From assembly GCA_902792795.1 (NCBI GenBank), contig CADBBB010000005.1, positions 123,578 to 187,577 on the forward strand: DNA of 64,000 nt, read 5' to 3'. The position numbers and the translations under genes are program-made. Numbering within the stretch: position 1 is the stretch's first letter; each line of letters opens with the position of its first letter. This DNA comes from an uncultured Spirochaetaceae bacterium (lineage in GTDB: Bacteria; Spirochaetota; Spirochaetia; Treponematales; Treponemataceae). The notes beneath the pieces are model-generated. The model had not been told where the DNA came from. It worked only from the letters and a program-made list of their open reading frames with translations, and did no database searches. Below are positions 1 to 64,000 of the stretch, piece after piece.

Positions 1-1165
1 CCTTAAAATACATCAAGAACAGCGTGATGCAGACAGAAATCGGAATGGCCAAACCGATGATGATTGTGCTCTTGAACGAGCGCAAGAAAATAAGCAAGAC
101 CAAAATGGCCAAGAAAGCGCCTTGGATTACCGACTTTACGACTTCGCTAATTGTCTGCTCGATGATGTCCGTGGTGTTGTAAACTTCGGTCATGCTTACG
201 TCGTTTGGAAGATTGGACTGAATGCTTGAAAAAGCGTTGCGGACGTTTTTAGCGGCGGTCACGGAGTTCTTTCCGCTCTGCTTTTGAATGGTCATGATTA
301 CGCATGATTCGTTGTCAACAGACGCCAGAGAGTCTTCGTCCTTATAGCCTTCGTAAACATCGGCCACATCGCGCAAAAGAACGGTCTTAAGCTCAACGCC
401 GCCGCTCAATCCGTAGCTTGAAGGCTTGTAAGTGATTACAGTGTTCTTCAAGTCTTCGACGCTCTGGTATTTTCCGTTAGTCTTAATAGAATAGTTTGTG
501 TCGCCGCTGGTAATTGTTCCGCCGGCGCTCTGAATATTTTGCGCGCCGATCATTTGCGAAATGGAGCTGATGCTAAGGCCGTAAGCTTCCAAGCGGTCGC
601 GAGGAATGTCAACGTTAATCGATTTTTGGCGGCCGCCCATAATGTTGGCGCTGGCGATTCCGTCAAGCTGTTCCAAGCGCGGCTGGACGATGTCCTTTGC
701 GTAGTCGCGCAATTCCTCCGGCGTGCGGTTTCCCTTCAACGCCAAAACCATGATCGGCATCATCGAAGGGTCCATTTTCATAATGATCGGGCTGTCCGCG
801 TCGTCAGGAAGATAGGAACGCACAATGTCTATCTTGTCTCGTATTTCTCCGGTGGCCGCGTCAAGGTTGGTGCCGTATTCCAGTTCCAAAATGACAAGGC
901 TGTTTCCGTTGGAAGAGTAGGACTGCAATTTTTTAAGTCCGCTCACACCGGAAAGAGAGGATTCCAAAGTTCTTGTAATGCTTTGCTCTATTTCTTCCGG
1001 ACCTGTGTTTGAGTAGCTTGTGTATACGATGATGTAAGGAATGTCCATGTCCGGGTACATGTCAACTGGCAAGTTGAACACGCAGTAAATTCCAAGCGCG
1101 ATTACAGTCAAAAAGCAAAGCAACGTCGTAACCGGCTTGTTCACGCATCTTTCAGAAAATGTCAT
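1..1165 (-). CDS. RND-family multidrug efflux permease, partial (C-terminus beyond window)
   Basis: The first 388 residues of an inner-membrane RND (AcrB/CzcA/MdtB-like) proton-driven pump. The start is the ATG at 1165, preceded by GGCGGAGGATTGTAA; the protein begins MTFSERCVNKPVTT, the usual cytoplasmic segment before transmembrane helix 1. Family-typical stretches follow: LPVDMYPDMDIP, then the porter-domain signatures EIRDKIDIVRSYLPDDAD and GGRQKSINVDIPRDRLEAYG. The last visible part enters helices 2-3 (GAFLAILVLLIFLRSFKSTI). It is the last gene of a tetR-tolC-adaptor-pump operon, 19 bp after the adaptor. Substrate cannot be told from sequence. The gene runs off the left edge, so completeness is unknown. 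Confidence 0.93.
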   Translation of the reverse strand, partial: MTFSERCVNKPVTTLLCFLTVIALGIYCVFNLPVDMYPDMDIPYIIVYTSYSNTGPEEIEQSITRTLESSLSGVSGLKKLQSYSSNGNSLVILELEYGTNLDAATGEIRDKIDIVRSYLPDDADSPIIMKMDPSMMPIMVLALKGNRTPEELRDYAKDIVQPRLEQLDGIASANIMGGRQKSINVDIPRDRLEAYGLSISSISQMIGAQNIQSAGGTITSGDTNYSIKTNGKYQSVEDLKNTVITYKPSSYGLSGGVELKTVLLRDVADVYEGYKDEDSLASVDNESCVIMTIQKQSGKNSVTAAKNVRNAFSSIQSNLPNDVSMTEVYNTTDIIEQTISEVVKSVIQGAFLAILVLLIFLRSFKSTIIIGLAIPISVCITLFLMYFK

Positions 1166-1184
1166 TTACAATCCTCCGCCGCAA

Positions 1185-2117
1185 TTATTCTTGAACCGCA
1201 ACGATGTTAACGCTGGCGCCGTCGTTCAAAAGGTTTTGGCCCTTGACGACAATTTCATCGCCGGCGATAAGGCCCTTTGTAATTTCCGTCTTGTTGTCAA
1301 CCGAAATGCCCTGCTCCACCGCGCAAAGACGAACCTTGGCGGGAGTGTCGCCGCTCTTTTGCGAAGAAATGACGAACAAGTACGGCGAGCCTTCGCGGGT
1401 GACAATCGCGCCGGCGGGAACCACAATCGCGTCCTTGATGCTTTCCGTGATAAGGCGGACGCGCGCGTACATTCCGGCCTTGATTCTCTTGTCCGGCGGA
1501 TTGATCTTTAGCTTGACGCTCATAGTGCGGCTGGCCTGGTCAAGAACCGGGCTCACCTCAAAAACGCGCGCCTTGAATTCAACGCCGGGATAGGCGTCAA
1601 AAGTCACGACGGCGGTTTGTCCCAAGCTTATGCGGCTGATGAAGCGCTCGGCGACGCTCACCTTAATTTCAAGCTCGTCCGTGTCGGCGATTTCGGCCAC
1701 GACAGACGCTTGCGAAACCATAGTTCCAATTGTAGGAATGAACGAAATGACGCGGCCCGAAATCGGAGCCTTGACGGGGCTGGCGCTGTAGTCCATGCCG
1801 GGACGGCTCGCGTCAACGTAAGCGATGACTTGGTTCTTCTTGACCATTTGGCCGACGCTGACCATTACGCGGGAAATTTTTCCGGCCATGTCAGGCAAAG
1901 CGGCGACCGAAGAAACGGCCGCGACGTCTCCGCCAAACTCCAAGTATTCGTCCAAGTTTCCGGCCTTGGTCTTGTATGTGTTCACCGCGAACAAGGCTTC
2001 GACTTCTTCTTCGACCTTTTTGTCCTTGCCTTCCTTGTCCTTGCAGCCCGCAAAAACAAGCGCGGCCAAAGCGAGCGCCGCGACAAACGCGGTCTTTGTA
2101 ATTGCAAATCTTTTCAT
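1185..2117 (-). CDS. RND efflux periplasmic adaptor (membrane fusion protein) lipoprotein
   Basis: A 310-residue HlyD/AcrA-type adaptor that bridges the RND pump and the TolC channel. The N-terminus MKRFAITKTAFVAALALAAL with ...VFAGC is a lipoprotein signal, so the protein is probably anchored by a lipidated Cys near residue 24. A split biotinyl-lipoyl domain (VMVSVGQMVKKNQVIAYVD and SPVKAPISGRVISFIPTIG) with almost no helical hairpin between its halves is followed by beta-barrel segments (AERFISRISLGQTAVVTFDAY) and a C-terminal domain ending GQNLLNDGASVNIV. The ATG at 2117 is chosen because GGAGGAAT lies just upstream; a TTG four codons earlier overlaps that site. It sits between tolC and the pump in one operon. 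Confidence 0.92.
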   Translation of the reverse strand: MKRFAITKTAFVAALALAALVFAGCKDKEGKDKKVEEEVEALFAVNTYKTKAGNLDEYLEFGGDVAAVSSVAALPDMAGKISRVMVSVGQMVKKNQVIAYVDASRPGMDYSASPVKAPISGRVISFIPTIGTMVSQASVVAEIADTDELEIKVSVAERFISRISLGQTAVVTFDAYPGVEFKARVFEVSPVLDQASRTMSVKLKINPPDKRIKAGMYARVRLITESIKDAIVVPAGAIVTREGSPYLFVISSQKSGDTPAKVRLCAVEQGISVDNKTEITKGLIAGDEIVVKGQNLLNDGASVNIVAVQE

Positions 2118-2131
2118 ATATTCCTCCAATT

Positions 2132-3544
2132 TTATTCCTTATATGATGACAAGTCTGTGTTCAATGTGTATTCCAAATCCATCAACGCGGAAATGTAGTT
2201 GAACTTTTGGTTCAGCTGGCCGAGCTTGGCTTGGTTCAACTGGCTTTCGGAATCGCGCAAGTCAAGCAATTCCGTCGTTCCGTTCCTGTAAGAGCGGGCG
2301 CTTGAGTCGTAGGCGCGCTGGGCCAAGGTTATGTTGCGGCCCATCGAATCTATTTGCTTGCGGGCCTGGTTCAAAGTGTCCACGGCTTTTTTCACTTGAA
2401 CCTTTTGATTTTCCTTGAGCGTTTCCATAGCAAGCTCAAGCTTTGTCAAATTGTCCTTCAAGTCCTTGGCCTTTTGGCGGTTGGCGCTAAAGGGCAGCAT
2501 GTTGGTCAAGTTCCAAGCGAGCGTTATGCTCAATGAACCTTGGTCGGTCCATTTTGAATCGTCGCTGAAAAAAGTTTTTGTAGGCTGCCAGCCGTAGTTC
2601 AAGGCGAGCGCCGGAGTGAAGCTGGCCATGTCCAAAGCGTTCAAATTATATTTCAACACTTCAATGTTGCTCTGAAGCGAGCGGATGTCCAAGCTGTTTT
2701 CGGAATGCTTTTTCAAAAGCTCGTCGCTGTTGACGTTCACAAACTGCGGCTCTATCGATCCTTCAAGCTGAATTTTTGTTCCTACGGGAAGGCCGATCAA
2801 AAACACAAATGTGTCCATCTGTTGGTTCAAGGACTGCTCGGAACTTTCAACTTCGGGGCGCTGGTTTTCGTAAGTGACCTGCGCGTTGAGCAGCCGCAGC
2901 TCAGGAATCAAGCCGTTGCGGTAGTTGGCCTCCGCTTGCTCGGCGCGCTGGCGGGCGTTTTCCAAAGTGGCTTTTTGGACTGCAAGCGCTTCCTGCTGAA
3001 TCAAAAGCGCGTAGAACAATTTTTTAACGTTCACCACAGTTTCTTTTTGGCTCTGTTCCCAAGTAATTTTTCCGCCCTCATATCCGGCCTTTGCCGCGCG
3101 AATCTGGCCTATGTAGGCAAGGCTCAAGTTAAGGGAAGCGCTGGCGTTGCCGACCAAAGCCCAGTGATACTTTTCCGTTTCGGTCATCAAGGGTTGCGGG
3201 GTGTAAGGTTGGCCGGTAATCGCCGAGCTCAAATTGCCAAGCGCGTTGGCCAATTGAATCGAGCTGTTCACCTGCTGCAAGCTTCCGTCAATGTCCGTGC
3301 TGCGCGCGGCTGTTCCGCTAACTTGGACTGTCGGCAAGAACACGTTCCAAGAATACTTCGCGGCCCGCTCCTTCATCTCCAAATCAATCTGGGCGCTTTT
3401 AAGCGTCCAGCTGTTTTTAAGCGCGCACTCGACCGCTTGGTCAACTGTAAGGGTGAGAATTTTTTCTTGGGAATCTTGCTCTTGCGCGCAAACGGCTCCG
3501 ACGCGCGCAACGGCAAAAATCAACGCGATAAAAAATTTCTTCAT
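2132..3544 (-). CDS. TolC-family outer-membrane efflux channel
   Basis: A 470-residue outer-membrane factor. A signal peptide (MKKFFIALIFAVARVGAVCA, cleavage likely before QEQD) precedes two homologous halves of alternating coiled-coil helices and strands, as in TolC/OprM. Typical stretches are LTVDQAVECALKNSWTLKSA at the start of repeat 1, LLNAQVTYENQRPEVE, and SYRNGTTELLDLRDSESQLN near the C-terminus. Its ATG overlaps the TGA of the upstream TetR gene (ATGA), so translation is probably coupled and the regulator controls its own operon. The adaptor gene follows after 14 bp. Confidence 0.92.
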   Translation of the reverse strand: MKKFFIALIFAVARVGAVCAQEQDSQEKILTLTVDQAVECALKNSWTLKSAQIDLEMKERAAKYSWNVFLPTVQVSGTAARSTDIDGSLQQVNSSIQLANALGNLSSAITGQPYTPQPLMTETEKYHWALVGNASASLNLSLAYIGQIRAAKAGYEGGKITWEQSQKETVVNVKKLFYALLIQQEALAVQKATLENARQRAEQAEANYRNGLIPELRLLNAQVTYENQRPEVESSEQSLNQQMDTFVFLIGLPVGTKIQLEGSIEPQFVNVNSDELLKKHSENSLDIRSLQSNIEVLKYNLNALDMASFTPALALNYGWQPTKTFFSDDSKWTDQGSLSITLAWNLTNMLPFSANRQKAKDLKDNLTKLELAMETLKENQKVQVKKAVDTLNQARKQIDSMGRNITLAQRAYDSSARSYRNGTTELLDLRDSESQLNQAKLGQLNQKFNYISALMDLEYTLNTDLSSYKE

Positions 3545-4797
3545 GCTTTTTTTTCTCCATTATGATGATATGCTATCTTAACTCCACATTCTATCATTTC
3601 AAAAACCGAAGAAACGTAAAAGTCCAGCCACTCGCGCGGAAATTTATGTTTCGTTCCCATCAGCATGTAGCCGACGGTCAGTTCCGAAATCCATTTGATG
3701 AACAAAATTGAATTTTCCTTTACCGGAAAATCAAAAGTTTGGGGCATGGCGGATTTTACAACGCTGTCGATGATCGCCCCAAGCGTCCGCTTGTGAAATT
3801 CCTTTATGTCCTTGTCCGCCAGCGCCGCTTCCTGAAAAATAAAATATCCGTGAAGTCCAAGCACTTGCGGACGCAGCGCAAAGTAATTGGCTTGCGTTCT
3901 CATAATCGCGTAAAGCGCCTCGTCGCTGTTTTTTGTCTGCGAACATTTTTCTTTTATAATCGCGTTGGCCCGCTCCGTTTCTTGAATGAGCATGTTGATC
4001 AAGTAGTCGCGCTTGTTTGCAAAAAAAGCGTAAACGCTGCTCTTTGCCATTCCCACCGTGTCGGCGATTCTTTCCACGGTGATTCTCGCCGAGCCGCGCT
4101 CTTGAATCAATTTTACAAAGGCGTTCAAAAAGCGGTTTGTCTTTTCGTTGTCGTCAAACTTTATTTCGCAAATCGCGTCAAGCTCTTTTTTTCGTTCCGG
4201 AGAAATAGGATTTTTCTTTCTTCCCAAACCGGAATAAATCAAGTTGGCCACGCAGTCCTTGTATTTTTCATAGTCCAAAACGCCGACATTGGCGTGGTCG
4301 TCTTTTTGCGACAGCCACAAATAAACCAAAAGCGTCTGCTCAAAAAAATTTGAGATTAAATTGTGCGGAACGAAATTCTTTTTGTCCTTGAACAACTCTT
4401 CGTTAAAATAACGGATTCCGCTGTCGAGCATGATGATGTTCATGCCTTCGTTCAAAAGCTCGTCGGTGAATGACATTTGCAGATAATACGGCAAATAGTT
4501 TGGATAGCGTTCGTTAAAGTCAAAGACGCTGCGGACCGTTTTGGCCACGCCGTTAAGGTCGTACGGCTTTTCAATCGTTTCAATTTCATTGAACATTTCC
4601 GCCATAGCCTCAAAAAATCTCTGCCGCATTGTGTCGAACAAATCTTCTTTGTTTTTGTAATGCCTAAAAATCGCAGTTTTGGAAATACCGGTGACGGCGG
4701 CAATCTCGCTTAAAGAAACTTCGGAAATGCGGGGCTTGCCAAAAAGTTCAAAAGCGCATTGGAGAATTTTCTCTTTTGTGTTTTCCTGTCTGGGCAC
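3541..4797 (-). CDS. Tandem TetR-family regulator with two DNA-binding domains
   Basis: At 418 residues this is about twice the usual TetR length and contains two complete TetR units. The first helix-turn-helix is at about residues 8-55 (SLSEIAAVTGISKTAIFRHY followed by KNKEDLF). The second is at about 225-275 (ITVERIADTVGMAKSSVYAF followed by FANKRDYLI). Each is followed by a helical region that would be the ligand and dimer domain. The start is GTG at 4797 with AGGAG eight bases upstream. Two identical-architecture palindromes lie directly upstream, so the protein probably represses its own operon with tolC, adaptor and pump, released by a pump substrate. It could be an ancient gene fusion or duplication; the halves are diverged, so it is not a recent assembly artefact. 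Confidence 0.9.
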   Translation of the reverse strand: MPRQENTKEKILQCAFELFGKPRISEVSLSEIAAVTGISKTAIFRHYKNKEDLFDTMRQRFFEAMAEMFNEIETIEKPYDLNGVAKTVRSVFDFNERYPNYLPYYLQMSFTDELLNEGMNIIMLDSGIRYFNEELFKDKKNFVPHNLISNFFEQTLLVYLWLSQKDDHANVGVLDYEKYKDCVANLIYSGLGRKKNPISPERKKELDAICEIKFDDNEKTNRFLNAFVKLIQERGSARITVERIADTVGMAKSSVYAFFANKRDYLINMLIQETERANAIIKEKCSQTKNSDEALYAIMRTQANYFALRPQVLGLHGYFIFQEAALADKDIKEFHKRTLGAIIDSVVKSAMPQTFDFPVKENSILFIKWISELTVGYMLMGTKHKFPREWLDFYVSSVFEMIECGVKIAYHHNGEKKA

Positions 4798-4817
4798 TCG
4801 CTTGTCTCCTTTTAGAG

Positions 4818-4855
4818 TTACCGAATGGTCGGTAATGTTACCGAACGGTCGGTAA
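4818..4855 (-). promoter_or_regulatory. Two tandem TetR-type operators upstream of the efflux operon
   Basis: Two 18-bp sites, TTACCGA-ATGG-TCGGTAA at 4818-4835 and TTACCGA-ACGG-TCGGTAA at 4838-4855. Both have perfect 7-bp inverted arms and differ only in the 4-bp centre. Their centres are 20 bp apart, about two helical turns, so both face the same side of the DNA. They lie 21 bp before the GTG of the tandem TetR gene, where autoregulation is expected. Assignment to this regulator is by position and symmetry, not by experiment. Confidence 0.8.
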
Positions 4856-4905
4856 CCAAATATAGCGCCAAGCCTCTCTCTTTGTCAAGCGGAATTTCAT
4901 TCTCC

Positions 4906-4933
4906 TTGCAAAAAATAAAAAAAGATTTATAAT
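4906..4933 (+). promoter_or_regulatory. Promoter of the lipid kinase gene, leaderless geometry
   Basis: TTGCAA at 4906-4911, 16-bp spacer, TATAAT at 4928-4933. Only six bases (AGTAGA) separate the -10 box from the ATG at 4940, so transcription should begin at or next to the start codon. There is no room for a ribosome binding site on the transcript. Confidence 0.65.
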
Positions 4934-4939
4934 AGTAGA

Positions 4940-5833
4940 ATGTACTACATTATCGCGAATTTGCTGAGCGGAAAGGGCGCCGGAAAGAAGTGCCTTGAAG
5001 CCGCGGAAAAATATTTGACTGACCAAAATCTTCCTTTCAAAACTGAATATATCGAAGGCCACGGCTCTGGCCGCGCGCTGGCGCAAAAGGCTTGCCAAGA
5101 AGCCAAGGCCTCGCAAGCCCAAAACGCAGGCGGCGCCAACGATTCTGGCGCTGGCCATACAGTAATCGCAATCGGCGGCGACGGAACTTTTCACGAAGTC
5201 CTTAACGGAATGGACTTTACCGCCGCCCGCTTGGGCTTGGTTCCGGCCGGCCGCGGAAACGACTACGCCGTCGGCGCCAAAATCTCCTTTGACCCAAAAG
5301 AGGCGATGCAAGCGATTGTCCACGGAAAGCCGGTGGACCGCGACTACATCCAAGTCGGAGACCGCCGCTGCCTTAACGTTTGCGGAACCGGCCTTGACGT
5401 GGAAGTGCTAAAGCTTACCGAAGAAAACAAAAACACATACATCTTTTCGCTTTCAAAATTGCTTTTAAACTACCAGCCCTACACCGTCCAAGTTGAGCGC
5501 GACGGCTGGACGCAAGAATACAAGTGCGTGATGGCGGCATTTTGCAACGGAACGCAATTCGGCGGCGGAATAAAGCTTTGCCCGCCGGCCAAAAACGACG
5601 ACGGCAAAATGGACTTGATGATCGTAAAGCCGCCAAAAGGCCCGGTACTTATGGCGATGCCAGCCTTTGTGGCCGGCCAGCACATGGCCAAGGATTGGGT
5701 TGAGCATGTCGTTTGCGACAAGGCAAAAATCACGGTGATGAACGCGGCTGCGATTGAGATTGACGGCGAGATTTACCAAGACAACGTTCTTGACGCGCGC
5801 ATCGTTCCCGGCGGCTTTAAGACGTTTGAATAA
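4940..5833 (+). CDS. Diacylglycerol kinase-family lipid kinase (YegS/BmrU type)
   Basis: A 297-residue enzyme of the DAGK/NAD-kinase superfamily, which phosphorylates a lipid with ATP at the inner face of the membrane. The nucleotide-binding GGDGT motif (AIGGDGTFHEVLNGMD) is at about residue 78 and the second family motif LGLVPAGRGNDYA follows at about 100. Later parts (RCLNVCGTGLDVEV, FCNGTQFGGGIKLCPPAKND with DGKMDLMIV) match the C-terminal beta-sandwich domain. A hydrophilic stretch just before the GGDGT strand (SQAQNAGGANDSGAG, about residues 58-72) is longer than I expect here and resembles inserts in MnmE and dihydroorotase in this window. The gene stands alone between divergent and convergent neighbours. 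Confidence 0.9.
   Translation: MYYIIANLLSGKGAGKKCLEAAEKYLTDQNLPFKTEYIEGHGSGRALAQKACQEAKASQAQNAGGANDSGAGHTVIAIGGDGTFHEVLNGMDFTAARLGLVPAGRGNDYAVGAKISFDPKEAMQAIVHGKPVDRDYIQVGDRRCLNVCGTGLDVEVLKLTEENKNTYIFSLSKLLLNYQPYTVQVERDGWTQEYKCVMAAFCNGTQFGGGIKLCPPAKNDDGKMDLMIVKPPKGPVLMAMPAFVAGQHMAKDWVEHVVCDKAKITVMNAAAIEIDGEIYQDNVLDARIVPGGFKTFE
5110..5155 (+). repeat. In-frame coding insert related to the GCAAGACCAAAA word (lipid kinase copy)
   Basis: Encodes roughly SQAQNAGGANDSGAG. The DNA TCGCAAGCCCAAAACGCAGG is close to the CGCAAGACCAAAAAGCCGCG word in mnmE and to GGCAAGACCAAAAACGCCGC in pyrC. The insert lies in a loop between a helix and the nucleotide-binding strand, where extra residues would be tolerated. 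Confidence 0.4.
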
Positions 5834-5839
5834 CACGCT

Positions 5840-5878
5840 CCAATTAGCGGCGAGCCCGTATGCGAGCCGCGTAATTGG
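5840..5878. terminator. Hairpin between convergent lipid kinase and AraC genes
   Basis: CCAATTAGCGGC at 5840-5851 pairs with GCCGCGTAATTGG at 5866-5878 with one bulged G. It lies seven bases after the lipid kinase stop and before the end of the convergent AraC gene, so it could stop transcription from either side. There is no clear run of T on the plus strand, only AAAA, which would be a short T tract for the minus-strand gene. Confidence 0.45.
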
Positions 5879-5919
5879 AAAATCCGCTCGAAACAATAAT
5901 TAGGGTCTTGCATCCAATA

Positions 5920-6753
5920 TCACGAGCGGTGTTCGCTTCTAATCGCCTCCGGCGTTTTGCCAAAAGTCTTCTTGAACTCGCGGATAAAGACCTTGTAATT
6001 GGCGATGCCGCATTCCTCCAAAATCGCGGAAATTTTTTGGTTTGAATTTTGCAGGGCTTGGTAAAAGGCCGAAATCCTCAGCGACATAAGGTATTCGTTA
6101 AAAGTCATGTCGGTGTATTTTTTAAAAAGCCTGCAAAGATGCTCGGGCGAAACGTTTATGATTTCCGCCGCGTCGTTCAAAGTAATTTTTTCCCTAAATT
6201 CTTTTTCCACGTAAGCCAGAACAGGCGAAATGCGGTTTATGCCGTTGTAGGAAGCGGCGGCGGCCTTCTTTCGTTCCACCTGATAAGAAGAAAGAATCTC
6301 GTAAAAAAAATCGTACAAAAGCGAAATGAATTTTATCCGCGCCTCAGGCCTTTTTCCGTCGACAAATTTAAGCATCTCTTCCAAATGCGGAAAAAGTTTT
6401 TTGGCGTCCCGCCGCGCAAGTTTTTCCTCAAAGACCGCGCTTTCGATTCCGTCGTAAATTCCTTCAAAAGCGCTCAGCGGAACTTGCAGCAAAATGTATC
6501 GGACATGGCCCCGCAATTTTGAAGAATGAATTTTTTCGGAATTGACGATTATCATGTCGCCGTCCGACAAAAGGTATTTGCGCTCTTCCACCTTAAAGTC
6601 AATCTGGCCGTCAAGGACATAGAGCGCCTCTATGTGGTTGTGCCAGTGGAATGGGGAATAAAAATTTACGTCGTCGACAACTTCAAAGCGGATCGAAAAT
6701 TGCAAGTCAAAGTGCCGCTTGTGCAAAATGCTTTCGTGCTTGTATTCGTTCAT
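5920..6753 (-). CDS. AraC-family transcriptional regulator with cupin sensor domain
   Basis: A 277-residue regulator. The N-terminal half is a cupin-like sugar or effector pocket (NFYSPFHWHNHIEALYVLDG, then KYLLSDGDMIIVNSEKIHSS). The C-terminal ~100 residues carry the two AraC helix-turn-helix units (ITLNDAAEIINVSPEHLCRL and KISAILEECGIANYKVFIRE) and end FKKTFGKTPEAIRSE, the usual AraC tail. A TAAAAT box lies six bases before the ATG at 6753 and no good ribosome site is visible. This architecture usually controls carbohydrate genes; no obvious target lies next to it. Confidence 0.92.
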   Translation of the reverse strand: MNEYKHESILHKRHFDLQFSIRFEVVDDVNFYSPFHWHNHIEALYVLDGQIDFKVEERKYLLSDGDMIIVNSEKIHSSKLRGHVRYILLQVPLSAFEGIYDGIESAVFEEKLARRDAKKLFPHLEEMLKFVDGKRPEARIKFISLLYDFFYEILSSYQVERKKAAAASYNGINRISPVLAYVEKEFREKITLNDAAEIINVSPEHLCRLFKKYTDMTFNEYLMSLRISAFYQALQNSNQKISAILEECGIANYKVFIREFKKTFGKTPEAIRSEHRS

Positions 6754-6900
6754 ATCAATATTTTACAGTATTTTTGCGTAAATTGCTAGTTTTTTTGACC
6801 AAAATATCAAAATTGACCTATTAAATGTTAAATTCGCCGCTTGCAAAATTCCCAATGCGCGCTAAATTCGACCTATCAAAAGACAAAAAAGGAGGTCTTT

Positions 6901-7659
6901 ATGAAAGTTGTAGGAATGACTAAAATCGCGGCCCTTTTGGCGGCCTCGGCGCTGGCACTTTTTTCTTGCGCCAAGAAAGAAGCCAAGATTGATTTTGGAA
7001 ACGGCGTTTCCATCGGAATCGTGGAAATCCCGGACAACAATTTTTGCATCACAAAGACAGAAGTCACCCAAGACGTTTACCAAGCCGTCACCGGCGAAAA
7101 TCCTTCCAAGGAGCAGGGAGACAAATTTCCAGTTGAATCTGTAAGCTGGTACGACGCGATTGTCTTTTGCAACAAATTGAGCGCCCTGCGGCAAAAGACT
7201 CCCTGCTACAGCGTGAACGGCTCGACCAACCCCGCCGACTGGGACTACGCTCCCCACCAAAACCAAAAAATCGCGGGCAAAATCGAATTCAACCCCAGCG
7301 CGGGCGGCTACCGAATTCCCACCCTGGACGAATGGGACGTGGCGATTCGCGGCGGCGAAAAATTCAAGTACTCAGGAAGCGACGACTTGGACAGCGTCGC
7401 TTGGACGGACTGCAACTCAGGCGGAAAGTTGCACCAAGTTGCCCAGCTAAAGCCCAACGCCTTTGGAATCTACGACATGTCCGGCAACGTCTTTGAATGG
7501 GTTTGGAGCGAGCGCGCCGACGGAAGCCGCTACTACTGCGGCGGAAGCTTCTTTGACGCCGCCCGAGCCGCAAAATGTTACAACAAAGAATTGAACTACG
7601 CCTCCGGCCAGTTCAAAAGCGTTGGCTTCCGCGTCACATGGAACAAACCAACTGCGTAA
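6901..7659 (+). CDS. SUMF1/formylglycine-generating-enzyme-like lipoprotein
   Basis: 252 residues from the ATG at 6901, which has a textbook AAAGGAGGTCTTT before it. The N-terminus MKVVGMTKIAALLAASALAL with FSCAKK is a lipoprotein signal. The rest is a single FGE-sulfatase domain: the family opening FCITKTEVTQDVYQAVTGEN, then FPVESVSWYDAIVFCNKLSA, GGYRIPTLDEWDVAIRGG, FGIYDMSGNVFEWVW and the closing SVGFRVTW. Whether it makes formylglycine is unclear; many secreted members bind other ligands. I could not confirm the paired active-site cysteines of true FGE. A TTGCAA-16-TAAATT promoter is visible upstream near 6840-6868. Confidence 0.88.
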   Translation: MKVVGMTKIAALLAASALALFSCAKKEAKIDFGNGVSIGIVEIPDNNFCITKTEVTQDVYQAVTGENPSKEQGDKFPVESVSWYDAIVFCNKLSALRQKTPCYSVNGSTNPADWDYAPHQNQKIAGKIEFNPSAGGYRIPTLDEWDVAIRGGEKFKYSGSDDLDSVAWTDCNSGGKLHQVAQLKPNAFGIYDMSGNVFEWVWSERADGSRYYCGGSFFDAARAAKCYNKELNYASGQFKSVGFRVTWNKPTA

Positions 7660-7808
7660 ACGGCTCCCAGTCGCGTTCAGCATCGCGGAACCGCTAGCTA
7701 GCGTCGCTCCACGCTGCCCCGCCTTGAAACTATTCTATCTGCCGCTAACGCGGCAGGCGCGGGCAGAGTGTTTCCGCAATGCTGCCCGCTTCTTCGCGCC
7801 GTTTTCGG
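7659..7808. repeat. Structured ~150-nt dispersed repeat, copy A
   Basis: Begins AACGGCTCCCAGTCGCG just inside the stop codon of the SUMF1-like gene and ends CTTCGCGCCGTTTT. It shares the blocks CCGCTAGCTAGCGTCGCT and CTTGAAACTATTCTA with copies at 35899 and 56198. Inner hairpin CTGCCGC-TAAC-GCGGCAG; outer stem CAGCATCGCGGAA pairs with TTCCGCAATGCTG. The inverted AAACG and CGTTTT ends bound the element. Confidence 0.75.
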
Positions 7809-7815
7809 TTTTTTC

Positions 7816-7844
7816 TTGCCTTTATACACAATTCGCGCTATAAT
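7816..7844 (+). promoter_or_regulatory. Promoter of the PocR-like sensor gene
   Basis: TTGCCT at 7816-7821, 17-bp spacer, TATAAT at 7839-7844 preceded by GCGC. The predicted transcript start near 7851 leaves a leader of about 10 bases before the GTG at 7862. Confidence 0.6.
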
Positions 7845-7861
7845 AAGCCTAGGACTAGATT

Positions 7862-9043
7862 GTGCTTAAATTTACAATTACCGACTTATTGGACGCAGAT
7901 TCGCTTCAGATAATCCAAGACGGCTTTGAGCGTTTTACAGGCTTAAAGGCGCTTGTGGCCGACGCGTCGGCAAATTCCGTAACAGAAGGAAGCGACTTTT
8001 CCGACTTTATAAGCAGAATCCTAGTCTACGACGAAGACGCCAACGAACCCGTAATCAAAAGAGAAATCCTAAACCTTCTCCGCGCTGGAAAAACAATCAC
8101 TCTAAAAAACGAATTGGAGTCCTTTGACGCGGCCAGCCCCCTTCTATTGGAAGGCGAGCTTATAGGCCTCTTTATTTGCGGCCCCGACATAGAGAAAAAA
8201 CAAAAAGTTCCCGAAGCGGCCGTTTCGCGCGGCTCAAAATTTTTGGCCTCAATCGCGGAAGCGCTTTCGCAAATGGCCTACGCCTCAAGCCTTTCGCTCA
8301 ACAACTCGCACGCCATGCAGCAAAGCGCGCTGTCCGCTTCCGCCGCCGTCACAGAGACCGCGCTTAAAATGAAGCAGTCAATGCAGGAATGGGTCGAGGT
8401 TATGAGCGAGGCGCTGGAATCCAACGACCTTGAGCTTATCAAAAAGCAGGTGGAACAAATTTTGGAAACAGGCACGGACGTCTACACGGCCGTAAGCGAT
8501 TCCGTCCAAAACATACAGGACAAAATAGGCTCCACCCACTTGGTTGAAACCGAATACAGCGTCCATCGCTTGGTTCCCCACTACATCGAGCAGGCCAAAA
8601 AAATTATGGGCGACAAGTCGCCGGATTTTTCGTACACAATCGCGGACGCCGTTCCCATGTACTTGTTCGGCGACAACGACCGCATTTCGCAAATCGTTTA
8701 CTTGCTCTTTAAAAGCAGCGCCCGCCAGCTGGAAAGCGGCAAGGCCTCTTTGGACATCACCGCGCAAAAAAATTCTTACGCAACGATACTCATTTTTAAA
8801 TTCACTGACACCACGGCCGGCTTTTCAGATGAAGACCTTGAGGCCTTGCAAATGTTCATCGAAACCGGCGACCAGTCCTACTTGGAGGACACAAGCGTAA
8901 AGGGAATGGGATATCGCACAATCAACAGAATCGTCCAACAAATGTTCGGACAAATAAATTTTGAAATTACTTCCGACACTGAGATGGAATTTGTGATAAA
9001 AATTCCGCAGCTGGAAGTTGAGGTGGAAGAGCTTGGCAGTTGA
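7862..9043 (+). CDS. PocR-like sensor with degenerate histidine-kinase-like C-terminus
   Basis: 393 residues, GTG start. Residues about 5-150 resemble the PocR ligand-binding domain (FTITDLLDADSLQIIQDGFE, then RFTGLKALVADAS and LLEGELIGLFICGPD) but lack the cysteines many members have. A helical segment with coiled-coil character follows (about 150-220). The C-terminal ~140 residues look like a worn GHKL ATPase fold: FGDNDRISQIVYLLFKSSAR in the N-box position, FTDTTAGFSDEDL, and VKGMGYRTINRIVQQMFGQI. I see no phosphorylatable H-box His. The next gene, an EAL phosphodiesterase, overlaps its end, so this probably senses a ligand and controls that enzyme. The PocR assignment is moderate and the kinase-fold assignment tentative. 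Confidence 0.72.
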   Translation: MLKFTITDLLDADSLQIIQDGFERFTGLKALVADASANSVTEGSDFSDFISRILVYDEDANEPVIKREILNLLRAGKTITLKNELESFDAASPLLLEGELIGLFICGPDIEKKQKVPEAAVSRGSKFLASIAEALSQMAYASSLSLNNSHAMQQSALSASAAVTETALKMKQSMQEWVEVMSEALESNDLELIKKQVEQILETGTDVYTAVSDSVQNIQDKIGSTHLVETEYSVHRLVPHYIEQAKKIMGDKSPDFSYTIADAVPMYLFGDNDRISQIVYLLFKSSARQLESGKASLDITAQKNSYATILIFKFTDTTAGFSDEDLEALQMFIETGDQSYLEDTSVKGMGYRTINRIVQQMFGQINFEITSDTEMEFVIKIPQLEVEVEELGS

Positions 9044-9791
9044 CGTATTGGCGTTGTTCCCCGACGCGCTTAAGAATGAAGAATTTCTCGTTTACTACCA
9101 GCCCAAAGTTTCGCTTAGGAACTACCGCTTGGCCGGCGCGGAGGCTCTTGTCCGCTGGCGCCACGGCGAGTCTTTCATCTTTCCAGACCAGTTCATTCCA
9201 ACGTTGGAAAAAGACGGAGCGATTTGCGAGCTGGACTTTTACATGCTTGACCACGTTTGCGCCAACCTGCGCCATTGGCTTGACCAAGGCCACCGTCTTT
9301 TTAAGGTCAGCGTGAACCTATCCCGCGCCCACTTGCGCGACGAAAAATTGGTCGAGCGCATCATACAAACTATCGACAAGCACAACGTTCCGCACGAATA
9401 CATAGAAATCGAGTTGACCGAGACGACCACTGATGTTGGCTTTGCGGAACTGCGCAAGGTCATAGACGGCCTTCACAACCAAATGATTTCCACCAGCGTT
9501 GACGACTTTGGAATGGGCTACTCTTCGATGAACTTGATTCGCGAGCTTCCGTGGGACGTCCTTAAAATCGACAAATGCTTTTTGCCAAAAAGCGAAAACG
9601 ACCGCCGTCAATACGTGATGCTAAAGCACATAATTTCATTGGCGCAGGACATCGGCTTGGACACAATCGTCGAGGGCGTTGAAACAATCGAGCACGTCAA
9701 AATGCTCAAAGAAAACAACTGTTTTTTGGCGCAAGGCTACTTCTTTGACAAGCCGCTCCCGATAGAAGAATTTGAAAAGCGCTTGGACTAG
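9033..9791 (+). CDS. Stand-alone EAL-domain cyclic-di-GMP phosphodiesterase
   Basis: About 252 residues made up of one EAL domain with no partner GGDEF, which hydrolyses cyclic di-GMP in the cytoplasm. The catalytic set looks intact: EALVRW, VNLSR, the Glu in EIELTET, VDDFGMGYSS, the Lys in VLKIDKCFL, VEGVET and AQGYFFDKPLP. No ATG is available; TTG at 9033 follows AGGTGGAAGAGC and is preferred, with TTG at 9018 as the alternative. Either start lies inside the 3' end of the upstream sensor gene, so the two are translationally coupled and likely act together. Confidence 0.9.
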   Translation: MAVDVLALFPDALKNEEFLVYYQPKVSLRNYRLAGAEALVRWRHGESFIFPDQFIPTLEKDGAICELDFYMLDHVCANLRHWLDQGHRLFKVSVNLSRAHLRDEKLVERIIQTIDKHNVPHEYIEIELTETTTDVGFAELRKVIDGLHNQMISTSVDDFGMGYSSMNLIRELPWDVLKIDKCFLPKSENDRRQYVMLKHIISLAQDIGLDTIVEGVETIEHVKMLKENNCFLAQGYFFDKPLPIEEFEKRLD

Positions 9792-9866
9792 TTTCCAGAC
9801 CAAAACGCGCGGCCACCGCAATTCCCCACTTGACTTTTTCTCCAAGCTCCGACACACTCCTAGCGT

Positions 9867-11216
9867 ATGAACCAAGCAAAGGCGGGACGCGGCGCGCTCC
9901 CAATGACAAAGCTCAGCCTTCCACTTATCGCGGAACAATTTTTTAGAATTCTCGTCGGCTCGATTGACACCGTAATGCTAAGCTTTTATTCGGAAAAAGC
10001 GGTGGCCGCCGTGGGAATGATGTCTCAGTATGCGTTCTTCATAATGATTCTTTTTAACGTAATCGCGATTGGAACTTCCATCGTGCTGTCGCAATTCCTT
10101 GGCGCGCAAAAAGGCAAGGACGACTTGAACGCAATCGCAAAGTCCAGCGCGATTATGGTCACGGCGGCCGCCATAGTCATAGGGCTTGCCGTCGTTTTTG
10201 GAATTGGCCCATTGCTTGGCCGCTACACTTTGGAAGACCAAGTGCGCGAATACGCCGCCGACTACTTTTTGATTTTTGGCGGAGCAGGTTCTTTCTTCAT
10301 CGCTTTTAGCCTTTTGCAGTCGGCGATTCTTCGTTCCTACGGCTACACAAAAGAGGCGATGGTCGTTACGATGGCTTCCAACTTAATCAACGTCGTGGGA
10401 AACGCGATAAGCCTTTACGGATTGTTCGGGCTTCCGGTTTTTGGAGTCAAGGGCGTGGCGTGGTCGTCGGTAATTTCGATGATAGCTTCTTGCGTGATTT
10501 TGCAAATCATCATAAAAAGGAAAAGCGACATTTGCTTTGACCTTTTTTGCCGCTGCAAAATTCCAAGCCGTTTTTTCAAGCTCATTCTTTCCGTGGGAGT
10601 TCCGACGGCCAGCGAAAACCTTTCCTACAACGTTTCGCAAATCGTAATCATGGCGATGATTTCCACGCTGGGAACATACGCAATGTCGGCGCAAGTTTAC
10701 ACAGCCACGATTTGCCGCTTTGTCTTTGTCATGGCAATCGGAATCGGAAGCGCCGTCCAAATCAAAACCGGCTGGAGCGTAGGCGCGGGCCAAGAGGAAG
10801 AGATTTACAAAAAGGTCTACAAGTACGGCGCCGTCGCCACCGCTTGCTCGGTTTCTATTATTTTGTTAATAAACCTTTTTCGCGGGCCAATCATCGGATT
10901 TTTCACCAAGCAGGAAGAAATCGCCGCGCTCGTTTCCACGCTGCTATTGCTTTCGATTTACTTGGAATTTGGCCGCTCAAAAAATTTGATTTACATCGGA
11001 GCGCTAAAGGGCGCCGGCGACATAAAGTTCCCGGTCCTTTACGGAATGTTCTCAAACTGGGTCATCATGGTCGGCGGAAGCTATTTGTTGGGCCTAAAGC
11101 TGGGCCTTGGCGTCGCCGGTTTCTGGCTAGGCATCGCCACGGACGAAACGACGCGCGGCCTTGTAATGATGCTGCGCTGGAAAAGCAAGCGCTGGATGAA
11201 CAAAGCGCTGGTCTAA
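9867..11216 (+). CDS. MATE-family efflux transporter
   Basis: A 449-residue inner-membrane protein with about 12 hydrophobic helices in two similar halves, the MATE (NorM/DinF) layout that exports drugs or metabolites against Na+ or H+. The opening MTKLSLPLIAEQFFRILVGS with IDTVMLSFYS is typical, as are AVGMMSQYAFFIMILFNVIA in half 1 and the second-half start LSVGVPTASENLSYNVSQIV. The ATG at 9867 is used; ATG at 9903 begins the conserved core and is possible. Neither has a clear ribosome site. Confidence 0.93.
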   Translation: MNQAKAGRGALPMTKLSLPLIAEQFFRILVGSIDTVMLSFYSEKAVAAVGMMSQYAFFIMILFNVIAIGTSIVLSQFLGAQKGKDDLNAIAKSSAIMVTAAAIVIGLAVVFGIGPLLGRYTLEDQVREYAADYFLIFGGAGSFFIAFSLLQSAILRSYGYTKEAMVVTMASNLINVVGNAISLYGLFGLPVFGVKGVAWSSVISMIASCVILQIIIKRKSDICFDLFCRCKIPSRFFKLILSVGVPTASENLSYNVSQIVIMAMISTLGTYAMSAQVYTATICRFVFVMAIGIGSAVQIKTGWSVGAGQEEEIYKKVYKYGAVATACSVSIILLINLFRGPIIGFFTKQEEIAALVSTLLLLSIYLEFGRSKNLIYIGALKGAGDIKFPVLYGMFSNWVIMVGGSYLLGLKLGLGVAGFWLGIATDETTRGLVMMLRWKSKRWMNKALV

Positions 11217-11233
11217 GCCGCTCGCAAGCTTTG

Positions 11234-11264
11234 ATTGCAAGACCTTAACTGCTGGTTCGAGCGG
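11234..11264. repeat. Short intergenic repeat sharing GCAAGACC..TAA..TTCGAGCGG
   Basis: GCAAGACCTTAACTGCTGG followed by TTCGAGCGG matches, in opposite orientation, the segment at 5884-5916, which read on the minus strand gives GCAAGACCCTAATTATTG then TTTCGAGCGG. Both copies sit just after the 3' end of a gene. The shared GCAAGACC core also appears in the coding inserts of mnmE. Confidence 0.5.
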
Positions 11265-11307
11265 GGCCACCGCGTCCTTTCGGACGCTGCCTTCGCCGCT
11301 CGCAAGC

Positions 11308-12021
11308 CTACGACTGCGGCGCGGCGACTTTAAGGTCTTTCAAAAGTTCCTTCCTCTCGTCGCTAATCTTAAAGCTTTCGCGCGCTTTTTGAATCGCCTT
11401 GTTGTGGGTCCACGCATCCAAGCGCTTTGCCTTTATGTACGGAAGCGCCGCGTCCCACTGCTTGGCAAGCGCCTCGGCAAAGTACCACGCCACGGCCATT
11501 TTGATGTAATACTCGTCGGACTTGACGGCGGCGACAATTTTTAAGAATTTCGGCTCAAAGAACTCGTCCAAAAAATGTCGCATAAGGTTTATAATGCCAA
11601 AGCGAACCGTGTAAATACGTCCGCTTTTAATCCAATCCATAATTAGAGGCAAAAGTTTGTCTTTATGGTTTTTAAAACATATGGGCGAAGTTTGGTCGCA
11701 AGTGGCCCAGTTGTCGATGCAGGGCAAAAAGCGCTCCAGCTCGGCGACGCACTGGTCAAAGTCCTTTATGCCGCTTACGACAAAGCCGTGCAGCTGGTTT
11801 TCCTCAAAGTATTTGTGCGGAAGGTCGGAGAGAAATTTTTGGGCGGCGGGAGCGAGCGCGGCGCGTTTTGGGCTCGCAAGCAATTCCTTGGCAAGGGCGC
11901 GCAGTTCCGGCGTCTTTATGCCCAAAATGGTTTTGGGGTCAACGTTGGGAATTATTCGGCTTGTAAAGGCGGCGGTTTTGGGGTCGGCCATTTGCCGCAG
12001 CGTTTTTTGAATTGAGTCCAT
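11308..12021 (-). CDS. DNA alkylation repair protein (AlkD-like HEAT-repeat glycosylase)
   Basis: 237 residues from the ATG at 12021, which is preceded by CGGAGGAAAAAT. An upstream in-frame start at 12108 would run through a terminator hairpin and is rejected. The protein is all helical, as in AlkD, which removes bulky or cationic alkylated bases. Family-typical stretches: PKTILGIKTPELRALAKELL, HKYFEENQLHGFVV, NWATCDQTSP, RFGIINLMRHFLDE and YYIKMAVAWYFAEALAKQWD. It lies downstream of the tRNA cluster on the same strand but is separated by terminators. Confidence 0.9.
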   Translation of the reverse strand: MDSIQKTLRQMADPKTAAFTSRIIPNVDPKTILGIKTPELRALAKELLASPKRAALAPAAQKFLSDLPHKYFEENQLHGFVVSGIKDFDQCVAELERFLPCIDNWATCDQTSPICFKNHKDKLLPLIMDWIKSGRIYTVRFGIINLMRHFLDEFFEPKFLKIVAAVKSDEYYIKMAVAWYFAEALAKQWDAALPYIKAKRLDAWTHNKAIQKARESFKISDERKELLKDLKVAAPQS

Positions 12022-12040
12022 ATTTTTCCTCCGTTCCTTT

Positions 12041-12073
12041 AAAAACAAAAAAGCCTGCCCATAAGGACAGGCC
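12041..12073 (-). terminator. Terminator hairpin after a tRNA-like 3' end
   Basis: Read on the minus strand: GCCTGTCC-TTAT-GGGCAGGC, an 8-bp stem with one U-G pair, then TTTTTTGTTTTT. It follows a 20-nt copy of the tRNA-Arg 3' end and ends about 20 bases before the alkylation repair gene. Confidence 0.7.
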
Positions 12074-12093
12074 TTTGAGACTGACACGATTCG
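12074..12093 (-). repeat. Duplicate of the 3' end of tRNA-Arg
   Basis: On the minus strand CGAATCGTGTCAGTCTCAAA, identical over 20 bases to the T-loop, T-stem, acceptor and discriminator of the tRNA-Arg at 12288-12362. The sequence before it does not fold into a tRNA. It looks like an attachment-site duplicate or the remnant of a broken tRNA gene. The ~190 bases between the copies contain no convincing gene. Confidence 0.7.
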
Positions 12094-12253
12094 CCACTCT
12101 GGTCGCAAACATCGTGTTTGCTTCCGCCGTGGCGTCTCCGCTCTCTTTCAGCGCCGTCCTGGCGTTGAATCCAAAAAATTGCCGCGCATTGCTCGCGATT
12201 TTTTGGACCGTTCGCTCCGCTTCGAATCGGCTCGTTCGACCAAACTTAAACAT

Positions 12254-12283
12254 AAAAAAAGGTTCATCGTCTGATGAACCTTT
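12254..12283 (-). terminator. Rho-independent terminator of the tRNA cluster
   Basis: On the minus strand AAAGGTTCATC-AGAC-GATGAACCTTT, an 11-bp perfect stem, followed by a run of T. It begins five bases after the tRNA-Arg discriminator base. Confidence 0.88.
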
Positions 12284-12287
12284 ACTT

Positions 12288-12362
12288 TGAGACTGACACG
12301 ATTCGAACGTGCGACCTCCACCTCCGCAGGGTGGCGCTCTAATCCAGCTGAGCTACAATCTC
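12288..12362 (-). tRNA. tRNA-Arg (anticodon GCG)
   Basis: 75 nt including the discriminator A; CCA is not encoded. Acceptor GAGATTG pairs with CAGTCTC (one G-U). The D arm is GCTC-AGCTGGATTA-GAGC. The anticodon stem is CCACC/GGTGG with loop CTGCGGA, giving anticodon GCG, which reads CGC and CGU as arginine. T arm GCACG-TTCGAAT-CGTGT. A20 and A73, arginine identity bases in other bacteria, are present. Most bacteria read these codons with an ACG (inosine) anticodon, so GCG is notable. Confidence 0.93.
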
Positions 12363-12383
12363 GTACAAGCGGAGCTTGTAAAA

Positions 12384-12469
12384 CGGAAGCGACAGGAGTC
12401 GAACCTGCCGGGCCCAAATTGGAACCCACGGATTAGCAATCCGGCGTATTACCGCTCTACCACGCTTCC
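12384..12469 (-). tRNA. tRNA-Ser (anticodon GCT)
   Basis: 86 nt with acceptor GGAAGCG/CGCTTCC, discriminator G as in other tRNA-Ser, anticodon loop TTGCTAA (GCT, reads AGC/AGU) and a long variable arm, the class II hallmark of serine. It lies 21 bases upstream of tRNA-Arg in the same transcript. Confidence 0.94.
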
Positions 12470-12476
12470 AAATATG

Positions 12477-12561
12477 CGGAGCGAGAGGGATTTGAACCCC
12501 CGGTACCTTGCGGTACAACGGTTTTCAAGACCGCCGCGTTCGACCACTCTGCCATCGCTCC
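12477..12561 (-). tRNA. tRNA-Ser (anticodon TGA)
   Basis: 85 nt with acceptor GGAGCGA/TCGCTCC, discriminator G, anticodon stem GCGGT/ACCGT (one G-U pair) with loop CTTGAAA (TGA, reads UCA and UCG), and a long variable arm with stem GTACC-GCAA-GGTAC. It is the first gene of the three-tRNA transcript, seven bases before the next tRNA. Confidence 0.94.
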
Positions 12562-12639
12562 AAAATGTTCTACGATTTTAGCATAAAAATCCAGAATGTG
12601 TCAAGTAGCGCGCAGATTTTTGTAAAAGAGAATTTTTAC

Positions 12640-12668
12640 TTGCGCCCGCCGCTATTCCATGTTATAGT
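12640..12668 (+). promoter_or_regulatory. Promoter of the peptidase-like lipoprotein gene
   Basis: TTGCGC at 12640-12645, 17-bp spacer, TATAGT at 12663-12668. Nine bases separate the -10 box from the ATG at 12678, leaving at most two or three untranslated bases. Confidence 0.6.
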
Positions 12669-12677
12669 TAAGAGCGT

Positions 12678-14156
12678 ATGAACAAGAAAAAAGCGATTGT
12701 CGCGTCGCTCGCCGCCGCATTAATTCTTATCCTTGCTGCCTGTTCAAATTCTGACGGCGGCTTGCCGATTCTGCCCGACACTTTTGCAGAAGCGTTAAAG
12801 ACCCTTCCAAATGTAGAAAGCGTTGAGCCGATCAAAGAAAAATCCGACTTTAAGGGAACCGTTTACAAAGTCTACTTCAAGTCGCAGCTGGATCCCGCGG
12901 ACATCTCAAAGGGAACGTTCCGCCAAAAAGCCTACATCGGCTTTGCGGGCTACGACAAACCCAACTGCCTTATGACAACCGGCTATTCGCTCAGCGATTA
13001 CGCCGCGCTTGCGCGGTATTCGGAAAATGAGGCCGCCTTTATTTTGCAGGGAAACCTAATTGCCGTGGAGCACCGCTATTTTGGAGAATCAGTCCGAACC
13101 GACAAAAAGCGTTTGGACGGCGCCGACTACTGGGAATACTTGAACACAAAAAACGCCGCGGAAGACTTGCACGCGATTGTAAGCGCGCTGAAAACTTTTT
13201 TTAAAGGAAAATGGGTGGCGCAAGGAGCCAGCAAGGGCGGACTTACGGCAAACCTCTTTAGCTACTATCATCCCGAAGATGTTGACGTAACCATGCCCTA
13301 TGTGGCGCCGCTTTGCAACGCCCAAGCCGACACCCGATTGTTTGAATTTATCTACACAGAGGCGGGCAACAAAGACAGCCGCTATAGCGGCTCCGCAGCC
13401 GACTACCGCGAGCTTTTGACAAACATTCAAATATGGCTTTTGGAAAAGCGGGACCAACAATACGAAGAGGGCAAAACGTTCAAAGAAAAATATATCGAGT
13501 TATCCACCTCCGCCTCCAGCGAGCCGATTCGTCCTGAATTGGCAGACTTTTATTATGAAATGTCAATTGGCGATTTTCCTATGAGAGTTTGGCAATATAA
13601 AGACGTAAAAGACTTTGCGGACTTAAAGACCTTTTACAATCTGCCAAACGATAATGATGAATCAACGGATTCAAACGGAAAAAGGCAGTCAAAAAAATCC
13701 TTTCTGCTATCAGAAATACTAGACGACTCAGGCGGCGACACATTGCTCCCCTACGTTTTTCAATCCTTTTGTGAATTGGGAAACTACAGGCTGGATTTTT
13801 CTTATTTGCGTCAGGCAATCGCGGCCAAAGGAAGTTCGGCAACAATTACTATTGCTCCCGATCAAGAAATGACAGTGTATCAAACCGAATTTTCCGACGC
13901 GGAAAAGGCCCTGTTCGCTAAATACACGCCAGCGATTCACGACAACTTAATAAATTGGATTAACACGACAGACGAGCAAGTGATTATGATTTACGGAAAC
14001 AGCGATCCTTGGTATTCAGCGCGCATTCCAGACGTGGAGCGCGACAACGTCCATATTTTTGTCCATCCCGCCAACAACCATAACTCGATGATTGCAAATT
14101 TTCCTGAAGCGCAAAGAAATGAGATGGAAGCCTTGTTGCGCCAATACTTGTATTAA
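12678..14156 (+). CDS. Secreted S28/S37-type tripeptidyl-aminopeptidase-like lipoprotein
   Basis: 492 residues. The lipoprotein signal ends LILILAACSN, so the protein is probably anchored on the cell surface or in the periplasm. The mature part is an alpha/beta-hydrolase of the PS-10 (S37) or S28 proline-specific peptidase type: AVEHRYFGESV contains the family HRYFG motif; the nucleophile elbow WVAQGASKGGL puts the catalytic Ser near residue 180; MIYGNSDPWYSARIPD carries the likely catalytic Asp; and HPANNHNSMI the likely His. It would trim peptides outside the cell for uptake. Its last codons overlap the end of the convergent Hpt gene by four bases. Confidence 0.85.
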   Translation: MNKKKAIVASLAAALILILAACSNSDGGLPILPDTFAEALKTLPNVESVEPIKEKSDFKGTVYKVYFKSQLDPADISKGTFRQKAYIGFAGYDKPNCLMTTGYSLSDYAALARYSENEAAFILQGNLIAVEHRYFGESVRTDKKRLDGADYWEYLNTKNAAEDLHAIVSALKTFFKGKWVAQGASKGGLTANLFSYYHPEDVDVTMPYVAPLCNAQADTRLFEFIYTEAGNKDSRYSGSAADYRELLTNIQIWLLEKRDQQYEEGKTFKEKYIELSTSASSEPIRPELADFYYEMSIGDFPMRVWQYKDVKDFADLKTFYNLPNDNDESTDSNGKRQSKKSFLLSEILDDSGGDTLLPYVFQSFCELGNYRLDFSYLRQAIAAKGSSATITIAPDQEMTVYQTEFSDAEKALFAKYTPAIHDNLINWINTTDEQVIMIYGNSDPWYSARIPDVERDNVHIFVHPANNHNSMIANFPEAQRNEMEALLRQYLY

Positions 14157-14494
14157 AGCGCGTTAAAATCCAGCGCCTTTAGCGCGGCGATTGTTTCGTC
14201 GTAAAGGGCGAAGAGGTTGGACGTTTCGGCCAAAATGGTCGCCTCGTCCTTGTCGCGCGCGGCGTGCTCGCACTTTTCGGCAAGAGCGCCCAAATCCATT
14301 CCGCCAACCAAGCGGGAGCTGGACTTTAGGCCGTGAACCTTTATGCGGTAATTGTCCCAATCCTTGGCGTCAAAGGCGGCCTTTATGTCGGAATAGTTTT
14401 GGTCGCGCTGTTCCACAAACATGTCGACCATGTCCTTGTACATATCCTTGTCGTCCATGGAATATTCCATTCCATGCGCGGTGTCAATAGTCAT
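14153..14494 (-). CDS. Histidine phosphotransfer (Hpt) domain protein
   Basis: A 113-residue stand-alone Hpt domain, a four-helix bundle passing phosphoryl groups between receiver domains. The phospho-accepting His is in VHGLKSSSRLVGGMDLGALA, which matches the Hpt signature. The start has GGAGGCAAAAG upstream. It begins 14 bases after the response regulator gene on the same strand, so the two probably form one phosphorelay module. No hybrid kinase is visible nearby. Confidence 0.92.
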   Translation of the reverse strand: MTIDTAHGMEYSMDDKDMYKDMVDMFVEQRDQNYSDIKAAFDAKDWDNYRIKVHGLKSSSRLVGGMDLGALAEKCEHAARDKDEATILAETSNLFALYDETIAALKALDFNAL

Positions 14495-14508
14495 CTTTTG
14501 CCTCCTAA

Positions 14509-15336
14509 CTAGAACGGCCGCTTGGGCTTTTTTGCGGCTTCCAAGCGATTAAAAATATCCGCGATCTTTTGCACCAAAATTCCAGGCGGGGTGTTCTTGA
14601 GCAAATAGCCTACGGGCCGCGCGGCGATGACTTGCTTTACGATTTCGCTGTCGTCGTTGGCGGTTAGGAACACAACCGGAATGTCCGCGGTGGAAGGGTC
14701 GGATTTGATAAGCTGGAACACGTCAAGCCCCGAAAGAACCGGCATTTCGTAGTCCAGCAGAATCATGTCAACCTTGTAGTGGGACAAAAGCGCTATGGCG
14801 TTGGTTCCGGATTTTTCCGTAAGAACGTTGTAGGTTTTGTTAAGCCAGCGGTCCATCGCGTGCAGCTGAACCTGCTCGTCGTCAACGACCAAAATCGTCT
14901 TTTTGCTTGAATCCAGCTCGTATTCTTTTACGCCGTCCGAGAAGGAATAGTCGCCGCCGTCCTTTTCCAAAATCTTTAAAAATTCCGGCATGTCCACGGG
15001 ACGCTCAAAGGCGTACTTTACGTATTCCCTCTGGATGTATTCATAAGCCATGTTGATTTCGCCGGCGTTTCCGATGAAGTACAAGCGGCACTTCTTTCCT
15101 TCGCCGGTTATGAAATTGTTCACCCACTGAAAGAAAGCGTTGTCGCTGTCTTCAAGGCGTTCCAGATAAAGAATCAAAATTCCTGGCGGTTCGTCGGAAA
15201 GCATTCGAGCGTTGATATAGTTTCCTTCCGGAGGACAAAAATCCACCTCGTATGCGGCGCCGTTCAAATTTTTTACCAGCGCCTTTATCAAAAAGCTTTG
15301 CTCGTTATTGCCTATTAACAATACCTTTCTGCTCAA
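14509..15336 (-). CDS. Response regulator with receiver-like N-domain and intact C-terminal receiver
   Basis: 275 residues from a TTG at 15336, chosen because GCAGGAGTC lies eight bases upstream; longer in-frame extensions run into a repeat. The C-terminal domain (about residues 148-270) is a full receiver: ILVVDDEQ acidic pair, phospho-acceptor Asp in DMILLDYEMP, FLTANDD and the Lys in GYLLKNTPP. The first ~120 residues (KVLLIGNNEQSFLIKALVKN onward) have a receiver-like alternation of strands and helices but no acceptor Asp. No output domain is present, so it likely acts by protein contact and is paired with the downstream Hpt protein. Confidence 0.9.
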   Translation of the reverse strand: MSRKVLLIGNNEQSFLIKALVKNLNGAAYEVDFCPPEGNYINARMLSDEPPGILILYLERLEDSDNAFFQWVNNFITGEGKKCRLYFIGNAGEINMAYEYIQREYVKYAFERPVDMPEFLKILEKDGGDYSFSDGVKEYELDSSKKTILVVDDEQVQLHAMDRWLNKTYNVLTEKSGTNAIALLSHYKVDMILLDYEMPVLSGLDVFQLIKSDPSTADIPVVFLTANDDSEIVKQVIAARPVGYLLKNTPPGILVQKIADIFNRLEAAKKPKRPF

Positions 15337-15432
15337 AAAAAGACTCCTGCAAATAATTATTATAATTATATCATAGTTTTGCCAACTTTTCAATAAAAAA
15401 CCAAAAAATTTGCGCCCCACCGCCTGGCGAAA

Positions 15433-15686
15433 ATTCCGCATTGTAAGCAAGACAAAAAACGCGGGCAAAAAAGGGGCGGGTCCCAGCGACGAAAAAAATA
15501 CTTGGCGCCTCCCGTCCTTGCGTCGCTGCGCTCCGCTTTGGATAGGAAAATATCCACTTGCGCTCTTACGAGCGCTGCCAATCGCTCGCTGGCTTGCTGA
15601 CGGGCCCCTCCAAGTCCCTCCAAGTCTTTTTTTCTGCGTCCCGCCCCTTTTTTGCCCGCGTTTTTTAATTGTTTGAAATGCGGAAA
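15433..15686. repeat. Long inverted-repeat element with 27-bp perfect arms
   Basis: The arm at 15454-15480 (AAAAAACGCGGGC then AAAAAAGGGGCGGG) is exactly inverted at 15640-15666. Imperfect pairing continues inward (GAAAAAAATACTTGG against CCAAGTCTTTTTTTC) and outward (ATTCCGCATT against AATGCGGAAAT). The interior has smaller hairpins such as TGGATA-GGAAAA-TATCCA and CGCTC-TTAC-GAGCG, and a local duplication of CCAAGTCCCTC. No open frame with a transposase signature is inside. It could be a MITE-like or structured RNA element. Confidence 0.75.
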
Positions 15687-15900
15687 TCCGCGCAACTGTT
15701 ACGGAATAAAGTTAAAACGCGCGAGACTGCGGGCCGGGCCGTCTGAGCGTTCTGCAGGGCGAGCGAAGCGAGTCAAATTTCCATCTACCTGCAGCCACGC
15801 GGAAGACGGACGGACGCAGTCGGAAGCGTTTTGGCTTGCCTATCATGCGGAATTCCTGAAACGCCTGGCGGTTCCTATAGAAAAAAGAGGCAAAATGCGC

Positions 15901-15906
15901 TATAAT
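15901..15906 (+). promoter_or_regulatory. -10 box of iorA promoter
   Basis: TATAAT preceded by TGCGC, the same context as other -10 boxes here. A weak TAGAAA lies 17 bases upstream. The leader of about 27 bases carries TTTGGAGTC before the iorA ATG. Confidence 0.5.
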
Positions 15907-15939
15907 TTTGGGCAATTTACACTCTTTGGAGTCTTACAA

Positions 15940-17475
15940 ATGAAAAAACTTTTATTGGGGAACGCCGCCCTTGCCCGCGGCTTGTACGAGGCCGGCTGCG
16001 CTTTGGCCAGCTCATACCCCGGAACGCCCAGCACCGAGGTTACGGAAGAAGCCGTTAAATTCAACGAAATTTATTGCGAATGGGCGCCCAACGAAAAGGT
16101 TGCTTTGGAAACCGCTTTTGGAGCGAGCCTTGCCGGAAAGAGAGCCTTTTGCGCGATGAAGCACGTCGGCCTTAACGTCGCCGCCGACCCCCTCTTCACC
16201 ATTTCTTACACGGGAGTCAACGCCGGCCTTATAATCAACGTTGCCGACGATCCCGGAATGCACTCTTCGCAAAACGAGCAGGACTCGCGCCACTACGCCA
16301 AGGCTTCAAAGATTCCAATGCTGGAACCTAGCGATTCCCAAGAGGCCTTGGACTTTGCAAAAGCCGCCTACGAAATTTCAGAAAAATTTGACACGCCGGT
16401 ATTCATAAAAATGTGCACGCGCGTAAGCCATTCCCAAAGCATAGTCGAGCTTGGCGAGCGCGCAGAACCTCCCGCCCGCCCATACGAAAAGAATCCGCAA
16501 AAATACGTGATGGCTCCGGCCAACGCGAAGCGCCGCCATCCCTTTGTGGAGGAACGGACGCAAAAACTTTCGGAGTTGGCCGAGACCTCGCCCCTTAACA
16601 AAGTTGAGATGGGCGGAACAAAGCTCGGAATCATTTGCGACAGCACATGCTACCAGTACGCCAAGGAAGTTTTTGGCGACGAGGCTTCAATCCTAAAGCT
16701 GGGAATGGTCTGGCCCTTCCCGCCAAAATTGATAAAGGACTTTGCCTCAAAGGTGGAGCGCCTTGTGGTTTTGGAAGAGCTGGATCCCTTTATCGAAGAC
16801 TATGTAAAGTCGCTTGGAATTAAGGTTGAAGGAAAATCTTTGTTCCCGATTGTTGACGAATTTTCGCAAAGCCTTGTGGCCGAAAAGTTTGGAAAAGCCG
16901 CGCCCGCCGCTTGCAAAAAAATCGAGGGCCTTCCAGTGCGTCCGCCGGTCATGTGCGCGGGCTGCCCCCACCGAGGCTTGTTCTACACTTTGGCGCGGCA
17001 AAAATGCACAGTGCTTGGCGACATCGGCTGCTACACTTTGGGCGCGATGCCTCCGCTTGGCGCGATCGACGCGGTTGAATGCATGGGCGCTTCGGTAAGC
17101 TCTATCCACGGCTTTAACAAGGCAACAGGCGGCGCGCTTGCCGGAAAGACTGTCGCCGTAATCGGAGACTCGACTTTCATGCACTCCGGCATGACCGGCT
17201 TGGCAAACATCGCCTACAACATGAGCGACTCGACCGTAATCATTTTGGACAACTCAATCACCGGAATGACCGGCCACCAGCAAAACCCGACGACCGGCTA
17301 CAACATAAAAGGCGACCCGGCCGGAAAAATCAACTTGGAGGCGCTTGTCCGCTCGATGGGCATAGAGCGCGTCCGTGTCGTTGACCCCTACAACTCAAAG
17401 GAAACCGAAGCCGCCGGGCAAATCCGCCGCTACAAGTCAACGACCAAAAATGCGTCGGCTGCAAGGCGTGCATGA
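15940..17475 (+). CDS. iorA: Indolepyruvate:ferredoxin oxidoreductase alpha subunit, frameshifted before the ferredoxin domain
   Basis: IorA uses thiamine pyrophosphate to decarboxylate aryl-2-oxoacids (indolepyruvate and relatives) to acyl-CoA, passing electrons to ferredoxin. The ATG at 15940 has TTTGGAGTCTTACAA before it. The 511-residue frame holds the pyrimidine-binding domain (SSYPGTPSTEV, NEKVALETAFGASLAGKRA), the middle domain, and the TPP-pyrophosphate domain (CAGCPHRGLFYTL, GDIGCYTLGAMPPLG, GDSTFMHSGMTGL, DNSITGMTGHQQNPTTGYN). At about 17410, after VVDPYNSKETEAA, the frame is lost: some 30 expected residues are missing and the two 4Fe-4S clusters continue in another frame to 17591. 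The product here would lack its clusters. It is either a recent mutation or a sequencing/assembly deletion; iorB and paaK downstream are intact. Confidence 0.88.
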   Translation: MKKLLLGNAALARGLYEAGCALASSYPGTPSTEVTEEAVKFNEIYCEWAPNEKVALETAFGASLAGKRAFCAMKHVGLNVAADPLFTISYTGVNAGLIINVADDPGMHSSQNEQDSRHYAKASKIPMLEPSDSQEALDFAKAAYEISEKFDTPVFIKMCTRVSHSQSIVELGERAEPPARPYEKNPQKYVMAPANAKRRHPFVEERTQKLSELAETSPLNKVEMGGTKLGIICDSTCYQYAKEVFGDEASILKLGMVWPFPPKLIKDFASKVERLVVLEELDPFIEDYVKSLGIKVEGKSLFPIVDEFSQSLVAEKFGKAAPAACKKIEGLPVRPPVMCAGCPHRGLFYTLARQKCTVLGDIGCYTLGAMPPLGAIDAVECMGASVSSIHGFNKATGGALAGKTVAVIGDSTFMHSGMTGLANIAYNMSDSTVIILDNSITGMTGHQQNPTTGYNIKGDPAGKINLEALVRSMGIERVRVVDPYNSKETEAAGQIRRYKSTTKNASAARRA

Positions 17476-17591
17476 AAATCGGCTGCCCGGCAATCAGCTT
17501 TAAGGGCGGAAAGGCTTTTGTTGACCAAACCCAGTGCGTGGGCTGCGGCGTTTGCAAACAACTTTGCGCCAAGAACGCCTTTGAAGGCTAG
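17412..17591 (+). pseudogene. iorA: Detached C-terminal 2x[4Fe-4S] ferredoxin domain of iorA, out of frame
   Basis: Read in the frame ending TAG at 17589-17591, this gives QVNDQKCVGCKACMKIGCP followed by CVGCGVCKQLCAK, two classic CxxCxxCxxxC cluster motifs that belong at the IorA C-terminus. It has no start of its own and would not be made from the iorA frame as sequenced. Confidence 0.85.
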
Positions 17592-17623
17592 CGCGGACAG
17601 CCGTACTGTTAGGAGGAATTGAA

Positions 17624-18196
17624 ATGACTACAAACGTGATGATAGTTGGAGTTGGCGGACAAGGTTCGCTTTTGGCAAGCAAACTGCTGGGCCAAGTTTT
17701 ATTGAACAAGGGCTACCAAGTTAAGGTTAGCGAAGTTCACGGAATGAGCCAGCGCGGCGGAAGCGTTGTGACATACGTCCGCTTTGGCGACAAAGTTTAT
17801 TCCCCGATAATCGACAAGGGCGAGGCCGACTGCATTATTTCTTTTGAAACCTTGGAAGCCGCGCGCTACATGGAAAACCTAAAGGCCGGCGGAACGGTGA
17901 TCGTAAACGAGCAAGAAATCGACCCGATGCCGGTAATCACAGGAGCGGCTTCCTACCCCGAAAACCTCGTTCAAAAAATGAAAGACGCCGGCGCCAAAGT
18001 TGACGCGATCGACGCGCTCAGCCTGGCATTAAAGGCAGGCTCTGCAAAAAGTGCCAACATCGTTTTGATGGGCCGCTTTTCGACATACTACAAGGACATC
18101 GCCGAACAAGATTGGCTTGACGCGCTTGCCCAATGCGTAAAGCCGCAATTTTTGGAAATGAACAAAAAAGCCTTCGCGCTGGGAAGAGGAGAATAA
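17624..18196 (+). CDS. iorB: Indolepyruvate:ferredoxin oxidoreductase beta subunit
   Basis: A 190-residue gamma-type subunit of the 2-oxoacid oxidoreductase family and partner of IorA. It opens with the family signature MIVGVGGQGSLLASKLLGQ and continues VSEVHGMSQRGGSVVTYVR, both diagnostic. The start has TAGGAGGAATTGAA before it. It lies 32 bases after the iorA remnant and one base before paaK, in one operon. Confidence 0.94.
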   Translation: MTTNVMIVGVGGQGSLLASKLLGQVLLNKGYQVKVSEVHGMSQRGGSVVTYVRFGDKVYSPIIDKGEADCIISFETLEAARYMENLKAGGTVIVNEQEIDPMPVITGAASYPENLVQKMKDAGAKVDAIDALSLALKAGSAKSANIVLMGRFSTYYKDIAEQDWLDALAQCVKPQFLEMNKKAFALGRGE

Positions 18197-18197
18197 A

Positions 18198-19499
18198 ATG
18201 TATTGGAACCAAACAAAAGAGTGCATGGATCGCGGGGAGCTAAAGAAGCTTCAGAGCGAGCGGCTTGTAAAAATGGTAAGCTATGTTTACCACAACGTTC
18301 CCTATTACCGCGAGAAAATGCAAAAGGCCGGAGTTGAGCCGGGCGACATTCGCGGACTTGAGGACATAGAAAAGCTGCCCTTCACCACTTACGAAGATTT
18401 GAACAAGGCCTATCCCTTTGGCTTGGCGGCCGTTCCAAAGTCGGAATTGGTGCGCGTCCACGCTTCAAGCGGAACGACGGGAAAGCCAAAAATCGCCGTC
18501 TACACCAGGCGCGACATCGACACGTGGAGCGAATGCGCCGCGCGCTGCCTTACAATGGCCGGCGTTACAAGGGACGACGTAATCCAAGTAGGCTACGGCT
18601 ACGGCTTGTTCACCGGAGGCCTTGGAGCGCATTACGGCGCCGAATACGTTGGCGCTTTGGTTTTGCCGATGTCAACGGGCAACACAAAAAAATTAATCGA
18701 CATGATGATTGACTGCGGCGCCACCGCGATCGCTTGCACGCCCTCGTATCTTTTGCATGTTGCCGAAGACTTGCAAAAGGCCGGCTTGGTCGACAAGATA
18801 AAATTAAAGACTGCCATTTGCGGCGCGGAGCCTTGGACAAACGAAATGCGCGCGTCTATAGAAAAGCAGCTGGGAATCAAGGCCTACGACATTTACGGCT
18901 TGACAGAAATTTTGGGCCCAGGAGTCGCCGCCGACTGCGACGCCCACGCTGGCCTTCACATTTGGGAAGACCACTTTTTCCCGGAAATCCTTGACCAGGC
19001 CACGCTCAAGGCCGTTCCCGAAGGACAGAGCGGCGAGCTTGTAATCACGACGCTGACCAAAGAAGGCATGCCGATGATCCGCTACCGCACAAAAGATTTG
19101 ACCAGCCTAGAAACTTCAAAATGCTCTTGCGGAAGAACGATGGCGCGCATCCAGCGCTTTAAGGGCCGTACCGACGACATGCTTATCATTCGCGGCGTGA
19201 ACGTGTTCCCGTCGCAGGTTGAGGCGGCGCTTTTGACGATTGACGGAACGACGCCCCACTACATGATTGTCGTCGACCGCGTTGACAACGCCGACACATT
19301 TGAAGTGCAGGTTGAAGTTGACGAGCGCTTCTTTAGCGACGAAGTTTCCAAATTGGAAAACCTTTCAAAGCAAATCAACGCCAAGCTGCGCGAGGCCTTG
19401 GGCCTTAACGCGAAGGTCAGCCTAGTCCAGCCCAACGCGCTGGTTCATTCCGACGGAAAGACCAAGCATGTTGAAGACAGGCGCAAGTTGTACCAGTAA
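18198..19499 (+). CDS. paaK: Phenylacetate-CoA ligase (aryl-CoA ligase)
   Basis: A 433-residue AMP-forming ligase, a cytoplasmic enzyme that joins aryl acids such as phenylacetate or indoleacetate to CoA. The ATP-binding P-loop HASSGTTGKPKIAVYT is at about residue 93, the adenine motif YDIYGLTEILGPG at about 232, and the C-terminal hinge and lid are typical (RTDDMLIIRGVNVFPSQVE, then TKHVEDRR with the catalytic Lys region). With iorAB it forms the reversible aryl-amino-acid fermentation set: the oxidoreductase makes aryl-acyl-CoA and this ligase recovers ATP as the free acid is released. Confidence 0.94.
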   Translation: MYWNQTKECMDRGELKKLQSERLVKMVSYVYHNVPYYREKMQKAGVEPGDIRGLEDIEKLPFTTYEDLNKAYPFGLAAVPKSELVRVHASSGTTGKPKIAVYTRRDIDTWSECAARCLTMAGVTRDDVIQVGYGYGLFTGGLGAHYGAEYVGALVLPMSTGNTKKLIDMMIDCGATAIACTPSYLLHVAEDLQKAGLVDKIKLKTAICGAEPWTNEMRASIEKQLGIKAYDIYGLTEILGPGVAADCDAHAGLHIWEDHFFPEILDQATLKAVPEGQSGELVITTLTKEGMPMIRYRTKDLTSLETSKCSCGRTMARIQRFKGRTDDMLIIRGVNVFPSQVEAALLTIDGTTPHYMIVVDRVDNADTFEVQVEVDERFFSDEVSKLENLSKQINAKLREALGLNAKVSLVQPNALVHSDGKTKHVEDRRKLYQ

Positions 19500-19573
19500 A
19501 CGCCAAGCGGAACGGCTGCAAGCCCTAAAAAGCCGCCGCCGTTTTGGTTGGAGAAAAAACTCAGGAGGTAATT

Positions 19574-19993
19574 ATGTTCATTAAACAGCTTTCAATATTT
19601 TTGGAAAACAAGGGCGGCTCGCTCGGCGAAGTTCTCAAGATTTTGAGCGGAGAGAACGTCAACATCGCGTCGGCAAGCTTGGCCGACACAAATGATTTTG
19701 GCGTCCTTCGCCTTTTGGTCAGCGACACCGACAGGGCCTACAAGGTTCTTAAGGAAAAAGGAATCACTTCCAAAATCAGCGACGTTGTCGGCGTTTGCGT
19801 TCCCAACGAAACAGGCGGCTTTTCAAAAGTCGTGCAATTGATTCTTGACGCCGGCCTCAACATCAGCTACATCTACGGCCTTTCCGTCCAAAACGACGGC
19901 GCCAACATCGTGATGAAAACCGACGACTTGGACAAAACAGTTTCCATCCTAAAAGCCGCCGGCGTCAAGTTGCTGGAGCAAAGCGAGCTGTAA
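19574..19993 (+). CDS. ACT-domain amino-acid-binding protein
   Basis: 139 residues from the ATG at 19574 after CAGGAGGTAATT. It consists of two ACT domains in tandem: FIKQLSIFLENKGGSLGEVL at the start and VVGVCVPNETGGFSKVVQLI at about residue 70. Such small double-ACT proteins follow paaK in many iorAB-paaK clusters and probably sense aromatic amino acids. No enzymatic motif is present. It ends the operon. Confidence 0.9.
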   Translation: MFIKQLSIFLENKGGSLGEVLKILSGENVNIASASLADTNDFGVLRLLVSDTDRAYKVLKEKGITSKISDVVGVCVPNETGGFSKVVQLILDAGLNISYIYGLSVQNDGANIVMKTDDLDKTVSILKAAGVKLLEQSEL

Positions 19994-20192
19994 AGGAAAT
20001 TTGTTGCTTTAAATTTAAAATGCCCTTATAATAAAGATGTAAAGTTTGCCGCGCAAAGAACATTATCCAACAATTAATAGTTTTTGCATGCGCGGTTGAC
20101 ACATCTTTTTAATATCTTTTTTTTCTTTACCACAATTCAGGCCGAGTGTTGGATAGGCGCTGAAAAATAATTTTTCTCACGAGGCATGTGGT

Positions 20193-21092
20193 ATGGAAAA
20201 TCAAATTTCAATTTTAGAAGAAAATTCTATCCGTTCAAAAATTCATGTTATTCGCGGTCAGCAGGTGATGCTGGATTTTGATTTAGCGCAGATTTATGGT
20301 TATGAAACACGCCGTTTTAATGAACAAGTAAAGAATAATCAAAAACGTTTCGATGAAGATTTTAGATTTCAACTCACAAAGGAAGAATTTAAGGGCCTAA
20401 ACTTGATGTCGAAATTTTCGACATCAAGTTGGGGTGGAACTAGAAAATTACCTTACGCCTTCACCGAACAGGGAATCTATATGCTAATGACCGTCCTCAA
20501 AGGCGACCTTGCCGTCACTCAAAGTAAAATGCTTATCAGAACCTTTAAAGAAATGAAGCATTTTATTCAGAATAATTCTCATATTTTTGCTGAACTGGAT
20601 AATATAAAAAAGCGCCTCTTGGAATCTGACTTACATCACAAGGAAACTGATATAAAGATAAAAGAACTTTTTTCCTTAATGGACAAATACAACATAAAAG
20701 AAACCCAAGGTGTTTTCTTCCAGGGCCAGATATTCGATGCCTATGCAAAGTTTGAAAGTTTTCTTACGGCCGCTAAGAAAGAAATAATCCTTATAGATAA
20801 CTATGTAGATTTATCGATTCTCCAACGGCTTGCAAAAAAGAAAAAAGGCGTTAATGTGACAATCTACACCGCCCCTAAAACAAAACTGACGGCGCAGGAT
20901 GTTCAGATTTTTAATGCTCAATATCCGACTCTCACCTTGAATCATACAACAAAAACTCACGACAGATTTCTGATTATTGATAATTCAACGATTTACCACA
21001 TTGGAGCAAGCCTTAAAGACCTGGGAAAAAAGTGCTTTGGATTTAGTGTACTTGATTCCAGTTTTATTCCGATGATTCTAAAACACTTATAA
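20193..21092 (+). CDS. ORF6N-domain protein with PLD-like C-terminal domain
   Basis: 299 residues, clearly more A+T-rich than its neighbours, suggesting transfer. Residues about 10-95 are the ORF6N domain of phage and plasmid regulators (IHVIRGQQVMLDFDLAQIYG, NNQKRFDEDFRFQLT, YAFTEQGIYMLMTVL). The C-terminal ~125 residues (FDAYAKFESFLTAAKKEIIL, LSILQRLAKKKKGVNVTIYT, THDRFLIIDNSTIYHIGASL) look like a single phospholipase-D-like unit with HDR in place of HxK. The start has CACGAGGCATGTGGT upstream. It stands alone; no other phage genes flank it. A 31-bp palindrome lies inside it. Confidence 0.86.
   Translation: MENQISILEENSIRSKIHVIRGQQVMLDFDLAQIYGYETRRFNEQVKNNQKRFDEDFRFQLTKEEFKGLNLMSKFSTSSWGGTRKLPYAFTEQGIYMLMTVLKGDLAVTQSKMLIRTFKEMKHFIQNNSHIFAELDNIKKRLLESDLHHKETDIKIKELFSLMDKYNIKETQGVFFQGQIFDAYAKFESFLTAAKKEIILIDNYVDLSILQRLAKKKKGVNVTIYTAPKTKLTAQDVQIFNAQYPTLTLNHTTKTHDRFLIIDNSTIYHIGASLKDLGKKCFGFSVLDSSFIPMILKHL
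20400..20430. repeat. 31-bp near-perfect palindrome inside the ORF6N gene
   Basis: AACTTGATGTCGAAA, one central T, then TTTCGACATCAAGTT: 15-bp perfect inverted arms. It encodes part of LMSKFSTSSW, a conserved stretch of ORF6N proteins (the FSTSS region), so the palindrome coexists with the codons. It could form a strong RNA hairpin or be a protein binding site. Confidence 0.85.
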
Positions 21093-21192
21093 AAACCGTA
21101 CGCCATGCCCCAAAAATTATCCGCTCCGCGGCCGCTTAAAGGGTATACCCTTTAAGCAATTTAGTCAATTGATTAAAGACCTTCGTCCTCCG

Positions 21193-22638
21193 CTACTTCT
21201 TGTAAAATTCCGGGAAGAAGAAAATGATCATCGTGTACAATTCCAAGCGGCCGGCAAGCATGGCGAACATGTACCAGCCTTTGAGGGCTACGGGCAAAAA
21301 GCCGTAGTTGCATGACGGGCCAAGCAAGCCGTAGGCCGGGCCGACGTTTCCCACCATGCTTAAGGCGCCGGTAAAGGCCGTTCCCAAATCCAAATTCGCG
21401 GCGGCTCCAAAAAGGGTCGTGACGACAAGCAAAAGCAAATACAAGGTCATAAAGGCGGCGACGTTAAAGACGATGTCCTTGCGGCCGGCCCGGTTGTTCA
21501 ACCGAATGCTAAAGACTCCGTGCGGATGCAAGGTCTTTAAAAACTCGTTGTTGGCTTGCTTGGCAAAAACCACCCAGCGGATTATTTTTACGCCGCCGCT
21601 TGTCGAGCCCGAGCAGCCGCCCGTAAAGAACAGGAAGAAAATAAAGGCTTGGGCAAGCGGCGGCCAAAAAGTGTAGTCCGCCGTGGCGAAGCCTGTGGTG
21701 GAAATTATCGTCGCCGTTTGGAACGAAGAAAAGCGGAGCGATTTTAGAAAGCCGCCGTAATGCTGCAAGTTTGCGAAAGTGATTCCCAAGACAAAGACAA
21801 AAATCAGCGCGACGTAAACTTTAAATTCCGTGTTCTCGCGAATGTCCTGAAATTTTCCTGTCAACAAATAAAAGTAAAGCGTGAAGTTCACTCCGGCCAA
21901 GAACATAAAGACCGTGCAAATCGCGTCGATGGCGACGGAGTTGTAAGCGCCGATGCTTGCGTTCCTGTTGCTAAAGCCGCCAGTTCCTACAGTGGAAAAG
22001 GAATGCAAGAGCGCGTCGTAAAAACTCATGCCCGCGATTTTTAAAAGAACAAGCTCCAAGCAAGTGAACAAAATGTAAATCGTCCAAAGCGCTTTGGCGG
22101 TGTTGGTTATTTTTGGAGTGAACTTTCCTTTTTCGGGGCCGGTCGTCTCCGCCTTGATAAGCTGGAAGCCGCCCACGCCCAAAAGCGGAAATAGCGCCAC
22201 AGTGAGCGCCACGATTCCCATGCCGCCAAGCCAGTGGGTTTCGGTTCGCCACAAGTTGATGGATTTGGGAAGATGTTCCACCTCGCTTAAAATTGTGGCG
22301 CCGGTCGTGGTAAAGCCGGAGACGCTTTCCCAAAGAGCGTCGATGTAATTTGGAATCGCGCGGCTAAAGTAAAACGGAAGCGAGCCAAAAGCGCCCGCAA
22401 AAATCCAAGCGAACGCCACGACAAAAAAAGCGCCGCGCGTCGATAGCGCTATTTTCTTTTTTCTTCCGGCGACAAAAAAAACGAGCGCCAAAAAAATCGC
22501 GCAGGCCATCGGAACCAAAAACGCCGGAAGAACATTGTACTCCTTGTAATAAAGCGCTGCTGCCACAGGAAAAACAAAGGTGGCGGCGATGATTCCCAAA
22601 ATAGAAAATTCTATTCTTAAAAAAGAAAACAAGGTCAT
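21193..22638 (-). CDS. trkH: Trk potassium uptake channel subunit
   Basis: A 481-residue inner-membrane K+ channel of the TrkH/KtrB superfamily with four repeated M1-P-M2 units. The selectivity-filter segments are visible: SVSGFTTTGATIL, FSTVGTGGFSNRN, IISTTGFATADY and ALSMVGNVGPAYG, each with the conserved Gly. The GGCSGSTSGGVKIIR stretch after filter 3 is the well-known intramembrane loop. The C-terminus AGRLELYTMIIFFFPEF is typical. The start overlaps trkA by four bases (ATGA), so the two are translationally coupled and form one K+ uptake system. Confidence 0.95.
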   Translation of the reverse strand: MTLFSFLRIEFSILGIIAATFVFPVAAALYYKEYNVLPAFLVPMACAIFLALVFFVAGRKKKIALSTRGAFFVVAFAWIFAGAFGSLPFYFSRAIPNYIDALWESVSGFTTTGATILSEVEHLPKSINLWRTETHWLGGMGIVALTVALFPLLGVGGFQLIKAETTGPEKGKFTPKITNTAKALWTIYILFTCLELVLLKIAGMSFYDALLHSFSTVGTGGFSNRNASIGAYNSVAIDAICTVFMFLAGVNFTLYFYLLTGKFQDIRENTEFKVYVALIFVFVLGITFANLQHYGGFLKSLRFSSFQTATIISTTGFATADYTFWPPLAQAFIFFLFFTGGCSGSTSGGVKIIRWVVFAKQANNEFLKTLHPHGVFSIRLNNRAGRKDIVFNVAAFMTLYLLLLVVTTLFGAAANLDLGTAFTGALSMVGNVGPAYGLLGPSCNYGFLPVALKGWYMFAMLAGRLELYTMIIFFFPEFYKK

Positions 22639-24077
22639 TTTGACTCCGCCCCAAAAAGCTTTAAAAGCTTTTCCGTTTCTTCCGCAAGAGCGATGATAAT
22701 CAATTGGTCGTTGGCGTCAAGGGTCGTGCTTCCGACAGGAATCATGTAATTTTGCGCGCCGGCTTTTTTCTCAAGCATCACAAGGAAGGCGCCGGCCTTG
22801 GCGATGTCGAGCAATGTCTTTCCGACAAGCTTTGAGCTGGGCGACAAAACACACTCGACGATTTCAAGCTGGCCTTCGGAGACGGTATGAATGCCTGTGA
22901 CGCTTTTTCCGCGCAAGTGGCTCATGATTGAGTCTACGACCGTATCGCGCAAGGGAACGGGAACGTCAACGCCAAGCTTGCGCGCGATTTGCGCGAAGGT
23001 GGAACTTTCTACCAAACTTACGGAGCGGCCCACGCCAAGGGATTCCAAGTAGGCGGCCACGACCATGTTCAGCTCGCGGTTGTGCGTGGCGCAAATGACC
23101 AAGTCGTATTCGGTGAGGCCTTCCTCGCGCAAGAAACTTTCGTCGGTGATGTCGCCCTTAAAGACGCGGGCCGTTGGATAGCGCTCGCTGGCTTCTTTTG
23201 CAAGAATGTCGTCTTGGTCGACGATGGCGAAATTTTTTCCAACCTTGACGCGCTTTCCAAAAAATTTAGAAAGCAGCGAGGAGCTTTGCTTTGCCATCAA
23301 GCGATCGGCGATCAGCGTTCCGATGCGGCCCGCTCCTACAAGCGCGATTTTTTCCAAGGATTCCACGCTGGAACCGCACAAGGCCAGCAAGTCCACGACG
23401 TCTTCCTTGCGCGCCAAAACGCCGATGCTGTCTCCGGCGTTCAAAAGGGTGGAGCCGCTCGGAAGCGTCATTTTTTCGCCGCTTTCAACATACGCGATGA
23501 GGAAGGGCTTTGAAGTGAGCTTTCGCACGTTCTTGAGCTGCTGGCCGGCAAGGGGCGCTCCTTGCGCGATTGTTATGCGGCTTATTTCGTATTCGGAATT
23601 TTCAAAGGTGACGACATCGCTCACGGCGCCGCTTTCAACGGCGTGAACCACCGCGTCGGCGGCCTCAACGTCTGGGTTGACCATGTAATCGATTCCGTAA
23701 AGGGGGCGGTGCTTTCCGCTAAAAGTTTCGGCATGCTTTTTTATCGCGGCGGCGGTGTTCATATAGTAAGAAAAGTTCCGCACGCGCGCAATCTTTAAGA
23801 TGTCGGGATAAACTGAATCAACCAAGGAACAAGTTATCATGTTCACTTCGTCGTTGGCGGTGACGCAAACCAACGCGTCGGCTTTTCCTATTCCAACGTC
23901 TTCCAAATTTTCAAGATTGTTTCCGTCCATCTCGCGGACTTCGCAGTCAAGGGAGTTGGAAGCGTGGCGAATAACTTCTTCCGAATTGTCGATGAGAACA
24001 ACTTCGTTGCGTTCGTTGATGAGTTTCTTTGCCAGCTGGCGGCCGGTAAAGCCCGCGCCTACGATTACGATTTTCAT
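22635..24077 (-). CDS. trkA: Trk potassium uptake regulatory subunit (peripheral NAD-binding)
   Basis: 480 residues with two RCK_N/RCK_C pairs. It binds NAD(H) and ATP and gates the TrkH channel from the cytoplasmic face. The Rossmann motif of repeat 1 is MKIVIVGAGFTGRQLAKKL at the N-terminus and that of repeat 2 is KIALVGAGRIGTLIADRL at about 240. RCK_C domains follow each (about 145-225 and 395-475, the latter ending PVGSTTLDANDQLIIIALAE). A TTGCTC-17-TACAAT promoter lies eight bases before the ATG. It is first in the trkA-trkH operon. Confidence 0.95.
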   Translation of the reverse strand: MKIVIVGAGFTGRQLAKKLINERNEVVLIDNSEEVIRHASNSLDCEVREMDGNNLENLEDVGIGKADALVCVTANDEVNMITCSLVDSVYPDILKIARVRNFSYYMNTAAAIKKHAETFSGKHRPLYGIDYMVNPDVEAADAVVHAVESGAVSDVVTFENSEYEISRITIAQGAPLAGQQLKNVRKLTSKPFLIAYVESGEKMTLPSGSTLLNAGDSIGVLARKEDVVDLLALCGSSVESLEKIALVGAGRIGTLIADRLMAKQSSSLLSKFFGKRVKVGKNFAIVDQDDILAKEASERYPTARVFKGDITDESFLREEGLTEYDLVICATHNRELNMVVAAYLESLGVGRSVSLVESSTFAQIARKLGVDVPVPLRDTVVDSIMSHLRGKSVTGIHTVSEGQLEIVECVLSPSSKLVGKTLLDIAKAGAFLVMLEKKAGAQNYMIPVGSTTLDANDQLIIIALAEETEKLLKLFGAESK

Positions 24078-24085
24078 AACATTTT

Positions 24086-24114
24086 ATTGTAGCGCCTAAA
24101 AGGCCTTTGAGCAA
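24086..24114 (-). promoter_or_regulatory. trkA promoter
   Basis: On the minus strand TTGCTC (24109-24114), 17-bp spacer, TACAAT (24086-24091) preceded by GGCGC. Eight bases separate it from the trkA ATG at 24077, so the leader would be one or two bases. Confidence 0.55.
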
Positions 24115-24129
24115 GGGCAAGCCCGCGCG

Positions 24130-24158
24130 TTGCAATTTGGCCTTTTTTTTGCTAAAAT
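24130..24158 (+). promoter_or_regulatory. Promoter of the secreted protein gene at 24165, leaderless geometry
   Basis: TTGCAA at 24130-24135, exactly 17 bp, TAAAAT at 24153-24158, then CGCCGT and the ATG at 24165. It diverges from the trkA promoter 15 bp away. Confidence 0.62.
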
Positions 24159-24164
24159 CGCCGT

Positions 24165-25292
24165 ATGAAAAATTTGGCAAAAACTACAATGGCAGCCGCC
24201 GTTTTTTTTGCGGCCGCAAATATATTCGCCCTGCCCGGCGCGCAGGCCGACATTCCCGACGCCAGCGGAGAATATGTTTATTACCGCGACTATTCATTTA
24301 ACCGCGAAAGCTACATCGGCTTTCTTTTCTACGACGAACAGACTTACGAAGCGCGCTGGTTCGCCCCAGCCACAGAAAATTTAGCGGAAAAGAACATCGA
24401 CATTTTGTTTTCTGTAGAGCAAAAAAACGGCCGCTTGGATTTGACGGGGGAACGCTTTGTGGCGCCGCCCGCGCAGGAAGACGTTGAAGTTGTAAACTAC
24501 ATTCACGACTTGATTTACGAACTGAGCGGCCGCCGCGCCAAATTGCAAAAAAGCCTTTTGGTCGATTACGAAAAAAACAAGCTGCCCTTCATGCAAGCGG
24601 GAATCGCCGAGGCGGCCAGCTACGAACAGTTTGGCGGCCCGGTTCAAATGCTTTACGACGCGGCCGTTCCGATTTTCAATCTAAAGAAAATTGTGGATTA
24701 CACAGGACGCGACGTTTTTGTCGTCGTCACAATCGGAAAGATTGAAAGCTCCAAGGACAAGACTTTCGCGGAATTTGTTCCGCCGATAAAGAACGCCGCA
24801 AAACGGGAATCGTTCCAAATCAAGAGCGCAAAAAAAGAGACGCTTTCCAGCCGCGTTGAAATTGGAAAAAACTCGGCGCTTGTTCAAAGCGTCCAAGCCG
24901 ACAAAAACTGGTCGCTAGCCGGCCAAAACGTCTGGACGCTGGACGACAGCGCGATTGTGTCAATGCAAACGATGGGCCTGCCGGAAGGGGACGCCCTTGG
25001 CCAACAAAAAACCGCCGCCCGCTTTTTGCGCTTTTTCGCTTCAAGCAAAAACGGAGTCTACTGCGATTGGAACGCGCTGGACATCCACGCGGGCGGCTCG
25101 ACAGTAAAAATCAGCGCGCGAACTTACAATCCAAAGACAAAGAAAATAATCACCGACATCAAGACTGTCCGCGCCGCCGCCCCAAACCTTTGCGGCTGTC
25201 TTTCGCTCGCAGTCTACACCGACGACTACCAAGCCAATCGCGGCTACTTTGACAGGATTGCCAAAAGCTACCTCTGCAAGATGGAGCAATAG
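24165..25292 (+). CDS. Secreted protein of unknown function
   Basis: 375 residues. The N-terminus (MKNLAKTTMAAAVFFAAANI then FALPGAQA) is a signal peptide, with cleavage likely after AQA. No lipobox Cys. The mature part begins DIPDASGEYVYYRDYSF and has mixed strand/helix character with many aromatic residues; I recognise no enzyme motif. Parts such as YIGFLFYDEQTYEARWF suggest a beta-rich envelope protein. It has no ribosome binding site and a promoter that ends six bases before the ATG. It is followed by a terminator and a convergent gene. Function not assigned. Confidence 0.8.
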   Translation: MKNLAKTTMAAAVFFAAANIFALPGAQADIPDASGEYVYYRDYSFNRESYIGFLFYDEQTYEARWFAPATENLAEKNIDILFSVEQKNGRLDLTGERFVAPPAQEDVEVVNYIHDLIYELSGRRAKLQKSLLVDYEKNKLPFMQAGIAEAASYEQFGGPVQMLYDAAVPIFNLKKIVDYTGRDVFVVVTIGKIESSKDKTFAEFVPPIKNAAKRESFQIKSAKKETLSSRVEIGKNSALVQSVQADKNWSLAGQNVWTLDDSAIVSMQTMGLPEGDALGQQKTAARFLRFFASSKNGVYCDWNALDIHAGGSTVKISARTYNPKTKKIITDIKTVRAAAPNLCGCLSLAVYTDDYQANRGYFDRIAKSYLCKMEQ

Positions 25293-25339
25293 GAACGGTC
25301 AAGGCGCGCTTCGCTCAAGGCCTTGACACGTTCCTTTTG
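25291..25339 (+). terminator. Terminator between convergent genes
   Basis: AGGAACG-GTCAAGG at 25291-25304 pairs with CCTTGAC-A-CGTTCCT at 25321-25335, ending CCTTTT. It overlaps the stop codon of the secreted protein gene. A second hairpin, GCGGCGCGAA/TTCGCGCCGC, lies at 25340-25364 over the stop of the convergent gene. Confidence 0.55.
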
Positions 25340-25348
25340 CGGCGCGAA

Positions 25349-27454
25349 TCAAATTTTCGCGCCGCAATCCCAGAGCAAAATCTTGTTGACGCCTTCCTTT
25401 AGTTGCGCGAAGGGGCCGGGAAGATTTTGCGCCGAGCGGGAGGCTCCCAAAAAGTCCTTGTCAAAGACTATGTCGTTTCCGTCGGGGCCGTCAAAGCGCG
25501 CTTGGCTTATGCGCGTCATTCCCAAATCTTTTGTGGCCACCACGGCGGCGCGGGCGGACAAAAGATTTTTGTCGGCGGCAAACTGGATGTAAGTCTTTTT
25601 TCCTTCAACGACAATTTTAACGCCGGGATTTTTTTCGCTGGCGGTGAATGATTTTTCGCCGTCGTACTTTTTGGCGCCGCCGGCGTAATGGTTGCTCTTT
25701 ACGCAAACCGCTTGCATAACGCGCATGAAAACGTCATGGTCGCCGTCGCCCGCTTTTGCGACGTTGGCCTTGAATTTTTCAAAACTCGGCGCGCTTGGGG
25801 CCGTGGTGAATTCCGAAGTGGAAAAAAGCGCCTTTATCGCCTTGAATGCTGCGGCGTACTTTTCTTGGTTGGCCTTGGTCGGGTTGTCCATAAAGTCGTG
25901 GAGCCAAGAGCCCATCGAAGTCAAGAACAAGTTTTGGTTGTAAGTGTTGGTTCCGTCCAAAGACTGCTCGGTCCACGCCTTGCTTCCGCCAACAAAAATG
26001 TTTTGCATCACGCGGTCGTCGCCGCTAAAAATGAGAGCCGTTCCCAAAACGTCCGTGGAGTGCGGAAAGTGGTAGGGCGTTGCGCGGTCCATCACTTGCT
26101 CGCGGCGGGTTGTTCCCAAGCACAAGTTGTGGATGTAGGCGCCGCCCTGCGAGATGTTGTCAAAGTTGTAATCGCTCGCGAAGATGTTGTTGTCCACGAC
26201 GTAGGGGCCGTGCGAAACCTCCACCATCAAGTCGCGGTCGTTGGCGTAGTACAAATTGCTTGAGATTCGCGTTCCCTGCGTTTCCCAGTCGAGCCAGGTT
26301 CCCAAAGTGCAGTTGTGTATGTTGTTGTTTTTAATCTGAACGTCGATGGCCGCGTGCAATTTTATTCCGCCAATTTCGTAGCCAAAAAATTCGTGCTTGA
26401 CCGCGATGTTGTAAATGTGGTTGCGTTCAATCTTGCTGAAGGCGCAGCCCAAGTGGCCCACGATTCCGTTTTGGCCGCAGTCGTAAATCACGTTGTCGCG
26501 CACGATGTGGCTTCCGATTTTTTCTTTGCTCCAGCCCGCCTTTAGAGCGCGGAACACAGCTTCCATTTGGAATTGGTAGCCAGGCTTTTCGCGGAACTTT
26601 GTACAATCGTTGTCGCCGGTCGAGCCTTCCTTTCCCAATGTAATCGCGGAACACTTCGCGTCGTGAATGACGCAGTTTTGGATGACCCAGCCCTTTGCCC
26701 AGCGGGGTCCGACCATTCCGGGTTGGTCTGCCGTAGGCGGCGCCCAAGGAGTGGCGGCCTGGCAAATTTCAAAGCCGTCGATTGTGATATAGTCCAAGCC
26801 GAGCTTGTCGGGATAGAAGCAACTTTGGCGGACGCTTATTTCCACCAATTCCTTGTTAGGATCCTTGTCCTGAAAGTTCGCGTAAATCGTCGTCTCCGTG
26901 TCGCGGACTTGCGCGAACCATTGGTAAACTGTTTGTTCCGGCTCAAGAATCTTTTCCTTGCGCTTTGTCCACGGCGGATTGAAGCCGCTCGTCCGCTTTT
27001 TGGCCGCGCGCGCCTCTTCCAAGGACATCGCTTCGTACATCGACTTTCCGTTTAAATAAACGTCTCCAAGGTGAACCGGCTTTTTAAGCGGCCATACGAC
27101 CCAGTCGCCCCATACGGGTTTTGCGAATGGGTTCACGCCGTTTCCGCCGCCCTTTGTCCATATCGTGTTGGGAACGGTGACAACCCAAAGCGAACCGGCC
27201 TCTTTTTTCCAGCCCGAAATTTTTTCAGAGCCCTTTATTATCGGACGCTCGCCCTTGGCCGCGCGGTAGACAATCGGGCAGTCCGGGCCGCGTCCGCCGT
27301 TTTGCGGCCTGACCCATTCGCGGTATGTTCCGCCAAAGACCGTTACTATGTCTCCGGCGACCGCCACGCTCGCGGCCTTTGATATTGTTTTAAACGGCGC
27401 TTTTGCCGTTCCGTCGTTAAAGTCCGAACCATTTGTTTTTACAAAATATTCCAT
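25349..27454 (-). CDS. Right-handed parallel beta-helix repeat protein
   Basis: 701 residues. The start MEYFVKTNGSDFNDGTAKAP followed by FKTISKAASVAVAGDIVTVF is the opening of the DUF1565/pectate-lyase-like beta-helix family (x-GSDxNDGT-x-PFKTIxKA). Middle coils are visible in GWVIQNCVIHDAKCSAITLG, IVRDNVIYDCGQNGIVGHLG, IERNHIYNIA and ISSNLYYANDRDLMVEVSHG. Such proteins are usually polysaccharide lyases, epimerases or glycosidases. No signal peptide is seen, so it may be cytoplasmic. A TAAAAT box lies six bases before the ATG. Substrate unknown; catalytic residues not identified. Confidence 0.87.
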   Translation of the reverse strand: MEYFVKTNGSDFNDGTAKAPFKTISKAASVAVAGDIVTVFGGTYREWVRPQNGGRGPDCPIVYRAAKGERPIIKGSEKISGWKKEAGSLWVVTVPNTIWTKGGGNGVNPFAKPVWGDWVVWPLKKPVHLGDVYLNGKSMYEAMSLEEARAAKKRTSGFNPPWTKRKEKILEPEQTVYQWFAQVRDTETTIYANFQDKDPNKELVEISVRQSCFYPDKLGLDYITIDGFEICQAATPWAPPTADQPGMVGPRWAKGWVIQNCVIHDAKCSAITLGKEGSTGDNDCTKFREKPGYQFQMEAVFRALKAGWSKEKIGSHIVRDNVIYDCGQNGIVGHLGCAFSKIERNHIYNIAVKHEFFGYEIGGIKLHAAIDVQIKNNNIHNCTLGTWLDWETQGTRISSNLYYANDRDLMVEVSHGPYVVDNNIFASDYNFDNISQGGAYIHNLCLGTTRREQVMDRATPYHFPHSTDVLGTALIFSGDDRVMQNIFVGGSKAWTEQSLDGTNTYNQNLFLTSMGSWLHDFMDNPTKANQEKYAAAFKAIKALFSTSEFTTAPSAPSFEKFKANVAKAGDGDHDVFMRVMQAVCVKSNHYAGGAKKYDGEKSFTASEKNPGVKIVVEGKKTYIQFAADKNLLSARAAVVATKDLGMTRISQARFDGPDGNDIVFDKDFLGASRSAQNLPGPFAQLKEGVNKILLWDCGAKI

Positions 27455-27480
27455 AGATTTATTTTAGCGCTCCTTTAGCC

Positions 27481-29436
27481 TTATTTTTGCGCGAACCGTT
27501 CTTCAATTTTAAATTCGCCGTTTTGTATTTTTTCCAAAAATTCATTCTTGGGCATTGGCTTTCCGAACAAAAAGCCCTGCAAGCGCTGGCAACCGATGGA
27601 ACGCAAAAATTCATAGGCTTCCGAAGTTTCAACGCCTTCGGTCAAAGTTTGCATTCCAATTTTGTTGGCCAGCGACACTATGCTGGAAAGAATCGGACGG
27701 GTCTTTTGGTTCTCAGAAAATTTTGAAAGAAACTTCATGTCTATTTTCATCATGTCAAACGAAAAGTCTTTGAGCGCGTTCAAGCTGGAATATCCCGATC
27801 CAAAATCGTCAAGCCAAAGCGAAAAGCCCTGCGAGCGAAATTCTTTGATGGCGTCTTGAAGCTCGCGGTCAGAATCCGTCAACGCGCTTTCCGTTATCTC
27901 AATGTGAATGTCGTCCCTCTTGATTTTGTACCGTTCCACAAGCGCGTTGATTTCTTGGACAAGATTTAAAAGTTCAAAATCAAGCCGTGAAAAATTTATC
28001 GACACCGGAACATAGGGCTGACTTTTTTCGTAAGCCTCGCTCAAGTCGCGGCAAACGCTTTCCATCACATACATGTCCAGCTTGTGAATCTGCCTATACT
28101 CTTCAAGCACCGGAATGAAGTCCGCCGGAGAAAGCGGACCGTATGTAGGATCACGCCATCGCGCCAAGGCTTCCGCCCCGCAAATCTTTCCAGAGTCCGC
28201 CCACACGACGGGTTGGTAATAAACTTGAATCCAGCCTTCCTTTAGCGCCAAATCGATGTTGTTGATAACATACTGCTTGCGCTTGAATTCCGTGTCCATG
28301 ACGGCGTTGTACTCAGCAATGTCGCAGCCAAAACGTTTTTTTACGGAAAGACAGGCGTAACGCGCGTGGTCGAGCGCGACACTGGGCGGAACGTAACGGT
28401 CGGTCGGCGCGTAGATTCCGCATTTAAGCCCAAGCTGAATCGTATTTTCCAATTCGATGACTTGCTTTCTAAAAAAGACCAACTTTTCTTCAAGGCCGTC
28501 CGCCTTTGCAAGCGCCACAAAATGGTCGTCCGAAAAGCGCGCCGTCAAATCGCCTTCAAAAATCGCCCGCATTATGTGGCCCACCGAGCGCAAAAAATTG
28601 TTTCCGCTCTTAAATCCGTATTTTTGGTTGTAGTTCTTAAAATTTTCTATGTCCATAAAGACAAAGCGCAGTTTGGAAATGTCAGTCTTCACGTCGCCAA
28701 GAATTTCTATGGCCTGCCTTTGAAAAAAATTCAAATTGGGAAGAAGCGTCAATTCGTCTTCAAAAGACCTCTTTTTAAAATGGCTGTTCAGCTTTTCCAA
28801 ATTTTCGTCTTTTTGAGCCTCCATCTTGCGCTGATAGTGGATGTTTATTCCGGTCATCAAAAGCGTTATCCACAATGTAAAGGCATTCACTTTCATGCTG
28901 TATGTCAGCGGAACAAGCTTATTCTGAAAATAAAGGTAAAGCCCAAAGGTGAGCGTCAAAATGAAAAAATGGCTGACCGGGTTCCAAACAAAAAGGCAGA
29001 GGCAAAAAATTTCCATCGTCAAAAAGGCAAAGACTTTTCCGCTTGGGTCGTAGCTCGTGTAGGCGATGTAAAGGCCAAACGCAAGAGCCACCGCCGTAAA
29101 AAAGGCTCTAATCGCAAATCCAGTTTTTGGGCTTTTGATTTTTCCGCGCAAAAAAAGAAAAGCGTATATGAGCATCATTATGGCCGTGACAAGAAGGGTT
29201 ATGTAAGAAATGATGTGATTCAAGACCCAATGCGCGTCCCTGTAGCCGTCGCTGCTAATGGTTCCGGTTATGGCCGTGATCAACATCCAAATTTCCAGCG
29301 CGGCGACCATCGCCCCCACATACACGCTTGAGCGGACATTGGCCGTAAAAAGGTAATCCTTTACATAAGAACTGTATATAAGATTTGGAAAATGCTTTCT
29401 AAAAAATTCTTTTAAAATTACGCCAACTTTTCGCAT
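27481..29436 (-). CDS. Membrane GGDEF-like/EAL protein, predicted cyclic-di-GMP phosphodiesterase
   Basis: 651 residues from the ATG at 29436; an upstream in-frame start would overlap the neighbouring gene. Five or six transmembrane helices occupy about residues 20-200 (VYVGAMVAALEIWMLITAI, ISYITLLVTAIMMLIYAFLF and others). A degenerate GGDEF domain follows (ARFSDDHFVAL, SDDHF in place of GGDEF), so cyclase activity is unlikely. The C-terminal EAL domain keeps its catalytic set: AEALARW, VSINFSR, IEITESA, LDDFGSGYSS, MKIDMKFL, LTEGVET and LQGFLFGKPMP. The promoter ends nine bases before the ATG. Confidence 0.92.
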   Translation of the reverse strand: MRKVGVILKEFFRKHFPNLIYSSYVKDYLFTANVRSSVYVGAMVAALEIWMLITAITGTISSDGYRDAHWVLNHIISYITLLVTAIMMLIYAFLFLRGKIKSPKTGFAIRAFFTAVALAFGLYIAYTSYDPSGKVFAFLTMEIFCLCLFVWNPVSHFFILTLTFGLYLYFQNKLVPLTYSMKVNAFTLWITLLMTGINIHYQRKMEAQKDENLEKLNSHFKKRSFEDELTLLPNLNFFQRQAIEILGDVKTDISKLRFVFMDIENFKNYNQKYGFKSGNNFLRSVGHIMRAIFEGDLTARFSDDHFVALAKADGLEEKLVFFRKQVIELENTIQLGLKCGIYAPTDRYVPPSVALDHARYACLSVKKRFGCDIAEYNAVMDTEFKRKQYVINNIDLALKEGWIQVYYQPVVWADSGKICGAEALARWRDPTYGPLSPADFIPVLEEYRQIHKLDMYVMESVCRDLSEAYEKSQPYVPVSINFSRLDFELLNLVQEINALVERYKIKRDDIHIEITESALTDSDRELQDAIKEFRSQGFSLWLDDFGSGYSSLNALKDFSFDMMKIDMKFLSKFSENQKTRPILSSIVSLANKIGMQTLTEGVETSEAYEFLRSIGCQRLQGFLFGKPMPKNEFLEKIQNGEFKIEERFAQK

Positions 29437-29445
29437 GATAACATT

Positions 29446-29474
29446 ATTATACGCCCAAGATTTTAAAATAGCAA
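29446..29474 (-). promoter_or_regulatory. Promoter of the membrane EAL protein gene
   Basis: On the minus strand TTGCTA (29469-29474), 17 bp, TATAAT (29446-29451), then AATGTTATC and the ATG at 29436. Expected leader of two or three bases. Confidence 0.6.
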
Positions 29475-29482
29475 GTTTTTTT

Positions 29483-29905
29483 CTATTTCGTATTCGGCCA
29501 GTCAAAGTCTTCAAAGACAAGGCTTTCTCCGGCTTTGACCACAACTTGATATTCGTCTTCGTAAACTATTTCGCCCGGATAATTTGTGTAAACCATAAAA
29601 TATGGCTGCTTGTATCGTTCCAAAAGCCAAAGCAAGGGCTTTATCATTTTAATCATCGCTTGGGAATTTTCCGTCTTAAAATAGCAGATGACGTTTTCCT
29701 TGTTTTGGCATTGCGGCGGCCAGGGCAAAATTTCGGCAATCCAAGAATCTATTTCTTTAAAAAGCTCCTCGTCTTCATTGGCCATGACTCCGTCAACCGA
29801 CAATTTGCGGAGAATGCTGAAAATTCCTCTGGGCGCTTTTGTGTTGGCGGCAAACACTTTTCCTTGCAGCCGGCAATATTTAAAATCCGTTTTGGATTCG
29901 CTCAT
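29483..29905 (-). CDS. Hypothetical protein, 140 residues
   Basis: A cytoplasmic-looking protein with no signal peptide or membrane segment. It contains a Cys/Trp-rich middle (WIAEILPWPPQCQNKENVIC) and a strand-rich C-terminus (PYFMVYTNYPGEIVYEDEYQ). I do not recognise the family. It has its own promoter (CTGACA-18-TATAAT, eight bases before the ATG). Codon use and base composition match the neighbours, which supports it being a real gene. It lies upstream of the membrane EAL gene on the same strand, but that gene also has its own promoter. Confidence 0.75.
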   Translation of the reverse strand: MSESKTDFKYCRLQGKVFAANTKAPRGIFSILRKLSVDGVMANEDEELFKEIDSWIAEILPWPPQCQNKENVICYFKTENSQAMIKMIKPLLWLLERYKQPYFMVYTNYPGEIVYEDEYQVVVKAGESLVFEDFDWPNTK

Positions 29906-29913
29906 AGCAGTTC

Positions 29914-29943
29914 ATTATAGCGCGCTTTGCGGAATTTTGTCAG
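29914..29943 (-). promoter_or_regulatory. Promoter of the 140-residue hypothetical gene
   Basis: On the minus strand CTGACA (29938-29943), 18 bp, TATAAT (29914-29919) preceded by GCGC; eight bases to the ATG at 29905. Confidence 0.55.
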
Positions 29944-30048
29944 CCGATTTCCGCATGCGGACAACGCGCGCTTGTTCCGGTAAAATCGTTTGACAAAACG
30001 TTAGATGAATGATACCATTTTCCATTGAATTGTTTTTTGGAGAGAACT

Positions 30049-32397
30049 ATGAAATTGCCCGACATCGACGCTTTTTTCAAGAGATTTGCGGAGACGCAAA
30101 TTCGCAACAGATGGCTGATTTTAATCGCTTTCATAGCCATTGGCGCCGTATGCGCCGCCGGCCTTTCAAAAGTCACTTTTGAGTCAGACATAGCGATTTA
30201 CGGCTCTGACCAAGAGCAGCAAAGGGCCGAAGCGCGCTTCAACGAAATTTTTTCAAGCGACTCAATTTTGGTTTTGATAACCGCTGACGATGTTTTTGAC
30301 AAAAATGTCCTGGCGGCGGTTGACGAGCTTGGACGAAGGCTTGAGCGCGAAGTGCCGCAGGCGTTTTCGTCCTATTCGTTATTGACAGTTCCGGTTCCAA
30401 TCGGCGATGAATACGGAATAGAAATAGAAAATCCTTTTTACGGCCGCATTCCCGACGACGACGCGGAAATGCAAAGAATAAAATCGTTCTTTCTCAGCCG
30501 CGAGTCTTTGGTCAATGTCATAGTTTCGGACGACGCCAAAGAAACTTGGATCGCCCTTCCGCTTGAGCCGCTTAAAGACAATGAATTTAAGCGCGAGCGC
30601 GCCGCCCAAAAAATCATTATGGAAGAGGCGGAAAAATACGCGGGCGTGTGCTCGATGTATCCAATCGGCCCCTCGTACATTGACATGGAATCCGAGGACT
30701 ACGCCAAAAAGGAAGCGGCCGTCCGCGTGTCCATCGGCTTTGCCGTCATGCTCGTGGTCTTGATAGCGCTCGCGCGTTCCTTTGCCGGCGTGGCCTTTTC
30801 GCTTTTGGCCACAGTTCTTGGAATCGGAGCGGTGTTCGGGGTGTCTTCTTTCATAGGCGTTTCCATCAACACGGACGCGGTTTCGCTTCCGATTCTTTTG
30901 GGAATGGCGCTCTCAATCGGATATTCAATCCACATAATAAACTCGTTCAAACTTCACTTTAGGCGGACAGGAAAACGAAAGGAATCCGCGATTGCGGCCG
31001 TGACGGAAACAGGCTGGCCGATTTTGTTCACCGCCATAACGACCGTGGCCTCGCTCGCCTCCTTCTTGTTCTTTGGCGTGTCGCTTTTGCGCTGGGTTGG
31101 ATCCATTTCCGGCGCAGTCGTGTTGGCCGTTTACCTTTATGTCTTTGTCATGATTCCAATCGCGCTCAGCTTTGGAAAGGATTCGGTTCCGCAAGGCGAA
31201 AGCCCCGTTCAGTCCGCCACAAAGACGGACCTTGCCTTTGAAAAATTCGGCCGCTTCATCTCAAAAAAACGCCTGGCGGTTTCCATCATAAGCGCCATTG
31301 TCATCGCCGCCACGATTCCCGGAATCACGCGCATTTACATCAACATGGACATGTTTGAAATGCAGGGCCCCAAAGTTCCGCATGTGGCCAGAATGAAAAA
31401 AATGCTTTCCCACAAACTTGGAAGCATTTACAGCTACGACATCATGCTTGAATACGACAACCCCGACGCATTTAAAGAAGCGGACAAACTTCTGCTTCTT
31501 GACGAATACTGCAAGCGCATAGGCGGCTTGCGGCTTGTAAAAAAATCAAACGGAAAGCCGCGCGTGAGCTCCGCCTGCGACATGCTAAAAGAAATGAACC
31601 GAATGTTCAACAACGACGACCCTGAATGTTACAAAATAAACGAAGAGGAAGGAGTCGCCGCGCAAAACCTTGTTTTTTACGCCGACAACTTCGCGACATA
31701 CTTTGACGTTGACAACGACGACTTTGGAATGACAAGAATTCATGTCGAGCTTACAGGATATGACTCAAAGAAAACAATCAAAGACATAGCGGACATAAAG
31801 GCCATCGGCAGGGAACTTTTTCCTGACGCAAGAATTTTTGCGATTGGTAGGGTAATCGACTACGCCAGGACAAACGAAACCCTTGTGGTCGTGGAATTGA
31901 AGTCAATACTTCTTTCTTTCCTCATAATAGCCGTGATGATGATTGTAGTCTTCGCCAGCCTAAAGACCGGCCTCATCGCGATGGTTCCAAACGTCGCTCC
32001 GGTCCTTGTCCTTGCCTCTTTTATGGGTTACCTTGGAAAGCCTTTGGACATTCTTACCGTTACGGTGATGCCCTTGGTTTTGGGCCTTGCGGTTGACGAC
32101 ACGATTCACTTGACCAACCACATAAAGCATGAGTATGAAAAATCGGGCAGCTACGCGGACGCGACGGCGGTTTCCTTCCGTGAAATTGGAAAGACAATGT
32201 GCATGACCACGGTCATTCTTTGCGCCATGTTCGCCGTGTACTTGTTCAGCCCCTTGCGCTTTTTTGTCCATGTGGGACTTTTGTCCATCATCGGAATCGG
32301 AAGCGCCCTTGTCGCGGACTATACGCTTACGCCCGCGCTCATTTGTTTGGTAAAACCGTTTGGCAAGGAAAAGCCTTGCGACAAAACGGAAAAATAA
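30049..32397 (+). CDS. MMPL/HAE3-type RND exporter
   Basis: 782 residues from the ATG at 30049, preceded by TTTGGAGAGAACT. It is an RND-superfamily exporter of the MMPL/HAE3 type with two 6-helix halves, each having one large periplasmic loop: first helix RWLILIAFIAIGAVCAAGL, helices 2-6 at about 230-370 (ARSFAGVAFSLLATVLGIGA, SIGYSIHIINSFKLHF), and the second half from about 405. The second-half core VMPLVLGLAVDDTIHLTNHI carries the Asp pair of the proton relay. It heads an operon with a LolA-like carrier and an outer-membrane barrel, so it probably moves a lipid or lipoprotein-like substrate across the envelope. Confidence 0.92.
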   Translation: MKLPDIDAFFKRFAETQIRNRWLILIAFIAIGAVCAAGLSKVTFESDIAIYGSDQEQQRAEARFNEIFSSDSILVLITADDVFDKNVLAAVDELGRRLEREVPQAFSSYSLLTVPVPIGDEYGIEIENPFYGRIPDDDAEMQRIKSFFLSRESLVNVIVSDDAKETWIALPLEPLKDNEFKRERAAQKIIMEEAEKYAGVCSMYPIGPSYIDMESEDYAKKEAAVRVSIGFAVMLVVLIALARSFAGVAFSLLATVLGIGAVFGVSSFIGVSINTDAVSLPILLGMALSIGYSIHIINSFKLHFRRTGKRKESAIAAVTETGWPILFTAITTVASLASFLFFGVSLLRWVGSISGAVVLAVYLYVFVMIPIALSFGKDSVPQGESPVQSATKTDLAFEKFGRFISKKRLAVSIISAIVIAATIPGITRIYINMDMFEMQGPKVPHVARMKKMLSHKLGSIYSYDIMLEYDNPDAFKEADKLLLLDEYCKRIGGLRLVKKSNGKPRVSSACDMLKEMNRMFNNDDPECYKINEEEGVAAQNLVFYADNFATYFDVDNDDFGMTRIHVELTGYDSKKTIKDIADIKAIGRELFPDARIFAIGRVIDYARTNETLVVVELKSILLSFLIIAVMMIVVFASLKTGLIAMVPNVAPVLVLASFMGYLGKPLDILTVTVMPLVLGLAVDDTIHLTNHIKHEYEKSGSYADATAVSFREIGKTMCMTTVILCAMFAVYLFSPLRFFVHVGLLSIIGIGSALVADYTLTPALICLVKPFGKEKPCDKTEK

Positions 32398-32443
32398 ATT
32401 CGCGGCGCCAGATAGCCCCGCAAAAAACTTCAGGAGGTTTTTT

Positions 32444-33223
32444 ATGAAAAAAATAGCTGCTTTGGGCCTTGCCCTAATATTGCCGGCCTTGGCTTTTGGA
32501 ACCACCGGCTACGATGTGGCGAGCAAGTCTTACAATGTCGAAACGGGAAAGACGGCCTTCTTCAACGCCACCCTTACGCTTAAGACAAAAAAAGGCGCCA
32601 CTCGCGTCCGCGAAATTTCGCTCAGAAAAAAAGATTTCGGCGACTCCAAAAAAACGCTCATAACTTTTTCCGCGCCAAAAGACGTCGAAGGCGTAGCCTA
32701 TCTTTCGTTTGACTACAACGGAAAGTCCGCTTCTTCAAAGGAATCGGAAAGCTGGCTTTACATGCCCGCGATGAAAAAAGTCCGCCGCATAAACGGAAGC
32801 TCGCGACAAGACGACTTTATGGGCTCCGACTTCACTTACGAAGACATCGGCGACAGAGGCCTTGACAAAGACGACTTCAACCTCCTTGCCGAAGAAAGCG
32901 CGGAAGGCGTCGACTGCTACAAAGTTGAATGCCTCTCAAAGAACAAAGACGAAAAAGTTCCCCGCCGCGTGATTTGGTTCCGCAAGGACAACTACCTTTT
33001 GCAAAAGGCGGAATTTTATGACCAGCGCGGTGACTTGCAGCGCGTCTTGGTTTGCTCGGACATCAAGCAGGTCAACGGCATTTGGACCATTCAAAAAATG
33101 GTCATGACAAACGTCCAGACCGAGCACTCTTCCGTTATGGAACTGAAGGCTGTTCAATACAACCAAGATTTGCCGGACAACATTTTCACCGTTTCTTACA
33201 TTGAGCGCGGAACGGCAAGGTAG
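32444..33223 (+). CDS. LolA-like outer-membrane lipoprotein-sorting protein
   Basis: 259 residues from the ATG at 32444 with TCAGGAGGTTTTTT before it. Signal peptide MKKIAALGLALILPALAFG. The mature part is the single LolA/LppX-like half-barrel that carries lipids through the periplasm: LTLKTKKGATRVREISLRKK, KTLITFSAPKDVEGVAYLSF, ESWLYMPAMKKVRRINGSSR, SDFTYEDIGDR, and the closing QYNQDLPDNIFTVSYIER. It lies 46 bases after the MMPL exporter gene and before a barrel protein; this trio recurs in other bacteria and likely works as one export route. Confidence 0.92.
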   Translation: MKKIAALGLALILPALAFGTTGYDVASKSYNVETGKTAFFNATLTLKTKKGATRVREISLRKKDFGDSKKTLITFSAPKDVEGVAYLSFDYNGKSASSKESESWLYMPAMKKVRRINGSSRQDDFMGSDFTYEDIGDRGLDKDDFNLLAEESAEGVDCYKVECLSKNKDEKVPRRVIWFRKDNYLLQKAEFYDQRGDLQRVLVCSDIKQVNGIWTIQKMVMTNVQTEHSSVMELKAVQYNQDLPDNIFTVSYIERGTAR

Positions 33224-33244
33224 ACAAAAATGAAGGGAGAGAAA

Positions 33245-34567
33245 ATGGCGTTGATTTTTTCGCGGGCCAAAAAAGAATTTTTGTCGGCCATTGTCTTAGC
33301 TTTGTTGTCATCTTCTCTCTTTTCGTTTGACACAAAATTTTCAGGCGCGGTGACTGGGGAAATGGGAATGCCGTTTCCGTACGCTTTGGGCGCGGGGGAT
33401 TTTTCAACCGCCTGCCTAAAATTCGACGCCAACCTTTACCTTTACGCCACCGACGCCATGACATTTTACGCAAGCGGATCCGTTTTGGCGGACGCCTTGG
33501 CCTACAAAAAAGATTTGCTTGACCTTGTCGCATACGACGAAGCGTTTGGAATCGCGCTAAACGAAGCGTGGTTCGACTACAGTTCGGATTATTGGGCGGT
33601 TAGAATCGGACGGCAAATAAACGCCTGGGGAACGGCGGACGGCATCTCCGTAACCGACATTCTTTGCCCAAAAGATTTCACCAGCATAGACTCAATGCTT
33701 TCCGCCAACAACCGCATAGGAATAGACGCGGCGCGAATTTCCGCCAAGTTCGACCAATACGCCATTGACTTTTACTGGATTCCCTTTGTCAAAACAAACG
33801 CGCTCCCGACTTCTAAATACCATCCGATTACAAACGATTTTGCGACCGACAATGACTTGGCCCTGCGGCTTGCCAAGTCAAGAAAGGTCGACATTTCGGC
33901 TGAAAACTTTGAGTACGCGCTCAAGGCCAGCGCCTATTGGAAATATGCGGACGTTTCCCTTTACGCGTTTTACGGTTGGGACAGGTTCCCGTCGGAATTC
34001 AACCTTTACACAAAAGAAGATGGTAAAGCGGTTTACTTTGAAGGAATCCATAAAAGAATTTTAATGTTCGGCGCGGACGCTTCGATTCCCATCGGAGATT
34101 TGATGCTTCGTTTGGAATGCGCGCTCTTTCCGTACAACGCCATAACCGCGCCATTCACTCCCATCGACGAAATTCTCAGCGCGGACGTCATCCCATCCGA
34201 TCGAAACAACAAAATGACTTTTCTTTCGGGCGTGGACTGGATGCCCGGCGGTTGGATTTTGTCGGCGCAATATTATGGCGACATAGTTTTTGGCGAAATG
34301 GCAAAAATCATAAGGGACAGATACATTCACTTGGCGACGTTGGCGGTTTCAAAAACATTTTTTGGAGACACGCTTTCGCTTTCATTGGCCAGCTTGCTTC
34401 AACTTGGGGAATGGAACAACGCCTTCATGTTTTTGGCCGCGTACAGCGTCACGGACTCTTTTACAGTATACTCAAAATTCACATTCCTGCACTACGTTCA
34501 AGAAGTGATTCTTGACGATTACAAAAATTGGGGCGCCGCCACAATCGGAGCGCGCTACGCCTTTTAG
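33245..34567 (+). CDS. DUF1302-like outer-membrane beta-barrel protein
   Basis: 440 residues from the ATG at 33245, where GGGAGAGAAA lies at the right distance; an ATG at 33230 is the alternative. Signal peptide in KEFLSAIVLALLSSSLFSFD. The mature protein alternates short amphipathic strands with aromatic ends and finishes with Phe (GARYAF), as outer-membrane barrels do. The stretch WAVRIGRQINAWGTADGISV with TDILCPKD is characteristic of DUF1302-type proteins. As third gene of the MMPL/LolA-like operon it is the probable outer-membrane end of that pathway. Confidence 0.86.
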   Translation: MALIFSRAKKEFLSAIVLALLSSSLFSFDTKFSGAVTGEMGMPFPYALGAGDFSTACLKFDANLYLYATDAMTFYASGSVLADALAYKKDLLDLVAYDEAFGIALNEAWFDYSSDYWAVRIGRQINAWGTADGISVTDILCPKDFTSIDSMLSANNRIGIDAARISAKFDQYAIDFYWIPFVKTNALPTSKYHPITNDFATDNDLALRLAKSRKVDISAENFEYALKASAYWKYADVSLYAFYGWDRFPSEFNLYTKEDGKAVYFEGIHKRILMFGADASIPIGDLMLRLECALFPYNAITAPFTPIDEILSADVIPSDRNNKMTFLSGVDWMPGGWILSAQYYGDIVFGEMAKIIRDRYIHLATLAVSKTFFGDTLSLSLASLLQLGEWNNAFMFLAAYSVTDSFTVYSKFTFLHYVQEVILDDYKNWGAATIGARYAF

Positions 34568-34577
34568 CGCTGCGTTC

Positions 34578-34606
34578 TTGCAAGCGTCTTGATTTTTTGC
34601 TATAAT
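34578..34606 (+). promoter_or_regulatory. Promoter of the YchJ-like gene, leaderless geometry
   Basis: TTGCAA at 34578-34583, exactly 17 bp, TATAAT at 34601-34606, then CCGCCCT and the ATG at 34614. The seven-base gap puts the transcript start at the start codon. Confidence 0.68.
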
Positions 34607-34613
34607 CCGCCCT

Positions 34614-35114
<501 letters not shown>

Positions 35115-35115
35115 C

Positions 35116-35898
35116 TTGATTCTTTCCGGCTTTCACGCGGTGGAAGAGCGCGTCCGCTCGGCGGCCGAAAACCCGGCCTCCGCCGCAAAAATGAAAATTC
35201 TTTTCTCCAAGCCAGGCCCGCGCGTCAAAAAAATTTTGGAGCTTGCCAAAAGCGCCGGAATCCATTGCGAACAGAGCGACAACAAGACGCTTGACCAAAT
35301 GGCGGACGAACACCGCGGGATTGTTTTGGAAATCCAAGGGCAAGACACGGCCGCAAGCAACGTCGTTGACTTTGACGCTTGGCTGGAACGCTTCAAGACC
35401 GCTCGCGACGGCCAAGAAGGCCAAAAGCGGACGACTGTCGTAATCCTTGACTCGGTGACCGACCCGCACAATGTTGGCGCGGTCTTGAGAAGCGCCGACC
35501 AATTTGGCGCCGCGCTCGTCCTCCTGCCCGAAAGGCGCGGGGCCAACGACATAGCCCAAAACGAAGTCATAGCGCGGGCCAGCGCCGGCGCGGCCTCTTG
35601 GGTTCCAGTAAGCGTAGTGACAAACCTTGTCCGCGCGGCCCAGCAATTGAAGGACGCGGGTTTTTGGATTTACGGCGCCGATGCCGGCGGCGTTCAAGTC
35701 CAAGACGGAACGTTCGCGCAAAATTCAGTCCTTGTAATGGGCAGCGAAGGCAGCGGAATCGCGCGGCTCTTAAAAGAACAGTGCGACACAATCGTTTCCA
35801 TTCCCACATGCGGCCGCATAGACAGCCTAAACGTCTCAGTGGCGGCCGGCGTGTTGCTGTACGAGATTTACCGGCAATCACTTTTAAACAAACAATAA
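35116..35898 (+). CDS. rlmB: 23S rRNA (guanosine-2'-O-)-methyltransferase, SpoU/TrmH family
   Basis: 260 residues, TTG start directly after the YchJ-like gene. An N-terminal RNA-binding substrate domain (ILSGFHAVEERV, HRGIVLEIQG) precedes the SPOUT knot with its three motifs: ILDSVTDPHNVGAVLRSADQ with the catalytic Asn/Arg, VLVMGSEGSGIARL, and IPTCGRIDSLNVSVAAGVLL. It uses S-adenosylmethionine to 2'-O-methylate a 23S rRNA guanosine; among SPOUT members RlmB fits best on length and the FHAVEE start, but a closely related tRNA/rRNA target cannot be excluded. Confidence 0.9.
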   Translation: MILSGFHAVEERVRSAAENPASAAKMKILFSKPGPRVKKILELAKSAGIHCEQSDNKTLDQMADEHRGIVLEIQGQDTAASNVVDFDAWLERFKTARDGQEGQKRTTVVILDSVTDPHNVGAVLRSADQFGAALVLLPERRGANDIAQNEVIARASAGAASWVPVSVVTNLVRAAQQLKDAGFWIYGADAGGVQVQDGTFAQNSVLVMGSEGSGIARLLKEQCDTIVSIPTCGRIDSLNVSVAAGVLLYEIYRQSLLNKQ

Positions 35899-36054
35899 CA
35901 AAACGCTCCCGGTCACGATTGCGTCGTTGCGGCACCGCTTGCTAACGGCGCTACACACTGCTTGCGCTTGAAACTATTTTACTTCGCCGCTATCGCGGCG
36001 GCGCAAGCAGAGTGTTGCCGCAAGCCGCCTCGTTTCCTTGCGCGTTTTTTATTG
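35899..36054. repeat. Structured ~150-nt dispersed repeat, copy B
   Basis: Fills most of the gap between rlmB and the glycosidase-like gene. Begins AAAACGCTCCCGGTC, ends TTGCGCGTTTTTTATT. Nested stems: TTGCGGCA with TGCCGCAA, CTGCTTGCGC with GCGCAAGCAG, and GCCGC-TATC-GCGGC, with the shared block CTTGAAACTATTTTA between. The same stems in copies A and C have different bases but still pair. Confidence 0.78.
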
Positions 36055-36115
36055 CTTCTACCATAAAAAAGAAGTTTCCCTAAATAGTCGGGAGCAAAAC
36101 GCCGATGTTATAAAT

Positions 36116-38551
36116 ATGAAAAAGTTCGTTCTCTTTTTGTCGCTTGCGGCGGTTTTGGGCGCGGGAATTTTCGCGCAGGAAGATTATTTTGAGACAAAGC
36201 CCATTTATTCTTTGCCAAAAATAATCGAGCCGCAAAAGGCCGATCAAAATTTATTGGCAAAAAAAAATCCGCCAGCCGCGGAAATAAAGCCCGCGCCGGC
36301 CGGAGCCACGATAAAGCGCGTTCAAGTTGAGGAAACAAAGAACACCTTGCTGGCCACCGAAAGCGGCCTAAAAAAAATCGCTCCAAACGGAAAGCAAACA
36401 ACGCTTTGGAAGGAAGGCTCCGTCCAGCAAATTCTTCCCGTCGAAAATTCTTTTTATTTCATAACTTCAAAAGGAATTCTCTACACAAGCGACCTGCAAA
36501 ATTTTGAGCTTAGGAACAACGGACTTCCCACATACATAATCAAAAAATTCAACGCAAAGCGCGAGACCAGCCACGAAACCCACGCGCAAGACCTAAAGGA
36601 CTTGGCCTTCAATCCCCTAAATCCTTTGGAAATGGTCACCGCCACAAAGGAGCGGGTTTACCTAACGCGCGACGGCGGCCTTACATGGACCAACATAGGT
36701 TCGGCCAGCTTGCGCACAAACGGAATAAAGGCCGTGGCCGTCGCTTCGATGAAGGCGGGCGCGGAAGGCCAAACAGAAACCGTCGTCTTTATGGCGCACT
36801 CCATCCTAGGCTTTTGGCATTACAAGCCGGACGCGGCCAAGCCCGACTGGCTTGACTCCAACAAGGGCCTTGAATGCAGCGACCCCAACAATTCCAGCGA
36901 CGAAGTCTCCGACATATTGCCGGTTGTCGTAAAAGATGAAAGCGAAAACAAATACTGCGAAATTTTTTTGTCGCAAACCTTCATGCCGCGCATCTACCAC
37001 TATGACGCGGCCGCGCAAAAAAGCGTTTGCGTTTACAAGGGAACGGAACCGTGCGACACAATCGACTCCCTTTGGCAAAACGGAACGACGCTGTCTTTCA
37101 TCGCGCCCGGAAAAATCGGAAGCTTTGACATGACCACAAACGCCGCCTCGGACTTGAACTCCGCGCTTGACGGCTACATCGCGGAATTTTTAAAAAGCAA
37201 GGAATTGGTCAACGCCGCTTGGATTCCGGCGGAAAACGCGCGCGGACTTAACATTGGCGGCGGCGTGTTGCTCAACGAGCTTTGGCTTTTGGACAGCGGA
37301 AGAATTCTTTCGCCCTACGCAGCCAAAATTGACGGCCAAAAAAGCCTCTATGTTCCCGCCTACCAAGCGCATTTGCCCGGCGGCTTTGAAAAATTCAAGA
37401 AGCTCATTTTGGACAACAAACTCAATTCCCTCGTCATAGACATGAAGGACGACTACGGCCTCATGCGCTTTGACGCGCAGGATCCCCTTCTTACGCAAAA
37501 GGGAGTCGTGAGCAAATACGCGCTGGACTTGGACAAGTTCGTCAAAACCTTTAAGGAAGACAACATCTATCTAATCGCGCGCATCGTAGTGTTCAAGGAC
37601 AGAAACCTTTCCAACTACAACGGCGGCCAATACGCGGTTTGGGACAAAAAATACAAGCGCGCCTGGCAGGGCATCAGCGGAACTGAAACGCTCGAAGACG
37701 GAACGACGCAGACAAAGTATTACGACGAAGCCTGGGTAGACCCATTCTGCCCGGAAGTTTGGGAATACAACGTGGCCATCGCCAAGGAATTGATCGCGCG
37801 CGGCTTTGACGAAATTCAGTTTGACTACATACGATTCCCCACGGACGGCCAAAACCTTTACAACGCTTCCTACCGCTGGCAGACAGAAGGAATGGACAAG
37901 GAAGGCGCCTTGCGCAGCTTCCTTTCATACGCCCGCGAGAACATCGACGCGCCGATTGGCATAGACATCTACGGCGCCAACGGCTGGTACCGCAGCGGAA
38001 CGCGAACAGGCCAGGACGTTGAGACTTTGGCTCAATACGTTGACGTAATTTGCCCGATGTTCTACCCCAGCCACTTTGAGCACAAATTCATGAACTACTA
38101 CCCCAACGAGGAGCGGCCCTACCGCATTTACTACTACGGAACTTACCGCAACACGGTGATCGCCCGCGACCGCGTGGTGGTTCGCCCTTGGGTTCAGGCT
38201 TTCTTCTTGAACGTGCCTTATGACAGGCAGTTTTATGACAAGGAGTATGTCCTCAAGGAAGTCTTTGGCGTGCGCGACAGCGTGGACCGCGGCTACATGT
38301 TCTGGAACAATGTGGCCAACTACGTGAAGATTTCCCCCGACCCGGGCGACGCGGAATACACAGGCCCGTCTCCTGAAGCCAGCGCGAATTTCAGAAAGCC
38401 CGCGATAGGCCCAAAAGGCCCGCCGATTTCGTTCTACGCCTCGCAAAAACAGGCCAATCCGGCCGACGAAAATAATTTGAGCGCGTTAAATTCTGTCTTG
38501 CAAAATTCCAAAAGGTATGATAAAATGGATAAAGAGGAAGGTTCTTTATGA
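36116..38551 (+). CDS. Putative glycoside hydrolase (DUF4015 type) with Asp-box propeller-like region
   Basis: 811 residues. Signal peptide MKKFVLFLSLAAVLGAGIFA followed by QEDY. The N-terminal half has at least one Asp-box (VYLTRDGGLTWTNIG), suggesting a beta-propeller. The C-terminal half, from about residue 430, is a TIM-barrel glycosidase of the DUF4015 family: LVIDMKDDYGLMRFDAQ, IARIVVFKDRNLSNYN, WVDPFCPEVWEYNVAIAKEL, GFDEIQFDYIRFPTDGQN (likely catalytic acid) and VDVICPMFYPSHFE. It probably acts on a polysaccharide outside the cytoplasm. An in-frame ATG 78 bases upstream would bury the signal peptide and is rejected. The next gene overlaps by four bases. Confidence 0.86.
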   Translation: MKKFVLFLSLAAVLGAGIFAQEDYFETKPIYSLPKIIEPQKADQNLLAKKNPPAAEIKPAPAGATIKRVQVEETKNTLLATESGLKKIAPNGKQTTLWKEGSVQQILPVENSFYFITSKGILYTSDLQNFELRNNGLPTYIIKKFNAKRETSHETHAQDLKDLAFNPLNPLEMVTATKERVYLTRDGGLTWTNIGSASLRTNGIKAVAVASMKAGAEGQTETVVFMAHSILGFWHYKPDAAKPDWLDSNKGLECSDPNNSSDEVSDILPVVVKDESENKYCEIFLSQTFMPRIYHYDAAAQKSVCVYKGTEPCDTIDSLWQNGTTLSFIAPGKIGSFDMTTNAASDLNSALDGYIAEFLKSKELVNAAWIPAENARGLNIGGGVLLNELWLLDSGRILSPYAAKIDGQKSLYVPAYQAHLPGGFEKFKKLILDNKLNSLVIDMKDDYGLMRFDAQDPLLTQKGVVSKYALDLDKFVKTFKEDNIYLIARIVVFKDRNLSNYNGGQYAVWDKKYKRAWQGISGTETLEDGTTQTKYYDEAWVDPFCPEVWEYNVAIAKELIARGFDEIQFDYIRFPTDGQNLYNASYRWQTEGMDKEGALRSFLSYARENIDAPIGIDIYGANGWYRSGTRTGQDVETLAQYVDVICPMFYPSHFEHKFMNYYPNEERPYRIYYYGTYRNTVIARDRVVVRPWVQAFFLNVPYDRQFYDKEYVLKEVFGVRDSVDRGYMFWNNVANYVKISPDPGDAEYTGPSPEASANFRKPAIGPKGPPISFYASQKQANPADENNLSALNSVLQNSKRYDKMDKEEGSL

Positions 38552-39978
38552 AAACAAAAAGTTTTTTCATGGCGGCAATCTTTGCCGTGTCCGCGCTCTT
38601 TATTGGAACTGCGTTCGCCCAAGAAACAAATGAAAACGAAAAGATTTTGGAGCGGACAAAGGAGCTTTACAACAGCGGCAACTATGCCAAGGCGATTGAA
38701 TCGATCAACCAGGCCATAGACCTCAAGGAAAACCAAAAGGCTTTCCCCGAAAACGTCCGTCTTATGGCGGAAGCCGTTTATTACGACTACGTGGACTCAT
38801 TGCAAAAAGACATGAGTTCCAACGACGGCCGCGTCAACGCAAAGTCCTTTGACAAATACATCTTGCAGTTGGAATTGCACCCTCAGGCCGCCAGCCAAAG
38901 AATTTTCACTATAGTTGAATCTATCTTTGAAAGCGAGTTGGAAGCCCTTGCCGCCGAGCGCCAAAAGTACACAAACGGCAAGGCCGCAAAATGGGACAAA
39001 ATCAACAACAGAATTGAATTTCTCGAAAAAAAGCAGAACGAATTGTTCGACGTAGTTTCCGGCAGAATTCCGGCTGAAAAAATCAAGTTGGAATTGGCCG
39101 AGCTTGAAATGAAGAAGATGGACCGCGCCTTGAAAATCGCCGTTTTGTGCGTAGGCGTTTTGCTGGTCATCGTCGTAATCATCTTGATCGTAATCGTTTA
39201 CAAAAACTACAAGCGCCGCAAGCAGGCCCAGATGCACTTTGAAACCTCTATGGAAGTCATCTCTTCTATGGGCAAGGACATGCAGGAAAATCCCGATTTG
39301 GCAGCGGCTGCCGCGGAAGAGTCAAAGAAAACTTCTTTGGCCACAAAGGCTTTGCTCGGCAAGGCCGACGGCGAGCTTTCAAAGCAAATCATGGAATTTT
39401 TCTCCACGGTGGAACATCGCAAGATGTTGGCCGATTTGCAGAACAAGTGCTTCGCGCTCGGCGACAAAATCGACAAGTACACGTTCCGCCAAAGAACAAG
39501 CCGCAAGGTTTCGGAACTCGCGCTCAAGATTTGCAACGAAGCCAAGCTCAACCACGATGTGGCTTTGGTTTGCTACTGCGCCTCTATGGTTTACGACGCG
39601 GGCTTCCTCTCTGTTCCCAAGAGCATCTTGACAGCCAGCGAGCTTACAATGACCGAGCGCCAAAAGATTCGTGAGCACGTTCACGCCGCCGCGGACTACT
39701 TTGGCTTTGTTCCGGAACAGATTCGCCCAATCTTCTTGCAGGCCGCCGAGTTCCACCACGAAAACATGGACGGAAAAGGCTACCTTGCCGGTTTGACAGG
39801 CGCCAACATTCCGTTGATCGCCCGCGTGATTCGCGTTTGCGAAAGCTACATCTCTCTTACAAGCAAGCGCGCCTACCGCGAGATTATGGACAGCGACGCC
39901 GCCGTAAAAGAAATGAAGTCAAAGGCCGGCGTGTTCTACGATCCTAAAATCATCGACCTGTTGGAAAAAGTCATCTAA
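38548..39978 (+). CDS. Single-pass membrane protein with periplasmic TPR-like and degenerate HD-GYP domains
   Basis: 476 residues. Signal sequence ending TAFA, then a helical periplasmic part (LYNSGNYAKAIESINQAIDL is TPR-like), one transmembrane helix at about 193-215 (IAVLCVGVLLVIVVIILIVI), and a cytoplasmic HD-GYP-type domain. The metal motif is altered: YDAGFLSVP stands where HDIGKI is expected, and HHENMDGKGYL replaces HHExxDGxGYP. It may bind rather than hydrolyse cyclic di-GMP. The ATG overlaps the glycosidase stop (ATGA), so the two are co-translated; this gene may regulate or report on cell-wall processing by its partner. Confidence 0.82.
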   Translation: MKTKSFFMAAIFAVSALFIGTAFAQETNENEKILERTKELYNSGNYAKAIESINQAIDLKENQKAFPENVRLMAEAVYYDYVDSLQKDMSSNDGRVNAKSFDKYILQLELHPQAASQRIFTIVESIFESELEALAAERQKYTNGKAAKWDKINNRIEFLEKKQNELFDVVSGRIPAEKIKLELAELEMKKMDRALKIAVLCVGVLLVIVVIILIVIVYKNYKRRKQAQMHFETSMEVISSMGKDMQENPDLAAAAAEESKKTSLATKALLGKADGELSKQIMEFFSTVEHRKMLADLQNKCFALGDKIDKYTFRQRTSRKVSELALKICNEAKLNHDVALVCYCASMVYDAGFLSVPKSILTASELTMTERQKIREHVHAAADYFGFVPEQIRPIFLQAAEFHHENMDGKGYLAGLTGANIPLIARVIRVCESYISLTSKRAYREIMDSDAAVKEMKSKAGVFYDPKIIDLLEKVI

Positions 39979-39980
39979 CT

Positions 39981-41453
39981 TTGGACAACACAGGCTACAC
40001 GCCCGAAGAGCCGATTGCGGCGGTTGCCACAGCGCTGGCGCCGGCCGCTTTAGGAATTATTCGCGTTTCGGGCAAAAACTCAATCCAACTTTTATCAAAA
40101 ATTTTTTCTCGCCCCAAGGCTTTGAACGAGGCCGCCGGCAACACGATTGTTTACGGCTGGATAGTGGAGCCTAACGTGGAACGGTCGCAAGACCAAAAAG
40201 CCGCGCGGGTGGACGAAGTTTTGGTGTCGGTTTTCCGCGCGCCAAAATCTTTTACCGGCGAAGAAATGGCCGAAATATCTTGCCACGGCGGAACGGCGGT
40301 TGTTACAAAAATTTTCAACTTGCTTTTGCAAAACGGCTTTAGGCAGGCCGAGCGCGGTGAGTTCACCTTCCGCGCCTTTATAAACGGAAAGGCCGACCTT
40401 ACAAAAGCGGAAGCCGTTCGCGAAATAATAGAAAGCCGCACGGGAGCCTCAAGCCAAAAGGCGGCGGGCCGCTTGGCCGGAAACTTGAGCCAAGAAATCG
40501 AGCGCGTCCAAAAATCCTTGATTGACACGCTGGCCCAAATCGAAGTGGAAATCGAATACCCGGAAGACGAAGAGACAATCGCGGACGCATACGACCAAAC
40601 AAAATTGCTTGAAGCAATCGCCGCCCTTGAGCGCTTGGCCCATACATGGAAAAGCGAAAAGCTTTACCAAGAAGGCGCCCGCCTGGTTCTTTGCGGAAAA
40701 ACCAACGCCGGAAAGTCAAGCTTGTTCAACTGCCTGTTAAAGGAAGAGCGTGCGATCGTAAGCGACATCGAAGGCACGACCCGCGACTGGATAGAAAGCT
40801 GGATAAGCCTGGACGGAATTCCCGCGCGCCTTTTTGACACGGCGGGCTTGCGGCAGACCAGCGACGAAATTGAGGCGCGCGGCGTTGAAAGCGCCAAGGC
40901 CTTGAGCGACGAGGCGGACTTGATTCTTTACCTTGCCGACATAAGCGCGGACAAGGAAGACATTGACCTGGCTTTTTTGGCGGAACGAAAGGAGCCTGTG
41001 ATTTTTGTTTGGAACAAGTTGGATAAGTTGCCGCAAGACCAAAAGGCGGCGAACCAAGAGGACTCGCAAGACCAAAAGGCCGCGATTTCCGAAGCCAAAA
41101 AATTTTATGAGGCCGCCAGCAAAAAAATCCCCGCGCTTTCAGGGCAAGTTTTTGTCAGCGCCAAAAACGGCGGCGGCGTAAAGGATTTGGTCGTGATGGC
41201 CAAAGCTTTATTGCTTAAAGGCCAGGAAACGGAGCGAAGCCAAGCCGGTTTGGGAAGCGAGCGCCAAAAGCGTTTGGTCGAGCAAGCGCTTGAAAGCTTG
41301 CGCCACGCCGCCAGTTTGCAAAAAGGATATTCGCTTGACGCGGCCGTCCAAGACATTGAGGACGCGCTGGACTTTTTGGGCGAGCTTACAGGCCGCGTGA
41401 CCGCCGACGACATTTTGGACAGCGTCTTTAGCAACTTTTGCGTAGGAAAGTAG
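39981..41453 (+). CDS. mnmE: tRNA modification GTPase MnmE
   Basis: 490 residues, TTG start. MnmE with MnmG installs the carboxymethylaminomethyl group on U34 of certain tRNAs. The N-terminal formyl-THF-binding domain is present (IAAVATALAPAALGIIRVSG, FTGEEMAEISCHGGTAV), followed by the helical domain and the inserted G domain: P-loop GKTNAGKSSLFN, DIEGTTRD, DTAG, NKLD and SAK. It ends FCVGK, the conserved catalytic-Cys tail. Three short QDQKAA inserts, one near residue 70 and two between NKLD and the SAK motif, are encoded by nearly identical DNA and look like added repeats. It lies two bases after the HD-GYP-like gene. Confidence 0.96.
   Translation: MDNTGYTPEEPIAAVATALAPAALGIIRVSGKNSIQLLSKIFSRPKALNEAAGNTIVYGWIVEPNVERSQDQKAARVDEVLVSVFRAPKSFTGEEMAEISCHGGTAVVTKIFNLLLQNGFRQAERGEFTFRAFINGKADLTKAEAVREIIESRTGASSQKAAGRLAGNLSQEIERVQKSLIDTLAQIEVEIEYPEDEETIADAYDQTKLLEAIAALERLAHTWKSEKLYQEGARLVLCGKTNAGKSSLFNCLLKEERAIVSDIEGTTRDWIESWISLDGIPARLFDTAGLRQTSDEIEARGVESAKALSDEADLILYLADISADKEDIDLAFLAERKEPVIFVWNKLDKLPQDQKAANQEDSQDQKAAISEAKKFYEAASKKIPALSGQVFVSAKNGGGVKDLVVMAKALLLKGQETERSQAGLGSERQKRLVEQALESLRHAASLQKGYSLDAAVQDIEDALDFLGELTGRVTADDILDSVFSNFCVGK
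40183..40205 (+). repeat. In-frame GCAAGACCAAAA insert in mnmE, copy 1
   Basis: GGTCGCAAGACCAAAAAGCC, encoding SQDQKAA between VEPNVER and the conserved VDEVLVSVFRAPK strand. GGTC-GCAA-GACC is itself a small hairpin with a GNRA loop. An intergenic relative GAACGGTCGCAAGCCTTGAA occurs near 46783. Confidence 0.5.
41031..41085 (+). repeat. In-frame GCAAGACCAAAA inserts in mnmE, copies 2 and 3
   Basis: CGCAAGACCAAAAGGCGGCG at 41032-41051 and CGCAAGACCAAAAGGCCGCG at 41065-41084, 33 bases apart, both encoding QDQKAA in the loop after the NKLD motif of the G domain. They differ by one base from each other and by two or three from copy 1. Confidence 0.55.
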
Positions 41454-41481
41454 CCGCGTCTTTCAGGCGCCGCTGTTCCGC

Positions 41482-41511
41482 TTGCGCTTATGCCCCTGAA
41501 TGCGCTATAAT
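41482..41511 (+). promoter_or_regulatory. pyrB promoter
   Basis: TTGCGC at 41482-41487, 18-bp spacer, TATAAT at 41506-41511 preceded by TGCGC. The leader of about 18 bases carries TAAGGAGCC before the pyrB ATG. Confidence 0.58.
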
Positions 41512-41535
41512 CAAAAAAATTCTAAGGAGCCATTA

Positions 41536-42459
41536 ATGCTTAAAGGCCGTCACGTAATCCAACCTGATGATTTGTCGGTTGCGGAGATTGAGGAAATCTG
41601 CGCTCTGGCAGAGCAAATTATTGTTGATCCAAATTCTTTTAAAGATGTGTGCCGCGGGAAAATTCTTGCGGCGCTTTTTTTTGAGCCGAGCACCCGCACG
41701 CGCCTAAGCTTTGAGGCTGCGATGCTGCGCTTGGGCGGAGCGGTGGAAGGCTTTGCCGACGCGAGCTACACTTCCACCACAAAGGGCGAAATCCTTGCCG
41801 ACACGATTCGAGTTGTTTCAAGCTACGCGGACGTAATCGCGATGAGAAGCCCCAAGGAAGGCGCCGCGCTCTTGGCCTCAAAATATTCGGACTGCCCGAT
41901 AATCAACGCGGGCGACGGCGGACACTTCCACCCGACGCAAACCTTGACCGATCTTTTGACAATCCGAAGATTGCGCGGCGGCTTTGAAAACCAAACGGTC
42001 TGCTTTGTGGGCGACTTAAAGTTTGGCCGAACCGTTCACTCTTTGACGCAAGCGATGTGCCGCTATCCCGGAAACAAGTTCATCTTTGTAAGCCCAAAGG
42101 AGCTTGCCGTTCCCGAGTACATGATAGAAGACATCCTAAAGCCCGCGGGCGTTCAGTACGAATGCGCCGAGCGAATGGAAGACGTGATTGACCGCGCCGA
42201 CATCCTTTACATGACCCGCGTTCAAAAGGAGCGCTTCTTTAACGAGCAGGACTACATCCGCTTAAAGGACAGCTACATTTTGGACAAAGAAAAAATGAAG
42301 CTTGCAAAGAGCGACATGATCGTTTTGCACCCGCTTCCCCGCGTGAACGAAATTTCTTACGAGGTTGACGACGACCCCCGCGCCGCGTATTTTAAGCAAG
42401 TCAAGTTTGGAATGTACGCGCGCATGAGTCTTATCGCAAAACTTACAGGTTCCCTGTAA
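41536..42459 (+). CDS. pyrB: Aspartate carbamoyltransferase catalytic subunit
   Basis: 307 residues from the ATG at 41536 after TAAGGAGCCATTA. It condenses carbamoyl phosphate with aspartate, the committed step of pyrimidine synthesis. The carbamoyl-phosphate motif [20 protein letters not shown] is at about residue 50, the ATCase loop with YTSTTKGE at about 80, and [12 protein letters not shown] at about 133. [11 protein letters not shown] near residue 265 is the aspartate-domain motif. It is followed by pyrI, and the pyrB stop codon lies inside a 19-bp hairpin. Confidence 0.97.
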
Positions 42460-42471
42460 GTTTTGCGATAA
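42431..42471 (+). terminator. 19-bp hairpin spanning the pyrB stop codon
   Basis: TTATCGCAAAACTTACAGG at 42431-42449 pairs perfectly with CCTGTAAGTTTTGCGATAA at 42453-42471 around a 3-base loop. The pyrB TAA is in the 3' arm. There is no T run after it, so it may slow ribosomes, protect mRNA or attenuate rather than terminate. Confidence 0.7.
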
Positions 42472-42474
42472 TTA

Positions 42475-42533
42475 CGAGTTTTAACTTTGCCGCAGCGGCG
42501 GCAATTTTCGCAAGCGAAAACCGTTAAAACTCG
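42475..42533 (+). promoter_or_regulatory. Nested hairpins in the pyrB-pyrI gap
   Basis: CGAGTTTTAAC (42475-42485) pairs with GTTAAAACTCG (42523-42533). The loop holds GCCGC-AGC-GGCGGC and TTTTCGC-AA-GCGAAAA. The pyrI ribosome site (TTTTTAGGAGTAGAAT) follows 10-15 bases later. This may set the PyrB:PyrI ratio. Confidence 0.55.
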
Positions 42534-42557
42534 CAGCATAATTTTTAGGAGTAGAAT

Positions 42558-43007
42558 ATGCTTAACGTAGAAACGATAAAAAACGGTTTGGTAATCGACC
42601 ACATTTGCGCGGGCTTTGGCCCAAAGATTTTTAACTGGCTGGGACTTGCCAACGCGCGCTTTACCGCGGCGCTTGTGATGAACGTTCAGTCTAAAAAGGG
42701 CGGAAAAAAGGACATCATAAAAGTTGACAACATCATCAACATCGATTATTCGGTCTTGGGCTTTATCGACCCAAACATCACAGTGAACGTGATCAAGGAC
42801 GAAAAGATTGTCGAAAAAATCAAGATGGAGCTTCCGCAAAAAGTGACCGGCGTAATCCACTGCAAAAATCCCCGCTGCATCACCGCGAGCGAAAAATACG
42901 TTCCGCAAAGCTTTCACTTGGTTGACCGCAGCCGCGCGCTTTACCGCTGCGAATACTGCGACACCCTTTACAAGGCCGGCCCCCAAGGCGAGGCGGTGGA
43001 GCTGTAG
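42558..43007 (+). CDS. pyrI: Aspartate carbamoyltransferase regulatory subunit
   Basis: 149 residues. It binds CTP/ATP and gives allosteric control of PyrB. The N-terminal nucleotide domain begins LNVETIKNGLVIDHICAGFG (the NG-x-VIDHI signature). The C-terminal zinc domain has the four cysteines in CKNPRCITASE and RCEYCDTLY. The sequence has an insertion-like KSKKGGKKD in the middle. It implies an E. coli-type allosteric holoenzyme. A terminator lies directly after it. Confidence 0.96.
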   Translation: MLNVETIKNGLVIDHICAGFGPKIFNWLGLANARFTAALVMNVQSKKGGKKDIIKVDNIINIDYSVLGFIDPNITVNVIKDEKIVEKIKMELPQKVTGVIHCKNPRCITASEKYVPQSFHLVDRSRALYRCEYCDTLYKAGPQGEAVEL

Positions 43008-43016
43008 TCAGCTCGT

Positions 43017-43049
43017 AAAAAGCGAGGGCATGACGCTCTCGCTTTTTTT
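43017..43049 (+). terminator. Rho-independent terminator after pyrI
   Basis: AAAAAGCGAG (43017-43026) pairs with CTCGCTTTTT (43038-43047) around an 11-base loop and continues with T. It ends just before the -35 box of the cyclase gene. Confidence 0.82.
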
Positions 43050-43050
43050 G

Positions 43051-43079
43051 TGGACAAAATTCACTTTATAAAATATAAT
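43051..43079 (+). promoter_or_regulatory. Promoter of the adenylate cyclase gene, leaderless geometry
   Basis: TGGACA at 43051-43056, exactly 17 bp, TATAAT at 43074-43079, then CTATAT and the ATG at 43086. No ribosome site is present. Confidence 0.65.
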
Positions 43080-43085
43080 CTATAT

Positions 43086-45206
43086 ATGAACGACACGATT
43101 AGAATCATAAGCATAGTGACGCTTTTTGGCCTTGCTTTTTTTTGCTTGCAGGTCGGAGTGTTTTTGTTGACCGGCCACAAACTTAAGGACAACAGCCGCC
43201 GCACTCTGATTTTGCTGCAATTCATCACTGGCCTTTTGCTTGCGTTTGACGCTTGCGCGTATGTATTTAGGGGGAATGTGGGCCAAATCGGATTCTACAT
43301 AGTTCGCGTAAGCAACTTTATGGTCTACGCGCTTAATTATGTCACTACTTTCATATATTGCTTTTATTCCGCCGAATTCATAAAATCAGACCTTTTGCCG
43401 TTTAAGACTCTCCTCTCGCCTCGCTCGGCGGTTAAACGCGGAGTTCCGATTCATCTTTTTGTCGTCTTTTACATTTGCCTTGTTGGAATCATTCTTACCG
43501 TCGTAAGCCAATTTGCAAATCTCTTTTATTATTTTGACGAAGAGGGCCTTTACCACAGAAGCTCTTTGTATTCGTTGAGCGTTGTCCTTGGCCTTTTGCC
43601 TGGCCTTATCACGCTGGCGATGGTTTTTCAATCCAAAAAACGATTGCCGCAAAATGTTTTTGTCTCTCTTGCCATTTATCCTTTATTCCCAATTCTCGGA
43701 ATATTCCTTGCCTTGGCGTTTTATGGAATTTCTTGGATAGACCTTGGCTACGGAATCGGAGCGCTGCATCTTTTTTATTCTTCAATAAAACTGATGGAAC
43801 TGGAATTTTACGCTGACAAAAAAGACGGCCCCCGCCTAAGTCCAAGCTACAAGCAAGCGGACGCGATTCCAGAAATGAGAAAGAGAATCGCCAGAAGCCA
43901 CTTGTGGCAAATTGTCTGCGCTCTTTCGGGCGGCCTCTTGCTTGTGCTCGTGATTCTTTCGATTACAGGAATCAACATTCCCAAAAGGACAGAAGTCATA
44001 CACACACCTTACGTTCAAAACGTAAAGTCAAAGCCTGTGTGCGTGACCTTTTTGCGCGACCCGGAAAAAGTTTGGTTCGTCGACGCGGATCCCACTATAT
44101 TTGGAGCGCAGTTTAACGGAGTTCTTTACAACAACATGAGGGCCACAGTCATCACCGACTGGAAATTCACAATAGAAATCCCTGGCCGCTGCTCCATAGA
44201 CCCGGGCCCGTGGAACGGAAATTTTTCACTTACAGAAACCGAGCTAAGGGTTAGAAAGCCGCAAATCAACGACAAGGAAAACATTCACGGCGTTGATTTT
44301 TACAGAGTCAATCCGTCAAAAAATCTTGGCTTTGGCTGCATAATGTACGCGCCAAAAGGCTTTTCGCCCTTGACTTCAAAAATGGTTTTGACATACGAAG
44401 GCGTCCTCAAGCCCCTGTCGTACATCGTCTTTGACGTTATTTTTGTTTTGCTTGCGATTCTTTTTATCGTTTCTCTTACAGTTTCCTTTACGGAAGGAAA
44501 GCTTATCCGCGTTGAGGAAGAGAACAGAAAGCTGGAAGACACTGTTAAAGAGCGCACAAAGGAATTGCAGGAAGAAAAAAACCGTTCCGAAGAATTGCTT
44601 TTGAACATTCTGCCTGAGGAAGTTGCCAAGCGCCTTGCCATAGACAAGAACGCGCGCATCGCCGACAAGGTTGAGAACGCCTCCGTGCTTTTTGCCGACA
44701 TCGTTGGCTTTACAAAAATCACAAGCTCCCTTGACGCCGACACGGTTGTAGGCGCGCTCAACTCGCTTTACTCGCGCATCGACGAACGCGCCAAACGCGA
44801 GGGCATTGAAAAAATCAAGACAATCGGCGACTCCTACATGGCCGCCGCCGGCCTCTTTGGAAACGAGCCCGCGCAAAAGAACGCGCTAGCCATCATAAAC
44901 TTTGCCAGCGGAATGTTGCAGGACATCGAAGACTTTAACGCCTCAAGCAACGTGAAGCTCTTTATGAGAATCGGCATAAACAGCGGAAGCCTCATCGCCG
45001 GCGTAATCGGAAAAACAAAATTCGTTTACGACGTTTGGGGCGACACGGTGAACGTAGCCAGCCGCATGGAAAGTTCCGGACAAACCTCCAAAATCCACGT
45101 CTCAGAACCGACAATGACTCTCACAAAAGACGCCATCGATTATTCCGACCCTGTGGAAATGGAAATCAAGGGCAAGGGCGTCATGAAGACGTATTTTTTG
45201 GCGTAA
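43086..45206 (+). CDS. Membrane-bound class III adenylate cyclase
   Basis: 706 residues. About seven hydrophobic helices fill residues 5-260 (IISIVTLFGLAFFCLQVGVF through LGYGIGALHLFYSSIKLMEL), then a further helix (SGGLLLVLVILSITGI), a ~150-residue extracytoplasmic domain (about 315-460), a last helix (FDVIFVLLAILFIVSLTVSF), a coiled coil (EENRKLEDTVKERTKELQEE) and the cyclase domain. Catalytic residues are present: metal Asp in VLFADIVGFTKI, Lys and second Asp in IKTIGDSYMAA, and DVWGDTVNVASRMES with the Asp, Asn and Arg of adenylate cyclases. It makes cAMP in response to an outside or membrane signal. It interrupts the pyr genes but has its own promoter. Confidence 0.92.
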   Translation: MNDTIRIISIVTLFGLAFFCLQVGVFLLTGHKLKDNSRRTLILLQFITGLLLAFDACAYVFRGNVGQIGFYIVRVSNFMVYALNYVTTFIYCFYSAEFIKSDLLPFKTLLSPRSAVKRGVPIHLFVVFYICLVGIILTVVSQFANLFYYFDEEGLYHRSSLYSLSVVLGLLPGLITLAMVFQSKKRLPQNVFVSLAIYPLFPILGIFLALAFYGISWIDLGYGIGALHLFYSSIKLMELEFYADKKDGPRLSPSYKQADAIPEMRKRIARSHLWQIVCALSGGLLLVLVILSITGINIPKRTEVIHTPYVQNVKSKPVCVTFLRDPEKVWFVDADPTIFGAQFNGVLYNNMRATVITDWKFTIEIPGRCSIDPGPWNGNFSLTETELRVRKPQINDKENIHGVDFYRVNPSKNLGFGCIMYAPKGFSPLTSKMVLTYEGVLKPLSYIVFDVIFVLLAILFIVSLTVSFTEGKLIRVEEENRKLEDTVKERTKELQEEKNRSEELLLNILPEEVAKRLAIDKNARIADKVENASVLFADIVGFTKITSSLDADTVVGALNSLYSRIDERAKREGIEKIKTIGDSYMAAAGLFGNEPAQKNALAIINFASGMLQDIEDFNASSNVKLFMRIGINSGSLIAGVIGKTKFVYDVWGDTVNVASRMESSGQTSKIHVSEPTMTLTKDAIDYSDPVEMEIKGKGVMKTYFLA

Positions 45207-45227
45207 GCAAATTTGGGGAGCGGCATA

Positions 45228-46709
45228 ATGACCATAATTTACAACGCGCGGATTGTTGACGAGAACACCGACAAAAAAGGCGCGGTCATCATTGACGGAA
45301 AAAAAATCAAGCACGTGTTTTACGGAACATTTAAGAGCGCGGAAAGCGTTTTGCAAGCGGCGAATGTTGGCAAGACAAAAAACGCCGCTCAAACTGAAAT
45401 TTCTGGCAAGACCAAAAACGCCGCCGGCGCCGGCTGCAATTCCAGTCTTGCCAAAAGTTCCGGCATGACCGAAATCGACGCGCGCGGCCTTGTCTTGGCG
45501 CCGGCCTTTATCGACATGCACGCGCACTTTAGGTATCCTGGACAGACTCAAAAAGAGGACTTGGATTCCGCGCTAAACGCTGCCGCTGCTGGCGGCTTTG
45601 GAACGCTGGTCCTTATGCCCAACACAAATCCGGTTGTCTCAAGCAAAGAAGAGGCGCTAAAAGTTGACGCGGAAGCGGCGGAACGAAACATGTCGCGCGT
45701 CTTTCAAAGCGTAAGCCTTACAAAAAGATTTGACGGCGCGACAACCGTTCACCTTGAAAGCTTGGACAGAAAGACGACGCCCGTGATAAGCGAAGACGGC
45801 CGCGAAGTTGCGAGCGCCGCCGTGATGCTGGAAGCGATGAAAATCGCCGCCAAGAAAAAAATCATCGTAAGCTGCCATTGCGAAGACCCGACCCTTGCCG
45901 CGCTTGCAAAAACTTACAGGACGCGCGCGCTTGAGCTTATGGCAAAATACAAGATTCCCGCCTGGGGAGCGATAGACAAAAAAGTCTTGGCCGCCATTCC
46001 AGCGTCCGCGCTTGGCCAAATCGTTCAAAACATAAAAGAGGCCAACTCGCTTTTGGAGCTTGCAGAGGACGCGGCCACCGAGCGAAACATATTGCTTGCG
46101 CAAAAGGCCGGCTGCCACATTCACCTTTGCCACGTCTCGACAAAGAAAAGCGTTGAGGCCGCCCGCCGCGCCAAGGCGGAAGAAAAAAATTACAAGAACG
46201 GATTTAAAATCACTTTTGAAATCACGCCGCACCACTTGGCGCTTGAAGGAACGGCTGTTCCAAAAATCTTCGCCTTTGTAAACCCGCCGCTTAGAACCGC
46301 CAACGACCGCGCCGCGCTTTTGGCCGCGCTCAAGGACGGAACGGCCGACTGCATCGCGACGGACCACGCTCCGCACACGATGGCGGACAAGGCAGCCGGC
46401 GCTCCAGGCTTTACCGGGCTTGAAACAGCCTACGCCGTTTGCAACAGCGTTTTATGCAAGGGCGGCTTAATGAGCGCGCAAAAACTGATGGCGCTGATGT
46501 CGGCAAGGCCCGCGCGGATTTTGGGCTTGAAAAAAGGCTTGGTCGCGGCCGGCTACGACGCCGACTTGGTCTTGTTGGATCCCGAAAAAAAATGGCGCGT
46601 AGATTCTTCGCAGTTTTACAGCAAGGGAAAAGCCACGCCGCTTGACGGAAAAACTTTGACTGGCCGCGTCGCCGCGACGTTTGTTGCCGGACGTAAAATT
46701 TTTGGCTGA
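45228..46709 (+). CDS. pyrC: Dihydroorotase
   Basis: 493 residues from the ATG at 45228 after GGGGAGCGGCATA. This amidohydrolase cyclises carbamoyl aspartate to dihydroorotate, the step after PyrB. Metal ligands are seen in FIDMHAHFRYPG, CHCEDPT, HLCHVST and ATDHAPHT; EITPHHLALE and NPPLR are family-typical. A stretch of about 30 extra residues lies before the first metal motif (GKTKNAA twice, separated by QTEIS), encoded by repeated DNA that also ends in an inverted copy; this looks like a repeat inserted in frame in the N-terminal beta-domain loop. Gene order pyrB-pyrI-cyclase-pyrC suggests shared function with an intruding cyclase. Confidence 0.94.
   Translation: MTIIYNARIVDENTDKKGAVIIDGKKIKHVFYGTFKSAESVLQAANVGKTKNAAQTEISGKTKNAAGAGCNSSLAKSSGMTEIDARGLVLAPAFIDMHAHFRYPGQTQKEDLDSALNAAAAGGFGTLVLMPNTNPVVSSKEEALKVDAEAAERNMSRVFQSVSLTKRFDGATTVHLESLDRKTTPVISEDGREVASAAVMLEAMKIAAKKKIIVSCHCEDPTLAALAKTYRTRALELMAKYKIPAWGAIDKKVLAAIPASALGQIVQNIKEANSLLELAEDAATERNILLAQKAGCHIHLCHVSTKKSVEAARRAKAEEKNYKNGFKITFEITPHHLALEGTAVPKIFAFVNPPLRTANDRAALLAALKDGTADCIATDHAPHTMADKAAGAPGFTGLETAYAVCNSVLCKGGLMSAQKLMALMSARPARILGLKKGLVAAGYDADLVLLDPEKKWRVDSSQFYSKGKATPLDGKTLTGRVAATFVAGRKIFG
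45369..45453 (+). repeat. In-frame repeat insert in pyrC
   Basis: GGCAAGACAAAAAACGCCGC at 45369-45388 and GGCAAGACCAAAAACGCCGC at 45405-45424 each encode GKTKNAA; GTCTTGCC at 45445-45452 is an inverted copy of the start, so TTGGCAAGAC pairs with GTCTTGCCAA across the insert. The element encodes about 30 residues that I do not expect in dihydroorotase. Confidence 0.6.
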
Positions 46710-46798
46710 CAATAAACGCGCGGGCGGCGCGGATTTTTGGCTTTTAACCGATAGCGAACGCAAGCCTTGAAAGAGCGCAAGGAGAACGGTCGCAAGCC

Positions 46799-46827
46799 TT
46801 GAAAGCGCGGCGCCTTTGCGCTAATGT
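46799..46827 (+). promoter_or_regulatory. Possible promoter of the CmpB-type gene
   Basis: TTGAAA at 46799-46804, 17 bp, TAATGT at 46822-46827 preceded by GCGC, then six bases to the ATG at 46834. The -10 box is poor but spacing and context match the other leaderless promoters. Confidence 0.4.
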
Positions 46828-46833
46828 TCAACT

Positions 46834-47610
46834 ATGGACAACTCGTTGACTTCTTACAAAATATTTGTCATTGCCGCGTTTTTGTTTTTTACCGGCTCAG
46901 TGTTGGGTTGGTTCATCGAGCTTTTTTACAGAAAATTTTTTGAGCGCGTCCAGAACCCGCAAAGGCGCTGGGTGAACCCCGGCTTTTTGACAGGGCCATG
47001 GCTTCCTGTTTACGGCTTTGGAGCGCTTTCGCTTTTTGCGATGAGCTTTGTAGAAACTTTCATCAGCGGCTTGGACAAGGGCGGCGCCGCGCACTATGTT
47101 CTTATGATTGTCTTTATGGCGCTTATAATGACTGGCATCGAGTTTTGCGCTGGAATCATTTTTATAAAGGGAATGAAAATCCGCCTTTGGGATTATTCGG
47201 AAGAGTGGGGCAACTTGTGGGGAATCATTTGTCCCAAGTACGCGCTCTTTTGGGCGGCGCTTTCCGCGGCCTATTACTTTTTGCTTTTTCCGCCGTTTTT
47301 GGATTTGGTCTTATGGTTCATCGAGCATCCCTGGTTTTCGTTTGTCGTCGGAACTTTGTTTGGAATTTTTGTCGTGGACTGCGCCTTTTCTTTGCGGCTT
47401 GGAACGGCATTGCGCAAAAAGGCCATGCAAATCGACAAGGCCTCTGCCATCAACATTCAAAAAATGCAAACCGTCCTTCGCCAAGACCGCCTGGTCAAAT
47501 TCTTTAGCGCGCATTCCGAGCGCTTCCTGACGGAAAAGCTCCAAAGCTTTGAGGACTTTATAAGCCGCTCCCCCGCAAAGATGAGCGCTAGTCGCGAAGA
47601 CAAGCGATAG
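46834..47610 (+). CDS. CmpB-type putative ABC transporter membrane protein (PF06541-like)
   Basis: 258 residues with about six transmembrane helices (IFVIAAFLFFTGSVLGWFIE, YGFGALSLFAMSFVETFI, VLMIVFMALIMTGIEFCAGI, FSFVVGTLFGIFVVDCAFSL). The conserved start GSVLGWFIELFYRKFF and WVNPGFLTGPWLPVYGFGA are the signature of the family once named putative ABC-transporter type IV, whose function is not established. The C-terminal ~60 residues are charged and cytoplasmic. No ATPase gene lies next to it. It stands at the border of the A+T-rich island. Confidence 0.85.
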   Translation: MDNSLTSYKIFVIAAFLFFTGSVLGWFIELFYRKFFERVQNPQRRWVNPGFLTGPWLPVYGFGALSLFAMSFVETFISGLDKGGAAHYVLMIVFMALIMTGIEFCAGIIFIKGMKIRLWDYSEEWGNLWGIICPKYALFWAALSAAYYFLLFPPFLDLVLWFIEHPWFSFVVGTLFGIFVVDCAFSLRLGTALRKKAMQIDKASAINIQKMQTVLRQDRLVKFFSAHSERFLTEKLQSFEDFISRSPAKMSASREDKR

Positions 47611-47667
47611 GGAGGAGCGGATTGTGAGCGTGGCTCCAATGCCAGATTCTGGCGAGTGGAGAACTAG

Positions 47668-47883
47668 CTAAATAAGTGAATAATATCTTAGCGCTTCTCT
47701 AATATCCTCAATCTTACCAATAGGGCATGGATTAAATCTTTCTTTTAAAGATTGTCTATTCCATGCCGGTTTTACTGTCATTCCACTTTTTGATTTTACA
47801 TCAGCAATCCAACAACTTTTTGGCTCGTAATCAAAATGAACTTTTACATAGTTTTGAATATCAATTATTCTTCCTTTTTTCAT
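47668..47883 (-). CDS. Small hypothetical protein, island gene
   Basis: 71 residues from the ATG at 47883 with GGGAGCATTCC before it. Sequence features: FDYEPKSCWIADVKSKSGM and a C-terminal helix GKIEDIREALRYYSLI. No known family recognised. A+T-rich like the other island genes and 10 bases after the previous gene in a five-gene minus-strand operon, of which it is the last. Confidence 0.6.
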   Translation of the reverse strand: MKKGRIIDIQNYVKVHFDYEPKSCWIADVKSKSGMTVKPAWNRQSLKERFNPCPIGKIEDIREALRYYSLI

Positions 47884-47893
47884 GGAATGCTCC

Positions 47894-48889
47894 CTAAATA
47901 TTATTATCATTCTTTGATGAATCAGATAATGGTGACTTCGGATTCATGGCATTAAAATACGGGTTGTTCATATTTTTTATTACATCAGATATAAGTTGCT
48001 GATTCTGAAATGATAAATTTTTAGACATAATAAAAAAACGTGATATAGCCAATTCAATTACGCCATATGAAAACAAAGAAGCGAAACTCATTATTAGGTT
48101 TTCTAAGGAAATTGTTCTGTTTGTGTCAAAGATTATTTTACAAATATCTTCGTCAGTTTTATTTTTGGATTCGGCAAACCATTCATTTTCATTGTCTTTT
48201 TTCGACAATTCAATGTTGCTGCTCTGTAAAAGAATATTTGTAAAATTTTCTACAACATCATCTTCTGTAATTCCTGAAAAATATTTATTTGCCAGAGGAA
48301 TATGTTCGCATATTGTAGGAACATACTCCAACAACCGTTTCTTTGTTCTTTTCATCATAGCAGATTCTGAATAAATTTCAGATAAATCTGTTATTCCGCC
48401 ACTTATAATTGTATGGACAATTGAAATTTTGTTGCCAGCTAAAAAACATAATTCCACATTAAAACATTTATTTTCCTGCAATAATTTTATTACTCTTGCC
48501 AAATCCGGAAAATTTTTTGATTCTGTTAGTGAATATTCTATGAAATCTTTGTTGCCATACATAGATGTGTATACAGGAAGAAAAAATTGTTCTTTAGTAA
48601 TTGTATTATCAGAAATTGTCATTACAACTTGAGATAATGCATTCATTAAAGTGGGATTTTTGTTTTCAATAGAAATTGAAAAATAAAGACCATTTTCATC
48701 TAAGCTTCCATTCCAACCTAGGATATATTTTACAAAAAAAGTCGTAGCCAATGATTGTTCGCTTATTATTGGCTGACCTTGAAAGTATATATGAGTTCCG
48801 CTATTTTCATCAAAGTCATATTTCTCCCATGTTTCTGTGAGTATGTCTCTGTTGTTCCAGCACCAAGCATTATATTCCATTTCTGTCAT
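47894..48889 (-). CDS. Hypothetical protein, 331 residues, island gene
   Basis: Starts at the ATG at 48889 after GGAGATTTGAAA. Soluble and acidic, with mixed strand and helix and no signal peptide; a weak hydrophobic stretch (LIMSFASLFSYGVIELAISR) lies near residue 270. N-terminal MTEMEYNAWCWNNRDILTET and the C-terminal Asn/Ser-rich tail are not familiar. A+T content is much higher than in flanking chromosomal genes. Fourth gene of the minus-strand operon led by the DUF6884-like gene; in that setting it could be a sensor or effector, but nothing in the sequence proves it. Confidence 0.7.
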   Translation of the reverse strand: MTEMEYNAWCWNNRDILTETWEKYDFDENSGTHIYFQGQPIISEQSLATTFFVKYILGWNGSLDENGLYFSISIENKNPTLMNALSQVVMTISDNTITKEQFFLPVYTSMYGNKDFIEYSLTESKNFPDLARVIKLLQENKCFNVELCFLAGNKISIVHTIISGGITDLSEIYSESAMMKRTKKRLLEYVPTICEHIPLANKYFSGITEDDVVENFTNILLQSSNIELSKKDNENEWFAESKNKTDEDICKIIFDTNRTISLENLIMSFASLFSYGVIELAISRFFIMSKNLSFQNQQLISDVIKNMNNPYFNAMNPKSPLSDSSKNDNNI

Positions 48890-48928
48890 TTTCAAATCTC
48901 CTTTTCGTTTGCTAATCAAAATAATCCC

Positions 48929-49249
48929 TTACCACTTACACAAAAATCTTAGCAGGCTGGGTGGATCGCAACTATCCCATTGCTTTTTTAATTGGTCAGG
49001 CATGCTTTTTAGCAAGATGTCAGTTTGAAGCATCGCTTCGTCCAACATCTCTTGATAAAACCTTTTTCGCTCTAGGTTTGCAAACCACTGATCTGTCGCC
49101 ATGCCGCTCAAAATCATAGTCTGTTTTTCCTCTTCGCTGTAGATGACTGTTGGAGTGTTGTCAAAGCAATTTGCGACAATGAGATAAACAAGGCCCAGCA
49201 ATACGGGCGTCCCAAAGATAAATAAAAACAAGAGTTCAAGATCGCTCAT
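48929..49249 (-). CDS. Small single-pass membrane protein, island gene
   Basis: 106 residues. One N-terminal transmembrane helix (LELLFLFIFGTPVLLGLVYL) and a cytoplasmic or periplasmic helical tail (TDQWFANLERKRFYQEMLDE). GGGGAAATAATATC precedes the ATG. No family recognised. It is third in the operon, 14 bases after the GIY-YIG gene and 39 before the 331-residue gene. Small membrane partners beside nuclease-like genes are common in defence loci, which is why it is of interest. Confidence 0.65.
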   Translation of the reverse strand: MSDLELLFLFIFGTPVLLGLVYLIVANCFDNTPTVIYSEEEKQTMILSGMATDQWFANLERKRFYQEMLDEAMLQTDILLKSMPDQLKKQWDSCDPPSLLRFLCKW

Positions 49250-49263
49250 GATATTATTTCCCC

Positions 49264-49818
49264 TTATTCTTTTGCGTTAAGCTTGGAATTTTTCCTAAGC
49301 ATTTTTAACTTGAACTTTATCGGTTCAGCCAGCGGATGATGATTGTCTTGAATGTTCAAAATTCTCAAGCGATCAAAAAGCAGGTTTCTTTCAACGGAAT
49401 ACAACTTAGCTTTTGCCTCGGCAAATTTAATTGGACTGTCTATGCAAAACCATTCGACATATAATTTGTCGATGAATGCGTCTGTGGCCTCTTTGTCGTA
49501 TTGTTTTTTTGCGACAATGCTTGAGATGGATTGGCGGAGCGTTGACAAGGTTCCGTTATTCACTCGTGACGCAGTGTGCTTGTCGTTGACATGCCAATTC
49601 AAACGGGCGCGAACAGACTCTTTTGCCGCGATTCCAACATAGACGCAATACAAATTGTCCTTTCGCTCTATCGCTTGTTGAACATCGACGGGTTTAACAT
49701 CAAGCGCGTTTAGAATGACATCAAGCTCTGCTTTTTCGCACCACCATTTGTAATAACCTGCCGCGGCAGGGATTTTTTGAAGTTCCGTTTTATTGCGTAA
49801 GTTTGAAGCTTTTAGCAT
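49264..49818 (-). CDS. GIY-YIG nuclease-like protein, island gene
   Basis: 184 residues. The GIY-YIG core is recognisable: AAGYYKWWCEKAELDVIL gives the first strand (GYY for GIY), LYCVYVGIAAKESVRARLNW the YVG (for YIG) with the catalytic Arg spaced as expected and a His after it, and HTASRVNNGTLSTLRQSISS the helix that follows. The downstream catalytic Glu may be the one in LYVEWFCIDSP. The ATG overlaps the end of the DUF6884-like gene by seven bases, so the two are translationally coupled. Likely a DNA endonuclease or a DNA-binding derivative. Fold assignment is by eye. Confidence 0.72.
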   Translation of the reverse strand: MLKASNLRNKTELQKIPAAAGYYKWWCEKAELDVILNALDVKPVDVQQAIERKDNLYCVYVGIAAKESVRARLNWHVNDKHTASRVNNGTLSTLRQSISSIVAKKQYDKEATDAFIDKLYVEWFCIDSPIKFAEAKAKLYSVERNLLFDRLRILNIQDNHHPLAEPIKFKLKMLRKNSKLNAKE

Positions 49819-50255
49819 TTTTTCACTCCGTAGACATATTCTGTTGGGGAATCAAGGTCAATCATGTTTGAGCTTTTATAGCCAAAGACAAAACAGTGCA
49901 AATGAGGTAGAAGCCCTTTGTAGTAATCTGAGCCTGCGAAAATGTAAAAAACATCATTCTCCAAGTCATACTTTTCTTTTAGTTTTTGAAGGACTTTTTG
50001 TGTCCATTCTTTTTTGTAGCTTGAAGTCTGATTTCCCAAATACAAATCGTAATAAAAAATTTCATCATCCCTATCCAGCAAGGCATATTGCGCGGAAAGA
50101 ATGTGCCAATCGTCGCACTTAAATTTTTTCAAGCCGATTGTTTTGGAAATCTTAAAAGTGTTGCCTTGATAGATATCCTGTGCTTTGAATTTTTGCGTCG
50201 GATTGTCCTTGCCCTGTTTGGTCGCGCTGCAACCAATTAAACCGATGGTTTTCAT
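49812..50255 (-). CDS. DUF6884-like protein, island gene
   Basis: 147 residues from the ATG at 50255 after TTGAGGTGAACAAA. Motifs IGLIGCSATKQG at the N-terminus, AQDIYQGNTFKISKTIGL, WHILSAQYALLDRDDEIFYY and VFYIFAGSDYYKGLLPHL match the GCSxTK/LYxGxxFK/ILSAxYGLL pattern of DUF6884 proteins, distant relatives of the YaaA group. Biochemistry is unknown. It leads the five-gene minus-strand operon and is coupled to the GIY-YIG gene, so the pair probably acts on the same nucleic acid. Confidence 0.72.
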   Translation of the reverse strand: MKTIGLIGCSATKQGKDNPTQKFKAQDIYQGNTFKISKTIGLKKFKCDDWHILSAQYALLDRDDEIFYYDLYLGNQTSSYKKEWTQKVLQKLKEKYDLENDVFYIFAGSDYYKGLLPHLHCFVFGYKSSNMIDLDSPTEYVYGVKKC

Positions 50256-50636
50256 TTTGTTCACCTCAAAACAAAAATTGAAAATTTGATAAATAGACAA
50301 TAAACTATTGCCTAAACCAAAAGAGAAAAATAACATTGTTTTGAGGTTCTTATTCAGAAATGATAAGAGAAGCCCAAAACACCCTGCAATGCGATTCTTC
50401 TTGCATTAAGCCGAATCGCGGCCATTGAAAATTTTAATGTTTGAGTTAAGGCATCTAGCCTTTTTTGTCCCCAAAACAAAACTTCCAATGGGGTGTATCT
50501 TACTAGGCAACTCCTAAAGATTTGATTTGCATTTTCCGCAAATGCGGTATATACTTAAAATATAATACCAAAAGATTAGTTTTGTCAAGTAAATAAATTT
50601 ATAATTCGGTATTTTTTTTTGGGGAGGAACAAGGAT
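50256..50636. other. A+T-rich divergent intergenic region of the island
   Basis: 381 bases between the two divergent island operons. No gene seen. It holds a small palindrome CCGCAAATGCGG at 50536-50547, a TATAAT at 50561-50566 and another at 50600-50605, each a possible -10 box for the plus-strand genes, but no convincing -35 partner. A regulatory site shared by both operons would be expected here. Confidence 0.5.
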
Positions 50637-51476
50637 ATGAGTGAAGAGCAAATTGAATGGAGAGATGCATGGAAAAAACTTATTGACGCTTCCCGGGAAA
50701 TGATTTTAAACGGAAAAAAAGATGACACAAGTCCTTTTGATAAATTAACTTCCCTACAAGATGACAAAATGCTCTTGTTTGAAAAGGCTATAGCGTTTGA
50801 GTGCTTGGGGAATAAAGACAGAGCGATAGAATTGTATAAAGCCGCCGCTGACGAAAATAATGGACTACCAGTGGCACATTGGAGAAAGAGAGCGAAATAT
50901 TTTTTTGAAAGATTAGAGAATAATGAATGCCACAATTATAGTAAACTTGATGTAGAACAAGGTATTGAATGTGTTCAATTGGATCTTTATTATAATCTTC
51001 ATTCTTTTTGCTTTCTAGATGATTATATACGATATCTTGCGATTTCTTCTGTTTCAAGAGTTTGTTTGGAATCCGCTATGTCAATAGTTATTTTCAGAAC
51101 CTGCTTGGAAATAGGGTTGTGGACATATTTCGAAAAAGATGCCGATGCAATAAATGTATTATTTAAAAAACAAAAGAACATTAATGAAGATGATTATCAG
51201 ATTGATTTAAAGAGTTTAATATACCAACTTCATTGTAGAGGGTGTTTTGATGAGCGAGAAAGCAGAAATGAATATGACATCTATAAGAATGTAAAGAATG
51301 ATGGAAATAAAGCGGCACATCCTGGAAAAATAAAGGAAGGAATCCCGCCTTTTAAGTATTCCAATGAAGAATTGATAACAGTACTAGATAATTTTAATAA
51401 GGCAATGTTTTGTTTGAATAAGAGAGCAAAAGAAACATATGATAAAGGCTTAAAATTTTCTGATAATTTAGTTTAA
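50637..51476 (+). CDS. DUF4145-like protein, island gene
   Basis: 279 residues from the ATG at 50637 with GGGGAGGAACAAGGAT upstream. The N-terminal ~90 residues are helical and TPR-like (LLFEKAIAFECLGNKDRAIE followed by LYKAAAD). The C-terminal part resembles DUF4145 or HEPN-like domains: VSRVCLESAMSIVIFRTCLE as the first helix, then LIYQLHCRGCFDERESRNEY and KNVKNDGNKAAHPGKIKEGI, where GNKAAHPG is the usual end motif. I do not see the R-x4-6-H of active HEPN RNases with confidence. Strongly A+T-rich. 37 bases before a nuclease-like gene on the same strand, suggesting a two-gene unit. Confidence 0.65.
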   Translation: MSEEQIEWRDAWKKLIDASREMILNGKKDDTSPFDKLTSLQDDKMLLFEKAIAFECLGNKDRAIELYKAAADENNGLPVAHWRKRAKYFFERLENNECHNYSKLDVEQGIECVQLDLYYNLHSFCFLDDYIRYLAISSVSRVCLESAMSIVIFRTCLEIGLWTYFEKDADAINVLFKKQKNINEDDYQIDLKSLIYQLHCRGCFDERESRNEYDIYKNVKNDGNKAAHPGKIKEGIPPFKYSNEELITVLDNFNKAMFCLNKRAKETYDKGLKFSDNLV

Positions 51477-51513
51477 TTCTATTGGGTAAAAAAAGGTTAG
51501 AGGAGGGTAAGAT

Positions 51514-52221
51514 ATGGCAAACACAATAAATTTCCTCAAGGTAGAAGAATGGTATAGGGAAAAACTTTCAGATAAATATCCAGGATATGAAATATCTAAG
51601 GAAAAAGTTCCACTTTTAAATTGGGGAAATAAAGGCTATTTTGAATGTGATGTAGTTATAAAAAAAGGCAATAATATTATTGAGGTCCAATGTTTGTCTT
51701 GCTCTAGCGCTAAAACAATAAACGGAAATGGAGGGGCTGGCAAACTTCACAAAATAAAAGACGATGCTTTAATGTTAATGGGGATAAAATGCAAGAAAAA
51801 AGTTCTTGCATTTACAGAAAAATCTATGTATAACAGAGTTCTTAAGGAAAAAGAGAATGGCAGATTTCCTAATACAATTGAATTGCTTTTGGTTAATGTT
51901 GATAAAAGACCGAGTATTAATGAGATATTAAGATGCCCTTTAATTAAAAATAGAATTAAAAATTTTTTAAGTGTTTCTAAAAAATATACACACCTCTTTC
52001 AAAGAAATTGGAAAACAGTTGTTGTAATTATCTCTTATTCGGGTAAAACAGAAGAGATAGAATTCAATTTGAATGAAACTTTCTGGACAACTTGTTCTGA
52101 TTTGAAAAATATAAAAATAAAAAAATGGTTTGAAATAAGTGGATGTATAAACTGGGAAGGAAGAAAGCCAGAATTCAAAACGGTATATTTGGGGGAAAAT
52201 AAGTTTAAAATAATTCTTTGA
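51514..52221 (+). CDS. PD-(D/E)XK nuclease-like protein, island gene
   Basis: 235 residues; GGAGGGTAAGAT precedes the ATG. The stretch GYFECDVVIKKGNNIIEVQC with GKLHKIKDDALMLMGI reads as a restriction-fold core: Asp in ECDVV, Glu and Gln in IEVQ (E-x-Q variant of E-x-K), then a Lys-rich helix. The N-terminal VEEWYREKLSDKYPGYEISK resembles the leading helix of such enzymes. The C-terminal ~80 residues are strand-rich and unknown. It pairs with the DUF4145-like gene. Together they could be a small restriction or abortive-infection module; the fold is a reading by eye. Confidence 0.6.
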   Translation: MANTINFLKVEEWYREKLSDKYPGYEISKEKVPLLNWGNKGYFECDVVIKKGNNIIEVQCLSCSSAKTINGNGGAGKLHKIKDDALMLMGIKCKKKVLAFTEKSMYNRVLKEKENGRFPNTIELLLVNVDKRPSINEILRCPLIKNRIKNFLSVSKKYTHLFQRNWKTVVVIISYSGKTEEIEFNLNETFWTTCSDLKNIKIKKWFEISGCINWEGRKPEFKTVYLGENKFKIIL

Positions 52222-52273
52222 TTTATACGGCAAATCCATTTTCATAAAATCTATTTAACCCATCGTCTTTCCC

Positions 52274-52302
52274 TTGCCCTACGCCCCCATTTCCGCTAAA
52301 AT
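52274..52302 (+). promoter_or_regulatory. ettA promoter
   Basis: TTGCCC at 52274-52279, exactly 17 bp, TAAAAT at 52297-52302. The leader of about 38 bases contains AAAAGGAGAAAAATCAAA before the GTG start. Confidence 0.55.
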
Positions 52303-52347
52303 AAAACTGTAAAAAACGCGCCCGATGGAAAAAGGAGAAAAATCAAA

Positions 52348-54066
52348 GTGGCAAAGACAATCGACGATAAAAAAATAATTTACACGATGGACAGGGTTTC
52401 GCGCGCTTATGGAACGAAGGTCGTTCTTAAGGACGTTAGCATTTCTTATTATTATGGCGCGAAGATTGGCGTGATTGGTCCCAATGGTTCGGGAAAGTCT
52501 TCGCTCTTTAAGATTTTGGCGGGAGTGGACAAGGACTTTACGGGCGAGACGACGCTGGCTCCCGGTTACACGATTGGCTATTTGGAGCAGGAGCCGGAAC
52601 TTGCGGCGGGAAAAACCGTTCTTGAAATCGTAAAGGAAGGCGTTAAGCCCATCACCGATTTGCTTGAGGAATTTGACAAAGTCAACGAAGCTTTTGGCGA
52701 CCCCGACGCGGACTACGACAAGCTGGGCGCGCGGCAGGCGGAGCTGCAGGAAAAGCTTGACGCTCTTGACGCGTGGAACTTGGACGCGAATTTGGAGCTT
52801 GCGATGGAAGCCTTGCGCTGCCCGCCGGCCGACCAAGTTGTTGACGTTCTTAGCGGAGGAGAAAGGCGCCGCGTTGCCCTTTGCCGCTTGCTTTTGCAAA
52901 AGCCCGACATCCTCTTGCTTGACGAGCCTACCAACCACCTTGACGCGGAGACCGTCGCCTGGCTTGAAAACCACCTTCACACTTATCCCGGAACTGTAAT
53001 CGCGATTACCCACGACCGCTACTTTTTGGACGACGTGGCCGGCTGGATTTTGGAGCTTGACCGCGGCGAAGGATATCCCTTTAAAGGAAACTACTCCAGC
53101 TGGCTTGAACAAAAGGAAGCGCGCTTGGCTTTGGAAGAAAAGGGCGAAAGCCAAAGGCGCAAGGAAATGCAGCGCGAGTTGGAATGGATTCACATGGGAG
53201 CCAAAGGCCGCCAAGCCAAGCACAAGGAGCACATCACCCGCTACGAGGAATTGCTGCGCCAAGAAGGAAAGACAAAGCTCAAGGACACCCAGATTTCAAT
53301 CCCGGCCGGCCCGCGCTTGGGTGGCCAAGTGATCGACGCTGTGGGACTTACAAAATCCTTTGGCGACAAATTGCTTTTTGAAAATTTGGACTTCCACATT
53401 CCCGCAGGAGCGGTTGTAGGAATTGTCGGACCCAACGGCGCCGGAAAGACAACCTTGTTCAAAATGATTGCCGGAATCGAAAAGCCCGACTCAGGCGAGC
53501 TTAAGGTTGGCCAAACCGTAAAGCTGGTTTACGTTGACCAGATGAGAAGCAAGCTTGACGAAAACAAAACGGTTTACGACATGCTTACCGACGGCCTTGA
53601 CATGGTAAAGCTCGGCGCGGTTGACGAAAAAGGCCGCCCGCTTGAAGGCGGCGTTCGCGAAGTCAACGGCCACGCTTACTGCGCTTGGTTCAACTTTGCC
53701 GGAGCGGATCAAAACAAAAAGGTCGGCGTGCTTTCGGGCGGAGAAAAGAACCGCCTTAACCTTGGAATGATGCTAAAGGAAAGCGGAAACGTACTCCTCC
53801 TTGACGAGCCGACCAACGACCTTGACGTGCAGACAGTGCGCGCGCTGGAAGAGGCCCTGGAAGACTTTGCCGGCTGCGCGCTTGTCGTAAGCCACGACCG
53901 CTGGTTCTTGGACAGAATTTGCACGCACATCTTGGCCTTTGAAAACAACAGCGAAGTCCGCTGGTTCGAGGGCAACTGGTCCGAATACGCCGAATGGAAG
54001 AAGAAAGAGTTTGGCGAGGACGCCGGCGTTCCCAAGAGAACGGTTTACAGAAAATTGACAAGGTAG
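52348..54066 (+). CDS. ettA: Energy-dependent translational throttle protein (ABC-F)
   Basis: 572 residues, GTG start with AAGGAG upstream. Cytoplasmic ABC-F ATPase that binds the ribosomal E site and tunes initiation to energy level. Two ABC cassettes: Walker A GPNGSGKSSLFK and GPNGAGKTTLFK, signatures LSGGERRRVAL and LSGGEKNRLNL, and Walker B ILLLDEPTNHLD and VLLLDEPTNDLD. The charged linker (RRKEMQRELEWIHMGAKGRQ) with the GAKGRQAK arm motif and its length fit EttA rather than the antibiotic-resistance ABC-F proteins. It marks the return to normal chromosomal composition after the island. Confidence 0.96.
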   Translation: MAKTIDDKKIIYTMDRVSRAYGTKVVLKDVSISYYYGAKIGVIGPNGSGKSSLFKILAGVDKDFTGETTLAPGYTIGYLEQEPELAAGKTVLEIVKEGVKPITDLLEEFDKVNEAFGDPDADYDKLGARQAELQEKLDALDAWNLDANLELAMEALRCPPADQVVDVLSGGERRRVALCRLLLQKPDILLLDEPTNHLDAETVAWLENHLHTYPGTVIAITHDRYFLDDVAGWILELDRGEGYPFKGNYSSWLEQKEARLALEEKGESQRRKEMQRELEWIHMGAKGRQAKHKEHITRYEELLRQEGKTKLKDTQISIPAGPRLGGQVIDAVGLTKSFGDKLLFENLDFHIPAGAVVGIVGPNGAGKTTLFKMIAGIEKPDSGELKVGQTVKLVYVDQMRSKLDENKTVYDMLTDGLDMVKLGAVDEKGRPLEGGVREVNGHAYCAWFNFAGADQNKKVGVLSGGEKNRLNLGMMLKESGNVLLLDEPTNDLDVQTVRALEEALEDFAGCALVVSHDRWFLDRICTHILAFENNSEVRWFEGNWSEYAEWKKKEFGEDAGVPKRTVYRKLTR

Positions 54067-54069
54067 ATT

Positions 54070-54157
54070 GTCATTCCTGCTCTTGCCGTGGTGTCATTCC
54101 CGCGCGTGACGCGGGAATCTTTGGAGCAACAGATTGTCGGATCAAGTCCGACAATGA
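54070..54157. repeat. Dispersed double-hairpin palindromic repeat
   Basis: ATTCCCGCG-CGTGA-CGCGGGAAT at 54096-54118 and ATTGTCGGA-TCAAG-TCCGACAAT at 54133-54155, framed by TGTCATT and AATGACA. This closely resembles palindromic repeats scattered in many unrelated bacterial genomes (TGTCATTCCCGCG... AATGACA type). It lies between ettA and the SRP RNA. Confidence 0.75.
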
Positions 54158-54228
54158 CATGCCTGTTCGACAATACGAGCCGCCGCTTACGCGCTAGACA
54201 AACACGCCTTTATTCTATATTATTTAAC

Positions 54229-54330
54229 TGAGCCTAGGCGCTATGCGGCGCTGCGCCGCAAAACCCCGCCAGAGCCGGAAGGCAGCAACGGTATGCGGAT
54301 GCAGCGCGCGCCGTAGTATGCCTAGGCTCA
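54229..54330 (+). ncRNA. ffs: Signal recognition particle RNA (4.5S, small bacterial type)
   Basis: About 102 nt folding into one long hairpin: TGAGCCTAGGC at the 5' end pairs with GCCTAGGCTCA at the 3' end, and the apical part has GCCAGAGCCGGAAGGCAGCA followed by ACGG, the universally conserved Ffh-binding loops capped by GGAA. A TATATT box seven bases upstream (54216-54221) with TAGACA before it forms the promoter. It targets nascent membrane proteins with Ffh. glmS begins 25 bases after it. Confidence 0.92.
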
Positions 54331-54355
54331 ACCTTTATTGCGCGAGGAAAAAAGT

Positions 54356-56197
54356 ATGTGCGGAATTGTAGGATATGTGGGGAACGAGCTTGCCACGCCG
54401 ATTTTGATTGAGTCGCTGAAAAAATTGGAATACCGAGGCTACGACTCGGCTGGAATCGCCGTTCTTGACGGCCAAAACATTTTGGTCAGAAAGGCCAAGG
54501 GCGCGCTAAAGGAATTGGAAAAGCGCATCGCCGGCGAAACGATTAAAGGCTCGATTGGAATCGGCCACACTCGCTGGGCCACCCACGGCGAGCCTAGCGA
54601 CGTCAACGCGCACCCTCAGACAAACGTAAGCGGCTCAATCGCGGTTGTCCACAACGGCATCATCGAAAATTATTTGGAATTAAAGGAATGGCTCCAAGCG
54701 CAGGGAATCGTGTTCCGAAGCCAAACCGACACAGAAGTAATCGCAAACCTCATAAACTATTACTACACGGAAAGCTCGGACATTTTTAGCGCGGTTCTTT
54801 TGACGCTTTCAAAATTGGAAGGCTCTTACGGCCTTGTCGTTTTGTGCCAAGACTATCCTGACAGAATCATCGCCGCGCGAAAGGAAAGCCCGCTTGTGGT
54901 TGGCCTTGGAAAAGGCGAAAACTTTTTGGCCAGCGACGTTCCCGCGCTTTTAAGCCACACGCGCGAAGTTTACTTTTTGGAAGAAAAAGAGCTTGCCGTG
55001 ATTTATTCCGACCATGTTGACTTGTTCGGAACCGACGGAACAAAACATTCGCGCGCGGCCACCCACATTGAATGGGACGCTTCAAGCGCGGAAAAGGGCG
55101 GCTACGCTCACTTTATGCTAAAGGAAATCCACGAGCAGCCCAAGGCCATGACCGACACTCTTAGGCCGCGCTTGATTCAAAAGGACGGAAAGGCCGTTGA
55201 CATTCACTTTGAGGAACTAAAGGAAAACGTCGATTGGAAAAACGCCGGCCGCGTCGTCATCACCGCTTGCGGAACGGCAAGCTACGCCGGACAAATCGCA
55301 AAGTACGCCTTTGAAAAATTCGCGCGCCTTTCGACGGAAGTGGACATCGCTTCGGAATACCGCTACCGAAATCCAATCATGAACAAGAGCGACATCTTTA
55401 TCGTAATCAGCCAGTCCGGCGAAACCGCCGACACTTTGGCGGCCATGCGCTTGGCCAAAGGCGCCGGCGCCAAGGTGATTGCGATAACAAACTGCGTTGG
55501 CTCAACCGTAAGCCGCGAGGCCGACTATGTGATTTACACTAGAGCCGGCGCCGAGATTTCGGTCGCCTCGACCAAGGCGTACACGACGCAGCTTTTGTGC
55601 CTTTACCTTTTGGCCTTGAAGGCGGGAATGGAGCGCTCGACAATCACGCAAGCGGAATACGAAAAGTCTTTGGCCGCTTTGGAAAGCGTTCCGCAAAAGA
55701 TAGAAGAGATTTTAAAGAACGAGAGCGCCGTCCAAAAGTTGGCAAGCCATCAGTTCAACAAGGAAAAGATTTTCTACATTGGCCGCCGCTTTGATTCCGC
55801 TTCCTGCTTGGAAAGCGCGCTAAAGCTAAAGGAAGTGAGCTACATGCACAGCGAAGCCTTTGCCGCGGGTGAACTCAAGCACGGTCCCATCGCGCTTGTT
55901 GACAAGTCTACGCTTGTCGTTGCCATCGCTAGTGACCCGGAATTGTACGAAAAGACAAAGTCCAACGTCGTTCAAGTAAAGACACGCGGCGCATACACGC
56001 TTGTGATTACCCAAGACGGCGGCGAGATTTTCTCGGACACGGCGGACGAAATTATGAGAATACCCAGCATTGATTCCGCGTTCGCGCCGATGCTTACGAT
56101 AATTCCCGCGCAACTCTTTGCCTACTACTGCGCCGTGCTTCGCGGAAACGATCCCGACAAGCCGCGCAATTTGGCCAAGTCAGTTACTGTCGAGTAA
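54356..56197 (+). CDS. glmS: Glutamine--fructose-6-phosphate aminotransferase (isomerizing)
   Basis: 613 residues, beginning MCGIVGYVGNELA with the N-terminal nucleophile Cys exposed after Met removal. The glutaminase domain (to about 240) is followed by two SIS sugar-isomerase domains: CGTASYAGQIAKYAFEKFA, SQSGETADTLAAMRLAKGAG, STKAYTTQLL, and the second from about 460 (GRRFDSASCLESALKLKEVS, EAFAAGELKHGPIALVD). It ends NLAKSVTVE, as usual. It makes glucosamine-6-phosphate for cell-wall synthesis. No glmS ribozyme is seen upstream; that space is taken by SRP RNA. Confidence 0.97.
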   Translation: MCGIVGYVGNELATPILIESLKKLEYRGYDSAGIAVLDGQNILVRKAKGALKELEKRIAGETIKGSIGIGHTRWATHGEPSDVNAHPQTNVSGSIAVVHNGIIENYLELKEWLQAQGIVFRSQTDTEVIANLINYYYTESSDIFSAVLLTLSKLEGSYGLVVLCQDYPDRIIAARKESPLVVGLGKGENFLASDVPALLSHTREVYFLEEKELAVIYSDHVDLFGTDGTKHSRAATHIEWDASSAEKGGYAHFMLKEIHEQPKAMTDTLRPRLIQKDGKAVDIHFEELKENVDWKNAGRVVITACGTASYAGQIAKYAFEKFARLSTEVDIASEYRYRNPIMNKSDIFIVISQSGETADTLAAMRLAKGAGAKVIAITNCVGSTVSREADYVIYTRAGAEISVASTKAYTTQLLCLYLLALKAGMERSTITQAEYEKSLAALESVPQKIEEILKNESAVQKLASHQFNKEKIFYIGRRFDSASCLESALKLKEVSYMHSEAFAAGELKHGPIALVDKSTLVVAIASDPELYEKTKSNVVQVKTRGAYTLVITQDGGEIFSDTADEIMRIPSIDSAFAPMLTIIPAQLFAYYCAVLRGNDPDKPRNLAKSVTVE

Positions 56198-56359
56198 ATA
56201 AAAAACGCTCCCAGTCGCGGTTGCGTCAGGCGGAATCGCTAGCTAGCGTCGCTACACACATATTGCGCCTTGTAACTATTTTAGTCTGCCGCTAATCGCG
56301 GCAGGCGCAACATGAGTGTTTCCGCCCGCCGCCCCGCTCCTTCGCGCGTTTTTTATTTA
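56198..56359. repeat. Structured ~150-nt dispersed repeat, copy C
   Basis: Fills the gap between glmS and the convergent esterase gene and supplies that gene's stop codon. It begins AAATAAAAAACGCTCCCAG and ends CGCGCGTTTTTTATTTAA, so the ends are inverted copies. Stems: GGCGGAA with TTCCGCC, TTGCGCC with GGCGCAA, CTGCCGC-TAATC-GCGGCAG. Shared blocks CGCTAGCTAGCGTCGCTACAC and TTGTAACTATTTTA. Position between convergent genes suggests it also stops transcription both ways. Confidence 0.78.
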
Positions 56360-57405
56360 ATCGCCGCTAGCAAATAATCCGCGGCGGCTTGCTGCTGAAT
56401 CTCTGTGGGGTGCGAAAGCGCCCCTGTTTTTTTCATGTCGATTTCTGGAAGCAATACATACTGAACGCGCTCGTCGCCGCTTTGTTTTTTGTAAGCGTCC
56501 ACGGCGCGCTCGATTTGTTCCGCCAAAATATGGCCAATCATTCCGTAGCACCAAACAATTTTGGCCTTGGGATTTCGCGCGCGGATTTTTGCAAGGAACG
56601 AGATTACGCCCTGCTCAAAAATCTCCGCTATGTCCGGGCGGCTTTGGCACGGCCCTTGGTCGTTCGTGCCCAAATTGATAATTACCCAATCCGGCTCAAA
56701 ATTGGAAAAATCCCACTTGTCCTTGGCTGACTTTCTTTGCATTACCGAGCATATCTCATCGTAGTATTTTGGCAGGGCGTGTTCAAGATTGCAATCGTAG
56801 CCGCAAACCACGCCCCAGCCGCTTTGACTGATTACGTTAAAGTCGGCGCCGAGCCTTTGCGCGATTTCAAAAGCCCAAGTTTTTGTTCCGCCAAAAAATA
56901 TGCTTGTCCAATCCGTTTCGCCTTTGGCGCCGACAGCGCCCTCCCCGCTTGTTATGCTGTCTCCGATAAATTCTATCTTTAGCGGCTGGGGCGTAACGGG
57001 AAGGAGGTCGCCGTCGGTCAAGAGGCTTTTTAGAAGGAAACGATGTTTTGCGTCGTCGCCCATCGCTTGCGTTTCTTTGTAGACGCGGACGTTTTTGACC
57101 TTTTGTCCGTTCATGTTCCTAAAAAGACAAATGTCATTTTTACCCTTGTTCAGCATAAGGCGGGCTGTTTGAAAGCCGTCCACATAAACGCTAATCCACA
57201 CTTCAAAAGTTTCGTAGTCGGATTCAATTTGCGCCCAAAGCTCGGAGCCGTTCGCGTTCACTTCAAAGCCGCTTGCAGTCCAAAAAAAATCCACGCCGGC
57301 TTCGCTTTGCGCGGCGCGGCCCATAATTTTTATAAGCGCGTTTTGCCCGTCTTTTTGTTTTGCCCAAAAGGCTTTTGCCAGTTCATTTGCCAAAAAAGTT
57401 TTCAT
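56353..57405 (-). CDS. SGNH/GDSL esterase, carbohydrate-esterase-family-2 type
   Basis: 350 residues from the ATG at 57405; an upstream in-frame start would overlap the divergent gene and lacks support. The N-terminal ~130 residues form the CE2 jelly-roll (RAAQSEAGVDFFWTASGFEV, VWISVYVDGFQTARLMLNKG), and the C-terminal SGNH domain has IEFIGDSITSGEGAVG with the catalytic Ser, VIINLGTNDQ, and SHPTEIQQQAAADYL with the catalytic His. It removes acetyl groups from plant polysaccharides or oligosaccharides. No signal peptide is seen, so it would act inside the cell. A TATATT box lies six bases before the ATG. Confidence 0.88.
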   Translation of the reverse strand: MKTFLANELAKAFWAKQKDGQNALIKIMGRAAQSEAGVDFFWTASGFEVNANGSELWAQIESDYETFEVWISVYVDGFQTARLMLNKGKNDICLFRNMNGQKVKNVRVYKETQAMGDDAKHRFLLKSLLTDGDLLPVTPQPLKIEFIGDSITSGEGAVGAKGETDWTSIFFGGTKTWAFEIAQRLGADFNVISQSGWGVVCGYDCNLEHALPKYYDEICSVMQRKSAKDKWDFSNFEPDWVIINLGTNDQGPCQSRPDIAEIFEQGVISFLAKIRARNPKAKIVWCYGMIGHILAEQIERAVDAYKKQSGDERVQYVLLPEIDMKKTGALSHPTEIQQQAAADYLLAAIK

Positions 57406-57439
57406 AAACAAAATATAGCGCTTTGCCGAAAATAATTCT

Positions 57440-58105
57440 ATGAGCGAAAAAATCTTTTTAAAATGTTTTTTGGCGGGATTTTTGGGCGCGGCGCTTTTAG
57501 TTGTCATGGCCATTTTCCCTTCCTGCAAATCAACGCAGCAAGCGGTTCAAGAAAAAGAAGAAATTCCTGCCCTTGACGAGCCGATTGTAACTTATGTCAA
57601 TACCGCCATCAACAAGGCGGACGGAAAAATCTCCACGATAATGCTTTTCAATTCGATAAAGGAAGTTGTGGCCATTCATCCCATTTCGCGCGTCCGCTAC
57701 AATTTGAGCGAGTCAGACTACAAGTACGACCCGCAAACGACGGAACTAAAAATCGCTTTGCCTAAATCCGTTCCGTATAAAATCAACGAGCTTGGCTTTC
57801 ACATCGTAGGAGAGGCGGTTTATCCCGGCGTTTTTGTTTTGGCCGGAATCGACGCGGCGCGCGGGGAGCCGGGCGTTTTCTTTGAAGGAAAAGAATCCGT
57901 GGAAGGAACTGACTACACTTACGACAAAGCATCCGCAAGAATTACAAGCCTTGTTCCGCTCAACGTTGACAAAGACTCTTTTGAAATTTGTTGGGCCACA
58001 AAAAACGGCGAAGTGACTTTTTCCAACAATACGCAAAAATACCGCGACGCTTACATAAAGTATTACAACGCTTGGAGCCGCAAAGTCCACATGAGAGGGA
58101 ACTGA
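57440..58105 (+). CDS. Lipoprotein of unknown function
   Basis: 221 residues. N-terminal helix FLAGFLGAALLVVMAIFPSC is a lipoprotein signal with Cys near residue 29. The mature part is strand-rich (IVTYVNTAINKADGKISTIM, ELGFHIVGEAVYPGVFVLAG, EDGTDYTYDK-like turns) and may have two immunoglobulin-like units. I recognise no family. It starts 34 bases from the divergent esterase gene, and the phosphatase gene converges on its 3' end. Confidence 0.78.
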   Translation: MSEKIFLKCFLAGFLGAALLVVMAIFPSCKSTQQAVQEKEEIPALDEPIVTYVNTAINKADGKISTIMLFNSIKEVVAIHPISRVRYNLSESDYKYDPQTTELKIALPKSVPYKINELGFHIVGEAVYPGVFVLAGIDAARGEPGVFFEGKESVEGTDYTYDKASARITSLVPLNVDKDSFEICWATKNGEVTFSNNTQKYRDAYIKYYNAWSRKVHMRGN

Positions 58106-58135
58106 TGAAATTTTCTTTGTTGCTATTGATTATTT

Positions 58136-58594
58136 TTAAGCGCGGCTAGACAGCGCCTTTAACAGGGCGCGACAGCCAAGGTCGATGTCGTCGTAGGTTT
58201 GCTCAAAATTTCCTGTGTACCAAGGATCGGCGATGTCGCGCGCAAGTCCCGCCCATTCCAAAAGCAAATGAATTTTTGGCCGAGCCGCGCTTCCTAAAAT
58301 TCTGTCCATATAAAAAAGATTTTCTTGGTCCATACCAATTATCAAGTCGTAGTCGTCCGCGTCGGCGCGGGTGATTTGCCGGGCGCGGTGGTCGCTGTAT
58401 GGAATTCCCATTTGCGTTAGTTTTGTCCGCGTTCCGTAATGCATTCCGTTTCCAAGCTCTTCTGTGCTGGTGGCCGCGGAATCAATTTTAAATTCTTTTT
58501 CAAGCCCGGCATTCTTGACCAAATTTTTCATCACAAATTCCGCCATAGGCGAGCGGCAAATGTTTCCGTGGCAAACAAACAATATTTTTTTCAT
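58136..58594 (-). CDS. Low-molecular-weight protein-tyrosine phosphatase
   Basis: 152 residues. The catalytic P-loop FVCHGNICRSPMAE at residue 7 has the Cx5RS signature, and DPWYTGNFEQTYDD near residue 117 carries the general-acid Asp. Cytoplasmic phosphatase acting on phosphotyrosine proteins; some relatives control exopolysaccharide export or arsenate response. It starts five bases after the GGDEF/EAL-like gene on the same strand, so the two form an operon. No tyrosine kinase gene is near. Confidence 0.94.
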   Translation of the reverse strand: MKKILFVCHGNICRSPMAEFVMKNLVKNAGLEKEFKIDSAATSTEELGNGMHYGTRTKLTQMGIPYSDHRARQITRADADDYDLIIGMDQENLFYMDRILGSAARPKIHLLLEWAGLARDIADPWYTGNFEQTYDDIDLGCRALLKALSSRA

Positions 58595-58599
58595 GGCGA

Positions 58600-61008
58600 T
58601 TACAAATAAATGCGCTCAAACGACTTTGTGTCGATTGGCTTGGAGAAGTAGTAGCCTTGGAAAAGCTCGCAGCCTTCGTCGTGAAGCAAATCCATTTGAT
58701 CCTTTGACTCGATTCCCTTGGCCAAAATTTTCATTCCAAGATTTCGCGCCATTTGAATCAATTCCTTCATAATGATGTGCGCGTTCCTTGGCGAACTTGT
58801 GTCTTGCAAAAATCCTATGTCAACCTTTAGTATGTCGATGTTGCATTCGCGCAAAATTTTGAGCGAGGTGTTTCCCGTTCCAAAGTCGCCGATTTCGATT
58901 GTAAAGCCGATTTTGCGCAACTGTTCAATCAACTTGATTTGCCGCTCCAAATCGCCCATCATTACGTCTTCGCTCAACTCAATGTGCAAATTCTTTGGAT
59001 CGATGTCAAACTCGCTCAGCAAGTCGTTGAACTCGTTCATGATGCTCATAAGGTAAAAGTCTTTTGGCGAAATGTTGACAGAAATGTAAAAGTCGTCGCG
59101 GCCGGCGGTCTTCCATTCAAAGAGCTTTTGGAAAACCAAGCGCCAAACATAGCGGTCAATTTTAGTGATCATGCCGTTCTTTTCAAAAATCGGAATGAAT
59201 TCCGACGGCGAAACGATTCCCTCGTCCGGGTGCTCCCAGCGGACAAGCGCCTCGGCGCCGACGGCCTTTCCTTCTATCGTTGACTGCGGCTGCAAGTAAA
59301 TTTTTATCTGGCCGGTGGAAATCGCTTCGGGCAGCTGGTAGACCAACTGCTGCTCGCGCAAGGCGCTGTCGCGCAGCTTTGAGTCGTACCAAGCCACTTG
59401 CTTGCGGTACTGGCCCTTGATTGTGTCGATGGCGATAAAGGCGCGGTCGCACATGAACGAAACGCGCATGTCGGTGTCTTCGATTTCGTAAACGCCAAAG
59501 TAACAGGTTGGCAAAATAGAAAGGTTCACCGTCTCCTTAAAAATGCGCTGGCTCTCGTCGATGAACAGCTGCAAATTCAAGCGGTCTTTGGGAATCAAAA
59601 TGGCAAAGCGGTCGTTGTCTATTCTTCCGTAAACTTCGCCGATTACCGTTTTTTCTTTTAGGGCTTGCGCGAACGACTTTAGAATTTTGTCGCCGACCGC
59701 GATTCCGCTAAATTCATTTATCAACTTGAATTTTCCGACGTCGCAGCAAACGATGAAATATTTTTCGTCGGGATTGGCTTCCAGCATGTCGGCGACGCAG
59801 TCGTAGAAATGCTGCTTGTTGTAAAGTCCGGTTAGAGGGTCGTGGGTGCTGCGGAAGCGCTCCACCTTTTCGTGATTGTTTTCTTCCGTTGTGTCGACGA
59901 TTATCAAATAGCTGCCGATGTATTTTTTGTCCTTTGCCTCGATGGTGTAAAAAGTCATCCTGTAAAAAAGCTCTTTGTCGTCGATTATCCTGTGAATCGT
60001 TTCTTCCTTTGCGTTCATCTCTTTAAGAGAACGGCCGTCCGCGATTCTTTTTATCACAGGCTGAATTACGTCCATCGGATTTTGGTTGGGCTTGATTCTG
60101 TAAATTTCGCGAATGTAGTCGTTGGCGTAAATGCATTGGTCTTCATCGTCAAAAATCGCGATGCCGTTGTCCATTCCCTGCATTACGCGCTGAACCGTGA
60201 CTTGCCGCAAGAATGACGGAATGTAAATAAACGCGAAGTAATAAAACGACGCCGAAAAAAGGCTGTAAAAGAGAACGGAAAAGTCGACAGGCAACTCAAA
60301 GAAAATGTAAAAGCCGTTCAATATGACGATGAAGCTTATTTGCAAGATGGCGGTTATGTATTTGATTTTGTAAATGGCCGGAGCGACGGCAGTTTTGTAA
60401 ATCAAGAAAAAAATGCTCAATGAAATCAGCAAGTAGCAAAGCGCCAAGTGCAAGTCAAAAGACCAGCCGGGAACGGTTCTAAAAAACACGTCCGGCTCAA
60501 AGAACATTCCCGCGTAATATGAGCGTTCAATTTGAAAAACTTCCCCGCTCCAAAAGTTGCTTACTAAATTGAAAATGTCGACAATGATTATTATAAACAA
60601 CAATATCATTGCCTTTTCAAACCAAGATGTTTTTTGTTCCTTGGGCTTGGCAATCTTCAGCAAGTCGTCGCGAAAAAACAAAACGACCGCGCGGAAAAAA
60701 TTCTTTTCGGCTATTCCATTGGGGAACGAATATTCAACGCAAAAGTAAAGCACATAAAAAAGCAAAATGTCGATGGAAGAAAAATAGAAGAAAAACAAAA
60801 AGGACACCAAGCTGTCCGCGTATGCCCAAGACGGCGATGTCGACGCTATGAAAATATTGGGCAAAACCGTAAAGAAAGCCGCCGTCAACATGACGCGGGC
60901 CTTTTTTGCCAAAGTGAGATTTCTTCTTGCCCTTTCCATGGTTCGGCTTATTGTAAAAGCCAAAATCAATTCCATGGCCACTAGGATCAGCGAATACAAT
61001 ACTTTCAT
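58600..61008 (-). CDS. Membrane protein with PAS, degenerate GGDEF and degenerate EAL domains
   Basis: 802 residues from the ATG at 61008; a longer open frame upstream lies antisense to fabF and has no domain. N-terminal membrane region of about eight helices (to ~270), a PAS-like domain (MQGMDNGIAIFDDEDQCIYA with NDYIREIYRI), GGDEF at ~410-560 with IDNDRF in place of GGDEF, and an EAL domain. EAL residues are partly lost: AEALVRW and HIELSED remain, but the DDFG pair reads GDFG and the EGVE motif reads KGIE. It is probably a c-di-GMP or GTP sensor without catalysis. The promoter is directly at the start codon. Confidence 0.9.
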   Translation of the reverse strand: MKVLYSLILVAMELILAFTISRTMERARRNLTLAKKARVMLTAAFFTVLPNIFIASTSPSWAYADSLVSFLFFFYFSSIDILLFYVLYFCVEYSFPNGIAEKNFFRAVVLFFRDDLLKIAKPKEQKTSWFEKAMILLFIIIIVDIFNLVSNFWSGEVFQIERSYYAGMFFEPDVFFRTVPGWSFDLHLALCYLLISLSIFFLIYKTAVAPAIYKIKYITAILQISFIVILNGFYIFFELPVDFSVLFYSLFSASFYYFAFIYIPSFLRQVTVQRVMQGMDNGIAIFDDEDQCIYANDYIREIYRIKPNQNPMDVIQPVIKRIADGRSLKEMNAKEETIHRIIDDKELFYRMTFYTIEAKDKKYIGSYLIIVDTTEENNHEKVERFRSTHDPLTGLYNKQHFYDCVADMLEANPDEKYFIVCCDVGKFKLINEFSGIAVGDKILKSFAQALKEKTVIGEVYGRIDNDRFAILIPKDRLNLQLFIDESQRIFKETVNLSILPTCYFGVYEIEDTDMRVSFMCDRAFIAIDTIKGQYRKQVAWYDSKLRDSALREQQLVYQLPEAISTGQIKIYLQPQSTIEGKAVGAEALVRWEHPDEGIVSPSEFIPIFEKNGMITKIDRYVWRLVFQKLFEWKTAGRDDFYISVNISPKDFYLMSIMNEFNDLLSEFDIDPKNLHIELSEDVMMGDLERQIKLIEQLRKIGFTIEIGDFGTGNTSLKILRECNIDILKVDIGFLQDTSSPRNAHIIMKELIQMARNLGMKILAKGIESKDQMDLLHDEGCELFQGYYFSKPIDTKSFERIYL

Positions 61009-61015
61009 CGCAAAT

Positions 61016-61044
61016 ATTATACCACAAAATTTGGATTTTTTCAA
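61016..61044 (-). promoter_or_regulatory. Promoter of the degenerate GGDEF/EAL gene, leaderless geometry
   Basis: On the minus strand TTGAAA (61039-61044), exactly 17 bp, TATAAT (61016-61021), then ATTTGCG and the ATG at 61008. No ribosome binding site can exist on this transcript. Confidence 0.7.
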
Positions 61045-61110
61045 ATAAATTTGAACAGATGCGCCGCGATAGGAACCATTGACAGGCGCGGAAACTGCGG
61101 GCGTTTTTCG

Positions 61111-61139
61111 TTGACAAAAATCGAAATTTTGTCTAAAAT
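61111..61139 (+). promoter_or_regulatory. fabF promoter
   Basis: TTGACA at 61111-61116, exactly 17 bp, TAAAAT at 61134-61139. The leader of about 22 bases carries GGGGAACTAT before the ATG at 61168. Confidence 0.7.
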
Positions 61140-61167
61140 AAATAATCTTATTTTTATGGGGAACTAT

Positions 61168-62430
61168 ATGGCGCAAAGACGCGTGGTTGTGACAGGTCTT
61201 GGAGCGGTGACTCCGCTTGGAAACAACGTTCAGGACACTTGGGAAGGAATCAAGGCCGGAAAAAGCGGCATTGAAAAAATCACTTTGTTTGACGCCACCG
61301 ACTACAAGGTTCAAGTGGCCGGCGAAGTGAAGAACTTTGACATAGCCCAATACGGCCTTGACCCAAAAGAGTGCCGCAAAATGGCGCGCTTCACGCAATT
61401 TTTGGTTGCCGCCAGCGCCCAGGCTTTGGGCGACGCTGGCTTTAACAAGGAAAACTTGGCCGGCGAAAAATGCGGCGTGATGGTCGGAAACGGAATCGGC
61501 GGCTTTGACGTAATCGAAGCGGCCTTTAAAAAATACTTTGACCCCGCCGCCGGCGTTAACCGCATCCCGCCGCTTAGCGCGCCGGAATTCATTCCCAACG
61601 AAGCGGCCGCAAACGTAAGCATGCTTTACGGAATCGAAGGCCCGGCTTGGACTCTTGCCACGGCTTGCTCTAGCGGCACCGACGCTTTGGGAAACGCCTT
61701 GGACTTGGTCAGAAGCGGCCGCGTTGACGTTTGCGTCGCCGGCGGAACGGAAGCGACAATCACGGGCTTTGGAATCGGAAACTTTATGGTATTGAAGGCG
61801 CTGGCCACTAACTTTAACGACCAGCCCCACAAGGCAAGCCGCCCCTTTGACAAAAACCGCGGAGGCTTTGTAATGGGAGAAGGAAGCGCGGTTCTTATTT
61901 TGGAAGAGTTGGAGCACGCCAAAAAGCGCGGCGCCAAGATTTACGCCGAGTTTGCCGGATACGGCGCTTCTTCTGACGCTTACCACATCACCGCTCCCCT
62001 TCCCGACGGAACGGGCGGCGCCAAGGCGATCACGCGCGCTTTGGAAGACGCTGGCCTCAAGCCGGAAGACGTTCAGTATTACAACGCTCACGGAACGGGA
62101 ACCCACGCCAACGATTCAGGCGAGACAAAAATGGTAAAACTGGCCTTTGGCGATCACGCCAAAAAGCTTAAGATTTCTTCCACCAAGAGCATGACGGGCC
62201 ACATGATCGGCGCCGCCGGAGCGATCGAAGCCTTGTTCTGCATCAAGGCGATTAACGACGGCTTCTTCCCGCCGACAATCAACCTTGACGAGCCTGACAT
62301 CGAAGGCGGCTGCGACTTGGACTACGTTCCCAACAAGGGACAGACTGGAACAATCACGGCGGCGGCCAGCGCGTCGCTCGGCTTTGGCGGCCACAACGGC
62401 TGCGTCGTGTTTAAGAAGTTTAGTGAATAA
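61168..62430 (+). CDS. fabF: 3-oxoacyl-[acyl-carrier-protein] synthase II
   Basis: 420 residues. The ATG at 61168 is preferred because GGGGA lies five bases upstream; ATG at 61156 is four codons longer. Condensing enzyme of fatty-acid elongation. N-terminal RRVVVTGLGAVTPLGNNVQD; active-site Cys in TLATACSSGTDAL at about residue 165; His in YNAHGTGTHANDSGE at about 305; Lys and second His in STKSMTGHMIGAAGAIEALF at about 338; ending ASASLGFGGHNGCVVFKK. With fabV downstream it forms a fatty-acid synthesis pair. Confidence 0.96.
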   Translation: MAQRRVVVTGLGAVTPLGNNVQDTWEGIKAGKSGIEKITLFDATDYKVQVAGEVKNFDIAQYGLDPKECRKMARFTQFLVAASAQALGDAGFNKENLAGEKCGVMVGNGIGGFDVIEAAFKKYFDPAAGVNRIPPLSAPEFIPNEAAANVSMLYGIEGPAWTLATACSSGTDALGNALDLVRSGRVDVCVAGGTEATITGFGIGNFMVLKALATNFNDQPHKASRPFDKNRGGFVMGEGSAVLILEELEHAKKRGAKIYAEFAGYGASSDAYHITAPLPDGTGGAKAITRALEDAGLKPEDVQYYNAHGTGTHANDSGETKMVKLAFGDHAKKLKISSTKSMTGHMIGAAGAIEALFCIKAINDGFFPPTINLDEPDIEGGCDLDYVPNKGQTGTITAAASASLGFGGHNGCVVFKKFSE

Positions 62431-62590
62431 GGAGAACTAGCGGCACGATAATTGCCGCCAAGCCCAAAATTGAATGATAGCCGCGCAACGCCAACAAACG
62501 CGCTCGCAGCCTAGCTCGCGCGTTCAGGCGCCTGTAAGAGGATATATAAAATAGCGCGTTTTGGCGCATATAAATTGGAGGACTAAAAAA

Positions 62591-63841
62591 ATGGTAATCA
62601 CACCCAAAATCAGAAGCAACATTTGCATCAACGCGCACCCGATTGGATGCGCCAAAGAAGTTGAGCGCGAGATCGCCTACGTAAAGGCGCAAAAAGCCAA
62701 GCGCGGAGTGAAGGCCGCGGCCGAGGGCGGAAAGGGACCCAAAACAGTTTTGGTCTTGGGCTGCTCAACAGGCTACGGATTGGCCAGCCGCATCACAGCC
62801 GCCTTTGAATGGGGCGCCGACACGATTGGCGTTTCTTTCGAGAAAGAAGCCACAGAGACTAAGGGCGGAACTCCCGGTTGGTACAACAACGCCGCCTTTG
62901 ACCGCGCCGCTCAGGCCGCCGGCCTTAAGTCAGTCACATTGAACGGCGACGCCTATTCCAACGAAATGCGCGCTTCCGTAATCGAAGAGATAAAGAAGAT
63001 GGGCGGAAAGATTGACTTGCTCATTTACTCTTTGGCCAGCCCTGTCCGCAACGACCCCGACAAGATTGACCCCGAAACAGGCGCCCACGTCATGTACCGT
63101 TCCGTAATCAAGCCGATAGGAAAAACATACGGCGGAAAATGCTTGGACATCATCAACGAAAAGCTCACCGAGATGAGCGCCGACCCGGCCAACGACGCCG
63201 AAATCGAAACGACCGTAAAGGTAATGGGCGGTGAAGACTGGCAGCTTTGGATTGACGCTTTGGAAAAGGCCGGCGTTTTGGCCCAGGGCTTTTGCACGCT
63301 CGCTTACTCTTACATCGGCCCAGAATTGAGCCATCCGATTTATCGCGACGGAACAATTGGACAAGCCAAAAAGCATTTGGAGAAGACGGCGCTCAACTTG
63401 AACGAGCAGCTTAAAAAGAGCGTCGGCGGTTCCGCCTACGTTTCTGAGAACAAGGGCTTGGTAACAAGAAGCAGCGCGGTCATTCCGATCATCTCCCTTT
63501 ACCTTGCCGTTTTGTTCAAGATTATGAAAGAGATGAACATTCACGAAGGCTGCATCGAGCAGATGGAACGCTTGTTCTGCGAGCGCCTTTACACCGCCGC
63601 CGACGGCGCGATGGGAGATGTTCCTGTTGACAGCGAGCACCGCATCCGCATCGACGACTGGGAACTCCGCGACGACGTTCAGGCCAAGGCGCAAGAAGCG
63701 ATGGCCGCCGTCAACGACGACAACGTTCGCCAGTGGTGCGACATCGACGGCTACAAGCACGACTTCTTGGTCACAAACGGCTTTGACGTTGAAGGCGTGG
63801 ATTACGAGAAAGACGTCGCCGATATGAGAGCGATTGACTAG
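62591..63841 (+). CDS. fabV: Trans-2-enoyl-CoA/enoyl-ACP reductase, FabV/TER type
   Basis: 416 residues from the ATG at 62591 after ATTGGAGGACTAAAAAA. NAD(P)H-dependent reductase acting on trans-2-enoyl thioesters; the treponemal enzyme reduces crotonyl-CoA. Rossmann motif VLVLGCSTGYGLASRITAAF at about residue 55; the Y-x8-K active site is in IYRDGTIGQAKKHLE near residue 255; NKGLVTRSSAVIPIISLYLA and RIRIDDWELRDDVQ are family-typical; it ends FDVEGVDYEKDVADM. The N-terminal IRSNICINAHPIGCAKEVE closely resembles the Treponema denticola TER as I remember it. It follows fabF by 160 bases containing a GCGGCA-TGCCGC hairpin and a TATAAA box. Confidence 0.96.
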   Translation: MVITPKIRSNICINAHPIGCAKEVEREIAYVKAQKAKRGVKAAAEGGKGPKTVLVLGCSTGYGLASRITAAFEWGADTIGVSFEKEATETKGGTPGWYNNAAFDRAAQAAGLKSVTLNGDAYSNEMRASVIEEIKKMGGKIDLLIYSLASPVRNDPDKIDPETGAHVMYRSVIKPIGKTYGGKCLDIINEKLTEMSADPANDAEIETTVKVMGGEDWQLWIDALEKAGVLAQGFCTLAYSYIGPELSHPIYRDGTIGQAKKHLEKTALNLNEQLKKSVGGSAYVSENKGLVTRSSAVIPIISLYLAVLFKIMKEMNIHEGCIEQMERLFCERLYTAADGAMGDVPVDSEHRIRIDDWELRDDVQAKAQEAMAAVNDDNVRQWCDIDGYKHDFLVTNGFDVEGVDYEKDVADMRAID

Positions 63842-63907
63842 CGCGCCTTGGCTCGCTCGCATCGACTAGGATTTTAGGCAAGCCTAAGAGGCCGCCCGCT
63901 GTTGATA

Positions 63908-63927
63908 TGTACCCATAATTCTGGACA
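63908..63927. mobile_element. Possible terminal inverted repeat of an IS3-type insertion sequence
   Basis: TGTACCCATAATTCTGGACA has the TGT...GGACA form of IS3-family ends, and the sequence after it (63928-64000) changes character to A+T-rich with a hairpin. The element would continue past the right edge. No transposase is visible in this window, so this is tentative. Confidence 0.4.
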
Positions 63928-63950
63928 CATATTATGAACTAGGCAGACTG

Positions 63951-63989
63951 AATGGATGCTTCCCTGTATTTTACAGGAGGCATCCATTT
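63951..63989. terminator. Hairpin near the right edge
   Basis: ATGGATGCTTCCCTGTA pairs with TACAGGAGGCATCCAT with one bulge and one wobble, followed by TTTTGTTTT on the plus strand. It may be the terminator within the end of the presumed insertion sequence, shielding it from outside transcription. Confidence 0.55.
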
Positions 63990-64000
63990 TGTTTTGGCCT

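Follow-up and report, generated by a model that had tools for sequence, protein, structure and literature searches.

The stretch of DNA that was analysed, 64,000 nucleotides from an uncultured Spirochaetaceae bacterium and called the window in the following, contains three copies (A, B and C) of an intergenic element of about 150 nt (Table 1). The gene preceding copy C is presumably glmS-like. All three copies were found at the sites given by the first-pass annotation, and they align from end to end with a mean column identity of 85%. The three outer stems that it had claimed could be seen in the letters, as could the quoted inner stems, CTGCTTGCGC/GCGCAAGCAG in copy B, TTGCGCC/GGCGCAA in copy C, and CTGCCCCGCC with a near match in copy A. 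The blocks described as shared are near-identical, not identical, as copy B reads CGCTTGCTAACGGCGCT, and TTGAAACTATTTTA carries one change in copy A and one in copy C. The inverted ends AAAACGC/GCGTTTT hold for copies B and C, and copy A has AAACGGC/GCCGTTTT in their place.

Table 1. Element copies, parts of copy C, neighbouring genes and other RNA genes in the window (G000, window's genome)
Feature	Position	Strand	Remarks
Copy A	7658..7806	-	covariance-model match G000:C5:131227-131393, 154 bits
FGE-sulfatase-domain gene	6841-7659	+	neighbour of copy A
PocR/HATPase gene	7862-9043	+	neighbour of copy A
Copy B	35900..36051	-	covariance-model match G000:C5:159469-159637, 170 bits
SpoU-type methylase gene	35116-35898	+	neighbour of copy B
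DUF4015 gene		+	neighbour of copy B, downstream
Copy C	56200..56355	-	covariance-model match G000:C5:179771-179941, 178 bits
SIS/glutamine-amidotransferase gene	54338-56197	+	neighbour of copy C, convergent
GDSL esterase gene	56353-57528	-	neighbour of copy C, convergent
Copy C, conserved outer motif GCTCCCAGTC (plus letters)	56207..56216	-	G.A-type purine mismatches with partner motif on minus strand
Copy C, partner outer motif CTCCTTCGCGC (plus letters)	56337..56347	-	A-T/G-C pair inside motif
Copy C, second helix, left arm GGCGGAA	56229..56235	-	partner 56320-56326; folds, pair counts
Copy C, second helix, right arm TTCCGCC	56320..56326	-	folds, pair counts
Copy C, junction side hairpin CGCTAGCTAGCG	56237..56248	-	letters differ between copies, mostly still self-complementary
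Copy C, conserved strand CTTGTAACTATTTTAG (minus CTAAAATAGTTACAAG)	56269..56284	-	outside consensus pairs; alignments
Copy C, apical hairpin CTGCCGCTAATCGCGGCAG	56286..56304	-	folds; helix 8
Small SRP RNA (RF00169, 69.4 bits)	54232-54330	+	just upstream of gene preceding copy C
Three consecutive tRNA genes	12288-12561	-

Family size and distribution

BLAST identified 40 full or partial copies with E values of 3.8e-8 or better (45 matches in all) in the window's genome, which comprises 2.77 Mb in 158 contigs and is 86% complete. A covariance model, as proposed in the first-pass annotation, was built from the BLAST copies of this genome and searched against the rest of it and against other Treponema genomes. 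It detected 51 full-length copies of at least 146 bits on both strands, scattered over many contigs and including the three in the window, two rearranged copies of 105.6 and 88.4 bits, and more copies in relatives. A first survey found the element in 21 of 36 same-genus genomes (own genome included) and in none of 23 others. A second survey, which covered 146 genomes of the order from 60 genera, detected it in 16, and these belong without exception to the same genus; 28 of the 36 rows listed for this survey were same-genus genomes, and the remaining 110 rows were without a match. Both surveys applied stricter filters and had some genomes in common. A pattern scan matched at least 118 stretches of named genomes, and the 80 matches listed were from Treponema, Candidatus Treponema and spirochaetes, including T. 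bryantii, T. ruminis, and Treponema sp. JC4 and C6A8 with 54 and 56 copies, respectively. Two virus-like contigs (L212 and L213), identical in their overlap, also carry a copy of the pattern.

No Rfam family reached its gathering score in the window copies or in six related loci, and only the SRP RNA and the tRNAs of the window were matched. In a relaxed search with copy B, the best sub-threshold match was Spot 42 with 15.5 bits, as against the 80 needed. Integron sites, of which attC sites are folded single strands, were weighed as candidates and set aside, as were group II introns and retrons. Among the clustered neighbours of 213 loci there was no recurrent partner gene, and Pfam assigned the representatives of 8 neighbour clusters to transport, signalling and housekeeping families only.

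Conservation of base pairing

The base pairing of the element is likely kept by selection, and the claim of a selected structure is supported by two larger alignments, in which pairing was far above that of shuffled and slid controls; lack of covariation in such an alignment had been named as a possible refutation. The first comprised the 40 copies of the window's genome, aligned by sequence with MAFFT and hence independently of the model. Here, 96.7% of 1519 pair cells were paired, compared to 37-54% in slid structures, and double changes occurred in 27 of 38 pairs, compared to 15.5 +/- 1.7 in shuffles. One of five covariation measures, the number of further pair types, was not above shuffles (46 vs 44.1). 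The second alignment drew 88 matches from 84 loci, made up of 54 of the 80 pattern matches listed, 28 loci from the first survey and 2 viral ones; three of the matches are truncated, and one is the reverse reading of a copy that the set already contained. In this set, which was fitted to the model and so leans towards it, 94.1% of 3242 cells were paired, double changes were found in 36 of 38 pairs, and 552 cells were doubly changed as against 138 +/- 13 in shuffles. One pair, located between conserved mismatches, was A-T in 43 and G-C in 41 of the 88 rows, with 2 exceptions and 2 gaps.

Joint double changes may also arise on the DNA level. In that case the element would be a transposon passenger without function, whose arms are kept complementary by template switching at the hairpin during replication or by gene conversion between copies, and no RNA would be selected. 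Upkeep of a palindrome of this kind would fit the scarcity of G.U intermediates. Over the alignments counted, with some copies present in two of them, 195 cells read as G.U on the minus strand (A.C on plus) vs 98 on the plus strand, beside 8379 Watson-Crick and 233 other cells. A drifting RNA would be expected to show more G.U pairs than this, which speaks against a role as RNA. A unit at locus L307 whose inverted arms are long and almost perfect would fit as well. Such processes should, by contrast, wipe out the mismatches conserved in the outer motif, yet the motif GCTYCCRGT recurs in 163 of 244 alignment rows, and one strand outside the consensus pairs is conserved, too. Altogether we regard palindrome upkeep without function as rather doubtful, and further evidence on both of its sides is given below.

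Fold and strand preference

As RNA, the plus strands of copies C, B and A were predicted to fold with -66.0, -65.8 and -69.4 kcal/mol, which is 5.6, 3.9 and 5.1 standard deviations below shuffles. The minus strand of copy C was considerably more stable, with -85.1 vs -66.0 kcal/mol as RNA and -53.8 vs -43.9 as DNA. This holds for nearly the whole family, since the minus strand was the stabler one in 233 of 236 rows from four alignments (rows shorter than 140 nt excluded), compared to 153 of 317 in a control with flanking stretches. Next to the outer stem, the conserved mismatches oppose two pyrimidines on the plus strand and two purines (G.A, G.G) on the minus strand. The wobble cells likewise lean to the minus strand, and in a hand tally without the pair inside the mismatch motif about 181 (minus) vs 54 (plus) remained; this excess comes in part from a small number of pairs in helix 3, a helix whose register may vary. 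Palindrome upkeep is strand-blind, yet stability and wobble favour the minus strand. The plus-strand reading of the first-pass annotation is thus the less likely one, and the folds suggest that the element would most likely work as RNA from the minus strand.

Transposon ends and an ISAs1-type partner

In several relatives the core is located inside transposons that have terminal repeats of 19 bp and target duplications of 10 bp and mostly measure 212-217 bp. The repeat unit reaches beyond the core to perfect ends CAGGGCNNNCGCATTATAA in some of them, and ends of the form CAGGGC...CGCATTATAA flank the core on both sides in several. With one mismatch allowed, the terminal end was detected in 30 of 59 same-genus genomes; 196 cases came from a single genome (G010), in which the reversed-pattern control gave none. 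Among the loci examined, 49 distinct units of 120-460 bp were bounded by the terminal repeat with at most two mismatches. Of these 49 units, 24 are flanked by a 10-bp repeat that agrees in 9 or more positions, 19 of them by an exact one, as against 1 of 2352 control pairings.

Such terminal ends pointed to the ISAs1 family. The ISAs1-associated domain PF13808 had matches in 9 of 59 genomes, 6 of them above cut-off, and none in the window's genome. One locus, L334, contains an open 384-residue ISAs1 transposase (NF033564, E 1.3e-107; PF13808, PF01609) between family-type ends that differ from the terminal repeat by 2 and 0 mismatches; matching flanks were not seen outside these ends. A stretch of 3.1 kb between two terminal repeats (L304) was rejected as an autonomous transposon, as it consists of two small units flanking an operon which, read from its letters, encodes a putative amino-acid ABC transporter.

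The location of the core within transposon units in several genomes would be explained if the hairpin were a DNA structure required by the ISAs1 transposase. We consider this very improbable. In the end stretches of the transposase unit L334 the terminal repeats are present and core motifs were not seen, the unit L319 has a different interior and still a 9-of-10 target duplication, the core also occurs in T. bryantii SIG99 within units of about 650 bp that end differently, and it remains intact in genomes that have lost most of the ends. Since units with other interiors exist, the core seems dispensable for movement.

The units of about 650 bp, which carry the core and a second conserved region, were seen at L102, L147, L148, L151 and L182, four of which belong to T. 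bryantii SIG99; their terminal repeats differ from those above, with ends like TACGATTAAATTAAACA. An outward-facing TATAAT is present in the terminal repeat of L310-L315 and similar units, each of which may carry weak promoters at both ends. In the window's genome, a sequence beginning like AAAACGCGTAGGGAGAAG adjoins several copies (L031, L036, L026, L074) and perhaps belongs to the same superfamily.

Settled copies and shared sites

The suggestion that the element is mobile holds for the family, with its terminal repeats, 10-bp target duplications and ISAs1 partner, and finds no counterpart in the window copies. Even at best they differ from the terminal repeat in 7 to 11 of its 19 positions, and no 10-bp repeat with at least 9 matches spans any of the three. 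Hence, the IS-type terminal repeats and fixed-length duplication of a MITE are features of the family and not of the window copies alone. Remnants of the ends were detectable in the window's genome, where 13 of 98 copy ends resembled the terminal repeat vs 1 of 98 at a distance, and in two further genomes (G082, 7 of 110 vs 1; G083, 6 of 104 vs 0). Direct repeats at fixed offsets round the copies were not above control in any of these three genomes. The copies in the window's genome keep their fold despite the few end remnants.

For the genes that precede copies B and C, orthologues from 29 other genomes per gene (34 and 36 with a match) were searched with the covariance model over 1.5 kb on each side. 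No element copy was found behind any of them; one copy lies in front of the copy-C gene's orthologue in G034. The two rumen isolates C6A8 and JC4 have 24 copies at sites shared by both flanks (26 pairings, two of which are crosses between neighbouring copies). At three of these sites the two cores agree in every one of 143 nt, beside coding DNA with 80.7, 89.8 and 87.4% identity, which palindrome upkeep would not readily explain. In a group of 11 sites picked by core identity, the cores average 98.1% and the coding DNA 88.6%. At the other 13 sites core identity is 82.9% on average, with entire blocks differing in several of the cores. Overall, the core was more conserved than coding DNA at 16 of 24 sites and than the spacer at 14 of 22, which falls short of a general constraint.

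Changes within the predicted fold were counted in 21 aligned core pairs. The 13 less diverged pairs showed 4 double changes, 27 changes with pairing kept from one side and 22 broken pairs; resident copies do, therefore, gather broken pairs. In the 8 most diverged pairs there were 49 double changes, 24 one-side-kept and 28 broken pairs. This unequal distribution, together with the block-wise replacement of whole hairpins, is consistent with palindrome upkeep. Conversion from one extant copy was rejected as the source of the diverged shared-site cores, as the best paralogue was 83-90% alike for nearly all of them.

In the region 637-874 of locus L085, part of another element type is inserted near the end of a core copy.

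Gene context and orientation

The first-pass annotation had placed the element behind the 3' end of plus-strand genes and considered it as terminator-like. All three window copies do lie 3' of such a gene, a few bases from its stop codon. Across the window's genome the contexts are mixed, counting those copies (49 of 51) for which genes were called to the left and right, and a terminator or 3'-end element as a general rule was not borne out. Convergent contexts were found for 11 of 49 copies in this genome and for 16 of 54 and 14 of 53 in two others, the remainder being divergent or tandem.

A more specific form of this idea is a two-way intrinsic terminator, in which the ends AAAACGC...GCGTTTT would provide a U-run on either strand and copies would have been recruited to end transcription. 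The T-runs that follow the outer stem of copies B and C, the start of the window copies at stop codons and the common convergent contexts agree with it, and an orientation-free terminator would need no strand bias. We nevertheless judge it unlikely, as a terminator scan, which admits short loops only, showed no site overlapping the three copies, the T-runs are missing beside the core in relatives such as L310 to L315, and divergent contexts are frequent (13 of 49 in the window's genome and 21 of 71 in a wider sample). Furthermore, a plain terminator has no need of conserved internal loops.

Orientation was evaluated from simple longest-frame gene calls. Between tandem genes, the minus strand was sense in 18 of 25 cases in G000 (p 0.04), 23 of 29 in G082 (p 0.002) and 28 of 35 in G083 (p 0.0005); the latter two genomes are related and have common sites. 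A general orientation bias, first taken from these three genomes, failed in a wider sample of 75 copies of other genomes, 71 of which had a gene on both sides and from which C6A8 and JC4 were excluded wherever they could be told by name. Here the minus strand was sense in 21 and antisense in 16 of 37 tandem cases (p 0.51). In an earlier sample, 26 copies of other genomes with less strict gene calls, it was sense in 3 cases and antisense in 7. The bias is present in some genomes and seems not to be a family trait. Its absence in the wider sample lowers the odds of an RNA function and suits palindrome upkeep. In copies A and B, the minus strand is antisense to both neighbours.

Relation to known repeats

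According to the accessible text of PMC10969869, the MITEs QMITE2, Correia and ERIC are short, non-coding and multicopy, with IS-like terminal repeats, target duplications and stable folded transcripts, and Correia and ERIC copies affect mRNA processing or decay. The Treponema element is likewise short, non-coding, folded and present in many copies, and its family has IS-like ends and duplications. It differs from the MITEs as portrayed there in the genus-wide covariation of its core, the better folding of one strand, and the association of the core with two or more kinds of transposon ends, or with none. In its behaviour the element is like a structured bacterial MITE, of an unusual variant.

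BOX, RUP and SPRITE of Streptococcus pneumoniae are described in the accessible text of PMC3049150 as intergenic, dispersed and strongly folded, with a modular BOX; they likely affect co-transcribed genes and are old insertions with slow turnover. Compared by description, the Treponema element resembles them in being intergenic, dispersed, modular and folded. In contrast to them, as far as that text goes, it combines several interiors with one outer motif and has an identified ISAs1 source; the same text makes no mention of compensatory change or covariation.

The likeness to the ISAs1 family lies in the terminal repeats of the Treponema units, which match those of the transposase unit L334, whereas the Treponema core has no transposase and was not seen in the end stretches of L334. 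HEARO and omega-RNA are mobile structured RNAs with stand-alone copies. The Treponema element shares with them a structured element on mobile DNA and stand-alone copies, and differs in matching no Rfam family at threshold. No earlier description of the element was found in the literature searched, which had most subscription papers outside its reach.

A candidate cis-acting RNA hairpin

Our preferred explanation, itself somewhat short of probable, is that a hairpin of about 150 nt was spread by ISAs1-type transposons and retained as a minus-strand RNA acting in cis as RNA punctuation. The elements likely spread inside small ISAs1-type transposons and likely then lost the transposon ends; the window copies, too, would have arrived by transposition. 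If transcribed, the minus strand is predicted to fold into a long hairpin with a three-way junction, which is likely the reason for its retention and would be its working form. Closed near its base by G.A purine pairs, the hairpin would act in cis on its transcript and define or shield an mRNA end, by holding up 3'-to-5' nucleases or as a cleavage site for a double-strand RNase. The punctuation job is the least certain step; we infer it from the fold, the retention, and the roles reported for Correia, ERIC and BOX.

Covariation, minus-strand preference, transposon ends, the identical cores at shared sites and the kept fold argue for this explanation, and the sense bias of the minus strand in three genomes had hinted in the same direction. 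Arguments against it are the missing orientation bias in the wider sample, the antisense position of the minus strand in copies A and B, the broken pairs in resident copies, the shared-site comparison with the core ahead of coding DNA at 16 of 24 sites, the neighbour genes, none of which recurred so as to point to a partner, the covariation measure at shuffle level, the concentration of wobble pairs in helix 3 and the window copies without transposon ends.

In a bolder and hardly likely variant, the element would be an RNA domain common to the genus, which is carried along by transposons and comes to rest between genes, and a dedicated Treponema protein would recognise it by its G.A-closed base. 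If true, transposition would have distributed this protein-read domain, with its interchangeable inner modules, to about 50 transcripts as one shared point of post-transcriptional control.

Short bacterial repeats are often dismissed as junk, and functional claims rest on single insertions. The present family offers an ISAs1 source, fresh-looking insertions, settled genomes and two isolates with 24 shared sites, and thereby makes it testable whether a transposon RNA hairpin becomes a host control element. The element would also give RNA catalogues a new family for Treponema, a genus of rumen and gut.

Some loci of the window's genome (L087-L092) have the outer motif in common with the element and different interiors, which by eye fall into one type in L087, L089 and L090, a second in L088, and a third in L091 and L092. 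They are candidate members of further families, as are L041, which has the start motif, and L093, in which the flanking repeat is present.
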